Shown here: positions 1-52,761 of the stretch, in pieces
How the letters are laid out: every line of letters begins with the position of its first letter
Numbering within the stretch: position 1 is the stretch's first letter
DNA from: SAR202 cluster bacterium
GTDB taxonomy: Bacteria; Chloroflexota; Dehalococcoidia; Lucifugimonadales; Lucifugimonadaceae
Assembly: GCA_016872495.1 (NCBI GenBank)
Contig: VGZT01000011.1
Coordinates: 1 to 52,761, forward strand
Reading direction: 5' to 3'
DNA: 52,761 bases
Notes under the pieces: model-generated
Database searches by the model: none
Seen by the model: only the letters and a program-made list of their open reading frames with translations
What the model was told of the DNA's origin: nothing
Translations under genes and position numbers: made by a program

Positions 1-36
1 GCCACGCCGATCCCAACCGCCACGCCGATCCCAACC
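1..36. repeat. Two 18-bp tandem repeats coding a Pro/Thr linker
   Basis: An 18-bp unit beginning gccacgccgatc occurs twice in direct succession (1-18 and 19-36), and its first bases recur just after. In the frame of the protease that follows, each copy encodes Ala-Thr-Pro-Ile-Pro-Thr. The array meets the left edge and probably continues outside the window. It is best read as a low-complexity linker between an N-terminal anchor or signal and the protease domain. Confidence 0.75.
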
Positions 37-723
37 GCCACCGCAGTCGTCATCAACCAGTTCCTCCCGAACTTCATTGAGGTCTACAACCGGGTCCGGC
101 GCAGCGTGGTCGAGATCCGACAGAGCGGTAGCTCTGGCAGCGGCTGGGCCATCGAGCCAGGCTGGATCATCACCAACGCCCACGTGGTCGGCTCCGTATC
201 GGTGGTCACTGTGCGGGTGCCGACAGGGGAAAAGGACTTCAAGGACGTCACCGGGATCGTGCGCGGCCGGGATACCCGGCGCGACCTGGCGGCAATCGAA
301 GTCCCCCACGGCCTTGAAGCCTTGCAGCGACGTATCATTGGCACGACGGACGCGGGGATTTCGGTAGTCCAGATCGGCTACTCGGTGGGCGAGCTGGGTT
401 TCCCTGCCCCAAAACCGGGGGTGGTGACTGCCGTCTCCCGGCACAGCGGATCGGTAAGTTCCACTGGCTCCTCATCCTTCGACACCGGCTTGCCGGGTCA
501 GGCGAGCGGGGTCTCGATCGTAGTTACCGACGCTGCGGCCGACCCGGGCGACAGCGGAGGACCGCTGGTCGATTCCAGGGGGAGGGTGGTCGGCATCATC
601 TTCGGATCGGTCGTGCAGGCGGGCCAGAAGCGCGTCACAGGTCAGCAACAGGCCACGGGAGTCCTGGACATCGACCTGGTCTGGGAGGACCTGAAGCGTG
701 GCGTCGACACGACCGGCCGGTGA
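1..723 (+). CDS. Trypsin-like (S1C/HtrA-type) serine protease, 5' partial
   Basis: The frame is open from base 1, so the true start lies outside the window. The GTG at 106 is internal, because conserved protease sequence precedes it. The catalytic triad is visible: His in TNAHVVG (codon 181-183), Asp in RRDLAAIE (codon 283-285) and Ser in GDSGGP (codon 553-555). A Pro/Thr-rich repeat linker precedes the domain, which suggests an envelope-tethered or secreted enzyme. No PDZ domain follows; the protein ends about 55 residues after the active serine, so it resembles short trypsin-like proteases rather than full DegP/HtrA. The next gene starts 57 bp downstream on the same strand. Confidence 0.88.
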   Translation, partial: ATPIPTATPIPTATAVVINQFLPNFIEVYNRVRRSVVEIRQSGSSGSGWAIEPGWIITNAHVVGSVSVVTVRVPTGEKDFKDVTGIVRGRDTRRDLAAIEVPHGLEALQRRIIGTTDAGISVVQIGYSVGELGFPAPKPGVVTAVSRHSGSVSSTGSSSFDTGLPGQASGVSIVVTDAAADPGDSGGPLVDSRGRVVGIIFGSVVQAGQKRVTGQQQATGVLDIDLVWEDLKRGVDTTGR

Positions 724-780
724 GCCGCCGATGCTAGACTCCGGAAGCCATCAGACGTGGCTCCGGGAGGGGACTTTCAT

Positions 781-1485
781 TTGTTCGCACTGACCATTGC
801 CGGGGGAAGGGGCGAGCGCCTGAAACCGTTCACGGACTCCATGCCGAAGGCCATGGTTCCCGTCAACGAGCGCCCGCTCATCTCATATCAGGTGGCGTGG
901 TTCAAACGACAAGGCGTCACCGATGTCGTGTTCCTGTGCGGGTACAAGGGCGAGGAGATCCAGGAGTACTTCGGCGACGGTCAACGGTTCGGAATCCGCG
1001 CCCACTACTCCTTCGAGAAGGAACCCCTTGGCCGCGGCGGAGCCGTCCGGAAAGGGATGGAGCTTGTGCCCGCCTCGGAGCAGACGGTCATAGTCACCAA
1101 CGGCGATAACGTTACGACGCAGTCGCTCGCCGAGCTGGTCAACCTGCACCGGAAGCAACGGGTCACGGCAACCATGATGCTGGTCCCGTTCCGGAGCCAG
1201 TACGGCGTGGTGGAGACCGACGATGCCGGGCTTGTGACCGCATTCGTCGAGAAGGGGGCCCTGCCCTTCTGGATAAACGCGGGCGTCTACGTCTTCGACC
1301 GGTCGATCCGCACGTGCCTCCCCGAAAAGGGCGATCACGAGACGACGACCTTTCCTGCGTTGGCGCGGGAGCGCAAGATCGCGGCCCTGCAATCGACCGC
1401 GTTCTGGATGACCGTGGACTCGTCGAAGGACCTGCGCGAGGTATCCGAACGGCTGAAGGCCGATCCCGCCGGCATCCCTCACTGA
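781..1485 (+). CDS. Sugar-phosphate nucleotidyltransferase (NTP_transferase family)
   Basis: This is a nucleotidyltransferase of the glucose-1-phosphate thymidylyl/uridylyl and mannose-1-phosphate guanylyl type, transferring NMP from NTP to a sugar phosphate. The N-terminal signature AGGRGERLKPFTD (about residues 7-19) and PKAMVPV are the nucleotide- and sugar-phosphate-binding elements; VTNGDNV holds the metal-binding Asp. At 234 residues it has only the catalytic domain, without the C-terminal hexapeptide-repeat domain of GlmU-type enzymes. I chose TTG at 781 because GGGAGG (765-770) sits 10 nt upstream and the family motif follows at once; an in-frame ATG at 757 would add eight unconserved residues and has no ribosome site. 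The sugar and base cannot be assigned from sequence. Confidence 0.85.
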   Translation: MFALTIAGGRGERLKPFTDSMPKAMVPVNERPLISYQVAWFKRQGVTDVVFLCGYKGEEIQEYFGDGQRFGIRAHYSFEKEPLGRGGAVRKGMELVPASEQTVIVTNGDNVTTQSLAELVNLHRKQRVTATMMLVPFRSQYGVVETDDAGLVTAFVEKGALPFWINAGVYVFDRSIRTCLPEKGDHETTTFPALARERKIAALQSTAFWMTVDSSKDLREVSERLKADPAGIPH

Positions 1486-1703
1486 GCTCTCGACCAGGCG
1501 CTAAACGGCGAGCAGATTCCTGGCTACGCTTGCGAAGCCGACTCCACTGGCCCGCCGAATCACAGGTCCTGGAACGCGCGCTTTTCTGCGCTACTTCATC
1601 CAGGTCAAACAGCGTTGTGGAGAGTACGAGTTAACTGATCCGGGAACGGCACTAGCCGTCGCCCGCTGTCTTAGCACTGCGAAGTGCGGCCGCTTCCGAA
1701 GGC

Positions 1704-1735
1704 GGAGGCTCCGGGGCGGATCTCCCCGAAGCCCC
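1704..1735. terminator. GC-rich stem-loop downstream of hflC
   Basis: A 13-bp stem with two G-T wobbles and a short loop lies 12 nt beyond the hflC stop codon. There is no clear U tract in the leftward direction, so it is either a weak intrinsic terminator or a 3'-end stabilising hairpin. The rest of 1486-1746 shows no gene. Confidence 0.4.
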
Positions 1736-1746
1736 CACCCCCGGCA

Positions 1747-2829
1747 TTATTTGCCGGCTGGGGCAGCGCCCTTTCCGGACGGGCCCTCCAGGAACCTGAA
1801 GAGCTCGCTCTCTGACGAGAGCACTGCTGTGGTGCCTGATGCGAGGATCTTGCTGTAAGCCTCGAGAGAACGCTGGAACACGTAGAAATCCGGGTCGCGT
1901 TCGAGTTCCTTCGCGAGGATCCGGATTGCTTCGCCTTCACCTTCACCACGTAGCTTCGCCGCCGCTCCCTGCGCCTCCCGCACGATGATCGTGACCTGGC
2001 GATCTACGTCGGCCCGGATCTGGGCGCTGGCCTGCTCACCTTCGGCGCGCAGTCCCGAAGCGATCCTTTCGCGTTCCGCTTCCATTCGAGCAAACACGCT
2101 GCTCTCAATGTCCGGCGGGAAGTCGGCGGCCTTGATCCTCACGTCCAGGATTTCGATGCCAAGCCGAGATGCCAGGGGAGTGGTGTAGGAGATCTCGAAC
2201 CTCGACAGGCTGGGTGGTCGCGCCTGAGCGATCAACAGGTCCAGTTCTTCAGGTGTCGGCGTTCGCCGGACTCCGGTCATCTCGCCCGTCGCCGAACGCT
2301 CAGAAAGGATGATCGTCAGCAGGGAGTCCCGCAGTCCTCCCGGCAAGCTCAATGCCTCATTTCGCGGCAACTCCGATCGGTTACTGGCCTCGGTCACCCG
2401 CTTCGTGATGTCTTCACGCGCGTCCCGGATCACGGTGATCTGGTCATCCAGGGCGACCTCTCGCCTGAGTTCGGAGGAGATGATGTCCCCAACGCGTGCG
2501 TCGGCGTTCAGCTCGCTGTTCAAGGTCTTGAAGAACAGGACCACGTCGACGATGCGGTAACGCGCGTATGCGTCGACAACCAGCGTCCGCTTGTCCTTGG
2601 TCAGGAGCGGCGCCTGAGGGGCGTCGTACCTGAGCAACCGCTTGTCGAAGCGCCTGATCTGCTCGATGAAAGGGGTCTTCGTGTACAGGCCGGGAGACGT
2701 GCGAACCGCCTCGACCGCGCCGAAGCGCGTGACGATGCCCAGCTGAGTTTCGTCGATAGAGTAGAAGGTCTGCGGCACCACGATGGCTGCCGCGATTACC
2801 AGCATTACCAGCAGGATCAGGAGTCTCAT
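1747..2829 (-). CDS. hflC: HflC, SPFH-domain modulator of FtsH protease
   Basis: HflC forms the membrane HflKC complex that encloses and modulates the AAA protease FtsH. The sequence starts with one N-terminal hydrophobic segment (residues about 2-18), then the SPFH/band-7 domain (FYSIDETQLGIVTRFG onward) and an Ala/Glu-rich C-terminal helix (ERERIASGLRAEGEQASAQI) typical of HflC. Length (360 aa) is slightly above the usual about 330. Its ATG overlaps the TGA of hflK by four bases (ATGA, 2826-2829), so the two are translationally coupled and encode one complex. FtsH itself is not in the window. Confidence 0.93.
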   Translation of the reverse strand: MRLLILLVMLVIAAAIVVPQTFYSIDETQLGIVTRFGAVEAVRTSPGLYTKTPFIEQIRRFDKRLLRYDAPQAPLLTKDKRTLVVDAYARYRIVDVVLFFKTLNSELNADARVGDIISSELRREVALDDQITVIRDAREDITKRVTEASNRSELPRNEALSLPGGLRDSLLTIILSERSATGEMTGVRRTPTPEELDLLIAQARPPSLSRFEISYTTPLASRLGIEILDVRIKAADFPPDIESSVFARMEAERERIASGLRAEGEQASAQIRADVDRQVTIIVREAQGAAAKLRGEGEGEAIRILAKELERDPDFYVFQRSLEAYSKILASGTTAVLSSESELFRFLEGPSGKGAAPAGK

Positions 2830-3953
2830 CTCGCCACTCCCGTCCCGGTGCCCGGTAATTGCGAAAGAGGCAGGTAAGGGATCACTCCCGAGGTTGCGTC
2901 AGCCGCAATAATGAACTTGGTCACCCCCGGCAGGATCTTCTCCATCGACTCCAGGTACAACCGCTGTCGGGTCACGTCGGGCGAGGTCAGGTATCCGTCC
3001 AGCAGTTCCTTGAACCCGGCCGCCTGACCGGTTGCCAGGGCGATGCGACCGCGCTTGAAGCCCTCTGCCTCTTGCGTGATCTGAACGGCTTGACCGAGGG
3101 CCTGCGGGAGCTGTGCCGCCTGGTAAGCCTGGGCCTGGTTGATGAACCGGTCCTTGTCCTCACGAGCCTTGACCACGTCTTCGAAGGCGGCCCTGACCTG
3201 GCTCGGTGGGTTCACGTTCTGGAGCAGCACCTGCTGAACCTGGATGCCGGATTCGTAGCGCGCCAGGAGCTGCGCCATCAACAGGAGGGTCTCCTGTTGC
3301 ACCAACTCCTTCTCGGTCGTGAGAACGTCGTCGATCGCACGCTGCCCGATCACCTGGCGGAGCGCGGTCTCGGCCACGTCTCGCAGGGTGCGCCCATCCG
3401 GGCGCCCGCGCACCACGCCGCGCTCGGGTTCGCCCGGGTCGTCAACGCGGTACAGGTACCGTGGCAGGTCGACGATTCGATACTGAACGACCGCGCCAAC
3501 ATCCACTATGTTGGTATCGCCGGTGATCATTAGCGACTCCGCAGGGACCGTCTGCGCTACCGTCGTTCCTTCGGTGCCGCTCCTGAACCCCAGCTCCATG
3601 CGCCGCGTCTGCACGATGGCCACGATGTCGCGGCGGCCGACCGGCGAGGGCCAGAACCAGTGCAGGCCCTCTTCCGACGTGCCACTGAATTTGCCGAATC
3701 TTCTGAGCGCCGCCTGCTCGCCGGGCGCCACGGTGTAGAAACCGGAGGCCAGCCAGCCAAGCGAGGCGATGATCAGGACGACGATGATGAGAACCGCTAA
3801 GAAACCGCCGCCCCGGCCACCCAGCGCCGGAAATCGCTTCGACAGGTTGTCCCAGATGTCCCCAAAGCCAACCTCCCGTCTCGGTTGGCCTGAGCTCGGC
3901 GGTCGATACTGTAAGTCTTCCCGCGCGCCTGCTATGCGGCCCAAGAACGGCAT
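2826..3953 (-). CDS. hflK: HflK, SPFH-domain modulator of FtsH protease
   Basis: This is the partner of HflC. Features in order: a short cytoplasmic N-terminus with Gly/Pro, WDNLSKRFPALGGRGGG typical of HflK, one transmembrane helix (FLAVLIIVVLIIASLGWLASG), then VAPGEQAALRRFGKF opening the SPFH domain and an Ala/Gln-rich helical segment (QAQAYQAAQLPQALGQA). I place the start at the ATG at 3953 because GGAG lies 5-8 nt upstream; a more upstream ATG (3989) would add 12 residues with no ribosome site. A TATAAT box precedes the gene. It is the first gene of the hflKC unit. Confidence 0.93.
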   Translation of the reverse strand: MPFLGRIAGAREDLQYRPPSSGQPRREVGFGDIWDNLSKRFPALGGRGGGFLAVLIIVVLIIASLGWLASGFYTVAPGEQAALRRFGKFSGTSEEGLHWFWPSPVGRRDIVAIVQTRRMELGFRSGTEGTTVAQTVPAESLMITGDTNIVDVGAVVQYRIVDLPRYLYRVDDPGEPERGVVRGRPDGRTLRDVAETALRQVIGQRAIDDVLTTEKELVQQETLLLMAQLLARYESGIQVQQVLLQNVNPPSQVRAAFEDVVKAREDKDRFINQAQAYQAAQLPQALGQAVQITQEAEGFKRGRIALATGQAAGFKELLDGYLTSPDVTRQRLYLESMEKILPGVTKFIIAADATSGVIPYLPLSQLPGTGTGVAR

Positions 3954-4001
3954 CGTGTCTCCATCCACCGGTACAAGCACAAGAAACAACCCAACCTGAG
4001 A

Positions 4002-4032
4002 ATTATACGGGGATCTCCGCCTGCGTCCTCAA
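4002..4032 (-). promoter_or_regulatory. Candidate promoter of hflKC
   Basis: On the minus strand a perfect -10 TATAAT (4002-4007) lies 48 nt upstream of the hflK start. A TTGAGG (4027-4032) is 19 bp further upstream, a loose -35 match with long spacing. The -10 is convincing and the -35 is not. Confidence 0.5.
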
Positions 4033-4035
4033 TCA

Positions 4036-5337
4036 TTACGGCGAGGGTTCTGCGGCCGCTCGCCGCTTTTGCTTCAGGATCCGCAGAAACTCCTCGTAGC
4101 TGCCCGCTGCAGCGATCTCCCTGACCGTCTCACCGATGCTCCCCGCCAGAGTGCGGAACTCCGCTACCTGGGGACCGATCGGGCTGGTCGAAGACGGGCT
4201 GTCGGCATACGTACCGTGGAAAGCGAAATAGGCCTGGTTGAGCTTGCGGAAGAAGTAGCCATGATCCTGGAGTTCGATCCTTCTCTGCTCCATGTAGCTT
4301 TCGGCCGCTTCGATCTGGCCATCGGAAAGAAGTTCGTCGGTCCGCTGCCGCGTCTCACGCATGAATGCGTCGAAGCTGAAGTTGCCTGCCGGGCCTGGCG
4401 CGCGGCGCTCCCTCAGCAGTGAGGGCACCGGCGCCGGCTTGCCCATGAGTCGGGACCATGTCTGTCCGCCAAGTTCGTCGCCTGCCAGGCCGGCCAGGGT
4501 CTCGTTCAGGATGGCCATCTCGCCGGAGTCGTTGAAACGCTGCCCCAGGGGTCGGAAGAACAGGTACGAGTGGAGCCATTCATGCGCGGCCACCTGCAGG
4601 AGGGGCAAGGTGTCGTAGTTCGCCGGCACGATGTTCGGATAGGTCGCGAGGCCCCCGAGCTGAACGACCAGAGCGGACAGGTTCTCTCGCTCCTTGACCA
4701 GTGCCTCGATCGCCTCGGCGCGCGTTGTCATAGTTCGGGCGTCAAGCAAGACATCCTCAAGCCGCTCGATGCGGTCACGCCTGGATACGACCAGCAGCTG
4801 GGGCGGCTCTTCCATCCGGAAGTCGACCGGCGGCCAGAGCAGCGGGCCGAACCTGCCGAGCCCCTGCGCGGCCATGGTCGTACTCAACTCCGCCTCGAGA
4901 TACTCCTCAAGGCGCGGGCGGATCGCCTGTCGCTCGGCCTTGAGCCCGGCGATCCTTGCCTCCAGGTCCGCGATCTGATCACCAGACGCCAGGTCCGTCC
5001 CACGGACCGCGACCGCGCGGGCCAGCTGGCCTTCGAGTTCGCCCAGTCCTCTGTTGATTGCCACGTAGCGGTCGACCAGCGCGGCGCCATCCCGGGTGGA
5101 CACGCCCCGGAAGGAGCTAGCCGTGCGCGACCCCCATTTGGAAAAGGCGTTGCGAACCTCCCAGCTGACGAGTGAGAACCGGCTGTCGATCGCCGCTTCC
5201 TCTACGGGCGTCAGTATGTAGCGGTCACCCCTCGGAAGGATGAGCGTGACCAGCAGCGTGGCGACGAGCAGCACGCGGCCGACAAACCGTCGCCTCCCTC
5301 GCCATCCCGCTTTCGATGCTCCACGCCGTTCGTACAT
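4036..5337 (-). CDS. Membrane-anchored HExxH zinc metallopeptidase-like protein
   Basis: I do not recognise a named family. The 433-residue protein begins with a basic stretch and one hydrophobic helix (VLLVATLLVTLILP, about residues 21-34), so the rest is probably extracytoplasmic. A HEWLH motif (His252-Glu-Trp-Leu-His256) fits a gluzincin/zincin site, and NETLAGLAGDE about 25 residues later could supply the third ligand. A helical Arg/Glu-rich region (about 90-150) precedes the catalytic part. The gene lies 82 bp upstream of hflK in the same direction, and the hflKC promoter lies between them, so separate transcription is possible. Zinc peptidase activity is inferred from the motif only. 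Confidence 0.7.
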   Translation of the reverse strand: MYERRGASKAGWRGRRRFVGRVLLVATLLVTLILPRGDRYILTPVEEAAIDSRFSLVSWEVRNAFSKWGSRTASSFRGVSTRDGAALVDRYVAINRGLGELEGQLARAVAVRGTDLASGDQIADLEARIAGLKAERQAIRPRLEEYLEAELSTTMAAQGLGRFGPLLWPPVDFRMEEPPQLLVVSRRDRIERLEDVLLDARTMTTRAEAIEALVKERENLSALVVQLGGLATYPNIVPANYDTLPLLQVAAHEWLHSYLFFRPLGQRFNDSGEMAILNETLAGLAGDELGGQTWSRLMGKPAPVPSLLRERRAPGPAGNFSFDAFMRETRQRTDELLSDGQIEAAESYMEQRRIELQDHGYFFRKLNQAYFAFHGTYADSPSSTSPIGPQVAEFRTLAGSIGETVREIAAAGSYEEFLRILKQKRRAAAEPSP

Positions 5338-5473
5338 CAGTTCATTGTCGTTGGCCGAGGCTGCCGCCGTCGCCGGGTGTCGTCGAATTCCGCCTTCCTG
5401 AAGTCATATGGCTACGAGAATACGCACAAATTCTTCAGTCACGCTCCCAACAGGCGGTTTTTTGAAATCGGTG

Positions 5474-5482
5474 TGATATATT
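5474..5482 (+). promoter_or_regulatory. Candidate extended -10 promoter for the EF-G-like gene
   Basis: TGATATATT (TGnTATATT form) lies 50 nt upstream of the ATG at 5532, without a good -35 hexamer. A strong ribosome site (GGAGGTGA, 5521-5528) precedes the start. Confidence 0.4.
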
Positions 5483-5531
5483 CCGGCCACCTTTGCCGGC
5501 CCTTTCAACCACATGTTCCGGGAGGTGACGT

Positions 5532-7520
5532 ATGGCTGACCTAACCACCAGCAAGTTACGTAACGTGGCGCTCGTAGGCCACGGAGGGGCCGGGAAGACG
5601 GCCCTTACCGACGCGATGTTCTTCGCGGCTGGCCAGAGCTCCCGACTCGGCCGTGTCGACGACAGGACAAGCGCCTCCGACTTCGAACCGGAGGAGCAAC
5701 GTCGGCGCGGCAGCATCCAGCTCGCGGTTCTCCCATGTCCCTGGAACGACCACAAGATCAACCTGATCGACACCCCCGGCTTCGCCGACTTCCGCGGCGA
5801 AATGATCTCAGCCCTGCGCGTGGCCGATGCGGCCATCGTCGTGATCAATGCCGGTCCCGGCATCGAGGTTGGGACCGACCAGGCCTGGGCCGCCTGTGTT
5901 CAGGCGTCCCTGCCAAGGGTCATCGCCGTCAACCGGCTGGACCGTGAGAACACGAGCTTCGCCCGGGTGGCCGACCAGATAGTGGGCCGCTGGGGGCGCT
6001 CGTGCGTACCCGTGAACGCGCCCAATGGCGCAGAAGCATCTTTCACCGCCGTCAGCGGGCTCCTCTCCGGCACGAAACTCGGTGGGGAAGCCGCGGCCTA
6101 CCGCGAACGCCTGATCGAGGCAATTGCGGAAACCGACGAGAAGATGGCCGACAAGTATCTTGAGGGCGGTGAGTTCACTCCAGAAGAACTCAATAACGCG
6201 TTGCGAGCGGCGGTGGCTGCCGGCACGATTATCCCGATCGTAGCCACTGCGGCGACGGGCTCGGTGGGCGTCAAGGAACTCATGGATGCCATCGTCAGCC
6301 TGCTGCCCGCCCCTGCCGAACAGACTCAAGGAGCACCGTCGAACGCGCAGGCGAACATCGTCTTCAAGACGACGGCCGACCCGTTCGTAGGCAAGCTCTC
6401 GTTTTTCCGGGTCTACGGGGCGCCCGTCAAGTCGAACTCGGAGCTCTGGAACTCCACTCGCAATCAGCCGGAGCGGATCGGCCAGGTCTTCGCTCCGAAG
6501 GGCAAGGAACAGCTGGTCGCCCCCCTCGTAATCACCGGAGATATCGGGGTCGTGTCGAAGCTGACACATACCCAGACAGGTGACACGCTTTCCGATAGGG
6601 CGAACGCCGTCAAGCTTCCCGGCGTCGAAATGCCCGAGCCGGTCTACAGCCTGGCGGTGCTCCCGAAGACCCAGGCCGACCTGGACCGCATGTCTGAAGC
6701 GCTCACGCGCATGGCTGAGGAGGATCCGAGTCTCCGGGTGGCACGTGACGCCGATACCCACGAGGTGCTGGTCCGGGGGCTGGGCGACGTGCACGTCGAA
6801 ACGGCGATCGAGCGCATCCAGCGCAAGCTTGGCGTGCAGCTCACGACCTCGACGCCAAAGATCGCGTACCGGGAATCGGTGGGCTCGAAGGTCTCTGCGG
6901 AGTACAAGCACAAGAAGCAGACCGGCGGGCACGGGCAGTATGGCCACGTGGTCATCCAGGTGTATCCGCTGGCACGCGGAGAGGGGTCGTCATTCATAAG
7001 CCGTGTCTCGGGCGGTAGCGTCCCCAAGGAGTACATCCCGTCGGTAGAAAAGGGCGTGCTCAAGGCGATGGCCGAGGGCGTGATCGCGGGGTTCCCGGTC
7101 GTCGACGTTGGCGTTGCGTTGCTGGACGGGAGCTCGCACCCGGTCGACTCCTCAGGTTCCTCGTTCGAGATTGCTGGTTCGATGGCCTTCAAGAAGGCTG
7201 TCTCCGAGGCCCGTCCCACGCTGTTGGAACCGGTGATGCACGTGACGGTGATCACGCCCGATGACATGGCGGGCACCGTCATGGGAGACCTCAACACGAG
7301 GCGTTCGCAGATCATAGGAATGACGCCGCGCGGCGACGGTACGACGATGATCGAGGCCGCCGTGCCGCAGGCGATGATGCAGCGTTACGCGACGGAGCTG
7401 CGCTCGATCACGCAGTCGAGAGCGCTCTTCTCCGCCAGGTTCATGCACTACGCCGATGTGCCCCGCGGCGAGACGGACAAGGTGGTCACGAAGCTGAAGC
7501 AGGCTGCGGGCGTGGCCTGA
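5532..7520 (+). CDS. Elongation factor G-like translational GTPase
   Basis: A five-domain translation GTPase of the EF-G-like group (FusA2/TetM-related), 662 residues. G1 is GHGGAGKT (16-23), G3 is DTPGF (80-84), G4 is NRLD (134-137). Domains II-V follow, with TGGHGQYGHVVIQVYPL typical of domain IV and MTPRGDGTTMIEAAVP of domain V. Canonical EF-G has GHIDAGKT and DTPGH; here the histidine that positions the hydrolytic water is Phe84, and switch I reads EEQRRRGSI. It is therefore probably not the housekeeping EF-G. Paralogues of this type are common beside a true fusA in Actinobacteria and Chloroflexota. The gene stands alone and ends at a strong terminator. Confidence 0.88.
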   Translation: MADLTTSKLRNVALVGHGGAGKTALTDAMFFAAGQSSRLGRVDDRTSASDFEPEEQRRRGSIQLAVLPCPWNDHKINLIDTPGFADFRGEMISALRVADAAIVVINAGPGIEVGTDQAWAACVQASLPRVIAVNRLDRENTSFARVADQIVGRWGRSCVPVNAPNGAEASFTAVSGLLSGTKLGGEAAAYRERLIEAIAETDEKMADKYLEGGEFTPEELNNALRAAVAAGTIIPIVATAATGSVGVKELMDAIVSLLPAPAEQTQGAPSNAQANIVFKTTADPFVGKLSFFRVYGAPVKSNSELWNSTRNQPERIGQVFAPKGKEQLVAPLVITGDIGVVSKLTHTQTGDTLSDRANAVKLPGVEMPEPVYSLAVLPKTQADLDRMSEALTRMAEEDPSLRVARDADTHEVLVRGLGDVHVETAIERIQRKLGVQLTTSTPKIAYRESVGSKVSAEYKHKKQTGGHGQYGHVVIQVYPLARGEGSSFISRVSGGSVPKEYIPSVEKGVLKAMAEGVIAGFPVVDVGVALLDGSSHPVDSSGSSFEIAGSMAFKKAVSEARPTLLEPVMHVTVITPDDMAGTVMGDLNTRRSQIIGMTPRGDGTTMIEAAVPQAMMQRYATELRSITQSRALFSARFMHYADVPRGETDKVVTKLKQAAGVA

Positions 7521-7540
7521 GCGGCCTTCGCGCTGAATCA

Positions 7541-7572
7541 AAAAGGCCCCCTCAGGCTGGAGGGGGCCTTTT
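7541..7572. terminator. Bidirectional intrinsic terminator
   Basis: A perfect 12-bp inverted repeat (7541-7552 with 7561-7572; core GGCCCCCT/AGGGGGCC) with an 8-nt loop. It is flanked by A on the left and T on the right, giving a U tract in both directions. It ends the EF-G-like gene from the left and the etfBA operon from the right. Confidence 0.9.
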
Positions 7573-7598
7573 CCGTTGGCGGGAGTCAGGCGCCCAGC

Positions 7599-8045
7599 CT
7601 AGCTTTCGGCGCCCTCGCGGGACCAGATCGTCTCGTACTGGTCGCCTCGTATGAGCGAGGCCAGCTCCTGGCGTTCGAGCCTGCGCAATTCAAGGAGCGC
7701 ATCGTTCAGCGATCGCACGGCGTGCTCGTAGCCGCTTTCGGCAACGCGTGCCGCGAGCTTGTCCCAGACGCCTGATCGCACGAGGTTTTCGACATAGATC
7801 GGCCACGGAATCGCCACGATCTCGGTTGCCCGCGGCAGGTTGGGGCGAAGTCGCTTCAGGCCACGCAGTCGCTCATGGGGCGAGCGCGCCATGGGCATTA
7901 CGCGGATCATGGGACCTTCCTCTGGGCCATGGCGCATGTCGACCACAAGGGCGCGGCGCAGAGACGGGAAGAAGATCGAGAAGATTCGCGCGGTCTGAAC
8001 GTGGTGAACAACCGCAGTCAGGTCGAGACCGAAGTCTCCGTTCAA
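7599..8045 (-). CDS. Conserved-looking hypothetical protein, 148 aa
   Basis: No recognised domain. A soluble, Arg/Glu-rich protein without signal peptide or membrane helix; the middle reads ERLRGLKRLRPNLPRATEIV and the C-terminal half is predicted helical. The TTG start is supported by GGAGG seven bases upstream on the minus strand. It lies 54 bp after etfA in the same direction and shares the terminator at 7541-7572, so it is the likely third gene of the etfB-etfA unit. A function in electron transfer cannot be inferred from the sequence itself. Confidence 0.65.
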   Translation of the reverse strand: MNGDFGLDLTAVVHHVQTARIFSIFFPSLRRALVVDMRHGPEEGPMIRVMPMARSPHERLRGLKRLRPNLPRATEIVAIPWPIYVENLVRSGVWDKLAARVAESGYEHAVRSLNDALLELRRLERQELASLIRGDQYETIWSREGAES

Positions 8046-8099
8046 TTGCGTTCCTCCGCAACTCTTCGCCCGAGAGCCGCCGCACCAGCGGACGAGAGT

Positions 8100-9086
8100 C
8101 TACGCGCGCCCAAGTTCACGCACCGCCGCGAGAAAGGCAGGGACTACCTTCTGCCAGTCGCCTACAACGCCGAAGCGTGCCTCTTTGAATATGTTAGCGG
8201 CCGGGTCCTTGTTGATCGCCACGATTGCCCTGGCGCCCGAGCACCCGGCCATGTGCTGGCTTGCGCCCGAAATCCCTACCGCTATGTATACCTTCGGCCC
8301 GATACTCTTCCCGGTCAAGCCGATCTGCTTCGAATGGTCGACCCAGCCGGCATCGCACGCCGCTCTTGACGCTCCGACCGCGCCGTTGAGGAGTCCTGCC
8401 AGTTCTTCGAGAAGCTTGAATGGCTCGGCGCCCCCGAGGCCCCGTCCGCCAGATACCACCACTTCGGCGGTTTCAAGGCGCACCCCATGCCGGGCCTCCT
8501 TGACCGTCTCTACCAGTGTCGCACGTATCTGATCCGAAGCGATGTCTATCCCAGGTCGAACGGTTTCCCCCGTGCGAGCGCCCGCAGGCGGGCGCGCCTG
8601 GAACACTTTCGGGCGAATGATCGCGATCGCCGGTCGCTTCTCCCCGAATACGTAGTCAGCCATCGCGTTGCCACCGAACACCGGGCGCGTGACCACCAGG
8701 TTGCCACCGTCGGTCTTCAGGTCGACGCAGTCCTGGGCCACCGGCACCTGCAGCCGGAATGCGACTCGAGGGGCGACGTTGTAGCCGAGGTCGGTGCGAG
8801 CGAACAGCACAACGTCGGGAGCTTCCTGCTTGACCAGGGCCGTGAGCGCGATGACCGCGGCGTCGTATCCACCGGCTCCTGCGTTCTTCAACGCGGCATG
8901 CTCGATCGCCAGAACCTTCGCCACGCCGTGATCAAGTGCGGCTTCCGATGCGCCGGCCAGGCTGTCGCCCATGAGGGCGACTGAGATCGGAGCGTCGCCC
9001 AGCTTCGACGCAGCGGATAGCAACTCGCCGGTAACCGGGTTGAGAGCTTCGCCCGAGACTTCGCCCACGACCAGGATTCCAGCCAC
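8100..9086 (-). CDS. etfA: Electron transfer flavoprotein, alpha subunit
   Basis: The FAD-binding subunit of ETF, which accepts electrons from acyl-CoA and related dehydrogenases. The 328-residue protein has the N-terminal ETF domain (MAGILVVGEVSG) and the C-terminal FAD domain: GGRGLGGAEPFKLLEELA, then TGKSIGPKVYIAVGISG and AINKDPAANIFKEARFGVVGD, the hallmark ETF-alpha signature. GTG start; it overlaps the etfB stop by one base (TAGTG), so the subunits are coupled. No dehydrogenase or ETF:quinone oxidoreductase gene is adjacent, so the electron donor is unknown. Confidence 0.95.
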   Translation of the reverse strand: MAGILVVGEVSGEALNPVTGELLSAASKLGDAPISVALMGDSLAGASEAALDHGVAKVLAIEHAALKNAGAGGYDAAVIALTALVKQEAPDVVLFARTDLGYNVAPRVAFRLQVPVAQDCVDLKTDGGNLVVTRPVFGGNAMADYVFGEKRPAIAIIRPKVFQARPPAGARTGETVRPGIDIASDQIRATLVETVKEARHGVRLETAEVVVSGGRGLGGAEPFKLLEELAGLLNGAVGASRAACDAGWVDHSKQIGLTGKSIGPKVYIAVGISGASQHMAGCSGARAIVAINKDPAANIFKEARFGVVGDWQKVVPAFLAAVRELGRA

Positions 9087-9895
9087 TAGATCAGCTTTGC
9101 TTCCCTGAGGCGGACCGCCAGCTTTCTACCGGAGTCGGCCTCGTCTTCGCCCTTGATCAATTCGACCGCGCGCTGGCGCTCAGGAACATAAAGGCGTTCG
9201 AGCCGGAGCGCCGGGGCCAGGTCCGCAGGCGTGATTCCCAGCTCCGCCAGTGCCATCTTGATCGGTTGCTTCCTGGTGGCGGCCATGATCCCGCGCAGCG
9301 TCGGGTAGCGGGGCTCACCAAGTTCGTTGGAAACACTCACGACTGCCGGCAGACTGGCCTCGACCACCTGGTAGCCATCGCTCAGGGACCGTTCGACCCG
9401 TACGCGGGCGCCGGCGGCCACCACTTCCACGCGCCGTGCCAGGGTCACGCAGGGGACCTGCAGGGCCTCGGCGAGGCCGAGCGGGACGTGGGCGTTGTCC
9501 CAGTCCGAAGCTTGCCGACCGCAGAGAATCAGGTCGAACGCCCCGGCCTTCTTGAGCGCCGCGGCGAGCACCCTTACCGTGGCAAAGGCCTGGAGTTCAG
9601 CCAGCACCGGGTCTTCGACCAGGACGAGCATGTCCGAGCCCATGGACAGGGGCTTCTTGATCACATCCATGGTGAATGCGGGGCCGATCGAGACCACCGA
9701 GATCTCGGCGGCGCCTCCGTGGGCATCCTTGATGCGGAGTGCGGCCTCGGTGGCGTGCAGGTCGAACCCGTTCACTACCGGTGGGGTGCCCGGCGGTGCA
9801 ACGACCCGTTTCGCCGCCTCGTCCACCTTGAAAGTCGAAGCAGGTGCGTCGGGGTCTGGTACTTGTTTGACACAGACCGCGATGCGCAGTGCCAA
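9086..9895 (-). CDS. etfB: Electron transfer flavoprotein, beta subunit
   Basis: AMP-binding subunit of ETF, 269 residues. It opens with ALRIAVCVKQVPDPDAP, followed by NGFDLHATEAALRIKD, the ETF-beta motif, and CGRQASDWDNAHVPLGLAEAL. The start is TTG at 9895 with GAGGG six bases upstream. First gene of the leftward etfB-etfA-hypothetical operon, divergent from rsmG (123 bp between starts). Confidence 0.95.
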   Translation of the reverse strand: MALRIAVCVKQVPDPDAPASTFKVDEAAKRVVAPPGTPPVVNGFDLHATEAALRIKDAHGGAAEISVVSIGPAFTMDVIKKPLSMGSDMLVLVEDPVLAELQAFATVRVLAAALKKAGAFDLILCGRQASDWDNAHVPLGLAEALQVPCVTLARRVEVVAAGARVRVERSLSDGYQVVEASLPAVVSVSNELGEPRYPTLRGIMAATRKQPIKMALAELGITPADLAPALRLERLYVPERQRAVELIKGEDEADSGRKLAVRLREAKLI

Positions 9896-10018
9896 GCTCG
9901 ACCCTCACGTTTGGAATCTGATCGTCCAGATATGCTTGTGAAACCTATCACTGCCTCATGGGGCCGTCAAACCAGGAAGGTGGCCACGTATACTCATGCG
10001 CTGGAGCGCTGACCCCCT

Positions 10019-10786
10019 TTGAATCTGCTGGTCGCCGGTGCGCGTTCGCTGGGCGTCGACCTGGAGTCTGGCCAACTGGCGGCCTTCCAGTCGTATTTCC
10101 TGTTGCTGGAGCAGCGTGGTCGTCTGATGAACCTGACCGCCGTGCGCGGCTGGGAGGACGTCCGGGAAGAACTCTTCCTCAGGTCGCTGCGGGTGCTTGC
10201 GGTGCCAGGAAATGCGCTGCAAGAAGCGATCGCGATGCGTGGGGAGGGAGTGCGAGTGGCGGACGTTGGCACCGGGGCCGGAATTCCGGGCCTCGTCCTC
10301 AAGCTGGCGCTCCCCCGACTGGACATCACGATGATCGAAGCAACGCAGAAGAAGGCCGAGTTTCTGCGCGAGGCCATTGCAATACTGAAACTCGACCGAA
10401 CAAGAGTCGTCAACGCCCGGGCCGAAGCAGCCGCCCATGCCCCGGATCTGCGCGAGGCATTTGATGTCGTGGTCGCGCGGGCCCTTGCGCAGCTGCCCGA
10501 ACTGGCCGAACTGACGTTGCCGTTTGCGAGGGTAGGCGGAAGCGTGATCGCCCCCAAGGGCGCTGGCATTGAAGCGGAGGTCAGGGCGGCCGCCTACGCC
10601 GCGACGATGCTCGGGGCTGCTCCATCGACCAGCACCGTTGTATCGGCACCCGGTTCGCGTGGGCCCGATACGATGGTCGTCTGGGACAAGAACCGAAAGA
10701 CCCCTGACCGCTACCCGCGCCGGGTTGGTGTGCCTCACAAGCAGCCGCTGCAGACTCCCGGACAGGCCCGAAGGCGCGCACCATGA
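10019..10786 (+). CDS. rsmG: 16S rRNA (guanine-527 N7)-methyltransferase RsmG
   Basis: RsmG (GidB) methylates G527 of 16S rRNA using S-adenosylmethionine. Visible: YFLLLEQRGRLMNLTAV near the N-terminus, motif I VADVGTGAGIPGLVLKLALP, the acidic motif MIEATQKKAEFLREA, and the C-terminal TPDRYPRRVGVPHKQPL characteristic of the family. The TTG start gives the usual N-terminal length; no strong ribosome site is seen (GGAG is 12 nt away). The residues after the PHKQPL motif (QTPGQARRRAP) extend a little past the normal end. It is followed by a membrane protein 31 bp downstream on the same strand. Confidence 0.92.
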   Translation: MNLLVAGARSLGVDLESGQLAAFQSYFLLLEQRGRLMNLTAVRGWEDVREELFLRSLRVLAVPGNALQEAIAMRGEGVRVADVGTGAGIPGLVLKLALPRLDITMIEATQKKAEFLREAIAILKLDRTRVVNARAEAAAHAPDLREAFDVVVARALAQLPELAELTLPFARVGGSVIAPKGAGIEAEVRAAAYAATMLGAAPSTSTVVSAPGSRGPDTMVVWDKNRKTPDRYPRRVGVPHKQPLQTPGQARRRAP

Positions 10787-10817
10787 AGGCGCTGCTGCTC
10801 CAGTTGCGGCGAACGCG

Positions 10818-11861
10818 GTGAACCAGAACGGGGATTCCCTCAGGCGGCGTGTCTTCTCACTGCCGACGCTGATCGCACTCGTGATCGCGCTCGTGGTGCT
10901 TGGTCTGGCGATCTGGCGGGCCTTCGATGTGGATTGGGCCGCCCTGCGCCGGCAGGTGCTGGACATGGATCCGCTCAAATACGCCCTGGCACTCGGGCTC
11001 TACTACGTGGGCTTTCTCCTTCGCGGGCTACGCTGGCGGCTGATCGCCCGGACGGCCGGATTCGGCAGTTTGCCGGGGGTTCGCCTCCCGTCCACCCTCA
11101 CATGCTCGGCGATCATCTTGATGGGCTGGTTTGCCAACTCGGTCGCGTTCTTGCGACTCGGGGACGCATACCGCGGTTTTGGGTTCGCCAGGGAATCGGG
11201 GGCGTCATTTCCGGCAAGCCTTGGGACCGTGCTCGCTGAGCGGGTACAGGACATGTTCGTGGTCCTGCTCATACTGGCCCTTGCCACAGGCGCCCTCCTC
11301 TTCACCCACGAGGTTGCCGCCCCCGGCACGGTGGTGGGGGTCGCGTTCTTGCTGGTGACTTTGCTGGTGGCAGGTCTGGTGGCGATGCGAGTGTGGGGCG
11401 AGAGGCTGGCCGGCTTCTTGCCCGAGCGCATACGCGCCGCGTATCTGAAATTCCAGGCGGGGGCGCTCGCCAGCTTCCGTGCCAGGGCGCTGCCGGTTCA
11501 GATCCTGCTGGGAATGGCCGGATGGGTCCTCGAGATCGCACGCCTCTACTTAGTCGCCGACGCGATCGGCGTCGATATCTCCTTCACGGTCGCTGCGTTC
11601 GCGGCGCTTGCCAGTGCCATGCTCTCTACGATCCCCACGCCGGGAGGTTTTGGTTTCGTCGAAGGGGGCCTGGCTGGCGTGCTGATCGTACTGGGGCTCG
11701 GCCACACGGACGCGTTCGCGGTGACCATCGTCGATCGGTCGATCTCCTGGATCAGCGTGATCGTCTTTGGCGGGCTTACGTTCTTCCTCTGGCACACGGT
11801 CAGGCAGCGCGCCGGCAAGCGGGCTGCGCCTGGCGCTCAACTCGGCGGCCAGTCTGGCTAG
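10818..11861 (+). CDS. UPF0104 / lysylphosphatidylglycerol-synthase-TM-like membrane protein
   Basis: Polytopic inner-membrane protein, 347 residues from the GTG at 10818. It has about seven to eight hydrophobic helices; the conserved features are LGLYYVGFLLRGLRWRLIA, ANSVAFLRLGDAYRGFGFAR, LGTVLAERVQDMFVVLLIL and the C-terminal STIPTPGGFGFVEGGLAGVL. These are the signatures of the LPG_synthase_TM / UPF0104 (AglD/YbhN) family, implicated in lipid flipping or glycolipid assembly. Earlier in-frame sequence has no start codon after the rsmG end. No glycosyltransferase is adjacent to suggest a substrate. Confidence 0.85.
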   Translation: MNQNGDSLRRRVFSLPTLIALVIALVVLGLAIWRAFDVDWAALRRQVLDMDPLKYALALGLYYVGFLLRGLRWRLIARTAGFGSLPGVRLPSTLTCSAIILMGWFANSVAFLRLGDAYRGFGFARESGASFPASLGTVLAERVQDMFVVLLILALATGALLFTHEVAAPGTVVGVAFLLVTLLVAGLVAMRVWGERLAGFLPERIRAAYLKFQAGALASFRARALPVQILLGMAGWVLEIARLYLVADAIGVDISFTVAAFAALASAMLSTIPTPGGFGFVEGGLAGVLIVLGLGHTDAFAVTIVDRSISWISVIVFGGLTFFLWHTVRQRAGKRAAPGAQLGGQSG

Positions 11862-11876
11862 CGCGCCGAGTCCACG

Positions 11877-12968
11877 TCAGGGAAACCGCCCCGATACGAG
11901 GTAGGTCCGGAACTGCTCGACCGTCAAGGCCTCGATGCCCAGGTCCTCGCAGTCGCGACCGATCGCCCTGGCGTCGGCCCCCAGCACCACCGAGCCGATT
12001 TCGATGAAGCTGCGCATCAGCGGGGTTTCGACGCCCAGCTGCTCTGCCAGCGAGACCCAGGTCGCGATCCCGTAGGGGAGGTCCTCGGTCATCCACCGCG
12101 ATTCGAGATTGCCCGGCGCCTTCAACCTGGTCAGCATCAGACTTCCGTTGATTGTCGACCAGAGATCACCGGCGGGGCCGAAACCTGCCTGGTGGAACGC
12201 CTCCGCCACGGGCGTGAGCTGGTGGCCGAGCGCCCGCCCGATCTCCAGCCTCTCTTGGTCGATCCGGCTGACCACCTTCGCTACCGAAGGAGAGACGCCC
12301 TCTTCGTAGAAGTAGAACTCGCCCCGGGAGTATTCGATTCGCCCTGCGTTCATGAGCACCCCTGCAGGGTGGATCACCGGGTTGATCGATGAAAGCCCGC
12401 ATGCGGCGACATCCGGATGCGCCGAGATTCCAGGGAACAACGGGGCCATTCGTGCAAGCACGCGCTCCGTGTCGCGCGCCGGCAGCACCCCCAGCCCCAG
12501 CCCGGTAACCTCGCCCCAGATGGTGGCTTCCGCGGGGCCTGTCTTGCGACAGACGTATGGAGCGGTGTCGACCTCTGCCAGCACCACGCCTTCCGTTCGG
12601 TGTGAGCGCAGGACCTTTGCCCATTCGAGCGACCCCAGAGTCCCGGGCATGAGCACGATCGTCTTGCCGGGCGTCAGCTTTCGTGCGAACTGCTCAGCAA
12701 ACGGCCGGTGCGCGTATGCGGGGACGATCAGCAGCATGAGATCGGAAGCCGCCACCGCCTCGCCGACATCGGTCGTCACGGCCCTGAGCGTTGCTGTCCC
12801 ACGCTCGGCGACGCCCTTCAGCACGATCTGGCGTGAGCTCTGAATCGCGGCGACGTTCGCTGCCTGTTCGGGTAGTTCGAAAAGCGTGATCTCGTGCCCT
12901 CGCAAGCTGAGGTTGGCAGCAACCGCGAATGCGGTATTGCCGCCGCCCAGAACGGTGACTGAAGTCAT
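11877..12968 (-). CDS. NAD(P)-dependent opine-type dehydrogenase
   Basis: Rossmann N-terminus VTVLGGGNTAFAVAANLSLRG (residues about 4-24), then the octopine/nopaline dehydrogenase catalytic domain: SSINPVIHPAGVLMNAGRIE with the catalytic His, FYFYEEGVSPSVAKVVSRID and ERLEIGRALGH. This family reductively condenses an amino acid with a 2-oxo acid, or runs in reverse for opine catabolism. 363 residues, the normal length. ATG with GGAG six bases upstream. It converges with the UPF0104 gene (15 bp between stops) and stands alone, so substrate is not predictable; opine-like metallophore synthesis is another known role but no partner genes are present. Confidence 0.85.
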   Translation of the reverse strand: MTSVTVLGGGNTAFAVAANLSLRGHEITLFELPEQAANVAAIQSSRQIVLKGVAERGTATLRAVTTDVGEAVAASDLMLLIVPAYAHRPFAEQFARKLTPGKTIVLMPGTLGSLEWAKVLRSHRTEGVVLAEVDTAPYVCRKTGPAEATIWGEVTGLGLGVLPARDTERVLARMAPLFPGISAHPDVAACGLSSINPVIHPAGVLMNAGRIEYSRGEFYFYEEGVSPSVAKVVSRIDQERLEIGRALGHQLTPVAEAFHQAGFGPAGDLWSTINGSLMLTRLKAPGNLESRWMTEDLPYGIATWVSLAEQLGVETPLMRSFIEIGSVVLGADARAIGRDCEDLGIEALTVEQFRTYLVSGRFP

Positions 12969-13071
12969 AAGTGGCTCCGTTGTCCTGTCTACAATTTCAG
13001 ATCTGAACAGCTATGAAAGCGCCGGATGCTCGGATTTGCGAGGCCCGGCCGACCGCCTCGGATCACCGTGA

Positions 13072-13450
13072 TCAGGTGGACGTCTCGCCGCGCCCGCGCG
13101 GGGTCGGCGTGCTTGCGGCCCGCTCGGGCGCCTGGGCATGGGCGGGCAGGGCCGGGAACCAGCGTGAGCAGCCTGTGCTGATCCCCAGGCGGCCCGGGGC
13201 GCCGCCACTGTGCTGGCGCAATATCCCGTGGACCTGCGCCAGGCACAGACCGGTACCTGTCGAGGCAGTCCTGGTCGTGCAGAACGGATCGAGGATCCTG
13301 GCGAGGTTCCCGGGGCGATGCCAAGACCCGTGTCGGCGAACTCGATCTTGATCCAGCCGTAGTCGGCCGCACCGGCTCCCCCCGAGGGCAGCGCGCTGTG
13401 CGGGCGGGCGCACGCTGAAGAGCGCCGTCTTCAGGGTCCACCGTTCATTC
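13072..13450 (-). pseudogene. Remnant of a sensor histidine kinase ATPase domain
   Basis: Minus-strand reading gives pieces of a HATPase_c domain in two frames. Near 13313-13350 one frame reads IKIEFADTGLGIAP (G1 box); after a one-base shift at about 13308-13316 the next frame reads NLARILDPFCTTRTASTGTG (F and G2 boxes), then LAQVHGILRQHSGG, and ends at PALPAHAQAPE...GRGET before TGA (13072-13074). Intact relatives of this type continue into a receiver domain at GRGETVLLVEDE. No dimerisation domain, phospho-His or sensor domain is recognisable upstream, so this is a 5'-truncated, frameshifted relic. The flanks 12969-13071 and 13451-13740 hold no gene I can support. Confidence 0.75.
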
Positions 13451-13740
13451 ATTTCCGACGAAATGGGGCGCCTCGCAGTTCGCGGGATTCGAAACAGGGT
13501 TGATCAGACGATCGCGCCGACCGGGATCGGTGCAGACCGTAATCACGGCGTCCAGGGCGGAGCGCGGCCCGTGCTTGACTCAGGGATTCTAACGCCGTCA
13601 CGCCAGCTACGCCGGCCCGCTCCCGGCGGCCTGGAGGAGGATGCGGCTCCAGCTGATGCCGCGTGATAGCATTTTCGTGCGGTCCCGGCCCGTCCAGATG
13701 ACCTGCGCTACTGGCCCGGGGCACCGTAACCGAATACCGT

Positions 13741-13816
13741 GGGGCTGTAGCTCAATTGGGAGAGCGCTTCAATGGCATTGAAGAGGTAAGGGGTTCGAAT
13801 CCCCTCAGCTCCACCA
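13741..13816 (+). tRNA. tRNA-Ala, anticodon GGC
   Basis: Cloverleaf visible by eye: acceptor GGGGCTG pairs with CAGCTCC (one G-T), D arm GCTC/GAGC, anticodon stem CTTCA/TGAAG around loop ATGGCAT with anticodon GGC, T arm AGGGG-TTCGAAT-CCCCT, discriminator A. The CCA end is encoded (13814-13816). It lies alone, between the kinase relic and the hydroxyacid oxidase gene. Confidence 0.97.
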
Positions 13817-14001
13817 CCCCACGGCCGCCTTGCAGGGCGGCCGATTTGCTTCTCCAGGCGTCCCATGATCCCGTCGACGCATCGGGTACCCGCAGGTCGG
13901 ACTCTCGCATCGGCGTCGCGTTACGACTAGACTCTTCCACCGTGTACGGGCTCGGACCGTGCACCAGTGTCTACGTGGCCTGGTGAGCGACAGGGAGAAG
14001 T

Positions 14002-15258
14002 GTGGAGATGCGGCTCGATGACGCCATCAATATCGAGGACTTGCACAAGATGGCGAAGCGCCGCCTGCCAAAGGTGGCGTTCGACTTCATAGAAGGCGGC
14101 CTCGACGACGAGAACGGCCTTGACCGCAATACCGCTGCCTTCCTCAAGCACCGGCTGCTGCCTCGCTACCTCGTCGACGTCTCGAAGCGAGACCAGTCGA
14201 AGACGATCTTCGGCAAGACCTTCAACAGCCCGTTTGGCATCGCGCCCACGGGTGGCGTCAGCCTCTTCCGTCGCGGCGGAGACATGATGCTGGCTGAGGC
14301 AGCGAAGGACGCAAACATCCCGTACATCATGTCCGGCGCGGCCGCCCAGTCGCTCGAGACCGCGGCAAAGGTCGCTCCCAGGAACAGCTGGTACCAGCTG
14401 TACGCAGCGCGCGACCAGAAGATCACCGAAGACAAGATCCGGCGCACTAAGGACGCCGGGCTAGACGCGCTGGTGCTCACGGTCGACGTGCCGGTGGGCT
14501 CGAATCGTGAGCGCAACATCCGCAACGGGTTCGACAGGATCAGCGGCGGATGGCTCAAGGTCGCGTTCACTTTGAAGCCCAGGATGCTCGCCGAGGCTCT
14601 CACACATCCCGGCTGGGTGATGGAGTACGTACGCCACGGCGGGACCCCGATGGGCGAAAACTGGCAGCCCTACGCGCCGAAAGGTGCCAGTGCGTCGGAT
14701 GTGGTGAAGTTTTCTCGTTCTCTCGGGCCGTTCGATAGCCAGACATGGAAAGACCTGGAGCGCTACCGCCGGCTGTTCCCGCGGACGCTGATCGTCAAAG
14801 GGATCATGAGCCCGCAGGATGCGATCCGCTGCGCCGAGGCCGGCTGCGACGGGGTGATCGTGTCGAACCACGGTGGCAGGCAACTCGACCAGACGCCGGC
14901 GTCCCTGGATGTGCTGCCGGCCATCGTTGCTGCGGTTGGCGACCGAATGACCGTGATGCTCGACAGTGGTGTGCGGCGAGGCGCCGACGTCCTCATTGCG
15001 CTCTGCCTCGGGGCTGAGTTCGTGTTCGTCGGCCGCCCTACCCTCTACGGCACTGTCGCAGGCGGGCTGCCCGGGGCCAGGAAGGCGGTCAACATTCTCC
15101 GGCGCGAGGTAGACCTGGTCATGGCGCAGATCGGCTGCTCGAGCCTCGACCAGCTCGGCCCCGAGTTTCTCTGGACGGGCGACCAACTCCCTAACCTGCA
15201 GGGACAGGCGGCCGGTCTTACGGAACGAGGTCGGTCCAGGGTCTACTCGTCAAGCTAA
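14002..15258 (+). CDS. FMN-dependent alpha-hydroxy-acid oxidase/dehydrogenase
   Basis: Member of the lactate/glycolate/mandelate oxidase family: oxidises an L-2-hydroxy acid to the 2-oxo acid with FMN. 418 residues. Seen: GGLDDENGLDRNTAAFLKHRLLPR near the N-terminus, FNSPFGIAPTGG, LVLTVDVPVGSNRERN, VKGIMSPQDAIRCAEAGCDG, the catalytic VSNHGGRQLDQ with the base His, LDSGVRRGADVLIALCLGA and FVGRPTLYGTVAGG (FMN phosphate). GTG at 14002 is taken as the start; the ATG two codons later (14008) is equally possible given GGGAG at 13993-13997. Substrate undetermined. Monocistronic, followed by a disrupted gene. Confidence 0.9.
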   Translation: MEMRLDDAINIEDLHKMAKRRLPKVAFDFIEGGLDDENGLDRNTAAFLKHRLLPRYLVDVSKRDQSKTIFGKTFNSPFGIAPTGGVSLFRRGGDMMLAEAAKDANIPYIMSGAAAQSLETAAKVAPRNSWYQLYAARDQKITEDKIRRTKDAGLDALVLTVDVPVGSNRERNIRNGFDRISGGWLKVAFTLKPRMLAEALTHPGWVMEYVRHGGTPMGENWQPYAPKGASASDVVKFSRSLGPFDSQTWKDLERYRRLFPRTLIVKGIMSPQDAIRCAEAGCDGVIVSNHGGRQLDQTPASLDVLPAIVAAVGDRMTVMLDSGVRRGADVLIALCLGAEFVFVGRPTLYGTVAGGLPGARKAVNILRREVDLVMAQIGCSSLDQLGPEFLWTGDQLPNLQGQAAGLTERGRSRVYSSS

Positions 15259-15539
15259 GACCGGACTTCCGCCCCCCAACCCGTACCACGGACACTGGTC
15301 CGCTCGCCGGCGCTGGCGCACCACCGGTCGATCGAAATTCGCCCACGGAGTCCTCATGCGTTGGCCCGACGAGCTTCCGACTTCCTCACGGCGGGCCCGA
15401 TAACCTGCACCCAGGTCGCTTTCCAGCGGCTGGATCGTTGGTGACACGAAGAGTGATCGGGTAAGCAGGATCGCGGGGCGCTTCAAGAACGAAACCGGGA
15501 CGACCCTGGTGGTGTTCCGGATGTCAGGAGGTAGAACAG

Positions 15540-16054
15540 ATGACGAAGATGGTACGGGGGCTGGATCTGATCGCAATGGCCGGGCTCTTCCTGGTCGTGG
15601 GTTGATGGTCCAGTACGGCATCATCAGCTACCACACGTTGACCGGTAGGCAGACCGTTGTTCTGGCCAGGGAGGTCGAGTACAAGGGCGAACTGTTCAAG
15701 GCAGGCACGTACGAGGTTCCTGTTGACGGCAGGTATTTTTCCGACCTCGACCGGTTGCACCCGCTGTAGGGCAAGGTTCGTGACCAGGCCTGGAGCCCGC
15801 TGGCGTTTGCTTTTCTGTCGAGCCTGATCGGAGGCGTCAATTCCGACTACCAGGCAGGAATGGCGCACTTCATGTCCTGGAGCATCTACGTGGGCCCTGG
15901 CTTCATGTTCGCAGTGACGGGAGTATTCATCACCGTCGGCGGCATGCAACTGGCTCGCAAACTCCAGGCTGAAGACAAGGCGGTGGCTGAACAGCCCGCA
16001 AAGACTGTTCCGGGTGGACTGCCCGCCCATGCCGGCTGGCACCTGCCCACCTGA
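15540..16054 (+). pseudogene. Disrupted small membrane protein gene (frameshift plus amber stop)
   Basis: An AGGAGG ribosome site precedes ATG 15540, giving MTKMVRGLDLIAMAGLFLVVG and then TGA. Shifting one frame at about 15600-15604 restores a continuing protein (LMVQYGIISYHTLTGRQTVV, EYKGELFKAGTYEVPVDGRY, FSDLDRLHPL) that meets TAG at 15767-15769. The same frame then resumes with KVRDQAWSPLAFAFLSSLIGG, a second membrane helix (VGPGFMFAVTGVFITVGGMQ), and ends at 16054 before a terminator. Repaired, it would be about 170 residues with two or three membrane helices. Two independent lesions argue for a young pseudogene, though the frameshift could be an assembly error. Family unknown. Confidence 0.72.
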
Positions 16055-16096
16055 AGGCCCTCCTGGCGCTTACCGGCCAGAGGGGCCTTTCTTTTT
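16054..16096 (+). terminator. Intrinsic terminator after the disrupted membrane gene
   Basis: A 14-bp inverted repeat with one mismatch (AAGGCCC...CCTGGC against GGCCAGAGGGGCCTT) with a 7-nt loop, followed by TTTCTTTTT. It starts at the stop codon of the disrupted gene. Confidence 0.85.
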
Positions 16097-16272
16097 GCGG
16101 TCATACCTTGCCCCCAACAGGCGTATCCTCGTCGGCCTGCAAGCAACATGGGTGGTGATTTACGACAGCAGATCCCCGGGCACCGGAAATAGGTCCGACT
16201 CCCACCACGGCAGCGCCCGCCGCTGCCGGGACAGAACCGACCGCGACCAACGCCCCGCAGCGTCGAGGCGGC

Positions 16273-17478
16273 CTGATCTCGCGCGGCTGGGCGATCGTCT
16301 GGGTCGCATTCGGCGCAACCGCGTTTTCGTCAGGTGGTTCTCAGTACGGATTCGGGATCTTTGTCAGGCCTCTCACCGAAGAGTTCGGCTGGAGCCGAAC
16401 CGAGATCAACCTGTCGTTGTCGATCGGCCTGATCGCAGGCCTGCTTGCGCCACTCGCAGGCTGGATTCTCGATCGCCATGGCGCCCGGCTGGTCATGACC
16501 GCTTCGCTGGGCATCGTCGCCGTCGCGTTCTTCCTGCGCGCCGGAATGACGGAGCTCTGGCAGTGGTACGCGCTCAGCGCTCTGCTTGCGGTCGGCATGC
16601 CTGGCACCTTCATGCCGGTGGGCAAGCTGATCGGAACCTGGTTTCCAAAGACCAGGGGCCGCATGATGGGCACCGCCATAACCGGCAACAATGTCTTCGG
16701 CCTGATTGGCGTGCCACTCCTCAACGTGGTAGTAATCAGCCAGGGGTGGCGCCTCGGGTACGCAATTATCGGAACCTGCCTGGCAGCGACCGCCCTTGCC
16801 GCCTGGCTGGTTATCAGAGATTCACCTTCTCAAGGGCCGGTCATCGAGAGGCAGGGGCCCTCCACCGGCCGGCGAAACCCTCCCGACCTCGACCTGACGA
16901 TCAAGGAGGCGTCCAGGACGCCAGCATTCTGGCTCATCATGGCCGGACTGACCTGTGCCGGTTTCAGCTACCCGTCGTTCATGACGCAGCTGATCCCTCA
17001 CATGGAGGCGGAGGGCTGGGACTCCGCGAAGGCGACCTTCGCCTTGACCGCCCTTGCCGGGATCGCGCTGGCGAGCAAGATCACGTGGGGACGCTTGAGC
17101 GAGCGGCTAACGGCCAGGATCTCCTTCGTGATTGCGATCCTCATCATGTCGTCGGGGGTTGTGATGGTGATCCTCGCCCGTGACACTGCCATGGTGTGGC
17201 CGGCGATCATCTACTTCGGGATGGGCTTCGGTGGGATCGGGCCCCTGATGACCCTCGTGATCCTCGAGGCCTTCGGGCTCAAGAATCTCGGGGCGATCCA
17301 GGGATCGATCTCGCTGGTGGCCCAGATCCTTCCCGTCCTGATCGGGCCGATCCTTGCGGGCGCGCTGTTCGACAGCACCGGTTCCTACCGGGCTTCTTTC
17401 GCCATCGCCGCGGGGATCTTTGCGATCGGAGCCGTGTGCGTGTTCGCTGCAAGGCGCCCCGGTCACCGCCAGGCGTAA
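16273..17478 (+). CDS. MFS transporter (oxalate/formate-antiporter-like)
   Basis: Twelve-helix major facilitator. Conserved N-terminal half: RGWAIVWVAFGATAFSSGG (helix 1), FGIFVRPLTEEFGWSRTEI, LAPLAGWILDRHGARLVM (the MFS A-motif loop D-R-x-G), and a C-terminal half from WLIMAGLTCAGFSYPSF. WSRTEI with a long periplasmic loop is typical of monocarboxylate/oxalate-formate type MFS proteins. The frame is open from 16159, but no ATG, GTG or TTG exists before the TTG at 16417, which lies after helix 1. I therefore give the first CTG (16273) as a provisional start; the Ala/Pro/Thr-rich codons before it (16201-16260) also look coding. Either a rare start codon is used or the 5' end is damaged. Substrate unknown. 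Confidence 0.75.
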   Translation: MISRGWAIVWVAFGATAFSSGGSQYGFGIFVRPLTEEFGWSRTEINLSLSIGLIAGLLAPLAGWILDRHGARLVMTASLGIVAVAFFLRAGMTELWQWYALSALLAVGMPGTFMPVGKLIGTWFPKTRGRMMGTAITGNNVFGLIGVPLLNVVVISQGWRLGYAIIGTCLAATALAAWLVIRDSPSQGPVIERQGPSTGRRNPPDLDLTIKEASRTPAFWLIMAGLTCAGFSYPSFMTQLIPHMEAEGWDSAKATFALTALAGIALASKITWGRLSERLTARISFVIAILIMSSGVVMVILARDTAMVWPAIIYFGMGFGGIGPLMTLVILEAFGLKNLGAIQGSISLVAQILPVLIGPILAGALFDSTGSYRASFAIAAGIFAIGAVCVFAARRPGHRQA

Positions 17479-17669
17479 TCGGACACGACGCCACGAGAGT
17501 CTTCGCAGGGCCGACTCGATGAAATCGCGGCGGGCCCGAACCAGGTCATGCTCCGAGCGGCCGTTAACGCCAAGCACCATGAGGCTGCCAGCTCCCACGC
17601 CCGGGTTCGGTATCGAACGCACCGCCGCGGCCAGCTCCCGGCAGGCGAACATACTTTAGGCGCCGCTTG

Positions 17670-17825
17670 ATGGGTCAATCCCTGACGAGCGTACTGATCG
17701 GTGCCGCCCTCGAGGCCTACCCGGTCGAAGTCGACGCTCCCAGTTACCGCCGCGTGGGCGTCGTGCCCTCGTTCGAACGGCTCGGATTCCGTGACGTGGG
17801 GATGGCGGGCCTGGACGTCATCTGA
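17670..17825 (+). pseudogene. C-terminal scrap of a GNAT acetyltransferase
   Basis: A 51-codon frame reads SLTSVLIGAALEAYPVEVDAP and then VVPSFERLGFRDVG before TGA. LLxAALE...AYPVE and the closing FERLGF are the C-terminal half of GNAT family acetyltransferases. The spacing between the motif A helix and AYPVE is too short, so it also carries a deletion, and no N-terminal half is visible upstream. Non-functional relic, part of the decayed 17.5-18.3 kb stretch. The stretch 17479-17669 itself shows no gene that I can name. Confidence 0.6.
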
Positions 17826-17886
17826 TGCGGCTCGGGGGCCGCGGCTGATTTCGGCGAGAGGGCCCCTCACAAGCGGCTCGCCGGTG

Positions 17887-18275
17887 TCAGAAACGATCCA
17901 GCAGGTCGAGGCCGATCCCGATCGCCTGGTCTTCTACCCGGACCTGGTCCGCGAGGGAGGTCCAGCCGCCCGCCCGGACTACCCGGCACAGCTCCCTGAC
18001 CGACCGGACCGGATCGCTCATGGAGCAGAACACGAACCTGGCAGGCGCGGCGTCGAAGACCTTCTGTCCGAACGGCAGATTGCCGGTATCGGCGAGCGCC
18101 GCGCCGGACCCACGCCTGGGGCTGGTGCCCGGGTACGGGCGCGCGCCAGCATGCGTCTACCCAGGTCCACCGCCGTCACCCGCTGTATTGCGGGCGCAGG
18201 CTTCTCACCGCCCCATGCCATCGCGTCAAGCGAAGAGGCGCGCCTGTCGTAGACGTCACGGGTCTTCCGCGTAGC
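17887..18275 (-). pseudogene. Deleted and frameshifted class I SAM methyltransferase
   Basis: Minus-strand reading gives TRDVYDRRASSLDAMAWGGEK, then VTAVDLGRRMLARARTRA, and, after a frameshift near 18090-18105, LADTGNLPFGQKVFDAA, FVFCSMSDPVRSVRELCRVV and the end IGIGLDLLDRF before TGA (17887-17889). This is the layout of a small phosphatidylethanolamine-type or generic class I methyltransferase. The SAM-binding glycine motif (VLEVGxGTG) expected between WGGEK and VTAVD is missing, replaced by five residues, so an in-frame deletion of roughly 30-40 codons has removed it. It cannot bind SAM as written. Confidence 0.78.
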
Positions 18276-18310
18276 AGCGCTTTCGGAGTGGTGAGGATGG
18301 TTCGGATCGG

Positions 18311-18991
18311 TTACGGGCGGGACGCTGCCTCCTCGGCACGCATCCCTTCGTACAGGCGTGTGATTCCTTCGAGCCAGCGTTCCTGGACGCCGGGCTCCCA
18401 CTGCGGGTTGAACGCCGGGTACTTCTCCAGGATCATTGCTGCGATCGTGCGCGCGTCCCTCGAAGGTTGGTCCGAAGGGCGGCTCGTGGCAGCCGGCGTG
18501 GCGCTGGCCGGTCGGCTTCTTGCGCTTGCGGTGCGCCGCGCCCCGCGTCTGCGTTCGAGGATGAAGGAAGAGAGTTCGACCCCGGCATCCTGGGCCGCCT
18601 GCACAAAGAACCGTTCACAGCGGGCGAGCACAGCTTCCTTCGTGCCGAACGACCGGAACGCCTCCCGCAACTGAGCTTTCGAGGCGCGCTCGAGGTCTAG
18701 CCCGAAGATCGGCGCGTAGTGCCGTTCGAGAAGCGCCTTGAGCGCGGCGCGGCGCGGCTCCCCTTCGAGTTGGACGAGCCGCTCCAGTTCACGAGCGGGC
18801 CGGCCCTGGTCATCGACCAGGTTCAGGACACGCAGCGCCGTCATCAGCTGGATGCCGTTCGAGCCAGAGAACCGGGGCCCCCATACGCTGCGATCGATGC
18901 GCGCGGGAATTCCCTCTCGAAGGGTCTCGAGAAAATTCCGGAATGTGCGGTACGGGACGTACGGAGGAATCAGTCGCTGAGCGTCGGTCAA
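18311..18991 (-). CDS. DUF5343 family protein
   Basis: 226 residues. The N-terminal two thirds match the DUF5343 pattern: PPYVPYRTFRNFLETLREGIP, RIDRSVWGPRFSGSNGIQLM, then LNLVDDQGRPARELERLV and later IFGLDLERASKAQLREAF and an ERFFVQAAQDAG helix ahead of LSSFILERRRG. A winged-helix-like fold is suspected for this family but the biochemical role is unknown. The C-terminus (about 150-180) is an Ala/Ser/Pro/Arg-rich linker leading to IAAMILEKYPAFNPQWEPG, which looks like a second small helical module. TTG start with GGGGA just upstream. Isolated on its strand. Confidence 0.78.
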   Translation of the reverse strand: MTDAQRLIPPYVPYRTFRNFLETLREGIPARIDRSVWGPRFSGSNGIQLMTALRVLNLVDDQGRPARELERLVQLEGEPRRAALKALLERHYAPIFGLDLERASKAQLREAFRSFGTKEAVLARCERFFVQAAQDAGVELSSFILERRRGARRTASARSRPASATPAATSRPSDQPSRDARTIAAMILEKYPAFNPQWEPGVQERWLEGITRLYEGMRAEEAASRP

Positions 18992-19209
18992 CTTTCCCCG
19001 TCCGGGATACCTGTCGAAGTCTGCCTTGGCTGCATATGCATCGGCACTCTACCCCAGGGTAATTCCCAGCACAAGGGATGAAAGGGAATGGGCGGTGGAC
19101 AGCCAGGGACAGTTTTTAGTTATGCGATCGGGAATGCAAAAGAATGCCCCCAGCTGCAGCGGAAAGGCCGGGCCACCAGCCTACCGGGCAGCCGAGGAGG
19201 CTCCATACC

Positions 19210-20133
19210 ATGCTCATCCCAATCGAAAGCGTGCTGCCGGATCCGGAGCGGATTGCCAGGCCCGTAGACGACAAACCGATCAATGACTTGAGGAGGGGCG
19301 GCGCGACTGCGGGCGTGCAGCCGGTCGTAGTTCGCCCCGCGGCGGGCAAGCCGGGCGCTTTCACGATCGTAATTGGCGAACATTTCTGGCGCATGGCACG
19401 CGCCGCAGGGCAGCCAGAAATCGATGTCACGCTGCAGGAGAACCTGAGCGAACAGGAAGCCAGCGAGCTGCAGCTGAGCGAGTACTACCACCACGACAAC
19501 CTGCCGCCCATGTCGATGGGCCGGGCGTTCTTGCGCCACCGTGAGCGTTTCGGGGTGAGCCAGCAGGAGCTCGCCCGCAGGACCGGCATTACGCCCGGCA
19601 CCATTCACCACTACGAGAGCCTGGTGCGCAGCCTGGCACCTGACCTCGCGGAAAAGGTCGATCGAGGGCAGCTCACCTTCAAAGAGGCCCGCAGCATCGC
19701 CGATATTTCCGACCATGAGCGCCAGCGCGAGATCGCCGAACCATTCGTCACCGGACGCCTGAGCTCGGTATACGTAGAGAAAGTGGTCGGCTACGCAAAG
19801 AAGGCGCCCAACCGCCCGGTGCAAGAGGTCCTCGAGGATGTGCTGCGAGGGACCAAGGCTGCGGCCAAGGTCAAGAAGGTGCCCGAGCCTGCAGCGCGGG
19901 CGGGCGTCGACCTCGCCAAGCTTGAGACGTCCGTGCTGGAACTCGCCGGCGTTCTCGACGCCGTGCAGCTGCAGACGATCCCGGAATACCGGCGACTCAA
20001 GCTGATCAGCACATTGCGCATCCTCGAAGTCAAGACGAAGATCGCGCTCACCTTCCTGAGCGGCGGGCAGGCACGTGAAATGGGCCTTCCAAGGCCATTG
20101 ATACGAACGGCCGAACAAGCATCCAAGAGGTAA
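19210..20133 (+). CDS. ParB/RepB/Spo0J-family DNA-binding protein, orphan
   Basis: 307 residues from the ATG at 19210, with GAGGAGG nine bases upstream; upstream in-frame sequence lacks conservation. Order: ParB nuclease-like/CTPase domain (IPIESVLPDPERIARPVDDK, about 3-22; IVIGEHFWRMARAAG; LQENLSEQEASELQ), then the helix-turn-helix (GVSQQELARRTGITPGTIHHY), and QLTFKEARSIADI typical of KorB/Noc-like central domains. The C-terminal dimerisation helices are variable. In chromosomal ParB the second motif is GERRxRA; here it is GEHFWRMA, so CTP binding may be altered. There is no parA beside it, which favours a transcriptional-regulator role over partition. Confidence 0.82.
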   Translation: MLIPIESVLPDPERIARPVDDKPINDLRRGGATAGVQPVVVRPAAGKPGAFTIVIGEHFWRMARAAGQPEIDVTLQENLSEQEASELQLSEYYHHDNLPPMSMGRAFLRHRERFGVSQQELARRTGITPGTIHHYESLVRSLAPDLAEKVDRGQLTFKEARSIADISDHERQREIAEPFVTGRLSSVYVEKVVGYAKKAPNRPVQEVLEDVLRGTKAAAKVKKVPEPAARAGVDLAKLETSVLELAGVLDAVQLQTIPEYRRLKLISTLRILEVKTKIALTFLSGGQAREMGLPRPLIRTAEQASKR

Positions 20134-20135
20134 GC

Positions 20136-20191
20136 GTCCGGGCCCCCGGGGCAGGCGGAGATTTCCGCAGCAGCTGTCGGGGGCCCGGGAC
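20136..20191 (+). terminator. Large two-tier hairpin after the ParB-like gene
   Basis: An outer 13-bp GC stem (20136-20148 with 20178-20191, one bulged base) encloses an inner stem-loop GCGGA-GATT-TCCGC (20155-20168). It begins two bases after the stop codon of the ParB-like gene. There is no U tract, so it may end transcription inefficiently or protect the 3' end. Confidence 0.5.
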
Positions 20192-20293
20192 CCGTCCCGT
20201 TGCGTACGGCCCGCTGGCGCGGCTCTGCTAGGATGCCGCCGTGTCCGCGAGGTAGCCGGGGCGGAGGCGCTCCGGTCGTGAAAGGCCCTTGAA

Positions 20294-21310
20294 TTGGCTG
20301 TTACCGCTGCGACCAGCCGCACCGTATATGCGCCCGTGCCAGGGTGGGCGAAGGTGCCGCATGGCATCTGGCTCAAAGAAGCGACCGCCGTTGCCGTCGA
20401 CTCCGATGACCGCGTCTACGTCTTCAATCGAGGCAACATGCCGATGGTCGTGTTCGACCGTGACGGGAATGTCGTCGACACCTGGGGCAATGACAACCCG
20501 TTCGGCGGCGTGTTCGAAACGGTCGACCCGTACGGCAACCAGTACTTCGCGTGGGGCGGCCGGCGATTCCATCGCCAGCACGCGATAACGATCGACCGCG
20601 ACGACAACCTCTGGCTGGTGGACGACATCGGCTGCAAGATCTACAAGACGGACCGGAAGGGCAAGGTGCTGCTCGAGATCGGAACGGGGATCCCGGCGCC
20701 CAAGCAGAGTGGCCAGATGTTCAACAAGCCGACCGACATCGCCGTCTCGCCCGTCAACGGCGACCTGTTCATCTCCGATGGCTACGGCAACTCGAGGGTC
20801 CACCACCTCGACAAGCGCGGCCGCCACATCAAGTCGTGGGGTGAACCGGGTACGGACCCGGGCCAGTTCAGCCTGCCCCACAACATCGCGATGTTCGGCG
20901 ACGACCATGTCATCGTCTGTGATCGTGAGAATCACCGTGTCCAGGTCTTCACACTCGACGGCGACTTCGTGAAGGAGTGGCACGTCCACAAGGCCACGGC
21001 GGTCTACGCCGGCAAGGGGCGCGATACGAACGTGTACGTCGGAGAGCAGGGTCCGCCGGCGGTGCAGTTTGGCGTCCGAAATCTCGGCCACCGCGTTTCG
21101 ATCTTCGGGCGGGACGGCAAGCTGAGGACCCGGATCGGTGCCGCGCTGCCGGGCGAAGGCCCCGACCAGTTCCTCTGGCCGCACAGCGTGGCCGTCGATT
21201 CCCACGGCGATATCTATGTGGCCGAAGTTTCCTACGTAGAGGTCGGGCGGCACCAGAACCCACCGCGCGAGATGGCCAGCCTCCGCAAGTGGAGACGCGT
21301 CAACGGCTAG
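20294..21310 (+). CDS. NHL-repeat protein, peptidyl-alpha-hydroxyglycine amidating-lyase-like
   Basis: 338 residues forming a six-bladed beta propeller: repeated units VAVDSDDRVYVFNRG, ITIDRDDNLWLVDD, IAVSPVNGDLFISDGYGNSRVH, IAMFGDDHVIVCDRENHRVQ and VAVDSHGDIYVAEVSY. This arrangement, including SDGYGNSRVHHLDKRG and CDRENHRVQVF, is that of bacterial homologues of the PAL domain of peptide-amidating enzymes. These homologues are frequent in soil and marine metagenomes and their substrates are unknown. TTG start at 20294 with GAAAGG eight bases upstream. No signal peptide; predicted cytoplasmic. Preceded by a TAGGAT box 60 nt upstream of the start. Confidence 0.82.
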   Translation: MAVTAATSRTVYAPVPGWAKVPHGIWLKEATAVAVDSDDRVYVFNRGNMPMVVFDRDGNVVDTWGNDNPFGGVFETVDPYGNQYFAWGGRRFHRQHAITIDRDDNLWLVDDIGCKIYKTDRKGKVLLEIGTGIPAPKQSGQMFNKPTDIAVSPVNGDLFISDGYGNSRVHHLDKRGRHIKSWGEPGTDPGQFSLPHNIAMFGDDHVIVCDRENHRVQVFTLDGDFVKEWHVHKATAVYAGKGRDTNVYVGEQGPPAVQFGVRNLGHRVSIFGRDGKLRTRIGAALPGEGPDQFLWPHSVAVDSHGDIYVAEVSYVEVGRHQNPPREMASLRKWRRVNG

Positions 21311-21463
21311 GCCGAACTTCCGTCAAGTCAGATACGAAGGCGAGTCCCACCTGTCTACATCCGATTTTCAGGATGCGGGCAGCGCGGCCTGTTCTCAACT
21401 GTCGGATTTTCGCCAGGTCTGCGAAAACGCGTCCCGTCTACAGTTCCAGACAGATATGAACAG

Positions 21464-24400
21464 CTAGGCAAGCCCCGGGGGATCGGGCCGGTTAGCAGCC
21501 CTGGCAATGGCGCGCGGACCTGGCATGTCGATCACCTTGAGCCAGTCACTGCCGACGCTGGCGGCGAGGCTCGTGAACTGCTCGACCGTCTGGGGGTGGC
21601 AGGTGAGGAACAGCACCTGGTGGCGCTCCGAAAGTTCCCGGATCGCAGCGCATGCCGCCCGGGCTCGCTCGGGATCGAAATTGACAAGTACGTCGTCCAT
21701 GATGACCGGCATCGGCTCCTGCCGGCTGGCGAACTCATCCATCAAGGCGAAGCGCATCGCAAGGTACAGCTGCTCGCGCGTCCCCCGGCTCATCTCGTTC
21801 ACCGGCCTGGTAGTGCCGTCGGCGGCCACCCCCTCGAACGATCCATCCTTCGAGCCGCCGTTGATGGTCGGTTGAACGCGCAGGTACCTCTGCCCGGTCA
21901 GGCGTGAGAAGTATCGGCTCGACAGCCTCAACTGCTCGGGCTGATGATCCCTTCTGAAATCTTCGATCGTCTGATCGATCAACTGGGTCGCCATCCAGCG
22001 GACCGCCACGCGATCCCTGAGGCGGAGCGCCTCTTCCCGATGGGCGGCGACCAGCGACGACAGCTCCGCCGTTCGACCAATGCCCTGCAGCGCCTGTTGC
22101 TGGCCCCGCAACTCACCGAGCTTCGCGTTGAGGTCTGCCTGCCGATCCTCCAGCTCTCGAATCGAAGCCTGGACCTGGACCATCTCCTGTTCCAACGCTT
22201 CGATCGTCGTCGCATTCAGCTCCGCGATGATCTCGGGCGATCTCGACGAAGAAAGGCCAGGAGACGCGATACGGAGCGCCTGCACCTTCTCGGAGAGCTC
22301 GCGGTGCACCGCCGCGCCCTGCAACGCGCGGATGAAATCGTCCTCGGTGTCGGCTCCGATCTCCTCCAGTGCCGATCTGATTGCCTGGCATGTCGACTCG
22401 AGATCGGTCGCCAACTGGGTGCGCCGGTTCACCCAGATCTCGGCTTCAGCCTCCAGCCGTTCCATCTCCGCCCTGGCTGCACGGGCGGTCTCGAGCACCT
22501 CGCCCAACCGATTAAGCGCGAGCCCGGCCTGGTTCTCTTGGAACTCCGGGATCCGGGCGGCCGCTGCCACCTGCCGGATACCGGCTTCGATCTCCTGTAC
22601 CGCGACGGTCATATCGACGATTCGTTCTTCGAGCTTCCTCGTGGCGTAGATCCGCTGGCGGGACGCGTCTGCCTGGCCGAGGATTGCAAGCGCCGTCCTG
22701 GGGGCGATGTCTGACGGAAGCTCCATCGACGAGAGCCACTCCAGCCAGGCAGCCCTCGCGGCACCGGCCGACCGGGTCGCGGACCCAGAGACCGCAGCAA
22801 GCTTCTGGTGCTCCGCCTCGGCGTCGAGAAGCTTCTTGCGCGCGGTGTCGGAATCCGCGCTTGCTCGCTCGTACTCGCCCTGCCGGTCCGCCGCGGTAGA
22901 GAGGCTGTTGGCCTCCTCCGCCAGTTGCCATTCGGCCGGAGCCTGTTCATAGCCGAGCATACCGACGATGCGGCCGGCCTCGCTCTCGACCTCTTCGATG
23001 TCCCGCCCGAGCAGCTGCGCGGTCAGCTTCAGCTCTTTCTCGAGCGCCGCCTCTTCAGTCTCCGCCGGCTTCATCTCCTCTCTGCGCATCGTGAGCACGA
23101 GGGCGACGGCCAGGGCGAAACCTGAGGCGCCGATCACGGCGATCGCGATCCCGATGTTCATCAGGGCCGAATCCCGGTTGACCCAGGCCAGGATTCCGAT
23201 CGTGGCGCCCAGCAGTGAGGCGAGTCCGGACCCTGCCAGCTGCCCGAAGGCCAATCGCCGTGGCAGACGGGATGTGCCACGCGCCAGCGTTTGCAGCTTC
23301 AAACGGGTGTCCTCGAGCTCCCGGTGCCGGTCGTTGGCTCGAAGCTTCAACGCGCGCAGCCGGTCGACCTTGCCACGACGCTGGCGGAGCTCTTCCGCTG
23401 GCTTCGACTCTGGCTCCCCGATCGCGCTCAGCCGAGCTTCGGCAAGAACAACCGTCGCACTCGCGTCGCCGACCCTCCGGGCCGCTTCGGCCTCTCTGCG
23501 GACCGCGTCTTGCTCATCTCGTTCTGCTTCACCGAGACGCCGGTCGAGACGGTCGAGGCGCTCACGCGATGACACCGAGGCATCGAGCCTGGCGATTCGG
23601 TGCTCATCAAACGCAGGGCCAAGCTCGGCCAGCGACTGCCGCACCGCATCCTTCGCGGCCTGGAGCTCCCCGAACAACTTCTGGCGGTCGCTGACGGCGT
23701 TCTGGTACTCCGTCTTACGGTCAAGCAGGCGGGCGGACTCGATCTCGAACTCGAGGATGTCCATCGTCCCGGCAAGTTGCTGGATCCGGCTGGAACGCAG
23801 CTCCGCCTGCTGGTCGCCGCCCTGGAGTTCGCTTTCAAGCTGCTCGCGACGTTTCCGCTCACGGTCATATTCGTCCTGGATCCGAGCGGGATTGCTGACG
23901 CCGTTGAGCCGGGGCAGCGTGGTCATCGCCCGCTGGATCTCGTTCATCTGATCGAGCGCGGGTCGGGTCACCTTGAGGAGCTCAAGCCGTGCGAGCCGGC
24001 CTCGACGCTCGCCGATCTGCGTCGAGATCTCGTATTTCTGCTTCTCGAGCTTCCGTACTTCCTCCGAAAGCTCGGAGTAGCGTGCAAGCTCTGCTCGCGC
24101 TTCGGCATGCGACCGCACGGCTTCGGTCAGGTGACGCTTCTCCTCGTTCAGCAGCTTGCCGACCTCGGCCTGCTCGCGCGCCAGGCGGTTGCGAACTTCG
24201 TTGATGATGACGCCGGTCGAGCCGAACCCGGCCGACCAGATGCGTTCCTGTACCTCTGAGTCCAGCCCCTGGAGCTCGTCCAGGCTCAGGCTGAACACGT
24301 TCTGATAGACGCGGCCCCCGAGGTGTGGGAGGAGTTCCGACAGCATCTCTTCGCCGCCCGACTCCTGGCCAACCGTAACGCGCACGACGCCCGTGTAGGG

Positions 24401-24688
24401 CCCCCGGCTACGGCGGTTCCGTTCGACCGCGAACACCAGCCCGTCGCTCTTGAGGAACTCGATCGCGCCGCCGTGGGCGACACCATCGACGGGCGGGTAG
24501 CCGAAGTTTCGATCCTCAAGCGTGCCCGCCCTCGGGAATCCAAGTAGCACGGTCCGAATGAATGCCCTGAGAGCCGACTTGCCGGCTTCGTTGGGGCCAA
24601 TCACTACGTTCACGCGGGGCGAGAAAGGCCCAATGTCCCGCTTGTAGAGCGGGCCGAAGCCTTCGACGTGAATCAGATGGATCTGCAT
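21464..24688 (-). CDS. YhaN-like AAA/SMC-type ATPase with central membrane helices
   Basis: 1074 residues. N-terminal ABC half with HLIHVEGFGPLYK and Walker A GPNEAGKS (31-38); long coiled coils (EEVRKLEKQKYEISTQI, VRQSLAELG and others); near the middle two hydrophobic helices (LASLLGATIGILAWV and IGIAIAVIGASGFALAVALVL); then more coiled coil and the C-terminal half with the ABC signature MSRGTREQLYLAMRFALMDE and Walker B PVIMDDVLVNFD. This is the architecture of the YhaN family, the SbcC/Rad50-like partner of YhaO nucleases. The central helices distinguish it from SbcC, which has a zinc hook there. It lies eight bases downstream of the Mre11-like gene and is co-transcribed. Confidence 0.88.
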   Translation of the reverse strand: MQIHLIHVEGFGPLYKRDIGPFSPRVNVVIGPNEAGKSALRAFIRTVLLGFPRAGTLEDRNFGYPPVDGVAHGGAIEFLKSDGLVFAVERNRRSRGPYTGVVRVTVGQESGGEEMLSELLPHLGGRVYQNVFSLSLDELQGLDSEVQERIWSAGFGSTGVIINEVRNRLAREQAEVGKLLNEEKRHLTEAVRSHAEARAELARYSELSEEVRKLEKQKYEISTQIGERRGRLARLELLKVTRPALDQMNEIQRAMTTLPRLNGVSNPARIQDEYDRERKRREQLESELQGGDQQAELRSSRIQQLAGTMDILEFEIESARLLDRKTEYQNAVSDRQKLFGELQAAKDAVRQSLAELGPAFDEHRIARLDASVSSRERLDRLDRRLGEAERDEQDAVRREAEAARRVGDASATVVLAEARLSAIGEPESKPAEELRQRRGKVDRLRALKLRANDRHRELEDTRLKLQTLARGTSRLPRRLAFGQLAGSGLASLLGATIGILAWVNRDSALMNIGIAIAVIGASGFALAVALVLTMRREEMKPAETEEAALEKELKLTAQLLGRDIEEVESEAGRIVGMLGYEQAPAEWQLAEEANSLSTAADRQGEYERASADSDTARKKLLDAEAEHQKLAAVSGSATRSAGAARAAWLEWLSSMELPSDIAPRTALAILGQADASRQRIYATRKLEERIVDMTVAVQEIEAGIRQVAAAARIPEFQENQAGLALNRLGEVLETARAARAEMERLEAEAEIWVNRRTQLATDLESTCQAIRSALEEIGADTEDDFIRALQGAAVHRELSEKVQALRIASPGLSSSRSPEIIAELNATTIEALEQEMVQVQASIRELEDRQADLNAKLGELRGQQQALQGIGRTAELSSLVAAHREEALRLRDRVAVRWMATQLIDQTIEDFRRDHQPEQLRLSSRYFSRLTGQRYLRVQPTINGGSKDGSFEGVAADGTTRPVNEMSRGTREQLYLAMRFALMDEFASRQEPMPVIMDDVLVNFDPERARAACAAIRELSERHQVLFLTCHPQTVEQFTSLAASVGSDWLKVIDMPGPRAIARAANRPDPPGLA

Positions 24689-24696
24689 CGCGCCGC

Positions 24697-25965
24697 CTAG
24701 CGGGACGGTCCCTCGAGCCGCTCTGCCAGCAACCAGCGTGCCTCGTCCAGGAGCTGGCGCGCCTCCGTCTCACCGATCTGGGACAGGCCATCCCGGTCCC
24801 GGCTCGTCTTCAACGCTGCGTTGACATCCCTGCTCATCTCCGTGATGCCAGGCCGGCCCTCTAGCGTGGACTGCGCCCTGCTCAGGAGCAGCCCAAGAAA
24901 GTCAAGCTCGTGCGAGCGCGCTTCAATGTCGATGACCGGCCTGGTCTTGTCCTCCAGGCCGTCGATCCAGACCCAGTGGCTGTCCGGTACGAATCCATCG
25001 CGCAGGTGTGCGAGGAGGTCGTCCACGGCGCCGTCGCGTGCGAGTTCGTCGTGCACCGGACCGCGGCCGGTCAGCCCAAGGCGGCAGACGACGGGCCGCC
25101 CGTTCGAGCCCGCACGCAACTCGGAGATCTTCTGATCGATGGCAAGCAGAACGTCATCCATGGTGCGAGCCGAGTCGAGCCGCACCTCCGACTGCTCCCA
25201 GCGCACGGTATCGAGTGGCACGAACTCGGCGTTGATGTCGCGCGCGCCGTCCACGCTGACCACGTAGCAGCCCCGCGGTCCGGTCTCCTGCATGTCGCGG
25301 CCTTGCGTGTTGCCCGCGTAGACGATGGCGGGCCGTGAGGCCTTCACGATGGCTCGCCGGTGAATGTGACCGAGCGCCCAGTAGTCGAGGCCGATCCGCT
25401 CCAGATCGGCGACCGAGCAAGGGGCGTAGTTACCGTGGCTCGGATTGCCACCGAGGTTGCAGTGGAGCAGGCCGATGCTGAACAGGCCGTTCGACTCCGG
25501 CATGGTGAAGCGCGAAACGACATTCTCGGTCACATCCTGGGTGGGATAGCTCATGCCCTGCAATTGCGCGATCGGCCCCGCGTCGTCGCTGGCTACCGAC
25601 CATGACGGGTTCGGTCCGAAGATCGTGGTCGTCGCCGGGAACCCGATCGTGTTGGCCCAGCCATCGAGGGGGTCGTGATTGCCGTGTACGACAAAGCTCG
25701 AGATGCCGTGATCGCCCAGTTCCGCGAGGCCGTCCCGAAACCTCAGCTGTGCCCGCACGCTCCGGTCGGCGGCCTCATAGACATCGCCGGCGACCACGAG
25801 AAAGTTCGCTTTTCGCTCCAGGCAGAGCTTGATGAGATTACGGAAGGCCCGGTGCGTGGACTCGAGCAAGGTCGACCGGACCGCGTCGGGCGCGCCCGCC
25901 CACGCGATGAACCGGCTATCGATATGCAGGTCGGCTGCATGAACGAAGGTAAATGGGCGAGGCAA
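24697..25965 (-). CDS. SbcD/YhaO (Mre11)-like metallophosphoesterase, DNA repair nuclease
   Basis: 422 residues. The calcineurin-like phosphoesterase motifs are complete: FVHAADLHIDS (motif I), VVAGDVYEAADRS (II), FVVHGNHDPLDG (III), GLLHCNLGGNPSHG (IV) and WALGHIHRRAI (V), which bind two metals. The C-terminal capping domain ends in EARQLLDEARWLLAERLEG. In this family the protein forms a complex with a Rad50/YhaN-like ATPase and trims DNA ends. First gene of a two-gene leftward unit with the ATPase eight bases downstream. Confidence 0.9.
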   Translation of the reverse strand: MPRPFTFVHAADLHIDSRFIAWAGAPDAVRSTLLESTHRAFRNLIKLCLERKANFLVVAGDVYEAADRSVRAQLRFRDGLAELGDHGISSFVVHGNHDPLDGWANTIGFPATTTIFGPNPSWSVASDDAGPIAQLQGMSYPTQDVTENVVSRFTMPESNGLFSIGLLHCNLGGNPSHGNYAPCSVADLERIGLDYWALGHIHRRAIVKASRPAIVYAGNTQGRDMQETGPRGCYVVSVDGARDINAEFVPLDTVRWEQSEVRLDSARTMDDVLLAIDQKISELRAGSNGRPVVCRLGLTGRGPVHDELARDGAVDDLLAHLRDGFVPDSHWVWIDGLEDKTRPVIDIEARSHELDFLGLLLSRAQSTLEGRPGITEMSRDVNAALKTSRDRDGLSQIGETEARQLLDEARWLLAERLEGPSR

Positions 25966-26083
25966 GACCCGGGGCTCCCGCTTGGTGCAGATTCACAGTC
26001 TTGAATCCGCAAGCCGATTTTAGCAACGGGTCCCCGTATTTCTAACAGGGTGATTTCACGGAATCGGCGTGGGTGGTAATGCC

Positions 26084-26113
26084 AGACGGGGGCTCCGTTT
26101 GGAGCCCCCGTCT
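26084..26113 (-). terminator. Strong hairpin after groEL
   Basis: A perfect 13-bp inverted repeat (26084-26096 with 26101-26113; core GGGGGCTCC/GGAGCCCCC) with a 4-nt loop, 27 nt beyond the groEL stop codon. No long U tract follows on the minus strand (GGCATTACC). By position it is the likely end of the groESL transcript. Confidence 0.72.
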
Positions 26114-26139
26114 TGCCAGGAACTTGCGTCTGGACGGAC

Positions 26140-27783
<1,644 letters not shown>

Positions 27784-27810
27784 CTACCAGCCGTGCCTAA
27801 GCCGGCCGAA

Positions 27811-28110
27811 CTACTTGCCAACCGTCGCGAGGATGTCGCTCTCGCGCACAATCAGGAACTCCACGCCGTCTTCCTTCCACTCGGTACCCGCGTACTTCGA
27901 GTAGACGACGGTGTCGCCGACTTTGACGGTGAGGGCAATCAGTTTTCCGTCATCGGTGGTGCGACCAGGACCGGCGGCAACGATCTTGCCCTTCTGCGGC
28001 TTCTCTTTGGCGGTGTCAGGAATGAAAATCCCGCCCGGGCTCTTCTCGGATTCCGCCTCGCTGGGCTGGATGACCACTCGGTCGCCCAACGGCTTTAGCT
28101 TCACGGCCAC
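27811..28110 (-). CDS. groES: Co-chaperonin GroES (Hsp10)
   Basis: 99 residues with the full Cpn10 fold: [17 protein letters not shown], the mobile loop [19 protein letters not shown] (includes GGIFIP), and [20 protein letters not shown] near the end. I take the GTG at 28110 as start because GGAGGG lies six bases upstream and this gives the normal length; an upstream ATG (28167) would add 19 Ala/Thr/Ser-rich residues not found in GroES. First gene of the groES-groEL operon, under a CIRCE-overlapped promoter 150 nt upstream. Confidence 0.97.
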
Positions 28111-28260
28111 AGCTGACCCTCCTTCGGTAGATTTTGAACCGGTCTTTGTTGCAGCACCGGCGGCCATCGCGTCCCTCCACCAGCTTCCGGCGTCGTCGTA
28201 GACACAGACCGCGGCTGCAGTGCTTATTTAGCAGTTGACATGTGCGACTGCCAAACGAGA

Positions 28261-28289
28261 ATGATAAGAATGGTGTTTAGCACTGTCAA
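28261..28289 (-). promoter_or_regulatory. groESL sigma-70-type promoter
   Basis: On the minus strand TTGACA (28284-28289) is separated by exactly 17 bp from TATCAT (28261-28266), a near-consensus promoter pointing to groES. The -35 box lies inside the CIRCE spacer and arm, so a bound HrcA would block RNA polymerase. Confidence 0.85.
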
Positions 28290-28303
28290 TGCCCGAGTGC
28301 TAA
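28277..28303. promoter_or_regulatory. CIRCE element (HrcA operator)
   Basis: TTAGCACTG, nine-base spacer, GAGTGCTAA: the 9-9-9 CIRCE inverted repeat with a single mismatch from TTAGCACTC-N9-GAGTGCTAA. It overlaps the groES promoter and predicts heat-inducible repression by HrcA, whose gene is not in the window. The rest of 28304-28507 shows short GC palindromes but no gene. Confidence 0.95.
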
Positions 28304-28507
28304 CCGGGTAAGGGAGTCCCCGGGCCAGATCTGGTCCCTGGTTTCCAGGGCGCAGGAGCGCTCGCCCGCCCCTCGCGCGCGCAGTCCGGACCACTATCGG
28401 CTGCTACCGCCGTCTTCACAGTGCGCCGGAAGGCGCGCTTGAGCCGTGGCACGGCGAGAGAAAAGGAACGGGTTACGACGGCTTACGTAGGGGCCAGCCG
28501 GAGGGAC

Positions 28508-30250
28508 TTACCAGGCGAGCGCCAGGCCGTCCCGCCTCGGATCGGCCGCGGCGACCAGTGCGGCAGAGTCCTTCAAGACCTGGATCATGCCGGCGCTGCC
28601 CGCGCCGCCCCAGGGCCCGGTCGACTCGACGGTGTGCCCCTTCTTCCTCAGTTGATCTAGCGCGGCTTGCTCGATCCGGCTCTCGATCTGAAGCGCCTCA
28701 TGGGTGGTGTGCGGATACGTCGAGAGCATCGCGTTCTGAAGGTGCGTCCAGCGATTCGCCTCGACGATCTCACTGGGGTTCAGGCCGTAATCGAAGGCCG
28801 CGGTGATCATCTGCAAGTTAGTCTGGACCTGGGTGTCGCCACCGGGGGTACCGCACACGAGTTCGAGACGGCCCGAACGCTCCGCGGCGCCCGAGAACAC
28901 CATCACCGGGTTCATGGTGTGACGGACCTTCTGGCCGGGTCGCAGGACATCGATGTGCCCGTCCTCCAGGTGCCAGTAGGTCATCCGGTTGTTCAACAGG
29001 ATGCCGGTGTCGCCCGCGATCAGGCCCGATCCAAAGCCGGTCTGTAGCGACTGCAACTCGCTGACCGCGTTGCCCCAACGGTCGACGACACAGAAGTGGG
29101 TCGTGCCGGAAGTCCGCTCGGTGACCTTCTGCCAGGCGCGGCGAAACCGCTTGCGTCGATCCGGCGCCTGCTTCTGGAACGACCAGGGGTCGCCCTCCTT
29201 GACCCCCGTCGCCGCCCTTTCGACGCTGATCGACTTGGCGCGTTCCTTGGCGTACTCCTTGGATATCAGCCCCTCGATCGGCACGTCGACCGCGTCGGGG
29301 TCGGCCAGGTACGCCTCCCGGTCCGCGAAGGCCAGCTTCTTCGCTTCCACCATGACGTGGATCGCATCCGCGCTACCGAACCCGAACGACTTCATGTCGA
29401 ACAGCTCGACCAGGTTCAGTTCCTGGAGCAGGACGTGGCCGCTGCTGTTCGGCGGTGCTTCGTAAACGGTGTGGCCCCGGTACCGCGTGCTGATCGGCTT
29501 CATCCAGGTCGCCTTGTGCCTGGCAAGGTCGGTCGCGCTCAGGAGTCCGCCCTGTTCTTCCGAGAACCTGACGATCGCTCGCGCGAGCGCGCCCTTGTAA
29601 AAGACGTCGCGCCCGCCCTCGGCGATCGCGCGGTACGACTTCGCGAGGTTTGGCTGCCGGGCGATCTCACCGGCCTTCAGGGGCGTGCCGCCCGGCGCCC
29701 AGACGGCAGCCGAGGTCGGGAATGTCTTGACCGTTTCGTCGTGGGCGATCGCATCGGCCTGGCGGTGCGAGATCGGCACCCCTGATTCACAGAGGGCGAT
29801 CGCCGGCTCAATGCACTCCGACAGCTTGAGGCGACCGTACTTGTCGTGCGCCATGAGGAGGGCGTCGAGGATGCCCGGCACCGATACCGACAGAATCCCT
29901 TTCATCGGAATCCCATCCGGCAGGAAGCGGTCGCGCGTTGCTGCCAGTGGGGCGGCGCCGGTGCCGTTGGCTACCTCGACCACCCCTGTTTCCTTCTTGT
30001 AGACCATCAGGAAGCCGTCGCCACCGATCCCCGACCCGGTGGGTTCGACCACCCCGAGAGCGAATCCGATGGCGATCGCCGCGTCCACGGCATTTCCGCC
30101 GCGTTGAAGGATCGTCATTCCGGCCAGCGCTGCGAGCGGGTGATTGGCCACGACCGCCCCGTTGAGCCCCATCCGAGGGGGAATGTAGCTGTCCGAACGG
30201 CGGCCGTGCGGAGATTGACCGGCGTGGTGGGTGTTTGAGTGGTTTTTCAT
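28508..30250 (-). CDS. ggt: Gamma-glutamyltransferase family protein
   Basis: 580 residues of the Ntn-hydrolase gamma-glutamyltranspeptidase family. Seen: ANHPLAALAGMTILQRGGNAVDAAIA and GVVEPTGSGIGGDGFLMVY in the large-subunit part; the autoprocessing and nucleophile site at SGTTHFCVVDRWGNAVS (the first Thr of TTHF is the predicted nucleophile); GILLNNRM; and GTPGGDTQVQTNLQMI. No signal peptide is evident, so a cytoplasmic location is likely. Many such bacterial proteins are not true GGTs but related acylases, and the usual small-subunit MDDF stretch is absent (MTYWHLEDG instead), so glutathione activity is uncertain. ATG preceded by AGGAAGG. Confidence 0.88.
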   Translation of the reverse strand: MKNHSNTHHAGQSPHGRRSDSYIPPRMGLNGAVVANHPLAALAGMTILQRGGNAVDAAIAIGFALGVVEPTGSGIGGDGFLMVYKKETGVVEVANGTGAAPLAATRDRFLPDGIPMKGILSVSVPGILDALLMAHDKYGRLKLSECIEPAIALCESGVPISHRQADAIAHDETVKTFPTSAAVWAPGGTPLKAGEIARQPNLAKSYRAIAEGGRDVFYKGALARAIVRFSEEQGGLLSATDLARHKATWMKPISTRYRGHTVYEAPPNSSGHVLLQELNLVELFDMKSFGFGSADAIHVMVEAKKLAFADREAYLADPDAVDVPIEGLISKEYAKERAKSISVERAATGVKEGDPWSFQKQAPDRRKRFRRAWQKVTERTSGTTHFCVVDRWGNAVSELQSLQTGFGSGLIAGDTGILLNNRMTYWHLEDGHIDVLRPGQKVRHTMNPVMVFSGAAERSGRLELVCGTPGGDTQVQTNLQMITAAFDYGLNPSEIVEANRWTHLQNAMLSTYPHTTHEALQIESRIEQAALDQLRKKGHTVESTGPWGGAGSAGMIQVLKDSAALVAAADPRRDGLALAW

Positions 30251-30434
30251 GGAGCAGGCCTTCCTGGCGTGCTGCGAGCCGTCTGAACGGCGCCGAGTTT
30301 ACAACCCACCACAGGCAAAGCGCGGGGAACTGGCGCAAGCCACCGCGTTCCCCCGGAACGGCCGGGAAGAGCGAGGGGGGGCGCAGACGCTCAGGACGGG
30401 GCGCCCCCGGATCAGGCGCCGGAAATAAGAGCGC

Positions 30435-30845
30435 TCAGCCCAAGACCCCGATGATCACGCCAGTGACCGCCAGTCCGGTGACGGGATAGCCCGCGTTGAT
30501 GAGCAGCAGCTTCAGCGACTTCGATTCGGAAACGTAGTTCCCGGCAAATGCCGTAAACACCAAGCCGATGCCAACCAGCAGGCCCAGCATCAGGCCGTCG
30601 GCGAATCCCTTCGCGCCCGTAGCGTCGGCCAGGATCGCGATCACGCAGGCAGCGATCAGCGATGCCAGGATCGTTCCCTGGTAACCGACTAGCCCCCCCC
30701 GGATCTTTTCCGCGGCCACTCCGGTCGCTGCCATCCGGGCCTTCCCGAACACGAAGGGCATGTACCAGAGCGTGCCGATAATCTGCATCACAATGACGGA
30801 AACGATTACGGCTGGATAGTTGATCGCACCGAGATCGATGGTCAT
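30435..30845 (-). CDS. DUF1761 family small membrane protein
   Basis: 136 residues with four hydrophobic helices: INYPAVIVSVIVMQIIGTLWYMPFVFGKA (signature of DUF1761, with the aromatic W-Y/M-P-FVFG motif), GTILASLIAACVIAIL, LMLGLLVGIGLVFTAFAGN and GLAVTGVIIGVLG. I chose the ATG at 30845 over a longer frame because GAAGGAG lies about eight bases upstream and the family starts here. Function of DUF1761 is unknown. It lies 71 bp downstream of another leftward membrane-protein gene and may be co-transcribed with it. Confidence 0.82.
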   Translation of the reverse strand: MTIDLGAINYPAVIVSVIVMQIIGTLWYMPFVFGKARMAATGVAAEKIRGGLVGYQGTILASLIAACVIAILADATGAKGFADGLMLGLLVGIGLVFTAFAGNYVSESKSLKLLLINAGYPVTGLAVTGVIIGVLG

Positions 30846-30916
30846 TGCCAGTTCTCCTTCACAGAACCCCCGCCGGCAACGAACGTTAACAGGGCAATGC
30901 GCAAGGTAGCTATGGA

Positions 30917-31456
30917 TCAGAAAAGGCCTGTTGCCCAGCGCCACCACACCACCACGACCTCAACCGCGTTGTATCGGTCCAGGTAACGACCCTGATGAAG
31001 TGCGAACTCCTGGGCCTCCTTCAAGATGAGTAGCGCCAGCAGCCAGGACGCAGCACGGACCGCGGAGAGCCGGTATCGGGGCCACATCAGGTTTCGACCC
31101 GCGACGAACAGAAACCAGAATTCGAAGACGTTCGGAAACAGGAGCAGTAACGTCCGCGACTGGAAGATCTCGAATGCGGCGACACCAACCAGGCGGAATA
31201 TGAAGAGGCTTATCCCGACGCTGCGTTCCAGGCCCTGCCAGCGCAGGGTGACGACCAGAAACGTCGCCATGTAGACCAGGTCGACCCACTTGTCGAAGGC
31301 CTGATAGGTCCCGAAGTCGAGGCCAAAAAGATTCCACAGGAACAGGTCGGAAAAGTCGACGGCGATTGCGAGGAGCGCACCGGCGAACGCCCAGCGCAAT
31401 ACCGGCAGGGAGCCCAGGGCCCGTATGACGGCCACCGCCGTCAACTCCAACATCAT
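30917..31456 (-). CDS. Uncharacterised polytopic membrane protein, 179 aa
   Basis: No family recognised. Five or so hydrophobic segments: LRWAFAGALLAIAVDF, VYMATFLVVTLRW, GISLFIFRLVGVAAFEIF, LLLFPNVFEFWFLFVAG and SWLLALLILKEAQEF. It is rich in Trp and Phe and has no cysteine. Two start methionines are adjacent; GGAGGG lies upstream of the first ATG (31456). Divergent from the aldo/keto reductase (76 bp between starts). Its stop is 71 bp upstream of the DUF1761 start, suggesting a two-gene membrane unit. Confidence 0.75.
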   Translation of the reverse strand: MMLELTAVAVIRALGSLPVLRWAFAGALLAIAVDFSDLFLWNLFGLDFGTYQAFDKWVDLVYMATFLVVTLRWQGLERSVGISLFIFRLVGVAAFEIFQSRTLLLLFPNVFEFWFLFVAGRNLMWPRYRLSAVRAASWLLALLILKEAQEFALHQGRYLDRYNAVEVVVVWWRWATGLF

Positions 31457-31493
31457 TGTGGTGCCCTCCGGGTGATCTTCGGGTCTTCCGACC

Positions 31494-31499
31494 TATAAT
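31494..31499 (+). promoter_or_regulatory. -10 box of the aldo/keto reductase promoter
   Basis: A perfect TATAAT lies 33 nt before the ATG at 31533. No clear -35 hexamer is seen at 16-18 bp upstream. GAAGGAAGG (around 31518-31526) serves as the ribosome site. Confidence 0.5.
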
Positions 31500-31532
31500 C
31501 CGGCTTTCCCCAGCAGATGAAGGAAGGTCCGC

Positions 31533-32471
31533 ATGCGCTACCGCCACCTCGGGAACTCTGGCCTCGAGGTCTCAGAAATCGGCCTCGGGACCAACAACTT
31601 CGGGTGGCGCATGGACGCCGCCAGGTCGGCGGCCGTGATCGACCGTGCGCTCGACCTTGGCATCAACATGATCGACACCGCCAACATCTATTCCAAGGGC
31701 CTCTCGGAGGAGTACATCGGCCGCGCCCTCAAGGGCAAGCGCGAGCGCGTCCTCCTGGCTACCAAGTTCGGCATGAAGTGGGCTGATGGGCCCCACGGCA
31801 TGGGTGGTTCGCGCAAGCACATCGTAGACGCGCTGAACGGCAGCCTCACCAGGCTCGCCACCGACTACGTCGACCTCTACCAGATGCACGCGCCCGATCT
31901 GGCCACCCCGATGGAAGAAACAATGCGGGCGCTGGACGACCTCGTAAGCGCGGGCAAGGTCCGCTACATCGGCTGCTCGAACTACGCGGGCTGGCAGATC
32001 GCCGACGCCTTCTGGATTGCCGAGTCGAACCGGTTCGCAAAGATGTGCAGCGCCCAGCCCGAGTACTCAATGCTGGAACGGTCGATCGAGCGCGAGGTCC
32101 TGCCGGCATGCCGCCGGTTTGGGCTCGGGATCCTCCCCTACTTCCCGCTCGCGCACGGCTTCCTGACCGGAAAGTACCGGCGCGGCCAGCCGCCTCCCCA
32201 GGGGACCCGCCTCGCGGCGATGGAGTCGGCGCGCCAGAAGCGCCTGACCGATGCGAACTTCGACATCGTAGAGCGGCTGGAGACCTTTACCGGCGCACGC
32301 GGCAAATCGATCCTCGATCTCGCCTTCGCATGGCTGCTGGCGCATCCGGAAGTCAGCTCGGTGATCGCCGGCGCCACGACGCCCGAGCAGATCGAACAGA
32401 ACGCCAGGACCTCCGAGTGGATCTTGAGCGTCGACGAGCTGGCCGCGGTGAACAAAGTCCTCGGCGGCTAG
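31533..32471 (+). CDS. Aldo/keto reductase
   Basis: NADPH-dependent (beta/alpha)8-barrel reductase, 312 residues. The catalytic tetrad is intact: Asp48 (MIDTANIYSKG), Tyr53, Lys78 (LATKFGMK) and His119 (YQMHAPD). The late cofactor loop is IAGATTPEQIEQN. Belongs to the Tas/YajO-like AKR group acting on aldehydes or ketosugars; specific substrate unknown. Good ribosome site (GAAGGAAGG) and -10 TATAAT. The glycerol kinase gene begins 49 bp downstream in the same direction, so the two probably form an operon handling a three-carbon polyol or aldehyde (inference). Confidence 0.92.
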   Translation: MRYRHLGNSGLEVSEIGLGTNNFGWRMDAARSAAVIDRALDLGINMIDTANIYSKGLSEEYIGRALKGKRERVLLATKFGMKWADGPHGMGGSRKHIVDALNGSLTRLATDYVDLYQMHAPDLATPMEETMRALDDLVSAGKVRYIGCSNYAGWQIADAFWIAESNRFAKMCSAQPEYSMLERSIEREVLPACRRFGLGILPYFPLAHGFLTGKYRRGQPPPQGTRLAAMESARQKRLTDANFDIVERLETFTGARGKSILDLAFAWLLAHPEVSSVIAGATTPEQIEQNARTSEWILSVDELAAVNKVLGG

Positions 32472-32519
32472 AAGCTCGACTGCTTCCCCTGACGGACGTT
32501 AGCAGAGAGGCGGAGCTTC

Positions 32520-34082
32520 ATGGCGCCTGAGCACATCCTGGCCATCGACCAGGGAACGACCAGCACCCGTGCGATCGTCTTCTCACCCGATGCCCGACCG
32601 GTCGGCTCGGCGAGCGTCCCGGTGCGCCAGATCTTCCCGAACCCCGGTTGGGTTGAACACGACCCCGACGAGCTCTTTGACGGCAGCGTCGGCGTGGCCA
32701 CACGTGCGGTCGCGGACGCCGGGCTTGCATTCGACGATATCGCGGCCATCGGCATCACGAACCAGCGCGAGACCACCGTCGTCTGGGAACGGTCGACCGG
32801 GCGGCCGCTGGCCAACGCTATTGTGTGGCAGTGCCGCCGCACCGCGGCGATGTGTGAGGCACTGAAGGCGCAGGGACACGAACCCGACATCCGCAGGCGA
32901 ACCGGCCTGGTCGTCGACGCCTACTTCTCGTCGACGAAGCTGCAGTGGTTGCTCGGGCGGATCCCGTCTGGGCGGGCACGCGCGGAGGCCGGCGAAATCT
33001 GCTTCGGCACGGTCGACAGCTGGCTTCTCTTCCGTTTGACCGGCAGAGAGTTGCACGCCACCGACGCCACCAACGCCTCTCGGACTCAGTTGCTGAACGT
33101 CCACGACCTGGCCTGGGACGAAGCGCTTCTCAAGCTTTTCGAGGTCCCCGAGCGCGTGCTCCCGGAGGTGCGGCCGTCCGCATCTGATTTCGGCAAGACA
33201 CAGGCGTCCGTGTTCGGACGCCCGATTCCTATCACGGGCGTGGCGGGTGACCAGCACGCCGCACTTTATGGCCAGGCCTGCTTCTCGCCTGGTTCGACCA
33301 AGTGCACTTACGGGACGGGCGCCTTCGTACTGGCAAACGCCGGCGGGACCCCGCGCGAGGCGGAATCAGGCCTGATAACGACGGTCGGCTGGTGGACCGG
33401 CCAGAAGCCCGTTTACGCCCTGGAGGGGAGCGTCTTCGTCACCGGCGCCGCCGTTCAATGGCTACGCGACGAGCTCATGGTGATCGCGGACGCTTCCGAA
33501 AGCGACGTACTGGCACAGTCGATACCCGACAACGGTGGCGTCTACTTCGTGCCCGCCTTCGTTGGCCTTGGAGCACCCCACTGGGACGCCGAAGCCCGCG
33601 GCGCGATCGTCGGGCTGACCCGCGGGGCCCACCGTGCTTACCTGGCGCGCGCGGCATTGGAGGCGACCGCCTACCAGGTCAAGGACGTCATCGATGCCAT
33701 GCAGGTGCCGGCCAGCCCGACGACCCGCGGACCGGCCCGGCGTGCCCGCACGCCAGCGGTGGACTCGGGTGCCGCCTTGCGAGCCGACGGCGGCCAGACG
33801 GCCAGTCGGTTCCTGATGCAGTTCCAGGCCGATATCCTGAATCGACCAGTCGAAGTGGCCGCGGTGCAGGAAACGACCGCCCTGGGCGCCGCGTTCCTCG
33901 CGGGCCGGGCGCTCGGGCTATGGGCGTCGGAATCGGAGCTGGCGTCGCTCTGGAGACCCGGCCGCGTCTATGAGCCGAAAATCTCCTCAGGTGAGCGGCT
34001 GGACCTGCTGGCCGGTTGGAAGCGCGCGGTCGCCCAGGCCCGCCATCGCGAAGACCTGGTGGCCCGCCCGACCCGGGCCTGA
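32520..34082 (+). CDS. glpK: Glycerol kinase
   Basis: Phosphorylates glycerol to sn-glycerol-3-phosphate with ATP. FGGY kinase family, 520 residues: AIDQGTTSTRAIVF at the N-terminus, PGWVEHDPDEL, GITNQRETTVVWERSTG with PLANAIVWQCRRT, GVAGDQHAALYGQACF, STKCTYGTGAFVLANAG, and LGAPHWDAEARGAIVGLTRG. The ADGGQTASRFLMQFQADIL region is preceded by a Pro/Arg-rich insertion (SPTTRGPARRARTPAVDSGAA) not found in E. coli GlpK, roughly 20 residues in the ATP-side domain. Likely a benign insertion, but it lies in the part of the enzyme that closes over nucleotide. Probably co-transcribed with the upstream aldo/keto reductase. Confidence 0.93.
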   Translation: MAPEHILAIDQGTTSTRAIVFSPDARPVGSASVPVRQIFPNPGWVEHDPDELFDGSVGVATRAVADAGLAFDDIAAIGITNQRETTVVWERSTGRPLANAIVWQCRRTAAMCEALKAQGHEPDIRRRTGLVVDAYFSSTKLQWLLGRIPSGRARAEAGEICFGTVDSWLLFRLTGRELHATDATNASRTQLLNVHDLAWDEALLKLFEVPERVLPEVRPSASDFGKTQASVFGRPIPITGVAGDQHAALYGQACFSPGSTKCTYGTGAFVLANAGGTPREAESGLITTVGWWTGQKPVYALEGSVFVTGAAVQWLRDELMVIADASESDVLAQSIPDNGGVYFVPAFVGLGAPHWDAEARGAIVGLTRGAHRAYLARAALEATAYQVKDVIDAMQVPASPTTRGPARRARTPAVDSGAALRADGGQTASRFLMQFQADILNRPVEVAAVQETTALGAAFLAGRALGLWASESELASLWRPGRVYEPKISSGERLDLLAGWKRAVAQARHREDLVARPTRA

Positions 34083-34125
34083 TGGCAAGGGCTGTTTCGC
34101 AGCCGCCCGATCGTGGCCGGTGGCC

Positions 34126-36435
34126 TCAGGCCTTCCGGCCATTCGACCTGGCAGCCGGACGAGCGGCCAGCGCTTCCAGGATCCGTCCCGGCTTCATCGG
34201 CGCCTGGTTTAGCCGAACCCCGACCGCATCGTGGATCGCGTTGGCGATCGCCGCGACCGGCGGCACGATAGGCACCTCACCCACCCCGCGCACGCCGTAG
34301 GGGTGCGTCGGGTACTGGACCTCGACCAGGATCGTCTCGATCATCGGCGTGTCGAGAGCGGTTGGCATCCGGTAGTCCAGAAAGCTCGAATTGGCCATCG
34401 CCCCCTTGTCGGTGACGAAGTACTCCTCGTTGAGCGCCCAGCCGATGCCCTGCACGGCGCCGCCCTGGATCTGGCCCTCGACGTACGACGGATGGATCGC
34501 CTTGCCCACGTCCTGGATCGCGGTGTAGCGAAGGATGTCGACCTTCCCCGTGTCGGGATCGACCTCCAGGTCGACGATGTGGGTGCCGTACGCGCCGCCC
34601 GCATCCGGGATGTTGACTGTGCCAACTCCGACCACCGGCCCGCCGGTTTCGCCGAGACGGGCTGACAGCTCCTTGAACGACATCTTCAGCTCTGGATCTG
34701 ACTTCGAGAAGAATCTGCCATCTCCGTGAGCGATATCACCCGGCTCACGATTCCAGTGGCGTGCCGCGCGCTTCTTCATCTCCGAGATGACCAGGTCGGC
34801 TGCCTTGATCGCCGCCGCGCCCGTAGCGTAGGTCGTGCGGCTACCCCCGGTTACGTCCGTATAGCCGATGCCGTCGGTGTCAACCACGATCGGCCACACA
34901 TCCTGGGCTCCTATTCCCAGCGCCTCTGCCGCCTGCATCGCGATCGATGCCCGAGAGCCCCCGATGTCGGTCGATCCCTCGACCAGCTGCACGGTCCCGT
35001 CCCCATTGACCGAGATGGCCACTGACGATTCACGCCCCGCGTTGACCCAGAATCCCTGGGCGACCCCCCTGCCACGCACCCGCCCGTCCTTGCCTTTTCG
35101 TACCAGCTTGCTCTTCCAGTGGGGCGACGCCATGGCCGCCTCGAGCACCTCGACGCACCCGATGCGCGGATGGCGGGGCCCGTCGGGGCGGCGGTCTCCT
35201 TCGCGTGCTGCATTCAGGAGCCTGAGCTTGACCGGGTCCATCCCGAGGCGCTCTGCGACTTCGTCAACCACCGTCTCCATCGCGAATGCGGCGTGCGTCG
35301 ATCCTGGCGCCCGGTAGGCGGATGTCTTTGGCTTGTTCACGATCACGTCATAGCCGTCGATCCGCGTGTTGGGGATCTTGTAGGCAGCCATGATGCAGGT
35401 CATGCCGCGCGCTATTGGTGACCCCGGATAGGCCCCGGCTTCATACCGCAGGTCGGCTTCCGCGGCTAGCATGCGGCCTTTCCGATCGACTCCGAGCTTG
35501 ACGCGCACCCGGCCGCCGGGCGTCGGCCCCGTGGCTTCGAAAACGGATCTGCGGTCCATGACCATCTTCACCGGCCGGCCGGCCTTTTTCGACAGGAGGG
35601 CAGCCAGCGGTTCGAGGTATACGGAGATCTTGCCGCCGAAGCCGCCGCCGATCTCCATCGGAACGACCTTGATCCTCGATTCTGGCAACAGGAGCACGCC
35701 GGCTACCTGCTTGCGCACGCCGTGGGCTCCTTGCGTGCTGGTCCAGACGGTTACGCGGCCCTCGGCGTTCCAGTCTGCGGTCGCGTTCTGCGGCTCGATG
35801 TAGCCCTGGTGGACCGTGGCGAGCTCGTACTCGCGCTCAACTACCAATTCGCAACTCGAGAACGCCTTGTCGACTTCGCCGAACTCGTGCCGGTTGTGCG
35901 ACGCCACGTTCGTGTGCGGGACCTTCTTGCCGAGGTGATTCCCGGTCAGGTCTTCGAGCGCGATCGGCGCCGCTTTCGCCATCGCCTCACCGACGTTCAG
36001 GATTGGCGGGAGAAGCTCGTACTTGACGTCGATCAGCTTGAGCGCTTCCAGCGCGGTGTTCTGATCGACGGCGGCAACCGCTGCTACCGGATGGCCCTTG
36101 AAAAGGGCCTTGTCCTGCGCCATCACCTTGTCGCTGTTGTACCGCATGTTCTCGGCGCCCTCGACGAGGTCGACGACCTTCGAGGGGGCCAGGGGCATGT
36201 CGTTTCCGGTGATGACTGCGAAGACACCGGCCAGCTTCTCTGCCTTCGATGTATCGATCTTCTTGATCCGAGCGTGGGCGTGCGGGCTGCGGAGCACGGC
36301 TCCGTGTATCAGGCCGGGGAGTTTCAGGTCGGCGCCGTACAACGCCCGGCCGATCACCTTGTCGAGCCCGTCGTGGCGGACCGGGCGGGTGCCTATGACC
36401 TTGAAGTCTTTGCCGGGCCTGGCGGTAGCTACCAT
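34126..36435 (-). CDS. Xanthine-dehydrogenase-family molybdopterin-binding subunit (paralogue A)
   Basis: 769 residues of the molybdopterin-binding large subunit of molybdenum hydroxylases (xanthine, nicotinate, aldehyde or aromatic dehydrogenases). N-terminal Ald_Xan_dh_C domain: RPVRHDGLDKVIGRALYGAD and RSPHAHARIKKIDTSKAE. Mo-binding region: VEIGGGFGGKISVYLEP, AYRAPGSTHAAFAMETV (not the CO dehydrogenase AYxCSFR loop), and VRGVGEVPIVPPVAAIANAI with the catalytic Glu. No FAD- or 2Fe-2S-binding partner subunits are beside it, so it must pair with a product encoded elsewhere or work with only one. Clear paralogue of the subunit at 38262-40595, on the opposite strand. Confidence 0.88.
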   Translation of the reverse strand: MVATARPGKDFKVIGTRPVRHDGLDKVIGRALYGADLKLPGLIHGAVLRSPHAHARIKKIDTSKAEKLAGVFAVITGNDMPLAPSKVVDLVEGAENMRYNSDKVMAQDKALFKGHPVAAVAAVDQNTALEALKLIDVKYELLPPILNVGEAMAKAAPIALEDLTGNHLGKKVPHTNVASHNRHEFGEVDKAFSSCELVVEREYELATVHQGYIEPQNATADWNAEGRVTVWTSTQGAHGVRKQVAGVLLLPESRIKVVPMEIGGGFGGKISVYLEPLAALLSKKAGRPVKMVMDRRSVFEATGPTPGGRVRVKLGVDRKGRMLAAEADLRYEAGAYPGSPIARGMTCIMAAYKIPNTRIDGYDVIVNKPKTSAYRAPGSTHAAFAMETVVDEVAERLGMDPVKLRLLNAAREGDRRPDGPRHPRIGCVEVLEAAMASPHWKSKLVRKGKDGRVRGRGVAQGFWVNAGRESSVAISVNGDGTVQLVEGSTDIGGSRASIAMQAAEALGIGAQDVWPIVVDTDGIGYTDVTGGSRTTYATGAAAIKAADLVISEMKKRAARHWNREPGDIAHGDGRFFSKSDPELKMSFKELSARLGETGGPVVGVGTVNIPDAGGAYGTHIVDLEVDPDTGKVDILRYTAIQDVGKAIHPSYVEGQIQGGAVQGIGWALNEEYFVTDKGAMANSSFLDYRMPTALDTPMIETILVEVQYPTHPYGVRGVGEVPIVPPVAAIANAIHDAVGVRLNQAPMKPGRILEALAARPAARSNGRKA

Positions 36436-36620
36436 CGGGCGTTCTTCCTCTCGTCGCGTGAAACTTCGTTCATGTTAGCGAACCAAATCCACCAGCCGAA
36501 ACCAGTGAGTCCCCTCCGTGTATCCTGCAACCCTCGTGGCGACCCGCCAGACCGCCCCAGCCGCTGTTGTGGTTCGGCCGCAGGATCGCAACCGCATGAC
36601 ACTTCAAGGGAAGGCTTCAG

Positions 36621-37616
36621 ATGTACGTAGGCACACAGGTCGGAGCACGGAATGACACAGACTTCGAGGTCTGGGCACAGCTCGGCGTCAAGAACATTTG
36701 CGCTGATCCGAAGAAAGGCAGCGCCCTCACCTGGACCGTCGACGACCTGAAGAAGCACCGTGAAAAGGTTGAGTCGTACGGCATCACGCTCGACATGGTG
36801 CAGTTGCCCCTGAGCTCGACGCCGCTCGAGCAGTGCCAGAGCCCGAACATCATGCTCGGCAAGAGCCCTGAACGGGATCGTGAGATCGAAGTCATCTGCA
36901 ACCTGATCCGCAACCTGAACCGTGCCGGCATACCGGCCGCGAAGTACAACCTGAACATCATTGGGATACCGCGCACGGCGGACCGCATCGGACGTGGAGG
37001 GTCGCGGAACTCCAGCTTCGAGTGGTCAAAGGCGGAACAGAAGGCAAAGCCGGGCATCGCCGGGGTATTGTCCGAGGACGAGAACTGGGAGCGCATCGAC
37101 TACTTCCTCGAGCGCGTGGTACCGGTGGCTGAGGAGTTCAAGATTCGCCTCGCGTGCCACCCGCACGACCCCTACACGCCACCGGGCTACCGGGGCGTCA
37201 CGCGGGTGCTCGGCACCGTCGACGGCATGAAGAAGTTCGTCCAGATGCACGAGAGCCCCTACCACGGCCTGAACTTCTGCCAGGGGACGGTCTCCGAGAT
37301 GCTCGATAACCCGGGCGAGGAGATCTACGACGTCATCCGTTGGTTTGGCAAGCGCAACAAGATCTTCAACGTCCATTTCCGCAACATCAGGGGCGGCAAG
37401 CTGGACTTCTACGAAACTTTCCCGGATGAAGGCGACGTCGACATGCTGAAGGCGGTCCGGGTCTACCGAGATGTTGGCTACAAGTACATGCTCATGCCCG
37501 ATCACGTCCCCCACATCTCGGGGCCGGATGCCCAGGGCGTCGCGTTTTCGTACTGCTATGGCTACATCCAGGCTTTGATCCAGGCGGTAAATCACGACTG
37601 GAAGAGCAAGCCCTGA
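36621..37616 (+). CDS. Mannonate dehydratase family (UxuA-like) enzyme
   Basis: 331 residues with the TIM-barrel signatures of D-mannonate dehydratase: LACHPHDPYTPPGYRGVTR (metal His region), GLNFCQGTVSEM, NVHFRNIRGGKLDFYETFPDEGDVD and the near-C-terminal MPDHVPHI. UxuA converts D-mannonate to 2-keto-3-deoxygluconate in glucuronate degradation. It is shorter than E. coli UxuA (about 390). No other uronate genes (uxaC, uxuB, kdgK) are adjacent, so another sugar acid is possible. Followed 22 bp later by the OsmC-family gene, probably in the same transcript. Confidence 0.85.
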   Translation: MYVGTQVGARNDTDFEVWAQLGVKNICADPKKGSALTWTVDDLKKHREKVESYGITLDMVQLPLSSTPLEQCQSPNIMLGKSPERDREIEVICNLIRNLNRAGIPAAKYNLNIIGIPRTADRIGRGGSRNSSFEWSKAEQKAKPGIAGVLSEDENWERIDYFLERVVPVAEEFKIRLACHPHDPYTPPGYRGVTRVLGTVDGMKKFVQMHESPYHGLNFCQGTVSEMLDNPGEEIYDVIRWFGKRNKIFNVHFRNIRGGKLDFYETFPDEGDVDMLKAVRVYRDVGYKYMLMPDHVPHISGPDAQGVAFSYCYGYIQALIQAVNHDWKSKP

Positions 37617-37638
37617 CCGGCAGCAGTCGGAGGACGTA

Positions 37639-38124
37639 TTGGCAGACCAGGTCGCATACCGGTCCAGAGTACGAATTGAGCGCATCAAGGGGACGTTGCG
37701 ACGTGCCTTTGTGCCGGCGGAAAGTGAACCGGTCTGGTTCGACGTTCATTCTGAGATCGCCGAGCATTACGGGGTGCAGATTGCGGGAAGGCCCCCGCAT
37801 GCAGCGACGATCGATTACTTGGTCGCCGCGACCGCCGGTTGACTCACCGGCACATTCGGAGGCGCGCTGGAAGCGCGCCAGGTACCGGCGGGAGAGGGAT
37901 ACCTCACTGCAGAAGCGGTCGGCGAGATCGAGAAGGAAGATGGCGTGCTGGTGATCAAGCGGATACACGTCCGCTACCGGCTGCGGGTCGAGAAGGGTCT
38001 GCTCGAAGGGAAGCGCGAGGCCATCGATCGTGCCATGACCTTCCATCCGGACCGGTGCCCGGTTGCTCGCTCGATCAAGGCGGCAATCGCGCTTTCGACA
38101 GAGCTTGAGATCGAGCCACTCTGA
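37639..38124 (+). CDS. OsmC-family protein read through an in-frame TGA: predicted selenoprotein
   Basis: TTG start with GGAGG five bases upstream. The frame runs 161 codons to TGA 38122-38124 with a single internal TGA (codon 68, 37840-37842). Sequence: an N-terminal strand region RSRVRIERIKGTLRRAFV, the helix IDYLVAATAG-[68]-LTGTFGGALEARQ, a second beta part (GEIEKEDGVLVIKRIHVRYRL), then MTFHPDRCPVARSIKAA with Cys140 and ALSTELEIEPL. In OsmC/Ohr proteins a redox-active Cys follows the (A/G)G of this helix and pairs with a Cys about 65-72 residues later; here that first position is the TGA and Cys140 is the partner. OsmC-like selenoproteins are known from metagenomes. A hairpin suited to a SECIS follows. 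The alternative is a recent nonsense mutation. Likely role: peroxide or hydroperoxide reduction. Confidence 0.82.
37840..37842 (+). other. In-frame TGA at the OsmC cysteine position (predicted selenocysteine codon)
   Basis: TGA interrupts an otherwise intact frame exactly where related proteins have the peroxidatic cysteine (AAxxG-C-LTG). No other stop is present between 37639 and 38121. Confidence 0.75.
37861..37879 (+). promoter_or_regulatory. Candidate bacterial SECIS hairpin
   Basis: GGCGCGC-TGGAA-GCGCGCC: a perfect 7-bp stem with a 5-nt loop having G at positions 2 and 3. The loop starts 26 nt after the TGA, within the range usual for bacterial SECIS elements, which need a G among the first two loop bases. 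It is also coding (Gly-Ala-Leu-Glu-Ala-Arg), so GC-rich codon use could create it by chance. Confidence 0.6.
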
Positions 38125-38261
38125 CCCTGGAAAACATGGTTGATCAGCGGCCATGGCGAGGCGAATGTGCCAGACTGTCCGGGCCGAAACGGCCACGTAG
38201 AATAGCGGCGTTGCCCGAAGGATCCGTCTGGGTAGACCGGGTGACGGAAGGGGATTGATGA

Positions 38262-40595
38262 ATGGTCGCAACTCCTGAGAAGACTAAGTCCGGCCAGACC
38301 TTCAAGGTGGTCGGCACGAGCCCAATCCGCCACGACGGCTACGACAAGGTGGTCGGCCGCGCGCTATATGGCGGGGACGTGCGGCTGCCCGGGATGATCT
38401 GGGGCGAGGTGTTGCGCAGCCCGCACGCGCATGCCCGGATCAAGAAGATCGACACGTCCGAGGCGTTGAAGATGCCGGGCGTGCTCGGGGCGATCACGCA
38501 CGCAGACCTGCCGGCGGCGGAAGCCAAGGATATCGACATCGGGGAAGGCGTCGTCAACTTCCGCCGGGCCAGCATGAACATCCTGGCCGACAAGAAGGTG
38601 CTTTACAAAGGCCACATGGTTGCTGCCGTCGCAGCTGTCGACCGCAACACGGCGCTCGAGGCCGTCAAGAAGATACGCGTGGAGTACGAGCCGCTGCCGG
38701 TCGTCCGCAACGTGGACGACGCGCTGGCCAAGAACGCACCGATCCTCCTCGACGACCTGGTTGGTGACGACCTGGGGACGCCGGTCAAGAAGACTAACGT
38801 CGCCCGCCACTTCCGGCACGAGTTCGGCGACCCCGATGGCGCAATGAAAAAGGCTTCACTGGTCGTCGACCGCACCTTCTCACTCGAGATGGTGCACCAG
38901 GGCTATATCGAACTGCACAACGCGACTGCCGTCTGGGAACAGGGCGGCAGAATCACGATCTGGTCGAGCACGCAGGGAGCTTTCGGCGTGCGCGCGCAGA
39001 CCGCCGGCATCCTGCGCGTTCCTGAGTCGCAGATCAAGGTCAACCCGGTCGAAATCGGCGGTGGTTTCGGTGGGAAGACCGTCATTTACTTGCCCCCGAT
39101 CGCGGCGATCCTTTCGAAGAAGACCGGTCGACCAGTCAAGATGGTCATGGACCGGAAGTCGGTATTCGAGGGAACCGGGCCGGCGCCGGGGGGCAAGGTG
39201 CGGGTCCGCATGGGCGTCGACGACAAGGGCAAGATCGTTGCCGCGACCGCCGACATCAAGTTCGAAGCCGGGGCGTTCCCTGGCTCGGCGGTGGGCGCGG
39301 GCGGGATCTGCATCTTCGCCCCCTACAACGTGGCGAACACGCGGATCGACGGCTATGACGTCCTCGTCAACAAGCCCAAGTCGGCTGCCTACCGGGCGCC
39401 GGGCTCGCCGCAGGTGGCGTTCGCTACCGAGTCGGTCGTGGATGAGATCTGCAACGCCCGCGGGTACGACAAGGTCGAATTCCGCCTGAAGAACGCCTCA
39501 CACGAGGGCACACGGCGCGCCGACGGTCCGATCTTCGGCCGCGTGGGCCTGATCGAGACCCTGGAGGCCGCCAGGAACTCGGCCCACTGGAAGTCGCCTC
39601 TTAAAAAGATCGGCCCCGACGGGAAGCTGCGGGGACGCGGCATTGCAACCGGTTTCTGGATGAACGGGGGCGGCAAGTCGACCTGTGACCTGGCCGTCAA
39701 CGGCGACGGCACCGTGTTCATGAACGAAGGCTCAGCCGACATCGGTGGCACCCGCGCATCGATCGCCATGCAGGCGGCCGAAGCGCTGGGGATCGCGGCG
39801 CACGACGTGCGGCCCAGTATCCCGGACACCGACAGCATCGGCTTCACGGGCGTGACCGGCGGCAGCCGGACGACCTACGCGACCGGGCTCGCGGCGTACA
39901 ACGCAGCGATGAAGCTGATCGACGCCCTGAAGGGGCGGGCGGCCCAGATCTGGGACCGCAAGGAAACGGACATCGAATTCAAGGACGGCGTCTTCTGCTC
40001 GAAGTCAGACCCCGCCCTGAAGCTGACCTTCAAGCAGCTGGCCGGCAAGCTCGACGGCACCGGCGGCCCGGTAACGTCGACCGCTTCGGTCGAGCTGGCT
40101 GCGGCCGGCAACAGCTTTGCGGTCGGCATCTGCGACCTCGAAGTGGACCCCGAGACCGGCAAGACCGACGTGATTCGCTACACGGCGATCCAGGATGTCG
40201 GCCGTGCCGTCCACCCGGCCTTCGTCGAGGGCCAGATGCAGGGCGGCGCGGTGCAGGGAATTGGCTGGGCGCTGAATGAGGAGTACTTCATGACCGAGAA
40301 CGGGGTCATGGCAAACTCCAGCTTCCTCGACTACCGCATGCCCACTTCGCTTGACCTGCCGATGATCGACACGATCCTGGTCGAGGTGCCGACTCCACTG
40401 CACCCGTACGGGGTACGCGGAGTCGCCGAGGTCCCGCTTGCGCCACCTCTCGGCGCGATCCCGAACGCGCTCTACGACGCGCTCGGCGTCCGGTTCACCG
40501 TCCAACCGATCCGGCCGGGCCGGATCCTCGAGGCGCTGGCAGCCAAGCCTGGTTCCAGTAATGGCGCCAGGTCGAACGGCCGCCGCCCGTCATAG
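38262..40595 (+). CDS. Xanthine-dehydrogenase-family molybdopterin-binding subunit (paralogue B)
   Basis: 777 residues, same architecture as paralogue A: SPIRHDGYDKVVGRALYGGD, RSPHAHARIKKIDTSEA, VEIGGGFGGKTVIYLPP, AYRAPGSPQVAFATESVVDE and VRGVAEVPLAPPLGAIPNAL with the catalytic Glu retained (GVAE, where A has GVGE). The two align along their whole length with many identical stretches, so they arose by duplication. Again no FAD or Fe-S subunit gene lies adjacent. ATG at 38262 with AAGGGG nearby. The protein ends GRRPS before a strong terminator. Substrate undetermined. Confidence 0.88.
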   Translation: MVATPEKTKSGQTFKVVGTSPIRHDGYDKVVGRALYGGDVRLPGMIWGEVLRSPHAHARIKKIDTSEALKMPGVLGAITHADLPAAEAKDIDIGEGVVNFRRASMNILADKKVLYKGHMVAAVAAVDRNTALEAVKKIRVEYEPLPVVRNVDDALAKNAPILLDDLVGDDLGTPVKKTNVARHFRHEFGDPDGAMKKASLVVDRTFSLEMVHQGYIELHNATAVWEQGGRITIWSSTQGAFGVRAQTAGILRVPESQIKVNPVEIGGGFGGKTVIYLPPIAAILSKKTGRPVKMVMDRKSVFEGTGPAPGGKVRVRMGVDDKGKIVAATADIKFEAGAFPGSAVGAGGICIFAPYNVANTRIDGYDVLVNKPKSAAYRAPGSPQVAFATESVVDEICNARGYDKVEFRLKNASHEGTRRADGPIFGRVGLIETLEAARNSAHWKSPLKKIGPDGKLRGRGIATGFWMNGGGKSTCDLAVNGDGTVFMNEGSADIGGTRASIAMQAAEALGIAAHDVRPSIPDTDSIGFTGVTGGSRTTYATGLAAYNAAMKLIDALKGRAAQIWDRKETDIEFKDGVFCSKSDPALKLTFKQLAGKLDGTGGPVTSTASVELAAAGNSFAVGICDLEVDPETGKTDVIRYTAIQDVGRAVHPAFVEGQMQGGAVQGIGWALNEEYFMTENGVMANSSFLDYRMPTSLDLPMIDTILVEVPTPLHPYGVRGVAEVPLAPPLGAIPNALYDALGVRFTVQPIRPGRILEALAAKPGSSNGARSNGRRPS

Positions 40596-40611
40596 GATTG
40601 CGTTAGACCGG

Positions 40612-40646
40612 GCCGGGCGGGGGTGACCCCGCCCGGCTTTTCTTTT
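40612..40646 (+). terminator. Intrinsic terminator after paralogue B
   Basis: An 11-bp perfect GC stem (GCCGGGCGGGG with CCCCGCCCGGC) and 4-nt loop followed by TTTTCTTTT. It lies 16 nt beyond the stop codon and also separates this gene from the convergent cupin gene. Confidence 0.92.
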
Positions 40647-40669
40647 CGCCGGGTTCGGACGGCCCGCCG

Positions 40670-41089
40670 TTACGGGTCGTCGCGTTCGTAGGCGTGGATA
40701 TCGAGGAGTTCCACCGGTTCAGAGCCGTGCGTCCGATAGCCGTGCAGTGTGCCGCGCGGGATGAATGCGACATCGCCAGGTCCGAGTACTTGCTCGGAGT
40801 CGGCGACCCGCACCAGCGCCTGACCCAAGATCACGTAGTACGCGTGCTCGTGGTCATCGTGGACGTGCTCCCTCGTCCAGCCGCCCGGGGCATACACGCT
40901 CCGTGTGATCTGCAGTCGCCGCGTCCGCAGGTTACCGAGGCCGTATCGAAGGAACTTGTGGTCGGGGCCCATGAGGATCTGGAGCTCGACGTTACCGTCA
41001 TGGACACCCGGGTGTTCCCCTTCTACGTACTTCGCCCAGTCGCCCTTTGGGTCTGCCCTTCTCAGGAATCTCGAGCCTCGTGGCTTCAT
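40670..41089 (-). CDS. Cupin-domain protein
   Basis: 139 residues, small beta-barrel cupin. Motif 1: EHVHDDHEHAYYVILGQALVRV (metal-binding HxH...E-like arrangement, HVHDDHEHAYY); motif 2: GPGDVAFIPRGTLHGYRTHG with the second His. The N-terminus (KPRGSRFLRRADPKGDWAKY) is specific. Enzyme class cannot be assigned from cupin sequence alone (dioxygenase, isomerase, or binding protein). It lies 10 bp downstream of the dienelactone hydrolase gene, in the same direction, so the two are an operon; a ring-cleavage or lactone pathway is possible. Confidence 0.82.
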   Translation of the reverse strand: MKPRGSRFLRRADPKGDWAKYVEGEHPGVHDGNVELQILMGPDHKFLRYGLGNLRTRRLQITRSVYAPGGWTREHVHDDHEHAYYVILGQALVRVADSEQVLGPGDVAFIPRGTLHGYRTHGSEPVELLDIHAYERDDP

Positions 41090-41099
41090 CTGCTGCGCC

Positions 41100-41867
41100 T
41101 TAGCGCGAATTCTTCTCGATGAATGTCAGGATCTTGCTCCACGCGTCGTCGCACTCCCTCTTGAAGTCCGCGAACCGACGGTCGAAAAACGAGTGCGGCG
41201 CGCCCGCATAGACGTGGAATTCGTGGGGCTTGTTCGCCGCCTTGAGCGCCGCAGTGAACTTGTTGACCTCTTCGGCAGGGATTCCCTGGTCGGCGCCGCC
41301 CATGAGGCCGAGCAGAGGAGCCTTGATGTCCCTGGTCCGGTCGATGACCGGGACCGTCCCGTCGCGCTGCACCCGCGTGGGGTGCCCGTAGAAGCCGACC
41401 GCCCCCTTTATGCCATGGCCGGCAGTCGCCTGGATCCAGGAGCCCGACCCACCGAAGCAAAACCCGACCGTGAAGATCGGCCGGTTTGCGTTCCCCTGAC
41501 CCTTCTTCAGTTCGGCGATGGCGGCGCCAACGTCGGCGTTGATCTGGTCGATCTTCGTCAGCGCCACGTGCTCCTGAAAGGGAAATTGCTCATCGCGCTT
41601 GGCGACGCCGGCCGTCCGGCCAAAGTAGTCGATCGCGATCGAGTCGAAGCCGCGTTCGGCGAATCTGACCGCCAGCTCCTCGTAGAACTTGAACAACCCT
41701 CGAACGTCCGGCAAGACAACGATGGCCGGGCTGCCCGGCTTGCCGCCGCCGGCGAAAAAGGCGGCGAACTTCGTTCCATCCTTCGACGAAAGGGTCAGGT
41801 CCCTTGAGTTGACCGCAGCCCCTGTGATCGGCGGTACGGGCGGCCTTGAGTCATACGGAACGCACAT
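41100..41867 (-). CDS. Dienelactone hydrolase family protein
   Basis: 255 residues, alpha/beta hydrolase of the DLH type: hydrolyses dienelactone or related esters. Seen: VVLPDVRGLFKFYEELAVRFAERGF (oxyanion-loop region), DYFGRTAG, TVGFCFGGSGSW with the nucleophile Cys in GFCFGG, and HEFHVYAGAPHSFFDRR, which supplies the catalytic His. The start ATG at 41867 has AAGGAGG seven bases upstream; a longer frame upstream lacks a ribosome site. First gene of a unit with the cupin. Confidence 0.88.
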   Translation of the reverse strand: MCVPYDSRPPVPPITGAAVNSRDLTLSSKDGTKFAAFFAGGGKPGSPAIVVLPDVRGLFKFYEELAVRFAERGFDSIAIDYFGRTAGVAKRDEQFPFQEHVALTKIDQINADVGAAIAELKKGQGNANRPIFTVGFCFGGSGSWIQATAGHGIKGAVGFYGHPTRVQRDGTVPVIDRTRDIKAPLLGLMGGADQGIPAEEVNKFTAALKAANKPHEFHVYAGAPHSFFDRRFADFKRECDDAWSKILTFIEKNSR

Positions 41868-41939
41868 TGGGCGCCTCCTTCCGCGCATGGTGGATACAGA
41901 GGGTCGCGGCCGTTGCGGTGATCTTACCCCGGACCCGCG

Positions 41940-43088
41940 CTAGAGCCTGAACCGCCGCCAGTCCTGCTCGAACCGTTCCTTCGCTCGAAACCCCTTGAGC
42001 GATGGCTGCTCGAACTCGACCTTCGGCTTATCTGGCGCGAGGAACAGCCCCGATACCCGGCCCGCTTCCTTGCCCGAATAGGCAATGAAGCAGTAACCCT
42101 CGCCGGTGAACGTTGGCCTGGGACCGCCGACTGCCCTGGCCGCTATGTCCTGGGCGACCACGTCCCCCTCGGTCGAAGCGAAGATCCCCGCCTTGGGCAG
42201 TGGGCGGCTGTTCGCCATCGGAACGACATTCACATCGCCGATCGCATAAATGCCGGGGATCGAGGTCTCCAGCGACTGGGGGTTCACAGAGATCCATGGC
42301 TTGCCCCCGGCGATCCCGGACTCGGCGGCGACCCGCGCCATCCTGTGAACGGGAACCGTCACGATGAGATCGGCCTCCGCGGTAGTGCCATCAGTGAAAG
42401 CAGCGGACCGCCCGTCCCTCGAGAGCTCCTTGACCGCCGCGTTCGGGTGCAGCGTGATACCGCTGCGCGTCAAGTCGGCGGCCACGCACGCGCTCGCCTC
42501 CGCCCCGGCAACAGGAATCGGCGCCGGCTCAGGAGTGTAGAGGTCGATCTGGACGGCCGCCTCGACGCCGCGGTTCTTCGATGCCCAGCGCATCATCATG
42601 GCCCCTTCAAATGGAGCGGGAGGGCACTTGTAAGGAGTGCTTGCGACGGCCACGATGATCCGCCCGCGCTTCAGTCCGGACAGCGCGCTTCGAAGCTTCT
42701 GCGCCGTCGCCAGGTCGTAGAAAGAATGCCCGGCCCTCGAGTTCGGGACGGCGTCCCAGTCGTATTCGGCGCCCAGGGCCACGACCAGGTAGTCGAACGG
42801 GAACTCACCCGCGCGCGCCTTGACCGACCGGCGCTGCGTATCGACGCGCTCGATTTCAGTTTCGACGTAGTTCACGCCGCGGTTCGAGATCTGGCCCAGC
42901 GACCGGCTGGCCTTGAGCGCCTCCTTCTCACCAACGATCAGTAGAGGCATCGAGCCACAGATATAGGTCCGGCGCCGCCGGTCGAGCAGCGTGACTTCAT
43001 AGTCCGGCGGCAAGAGCCTGCGGGCCGTAATGGCGGCGCGAACCCCTCCGAACCCCCCGCCCAGGACGACCACTTTCTTACCTGGCAT
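41940..43088 (-). CDS. FAD-dependent pyridine nucleotide-disulfide oxidoreductase, SQR/FCSD-like
   Basis: 382 residues from the ATG at 43088 (GGAGG five bases upstream). N-terminal FAD Rossmann motif VVVLGGGFGGVRAAITARR, TYICGSMPLLIVG, FDYLVVALGAEYDW (second nucleotide site), YKCPPAPFEGAMMM and IYAIGDVNVVPM (FAD-binding GD motif). The three-cysteine layout (TYICG, YKCPP, and one in ASACVAAD) resembles sulfide:quinone reductase and flavocytochrome c sulfide dehydrogenase flavoproteins, which use cysteines to bind sulfur. Which Cys is catalytic cannot be told by eye, so it is called SQR-like, not SQR. No signal peptide; probably peripheral at the inner membrane. Solitary gene. Confidence 0.82.
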   Translation of the reverse strand: MPGKKVVVLGGGFGGVRAAITARRLLPPDYEVTLLDRRRRTYICGSMPLLIVGEKEALKASRSLGQISNRGVNYVETEIERVDTQRRSVKARAGEFPFDYLVVALGAEYDWDAVPNSRAGHSFYDLATAQKLRSALSGLKRGRIIVAVASTPYKCPPAPFEGAMMMRWASKNRGVEAAVQIDLYTPEPAPIPVAGAEASACVAADLTRSGITLHPNAAVKELSRDGRSAAFTDGTTAEADLIVTVPVHRMARVAAESGIAGGKPWISVNPQSLETSIPGIYAIGDVNVVPMANSRPLPKAGIFASTEGDVVAQDIAARAVGGPRPTFTGEGYCFIAYSGKEAGRVSGLFLAPDKPKVEFEQPSLKGFRAKERFEQDWRRFRL

Positions 43089-43222
43089 CGATACCTCCGC
43101 GAAAATCACTTCGGCGCGCCGGTCGGGGTCTATTGTGATGGATCCGGGGCAAATGGACTGGCGCCGTCGGTAAGCGTTGTACCATGCGGTTCTCCCGGCT
43201 GACCCGAAACCAGAGGAACCAT

Positions 43223-44308
43223 ATGCCCGCCCTGGACTCGACTCCCCTGCTGCCCACAAGTGTGATCGGCAGCCACGGATTGCCCGGCTGGCTCTACGGG
43301 GCCCTCGAAATGATCGAGGTCGGCCGGTTCGGACCGACCGATGAACGAGAACTCTTCGACGACGCCGTCCGCATGGCAATCGGTGACCAGGAACGGGCCG
43401 GTGTTGACTTCATTTCAGACGGCGAGATGCGTCGTTGGAAGTTCGTGCAGAGCTTCTATCGCCGGATGACCGGCCTCCAGTCGGAAGGTCCCCTCCGGAA
43501 GCTGGGCCCAGAAGCGTACGACTCCGTGCCGCGTTACCAGGCGGTGGAACGGATCAGGGTCCCGCAGGGACTCGGGATTGTCGACGAGTTCCGCTTCCTC
43601 AAAGCGAACTCCTCACACGGGCTCAAGGCGACTTGCCCTGGCCCGGCCACGATCTCGATCCATATTCGGGAACGCCCGAGCGTATACAAGAACCGTCTCG
43701 AGCTCGCAGGCGAGTTCGTCGAGGTGATCAACGCCGAACTCAAGGAGCTGGTTAAGGCCGGCGCCGACTACATCCAGATCGACGAGCCGTCGCACTCGAT
43801 CATCGGGGGGTCGGCGCGCGATTACATCGAACTGTTCAACCGCTCGGTGAAGGGCGTGAAGGCGCGCATCGCTCTCCACATCTGCTTCGGCAACCTGGCA
43901 AGTCGCGCCCGGTTCGAACGCACTTACGCCCCGCTGTTCCCGGCCATCATGGATGCCGACGCCGACGAGCTCGTGTTCGAGTTCGCCAACCGCGAAATGC
44001 GAGAGGTCGAGCTCGCCGCCCGGATCACCGAAAAATTCGACCTCGGGGCCGGGCTGGTCGATGTCAAGAGCTTCCATCAGGAACCGCCCGCGCTGGTGGC
44101 GACCCGACTGCGGGAGGTCTTGAAGCACGCACCCGCCGAACGGGTCCGGGTCGTGCCGGACTGCGGCTTCTTCACGGTCCCGCGCTGGCTCTGCGTTTCG
44201 AAGCTGACAAACATGGTCGCCGGTACTCGGATCGTGCGGGAAGAACTCGCGGGCCCCGCGCGGCTTCGGCGCAACCCCGGCCGGTCGCGGTCAATGAAGC
44301 GCGCCTAG
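43223..44308 (+). CDS. MetE C-terminal-domain-like (cobalamin-independent methionine synthase family) protein
   Basis: 361 residues with the zinc-barrel domain of MetE but no N-terminal folate-binding half. Zinc ligands are visible as HICFGN (His-x-Cys), ELVFEFAN (Glu) and PDCGFFTVPRW (Cys near the C-terminus). SVIGSHGLPGWL at the start resembles the methyltransferase barrel entrance. Proteins of this kind are methyltransferases on thiols (for example bacterial MetE-like or archaeal core methionine synthase types); the methyl donor is unclear. I chose the ATG at 43223 (GAGGAA upstream) over an in-frame ATG at 43184. Four bases after its stop begins the inositol-phosphatase-like gene. Confidence 0.8.
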   Translation: MPALDSTPLLPTSVIGSHGLPGWLYGALEMIEVGRFGPTDERELFDDAVRMAIGDQERAGVDFISDGEMRRWKFVQSFYRRMTGLQSEGPLRKLGPEAYDSVPRYQAVERIRVPQGLGIVDEFRFLKANSSHGLKATCPGPATISIHIRERPSVYKNRLELAGEFVEVINAELKELVKAGADYIQIDEPSHSIIGGSARDYIELFNRSVKGVKARIALHICFGNLASRARFERTYAPLFPAIMDADADELVFEFANREMREVELAARITEKFDLGAGLVDVKSFHQEPPALVATRLREVLKHAPAERVRVVPDCGFFTVPRWLCVSKLTNMVAGTRIVREELAGPARLRRNPGRSRSMKRA

Positions 44309-44312
44309 CTGG

Positions 44313-45119
44313 ATGTCCGACTACGACCGCCGCAAGGCGCTTGGTGCGGCCATCGAAGCGCTCGACGCCGGCTCACGGGAGCTGATGTTGCGATTCCGCC
44401 AGGCAGGCGGCCCGCTGAAGTCGTGGGACAAGACGCAAGGCGCTCCCGTCACGGAAGCTGACCTGGCGTCCGATCGCGCCATTTCGGGCGTCCTGTCCGG
44501 CTCGGGCATCGGCACCGGGATCCTGTCGGAGGAGAGCGAGGCCGGCGAGAAGCGGGGCCTTGTCTGGCTAGTCGATCCGTTGTGCGGCACGTTCCCTTAC
44601 CGCGAGGGTCTGGCACACTGGGGACTTAACGTCGCCTTGCGCGACGAGGAGATTCTCGTGCTCGGGGCCATCGCCCTGCCGCCGACCCGTGACGTCTTCA
44701 GCGCGGTCCGGGGCGCGGGCGCGGCGCATAATGGACGCAGGTTCGAGCCAAAGCCTCCGGCAGTCCCACTCGAGAGGTCGATGATCTGCGTAGAGATCGA
44801 CAGCGCGGACGAGTGGGCCGCGCATGCCCCCTTGCTCACCCGGTTCGCGCGGGCCGCTGGCGCCATCAACATGTTCGGATCGATCACCTACCCGATCGCG
44901 CAGCTACTCCAGGCCAGGCTCTCAGCGCTCGTCGTCCTCAAGGTCGCGCCGATGCACGTCGCGGCAGGCGCCGCCATCGCGACTGAGATCGGACTGGTCG
45001 TTTCGGACCTCGGCGGGGCGCCCGTAGACTGGACGACTAACGGCGACCTCCCCAGCATCGTCATCGCCTGGCCGGAGCATCACGCCTCTCTGATGAAGGC
45101 GGCATCCGGCCGCGCCTGA
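44313..45119 (+). CDS. Inositol-monophosphatase-family protein with altered metal site
   Basis: 268 residues of the IMPase/FBPase fold: APVTEADLASDRAI (early Asp), ILSEES (metal Glu, 73/74), WLVDPLCGTFPY, and VAPMHVAAGAAIATEIG with SDLGGAPVDW. In active IMPases the second motif is WxxDPLDGT and the late one is WDxAAG. Here the Asp of DPLDGT is Cys91 (DPLCGT), and the W-D pair is Met214-His215, so two metal ligands are gone while the fold is kept. Probably a pseudo-enzyme or one with changed metal use. It starts 4 bp after the MetE-like stop, so the two are coupled. Confidence 0.85.
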   Translation: MSDYDRRKALGAAIEALDAGSRELMLRFRQAGGPLKSWDKTQGAPVTEADLASDRAISGVLSGSGIGTGILSEESEAGEKRGLVWLVDPLCGTFPYREGLAHWGLNVALRDEEILVLGAIALPPTRDVFSAVRGAGAAHNGRRFEPKPPAVPLERSMICVEIDSADEWAAHAPLLTRFARAAGAINMFGSITYPIAQLLQARLSALVVLKVAPMHVAAGAAIATEIGLVVSDLGGAPVDWTTNGDLPSIVIAWPEHHASLMKAASGRA

Positions 45120-45164
45120 CCCCTTGGGAATGAGCACCTTGCCGGTTCGTCACGCGCGCTGTTC

Positions 45165-45193
45165 TTGACTGTCATCGCATGCCGGGCTAGCCT
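45165..45193 (+). promoter_or_regulatory. Candidate promoter of the VOC gene
   Basis: TTGACT (45165-45170), 17-bp spacer, TAGCCT (45188-45193), 47 nt before the ATG at 45241. A good -35 and spacing, with a weaker -10. Confidence 0.55.
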
Positions 45194-45240
45194 TCGGCCG
45201 TTCGAATCTTTCACCCAACGAAACCGAGGCAGGGAATCTC

Positions 45241-45642
45241 ATGGCGTTTCGAATCAACCACATCCACCTGAAGGCCGCTGATCCCAGGAAGTCGGCCGAC
45301 TGGTGGGTCAAGGCCTTCAACCTCAAGGTCGAAAGCGATGCAGTCCGTCCGTTCGGCGACCGCTTCATCCGCTGCAAGAGCGAGGATGGCGGGATGACGG
45401 TAAACATTTCTGGTCCGAGGAACTCGGACAAGAACATGCCGCGTGGCAACTCAGGCGTACATTTCGGCCTGGAGCACTTCGGCTTCGACACGACCAACAT
45501 GGAAGCCGACATCAAGCGCCTGGAAGGCCTTGGCGCGAAGTTGCTCGAAGGACCGATCGTGAACCCCGCAGGCGGCCCCCGGATCGCGTTCATCGCGTGC
45601 CCGGACGACGTCCGGGTCGAGCTGATCGAAGTCAAGGCCTAG
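45241..45642 (+). CDS. VOC (glyoxalase/bleomycin-resistance/dioxygenase) superfamily protein
   Basis: 133 residues, two beta-alpha-beta-beta-beta halves: NHIHLKAADPRKSADWWVKAFNLK (first metal His) and HFGLEHFGFDTTNMEADIKRLEGLG, ending IAFIACPDDVRVELIEVKA with the final metal Glu. Function may be glyoxalase, extradiol dioxygenase, epimerase or fosfomycin-type resistance; sequence alone does not decide. Good ribosome site (GAGGCAGGGA). Stand-alone gene with its own promoter; downstream is a 450-bp gap. Confidence 0.85.
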   Translation: MAFRINHIHLKAADPRKSADWWVKAFNLKVESDAVRPFGDRFIRCKSEDGGMTVNISGPRNSDKNMPRGNSGVHFGLEHFGFDTTNMEADIKRLEGLGAKLLEGPIVNPAGGPRIAFIACPDDVRVELIEVKA

Positions 45643-46094
45643 CCTGGCCTGCGGCCGGCTCACGCGCGGCGACCGAAGCTACCGGGGCCGACTCACCCAC
45701 ACCAGGCCGGCCCGAAGATCGCACGCCGTCGCATGGCGGCGGTTAGAGCCAGACCCGCGGCGGGCCGGTCGGTACATCATCCTGTCGGCCAAGCGCGGCC
45801 GCATGTCTCTGCCTGATCCTCGTCTTCGAGCAGGGGGTGGAGGGCGCGGCCGCCAACACTCGACGCGTGCCGGGCGGCCGGTGGGCCGGGTGTTGCCGTC
45901 AACGGTCGCATCGTCAGGCGCAGGCATGACGATCGTGATGGGGGCGCTGGCCGAGACGCAGCACCCGCCCAGCCGCGACATGCCTGGAAATCGTCCTGCT
46001 CGGGGCCGGCTTTGTGACCGCGCTCTTCCTGGTCACCGCGGCTCCACGCACGTCACCTGAGGCTCGTCGTGCTCAGGCGCTTCAGGAACCTGCC
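45643..46094. other. Gap with possible membrane-protein relic
   Basis: No intact gene. On the plus strand around 45925-46075 two frames together read MTIVMGALAETQHPPSRDM and then (one base shifted) LEIVLLGAGFVTALFLVTAAP, a hydrophobic helix that might be the last helix of a decayed transporter. The evidence is weak and could be chance in GC-rich DNA. Confidence 0.3.
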
Positions 46095-47531
46095 CTAAGC
46101 CGCCTTCGCCAGCTGCGGCCTGCTCCCCTGCCAGGGCCGGCCGGCCTCGAACGCCGCGCTGGCCTGCAAGACGGTCATATCGTCGCCCGTTCGCCCGACG
46201 ATGTGCAGCCCGACCGGCAGACCGTCCACGAATCCGCACGGGATGGAGGCGGCCGGCTGCCCGGTCATGTTGATCGGAAAGGTGTAAGGGTAGAAGCCCG
46301 TGATCGAATGCACCGGCTTTCCGCCAATCTCGGTTGGCCGGCTCGCAGGGTCGAACGCGGTGATCGAGGTGGTCGGGCTCAGGAGCAGGTCGTACCTCTC
46401 CATCAGGCCGCCCATGTACAGCTTCAGTTCGTTGACCACGCGCAACGATCGGGCATAGGCATGACCGCTAATCGCCTTGCCTCGTTCGAGAGCCGTCCGA
46501 GCGCTGACTCCCAGCAGTTCGGCATGGTCGTCCAGGAGCTCCCCGTACTGCAGGTAGGCGTTGGCGCCGAACACGTTCCAGAAATGCTCGGGGAGGTCCG
46601 GGCGCAGCGACACTTCTGCTTCCTCGACCGACCAACCGATCTCGCCGAACCACCTGGCCGCGCTGGCAACGGTCTCCGCGACCGAGGGGTCCACGATCCC
46701 GTCGCCGAAGTCACGGGCCCACCCTATCCGCAACCGTTTCGGTGGGCGTTCCAGAGCCGAGACGAAGTCGGGGGGATCTGCTCGCAGGAAAGGCTGTGGG
46801 TCGCGCGGGTCCGGGCCACTTATCGCCTGGAGCAGGACCGCCGAGTCCTTCACGTAGTTGGACATCGGGCCCGACTGTGCGAACTGGTTGGGGTCGGGCC
46901 TGGCCAGTCCCATGGCGCGAGGAACCCGGCCATGCGACGGCTTGTAGCCGTACACGCCGCAGAAGCTCGCGGGAATGCGGATCGATCCGCCTCCATCGCT
47001 CCCGATCGCCACTGGACAGAGGCCCGCCGCCAGCGCGGCCGCCGCGCCACCGCTCGACCCACCGGTCGTCCTGTCCAGACGCCATGGGTTGTGACAGGCG
47101 CCCGCCACCAGGTTGTCTGTGATCGTCTCAAGGTGGATGGCGATCTCCGGGGTGTTTGTCTTCCCAATGATGATTGCGCCCGAGCGCTGCACTCGCTCGC
47201 TGACCACCGAGTCGAAGTCGGTAACGCGATCCTTGAAGACGAGGGAGCCGAGCGTGGTCCGTATCCCCTTCGTCGCCTCCACGTCCTTCAGCGTGATCGG
47301 CACGCCGTGCAGGGGCTTCAGCATCTCCCGCTTCAGCACGGCGGCTTCCGCGCGTCGGGCCGCCTGCAGTGCCTGCTCCGAGGCGACCGTTATGAAGGCG
47401 TGAATCATGGGGTCGATCTTCTCGATGCGGTCCAGGTACAGCCTGACGAGCTCGACGGGCGAGACCTTCTTCTGTGCGACCAGCTTTGCCTGCTTCCACG
47501 CAGGGGCGTAGGCCAGTTCCGGATCGTGCAT
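46095..47531 (-). CDS. Amidase (amidase signature family)
   Basis: 478 residues. Ser-Ser-Lys triad: Lys82 in [11 protein letters not shown], cis-Ser159 in [13 protein letters not shown], nucleophile Ser183 in [17 protein letters not shown] (24 residues after the cis-Ser, as in the family). Hydrolyses an amide; GatA-type or aryl/acyl amide amidases fall in this group, and without gatB/gatC partners a catabolic role is likelier. The ATG at 47531 is preferred to a GTG at 47543, since GGAG six bases upstream fits it. Located 39 bp downstream of the AcoX-like gene, last of a leftward series. Confidence 0.9.
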
Positions 47532-47570
47532 CGGGTTCTCCACTTCGGATAGCCGGGCGGCCCGGCGTCC

Positions 47571-48590
47571 CTAGCGCCGGATCGTGCCGTGCCTTGCCAG
47601 GCATGCCATCGCGCGATCGATCTGCACCACGACCGGGCCGTCAAGGCTCAACGCCACCTCGACCTTTCGATCGGGCAGTAACGAGATCTCTCGCTCCCCG
47701 TCCAGCGCGACGGTTCCCGGGCGCAGGCCGATCGGACGTCGGTCGCCCGGCGCCATCATCGACCATTCCGCAATCGGGACCTGCGCCACCGACCCGGGAC
47801 CGACGGGCGCCAGCACCTTGTGCCTCGAGTTGCGGTCTCCGATCTTGAAATAGATGCCGGCCGGCTCGTCCAGTTCCAACGGCTTCAGGCGCGCGCCGAT
47901 CGACGAGATGCCGATGCTCGATGGGTCGGCCCGGGTGAGGAAGACCTCGTGGACCGTGCTCAAGTCCCAGATCGCCCGCGCGCCGGTGAACATCTCACGG
48001 GATACCGCGACATCCACCAGCGCGAGCTCATCCGGCTTCCCGTCGATATACAGGTCGAGCCGCTTGGAGCGGAGGCACACTTCGTCGATGGGTGCGATTC
48101 CGGTCGCCACCGCGCCCGCCGCGAGCCCGGCGATCGTGCCTTCGACCATCTGCGGGAACACGTTGTTGGTGCCGGTGGAAATCGCCACGATCGGTACCGA
48201 TCCGCACCCGCGCGCCACGACCCGGTTAGTGCCATCTCCGCCAAGCGTGATCAGGCAGCTTACGCCCGACTCGGCCATGATCCGGGCCGCCGCCGTGGAG
48301 TCCCCGCTCTCCCATGCCGGCAGCATGTCGGCATAGGCGACGGCCATCTTGTCGCCCACGTCCTCGGCCGCCATCCTGGCCAGCCCGACCCGTTCGGGCA
48401 TGACGACGACCCGCTCGACACCGAGCGCAGCAAGGCCGGCAAACACGCGGCGGAGGATGTTGGCCTTCTCCTGGTCGGAGACGACCCTGCCCTGGGCAAC
48501 CAGGCGGCGAATGTCGCGCCCGGCCGCCGGGTTGGCGATGATGCCAACCGATGCCGGTCCGGGCGCGGGTTTCTTCTTTAGATCCGGGAT
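47571..48590 (-). CDS. ATP-NAD kinase-like (AcoX-type) protein; start codon not canonical
   Basis: NAD-kinase-fold protein like AcoX of acetoin-degradation loci. Upstream of the first in-frame GTG (48446) the frame still encodes family sequence: PAPGPASVGIIANPAAGRDI (NP-x-A-G nucleotide motif), RLVAQGRVVSDQEKANILRR. After it: LITLGGDGTNRVVARG, SVPIVAISTGTNNVFPQM, then IDEVCLRSKRLDLYIDGKPDE. No ATG, GTG or TTG occurs between the upstream stop and 48446, so I provisionally start at the ATC codon at 48588-48590. That is four bases after the E2 stop, which suggests translational coupling. AcoX function is not established. About 339 residues with this start. Confidence 0.8.
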   Translation of the reverse strand: MPDLKKKPAPGPASVGIIANPAAGRDIRRLVAQGRVVSDQEKANILRRVFAGLAALGVERVVVMPERVGLARMAAEDVGDKMAVAYADMLPAWESGDSTAAARIMAESGVSCLITLGGDGTNRVVARGCGSVPIVAISTGTNNVFPQMVEGTIAGLAAGAVATGIAPIDEVCLRSKRLDLYIDGKPDELALVDVAVSREMFTGARAIWDLSTVHEVFLTRADPSSIGISSIGARLKPLELDEPAGIYFKIGDRNSRHKVLAPVGPGSVAQVPIAEWSMMAPGDRRPIGLRPGTVALDGEREISLLPDRKVEVALSLDGPVVVQIDRAMACLARHGTIRR

Positions 48591-48594
48591 GGCG

Positions 48595-49875
48595 TTACCC
48601 GCTTCCGATCATCCATCCGGGCTCACTGAGGTGCCTGCCCACCGCTCGCAGGAAGTCGGCAGCCGGCGCTCCATCAATAGCCCGGTGATCAAACGTCAGC
48701 GAGAGCCATTGCATCGAACGAATCGCCACCTGGCCGTCATGGACGGCTGGCTTGCTTACTACCCGTCCGACTCCGAGGATCCCTATCTGCGGCCGGTTAA
48801 GCAGCGGATTGAAGGCGTCGACCCCAAATGAACCGAGATTGGTCACACTGAAGGTCCCGCCATCGAAGTCTTCAACCTTCATGGAGTTGCCCTTGACCCG
48901 CGCCGTGATCTCTCGAACCGCCTGAGCGATCTCCAGCAGGCTCTTGCGATCGGCCTCCCGGATCACGGGCACAAGGAGTCCACCGGGCACCGCAACCGCG
49001 AACCCGAGGTTGACCTGGACGATCTCCTTGACCTCACCCTGGCCTGGCCGCGCGGGATCAGCTATCAGCCAGCTGTTGAGCCCGGGGTGTTCGCTCAGCG
49101 CACGGGCGGTCGCCTTGAGGACCATGTCCTGAAACTGCGGCCGCAACCGGTGCTGGCGCCAGTCCTTCACGAGTTGCTCCATCCCCCGCTCGGCCATCGT
49201 GACGTCGACCTCGTGGGTCAACGTGACCGTCGGAGCTGCGCCGCTCTCGGACATGCGCCGGGCGATCGTCGACCGCATGCCCTTGAGTTGGACCGTGCTG
49301 CGCACGGTCGCACCCGGAGCATCGGCGGCCTGCGGGGTGGCGGTAGCCCTGGTCGGAACCGCAACGGGCGTTGCGGGAGGAGCGGCCGCCGCTTTCCGAA
49401 CATCTTCTTCTGTGATCCTTCCGCCCGGGCCCGAGCCTTGCACGGTTTCGATGTTTACACCGAGCTGCGCTGCAAGCCTCCGCGCCATCGGCGTCACCTG
49501 GCGTCCGCCACCAGGCGCAGGTGGGGCGGATGGCGCGCTCGGCGCCGTTGCCGCCGGGGTTGGCGCGGGCGGTGGTTCAGCCGCCGCCTGCGCGGCCCCG
49601 GGGGCCATCCGCTCGGGAAGATGGGTGGCCTTCTCACCGGGGGCGAGGATTACCGCGATGACGGTCCCCGGAACGACCACGGCGCCTTCCGGCACCACGA
49701 TCCTCGCAAGCGTTCCCGCGGCGGGAGACTCAACTTCACTGTTGACCTTGGCCGATTCGATTTCGACAAGGTGCTCGCCTTCGGCGACCTGATCGCCTTC
49801 CTTCTTGAGCCACTTGACGATCATGCCGTCGTTCATGCCCATGCCCCACTTGGGCAGGAGGACGTCTATAGGCAT
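48595..49875 (-). CDS. 2-oxo acid dehydrogenase E2 (dihydrolipoamide acyltransferase)
   Basis: 426 residues. Domains in order: lipoyl domain (residues about 2-76) with MPIDVLLPKWGMGMNDGMIV and the lipoylated Lys43 in ESAKVNSEVES; a Pro/Ala-rich linker (about 85-125); peripheral-subunit-binding domain (VTPMARRLAAQLGVNIETV, GSGPGGRITEEDV); a second linker; catalytic acyltransferase domain from VQLKGMRSTIARRMSESG to the HRxxDG box LTFDHRAIDGAPAADF near the C-terminus. Likely part of an acetoin or pyruvate-type complex, supported by the AcoX-like gene 4 bp downstream. E1 and E3 genes are absent from the window. The start uses GGGAG in the tail of the macrodomain gene. Confidence 0.92.
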   Translation of the reverse strand: MPIDVLLPKWGMGMNDGMIVKWLKKEGDQVAEGEHLVEIESAKVNSEVESPAAGTLARIVVPEGAVVVPGTVIAVILAPGEKATHLPERMAPGAAQAAAEPPPAPTPAATAPSAPSAPPAPGGGRQVTPMARRLAAQLGVNIETVQGSGPGGRITEEDVRKAAAAPPATPVAVPTRATATPQAADAPGATVRSTVQLKGMRSTIARRMSESGAAPTVTLTHEVDVTMAERGMEQLVKDWRQHRLRPQFQDMVLKATARALSEHPGLNSWLIADPARPGQGEVKEIVQVNLGFAVAVPGGLLVPVIREADRKSLLEIAQAVREITARVKGNSMKVEDFDGGTFSVTNLGSFGVDAFNPLLNRPQIGILGVGRVVSKPAVHDGQVAIRSMQWLSLTFDHRAIDGAPAADFLRAVGRHLSEPGWMIGSG

Positions 49876-49878
49876 TCG

Positions 49879-50301
49879 CTACTCCCGGTGTGTGTTGGAC
49901 CTTCTCGCCGCCATTGTAGGGGGCTTTCGCCGGCCGGTGCTGATCGCCAGGAACGCGATCGATCGCAAGCCGGCTTCGTCGGTCAGTCGGAGACTTTTCT
50001 CGAACGCGCTGGCTAGAGTAGCCGACTGGTCTATGCCGGGCATAAATACCGGCCCCACCGCATGGATGACGTGACGTGCCCTCAAAGCGTACCCGGGGGT
50101 CATGACGGTATCGCCGGCTGGCCGTCCGTCTGGAAACCGCCGGGACCTCGCTTCACGACACTCCGCGAGCAGTTCTGGGCCGGCCGCCCGGTGGGTCGCA
50201 CCACCCACTCCTCCGCCGCCCAGCAGCGAAGAGTTGGCTGCGTTCACAATCGCATCGACCGCCAACGTGGTGATGTCTGCCTGCACCAGTTCCGCCTTCA
50301 C
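49879..50301 (-). CDS. Macrodomain protein, C-terminally short
   Basis: 140 residues. [25 protein letters not shown] (ADP-ribose binding Asp and NAAN), [41 protein letters not shown] and [10 protein letters not shown]. The family normally has the glycine loop G-x-F/Y-G-x-P and about 30 more residues with a final helix; here the sequence after ISTG is [18 protein letters not shown] and stops, so the C-terminus is changed or cut, perhaps by a frameshift. ADP-ribose or O-acetyl-ADP-ribose deacetylase activity is uncertain. Start GTG 50301 overlaps the stop of the upstream lipoprotein gene by four bases (GTGA), and its tail carries the E2 ribosome site. Confidence 0.72.
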
Positions 50302-51632
50302 CGGCCCACGACCCAGTCGAGCAGTTCCGAGACATCCCTGGCGGAGGGCCCGGCGGCTATCGTCACGCCGTGAGACCCGGCGTGGAGGCGGACGCCGATC
50401 GCACCCCTCCCATCCTCCCAGAGCGCGCCCTTGGTCGAAGCGTCGACCGTGCGCCGCCAGCGTGATGCGCCGTCGAGCCCCTTCGTCAGTGCCGAGAAGA
50501 ACTCTGGTCCGTCGGTTTCGGGATCGTCCCACACGATGCATGCCGCCAGGGCGGTCCTGTGATCCGGCCCGTAAAACACGGCTACCCGGTCCCCGCCCCA
50601 TCCCGCTGCGGCCCGGTCTGCACCGGGCGCGCCGAGACTCCGAAGCCAGGTCCGCAGGAGGAACTCGCCGAGAACGTCCTCAAAGGCCCGTGTCCACGCT
50701 TCCCCTGGCGGGCCATCCGGAGGAAGTTGCACGTCCATGGCCGCCTCGCGCCTGAGGTACTTTTCGACATGGATGACTTGCTCGGTCGTCAGCGGAGGAT
50801 CCAGGAAGGCCCTGTCGATCGCGTCAAATCTGTCGTCACTGCCGCGGAGAGCGGCGGCGAACCGCTGGCCCGCCTGGTACGGAAACTCCAGCGCGCGGAC
50901 CATGACATACGGAATGTCTGCAGGCGGCGGCGAGACCCTTCGCTCCTCCGACATCAACTCGACCAGCCGGGCCCTTCCCATGTATTTGAGCCCATACCCG
51001 AGCTGTGTCAGGGTCGCATCGCCCTCGATCAACGCCGAGAGCGCCAGCGCCCGGTCCGCATTGCCTTTCGTCGCTTTGGCCAGCATTTCGAGGTCGTATT
51101 GAGCGTCCTGTAGCCGGTGCGCGAACTCATGGGCGTAGGTGCTCTCGGCCAGCGCGCCAAGATCGCCCGATGAGTTTTCCAGCACCAGGAACTCATCGGT
51201 TTCCGGGTCGTAGAGCCCGAGCACCTGGCTGCCAAGCAGCGCGCGGTACAGCCGGTCGAGATCGGTGTCCGGATCGATCAGCCCCAGCATCCGGTAGAGC
51301 GCCTGTTCCCGTTCGATTTGCTCACGGGCGTCGTTCTTATCCAGTTGTCTGCCGATCTCAGCCGCCAGCTCGCTCGAACTCAGAAAACGCCTTTTCGTTT
51401 CCCCTTTCCGCGGCAGGCCTCGGAGGGTCGACACCTGTTCTTCGAGCGCGTCCAGCCGGGCATCCAGCCCGGGCACCTGAGGTGTCCCGACGATCGAAGT
51501 GGCGATCGGGCCATCGACCGTGGCGGGTGTGGAGGGGCCGCGCGCTGCGCACGCGAGAGCGGCGGACAACAGGATGGCCGCCAGGCACAGCTTGCTGGCC
51601 CGGCGGGCGAGCCCGAGAATCCGCCTGTTCAT
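50298..51632 (-). CDS. Lipoprotein with HExxH metallopeptidase motif
   Basis: 444 residues from the ATG at 51632. N-terminal signal peptide [19 protein letters not shown] ends in a lipobox (LSAALAC), so the protein is predicted to be a lipoprotein on the outer face of the membrane. HEFAH (His168) and [15 protein letters not shown] about 43 residues later (Glu as third ligand) make a zincin-type active site. [26 protein letters not shown] region precedes it, a pattern I associate with secreted uncharacterised peptidases. The rest is unassigned. Not homologous by eye to the HEWLH protein at 4036-5337. Divergent from the glycosylase gene. An in-frame upstream ATG (51665) lacks a ribosome site. 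Confidence 0.75.
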
Positions 51633-51696
51633 TCTTTCGGTTCGAAATCCTTCCGCCCCGCGCATTCAGTGGACAAAGAGGAGCGCCAGGACAGAA

Positions 51697-52254
51697 ATGA
51701 CCGTGCGCTGCGAATGGGCCGGCAACGAACTCATGATCGCCTACCACGATACCGAGTGGGGCGTTCCCGTGCGGGACGACCGCAGGCTGTTCGAGTTCCT
51801 GGTGCTCGAAGGCGCACAGGCCGGGCTCAGCTGGAACACGATCCTCAAGCGCCGGGAGGGTTACCGGCGGGCGTTCGCTGGATTCGATCCGGTCGCCGTC
51901 GCCCGTTTCGACGACCGCATGGCGGAGAGGCTGCTCGCCGATACGGGCATCATCCGCAACCGCCTCAAAGTCTCTTCGACGATCCAGAACGCCAGGGCCT
52001 TTCTAAAGGTCCGGGACGAGTTCGGGTCGTTTTCCAGCTACATCTGGGGGTTCGTAGGCGACAAGCCGATCCGAAACGGGTGGAAGGCGATGTCAGAGAT
52101 ACCGGCGCGAACCGAACTGTCGGACCGGATCAGCAAGGACCTCAAGTCGAGGGGTTTCTCATTCGTGGGGTCGACCATCGTCTACGCGCACATGCAGGCC
52201 ACCGGCATGGTCAACGACCACCTCGTGACCTGTTTCCGCTACGCGAAGGTCTGA
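51697..52254 (+). CDS. tag: DNA-3-methyladenine glycosylase I
   Basis: Removes 3-methyladenine from alkylated DNA. 185 residues from ATG 51697, with AGGA six bases upstream and GAGGAG further back. The zinc ligands of Tag are all in place: Cys5 (MTVRCEWA), His17 (YHDTEWG), His175 and Cys179 (NDHLVTCF). The substrate-binding DTEWGVPVRDDRRLFEFLVLEGAQAG and the RRxxYRRAFAGFDP region match the family. A longer in-frame reading upstream (from 51499) is not conserved. Confidence 0.95.
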   Translation: MTVRCEWAGNELMIAYHDTEWGVPVRDDRRLFEFLVLEGAQAGLSWNTILKRREGYRRAFAGFDPVAVARFDDRMAERLLADTGIIRNRLKVSSTIQNARAFLKVRDEFGSFSSYIWGFVGDKPIRNGWKAMSEIPARTELSDRISKDLKSRGFSFVGSTIVYAHMQATGMVNDHLVTCFRYAKV

Positions 52255-52674
52255 TCCGATTGCGGGAGTGCAATTCCGGGCGGCTGCTCCCGGCATTACC
52301 AGCATGGGAACGGTGCGCCGCCGGGGCAGGCGACCGCACACGTTGTCCCGGTGAAGCCGGCGCGCTCCCTGAATATGAAGGCCCGAGAACCCGAATCGAA
52401 CGCGGGCCGGCCCGGTCGGTTCAGCGCCGGGTCCTGCAGCCGGCCGGCGAACACTTCCACCGCCGAAGCTTCGACTCAGATGACGCATCAGGGGATCTTC
52501 CCGTGAGCTGCGGAGTGCCCCTTCCCGATGATCTCCGCGCTGGGCGTGTCGACCAGGCAGAATGGCGACGATTTGGCCTCGTCCGGCCAGTCGGTCGGAA
52601 GACGGATGCCCTAGCGGTGCTGGATGCGCGGTGGCGGTCCATGTAGACGGGCACCGCGCCTCCGCCCCGGGGAT
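52255..52674. other. Gap without a supportable gene
   Basis: 420 bp. Several short GC-rich frames on both strands, none resembling a known protein family well. The minus-strand piece around 52490-52600 (DEAKSSPFCLVDTPSAEIIG) looks vaguely protein-like, but has stops on either side and I could not place it. Confidence 0.5.
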
Positions 52675-52761
52675 TCAGGTCAGGGCGGCCACCATTTCGG
52701 TGAAGTCTTTTACGGTGACATCGGGCCGGTATGGCATGTCTTCGTACGGCAGCGAGTATCG
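52675..52761 (-). CDS. C-terminal end of a gene entering from the right edge
   Basis: Open frame on the minus strand from the window edge to TGA at 52675-52677, reading YSLPYEDMPYRPDVTVKDF and ending MVAALT (28 residues in total). It looks like a genuine protein C-terminus (balanced composition, regular helix-like end), but is too short to name. Confidence 0.5.
   Translation of the reverse strand, partial: RYSLPYEDMPYRPDVTVKDFTEMVAALT

Follow-up and report, generated by a model that had tools for sequence, protein, structure and literature searches.

A redox-active OsmC-type protein with selenocysteine (Sec) at its active site appears to be encoded in SAR202-group Chloroflexota, as judged by comparing a 52,761-nt stretch of DNA (the window) with a large set of homologous loci. 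The gene carries a single in-frame TGA at codon 68, the position of the peroxidatic cysteine in OsmC proteins, and the decoding of this UGA as Sec is assigned a probability of about 0.95. The window comes from a Chloroflexota assembly of 2.34 Mb that is 98% complete with 1.6% contamination. The features considered are as follows (all on the + strand).

32520..34082, +, FGGY kinase, glycerol kinase GlpK (over the cut-off of NCBIfam TIGR01311; neighbourhood common to relatives)
36621..37616, +, UxuA-like gene (mannonate dehydratase-like, TIM barrel; Pfam PF03786, E 4.8e-45), ending in TGA
37629..37633, +, Shine-Dalgarno-like GGAGG, 5 bases 5' of the TTG start (read from the sequence)
37639..38124, +, predicted OsmC-family selenoprotein gene of 161 codons, with codon 68 as Sec, a TTG start and the stop TGA at 38122-38124
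37840..37842, +, in-frame TGA, predicted U68 at the peroxidatic Cys position (homologue codon comparison)
37861..37879, +, SECIS-like hairpin with loop TGGAA (synonymous constraint and recoding fold test)
38056..38058, +, codon 140 (TGC), the conserved second (resolving) Cys

Codon 68 and the selenocysteine machinery

The OsmC frame contains exactly one internal TGA, and the positions that an initial annotation had given for this codon and for the 161-codon frame were all exact. The frame matches the Pfam OsmC family (PF02566) with an E value of 1.3e-10 (42 bits against a gathering score of 27.5), and its start and end are the same in homologues, to which full-length identity reaches 63%. Homologues were collected by searching with the OsmC protein in three sets: 400 genomes of the phylum, of which 38 gave a match; 60 relatives, of which 15 did; and a wider set of contigs, where matches were found in 311 relatives and the best 80 of the 311 were kept. 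The codon aligned with U68 could be read at 124 loci and is TGA in 122 of them; the exceptions are L051, with TGC, and L052, with TGG. These counts are to be read with a sampling in which the best 80 of 311 favour close, Sec-type members and Cys relatives outside Chloroflexota were taken without control. Downstream of the TGA, the frame is conserved to its end in the homologues. The TGA-form gene, together with its RNA signal, was found in more than 100 genomes of several phyla, including Chloroflexota, Acidobacteriota, Thermodesulfobacteriota, Actinomycetota, Nitrospirota, Gemmatimonadota, Poribacteria and others. It is also present in a cultured SAR202 strain, Ca. Lucifugimonas marina JH1073, whose circular genome was closed with PacBio reads (L071, CP046147), and a locus from a same-family genome (L140, G409) represents the same gene as L071. 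The main text of the paper on Ca. Lucifugimonas marina mentions neither selenium nor OsmC (PMC10444878).

The Cys-type OsmC proteins of the phylum have Cys at the positions of both U68 and C140 in 23 of 23 cases, and Cys140 is retained in all 91 aligned proteins; the placement of the TGA at the conserved first Cys site, and of a second Cys at 140, had been proposed earlier and is borne out by these alignments. The homologue with TGG (Trp) at the Sec codon (L052, G303) has a broken hairpin and a genome that still encodes SelB, possibly reflecting decay of a selenoprotein gene or a sequence error.

A search for selA, selB, selC and selD in the same genome, suggested by the initial annotation, detected all four, on four assembly contigs other than the one with the OsmC gene. 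The tRNA-Sec scored 70.3 bits against a gathering score of 47 (98 nt, with the anticodon TCA assigned by ARAGORN), SelB 345 bits (cut-off 242), SelA 535 bits (cut-off 268) and SelD 377 bits (cut-off 125). The host SelD gene (L023, contig C38 of G000, match 1501-2424) itself has an in-frame TGA in the active-site motif ASCAGUAGK, followed by a hairpin; counted with the OsmC gene, the host genome thus has at least two predicted selenoproteins. SelB was present in 37 of the 42 checked genomes with a TGA-form OsmC gene (three of the five lacking it are <85% complete) and in 11 of the 21 genomes of the same family that lack the OsmC gene.

The hairpin downstream of the UGA

Bacterial SECIS elements are stem-loops located just 3' of the UGA, with a small loop that has an early G. 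In the window, the arms GGCGCGC (37861-37867) and GCGCGCC (37873-37879) enclose the loop TGGAA (37868-37872), forming a perfect 7-bp stem after an 18-nt spacer, with the loop beginning at the 26th base past the TGA, precisely the geometry that had been described beforehand. ViennaRNA adds a U-A pair, giving 8 bp and the loop GGA. Under the SECIS rules, which were applied by hand, the hairpin has the expected stem-loop form (7-8 bp stem, loop TGGAA or GGA beginning 26-27 nt past the UGA). Taken alone, it was unremarkable for GC-rich DNA when compared with shuffled sequences (z = -0.89; 35 of 200 shuffles folded equally well), and an Rfam search at the hairpin site gave no match. Since the single-sequence fold statistics were not significant, comparative tests were used.

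The synonymous test covered conserved residues in 100 TGA homologues and compared codon choice with each gene's own codon usage. Codon choice was frozen at codons 75, 76, 77, 79 and 80 (z = 7.7, 10.1, 7.2, 12.0 and 10.7, respectively), which are the codons of the hairpin stem, and z did not exceed 5.2 at any other codon of the gene; these values and the fold scores below come from related sequences and are not independent probabilities. In the recoding fold test, real sequences were compared with synonymous recodings in 28 windows of ten codons each across the gene, and only codons +5 to +14 past the TGA were clearly more stable than the recodings (mean z -1.48, s.e. 0.12). No extra fold stability relative to recodings was found in the Cys homologue (p 0.26) or the Trp homologue (p 0.43).

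Two main sequence types, GCG-CTG-GAR-GCG and GCC-CTT-GAG-GCN, both encode Ala-Leu-Glu-Ala and differ in their stems and in their internally frozen codons; each passes the recoding fold test alone (z -1.86 and -1.84). More distant relatives have the hairpin in yet another register. RNAalifold gave only a weak common structure for all 110 distinct windows, because the hairpin register shifts between clades. A base-pair count allowing G-U pairs and one mismatch ranked the real hairpins no better than recodings, the criterion being too permissive. The SAR202 type, whose loop CUUGA has its G in fourth place, fits the textbook early-loop-G rule less well than the window's type (TGGAA). Codon choice and fold stability across homologues show selection on the hairpin at the RNA level.

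The earlier proposal that the UGA is read as Sec is thus supported by the TGA at 122 of 124 loci, by the machinery and by the selection on the hairpin. The same data bear on other explanations of the codon. A single in-frame stop in a good frame is typical of a fresh pseudogene, and the gene might be an ordinary Cys-OsmC gene in which the TGA arose by nonsense mutation or sequencing error; the retention of the TGA at nearly all loci in several phyla and in the cultured strain's closed genome, the conservation of the downstream frame and the frozen synonymous codons of the hairpin leave that explanation with almost no probability. A sequencing error at 37840-37842, which the initial annotation had named as a risk, is in practice ruled out, as the TGA recurs in independent genomes, the PacBio-closed one among them. 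It is also very unlikely that the UGA specifies another amino acid, either Trp through an altered genetic code or Cys through a tRNA-Sec-like tRNA that has been recoded. Such a reading could draw on the TGG of one homologue and on the UCA-anticodon tRNAs carrying Cys that are known in some bacteria. However, UGA is a normal stop in the window, terminating the UxuA-like, FGGY and other genes, both SelA and SelD are encoded, the site is Cys and not Trp in all sampled Cys-OsmC proteins, and the hairpin lies 3' of the codon, where SelB requires it. A general reassignment of UGA was rejected on these grounds.

Fold, proposed chemistry and gene neighbourhood

An AlphaFold model built from a 19-homologue alignment (pLDDT 93) has the OsmC fold, and its top PDB matches are OsmC/Ohr proteins (2onf, Z 14.8; E. 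coli OsmC 1nye, Z 13.3; Ohr, Z about 12). The model places U68 on the long helix at the centre of the protein; Cys140, the likely resolving residue, falls between two helices close to the C terminus. Both redox positions of OsmC/Ohr proteins, peroxidatic and resolving, are kept as U68 and C140. In the Ohr cycle, the peroxide is reduced by the peroxidatic Cys, which then forms a resolving disulphide with the second Cys, and this disulphide is in turn reduced by lipoylated proteins; some Ohr/OsmC proteins, such as YhfA, are without known activity, and the Ohr of X. fastidiosa has a catalytic Glu51 in the Cys-containing helix (PMC5962072). Among the Cys-OsmC proteins, 18 of 23 have Glu nine residues before the Cys, where the window protein has Asp; Asp59 and Leu/Ile58 occupy two positions at which the Cys-OsmC proteins mostly have one Glu.

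A pathway from gene to catalytic cycle can be proposed from these features. Translation would initiate at the TTG at 37639, and the hairpin downstream of the UGA at 37840-37842 would act as a bacterial SECIS, recruiting SelB and Sec-tRNA-Sec, so that Sec would be inserted at this codon and translation would run on to the UGA at 38122. In the resulting protein, Sec68 would occupy the position of the peroxidatic cysteine on the active-site helix, with Cys140 in the place of the resolving cysteine. A Se-S/selenenic acid cycle may then operate by analogy with Ohr: the selenolate of Sec68 would reduce a hydroperoxide or a similar oxidised substrate, its selenenic acid would condense with Cys140 to form a Se-S bond, and thioredoxin or a lipoylated protein would serve as the dithiol donor that reduces this bond. 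Peroxidase-type thiol/selenol chemistry is considered reasonably probable, given that the protein has a predicted OsmC/Ohr fold and keeps both redox residues.

The UxuA-like gene ends 22 nt before the OsmC start, and the two genes probably share one operon. The UxuA-like protein fell below the cut-offs of the NCBIfam mannonate dehydratase models. SAR202 relatives have a UxuA-like gene directly or nearly 5' of the OsmC gene, often preceded by an FGGY kinase, and this context holds even at about 45% OsmC identity (L148-L150); elsewhere, the OsmC-gene neighbours are sugar-type ABC transporters and SDR dehydrogenases. The UxuA-OsmC pair is flanked by genes for two large molybdopterin-binding subunits of the xanthine dehydrogenase/aldehyde oxidase type on opposite strands, at 34126-36435 (-), which was scanned against Pfam only, and at 38262-40595 (+), which was over no NCBIfam cut-off.

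This neighbourhood offers a tentative lead towards carbon catabolism, and a link specific to the catabolic operon seems rather doubtful. A selenoprotein without a peroxidase role might nevertheless be envisaged, namely an oxidoreductase or transferase that depends on Sec and whose substrate would be a metabolite of the adjoining carbon-catabolism operon. The upstream genes in SAR202, the transporters and dehydrogenases elsewhere, the Asp in place of the usual Glu, and the failure to reach the cut-off in any NCBIfam OsmC model would all suit such an enzyme. On the other hand, both OsmC/Ohr redox residues are kept, the neighbours differ in other phyla, and a reaction cannot be read from a neighbourhood, which makes this the less probable course. 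A broader scenario is likewise somewhat unlikely: a second, separately evolved OsmC selenoprotein family, almost always with Sec (one Cys relative), spread over many phyla and tied to a catabolic operon in SAR202, with members that would act on an intermediate or by-product of catabolism rather than on hydroperoxides in general. Peroxidase-type chemistry remains the preferred reading.

Relation to OsmC families and known selenoproteins

The first OsmC-like selenoproteins, three sequences with a UxxT motif from the Sargasso Sea, have been known since 2005 and were reported to have a hairpin 3' of the UGA (PMC1088965). OsmC-like selenoproteins were found again in the GOS survey (PMC2398784), and reviews of 2022 and 2026 give them one line, again as UxxT (PMC9312934, PMC13188914). 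The members of NCBIfam NF041052 (OsmC_like_Se) in Chloroflexota mostly have U-[LM]-L-T-Q, with Sec at the same aligned position, and the shared motif suggests that the surveys' UxxT family corresponds to NF041052. The initial annotation had linked the window gene to the OsmC-like selenoproteins of metagenomic surveys; such proteins do exist, but the surveys' family is a different subfamily. The window protein shares with NF041052 the OsmC superfamily, Sec at the peroxidatic Cys position and occurrence in Chloroflexota, whereas its score against that model is 13.5 bits (cut-off 95) and its motif is U-L-T-G-T, within a family pattern of U-[LM]-x-G-T. G stands at U+3 in 50 of 50 aligned members of the window's subfamily, where UxxT proteins have T. 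In a quick tree without bootstrap, NF041052 and the window family lie on separate branches, both at 99%, and the window branch is long.

Within the same quick tree, the window protein groups with SAR202 sequences (84% support). Horizontal transfer from outside the family was considered, given that the window gene and its SAR202 relatives have different hairpin types, and was set aside; the shared upstream UxuA/FGGY genes and the tree support speak for ordinary descent without amounting to proof.

Additional OsmC-like frames with an in-frame TGA at the conserved Cys were observed. Four loci (L198, L199, L200 and L201, in G077, G033, G117 and G284) read AALGT-U-TAMT or similar, and this U-T-A-M-T group is probably a third Sec-bearing lineage in Chloroflexota. 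Another such frame (L202, G122), from the same class as the window's genome, reads AALAA-U-TVVT. By alignment, Sec would thus occupy the same residue in at least two, probably three, OsmC lineages, implying recurrence within one fold.

A gene with an in-frame TGA is easily annotated as two fragments or as a pseudogene, and no NCBIfam model is over its cut-off here; the extent to which SAR202 and other abundant uncultured bacteria use selenium may therefore be underestimated. A family that is nearly all Sec is useful for the question of why Sec is retained, and the cultured SAR202 strain that carries the gene opens the selenoprotein reading to experiment.

Compared with known systems, the Ohr/OsmC Cys peroxidases share the fold and both redox positions with the window protein, and differ in having Cys where it has predicted Sec and usually Glu where it has Asp. 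The NCBIfam OsmC model gives the window protein 20.8 bits (cut-off 85.8), and no Ohr model matches it. By both sequence and fold, the closest solved structure is Ta0195 of Thermoplasma acidophilum (PDB 2onf), an archaeal OsmC-like protein with 16% identity that is not a reported selenoprotein. The U-[LM]-x-G-T proteins are not a new kind of system; by sequence, the window protein is a member of a distinct, almost always Sec-containing subfamily of OsmC, outside the listed family NF041052.
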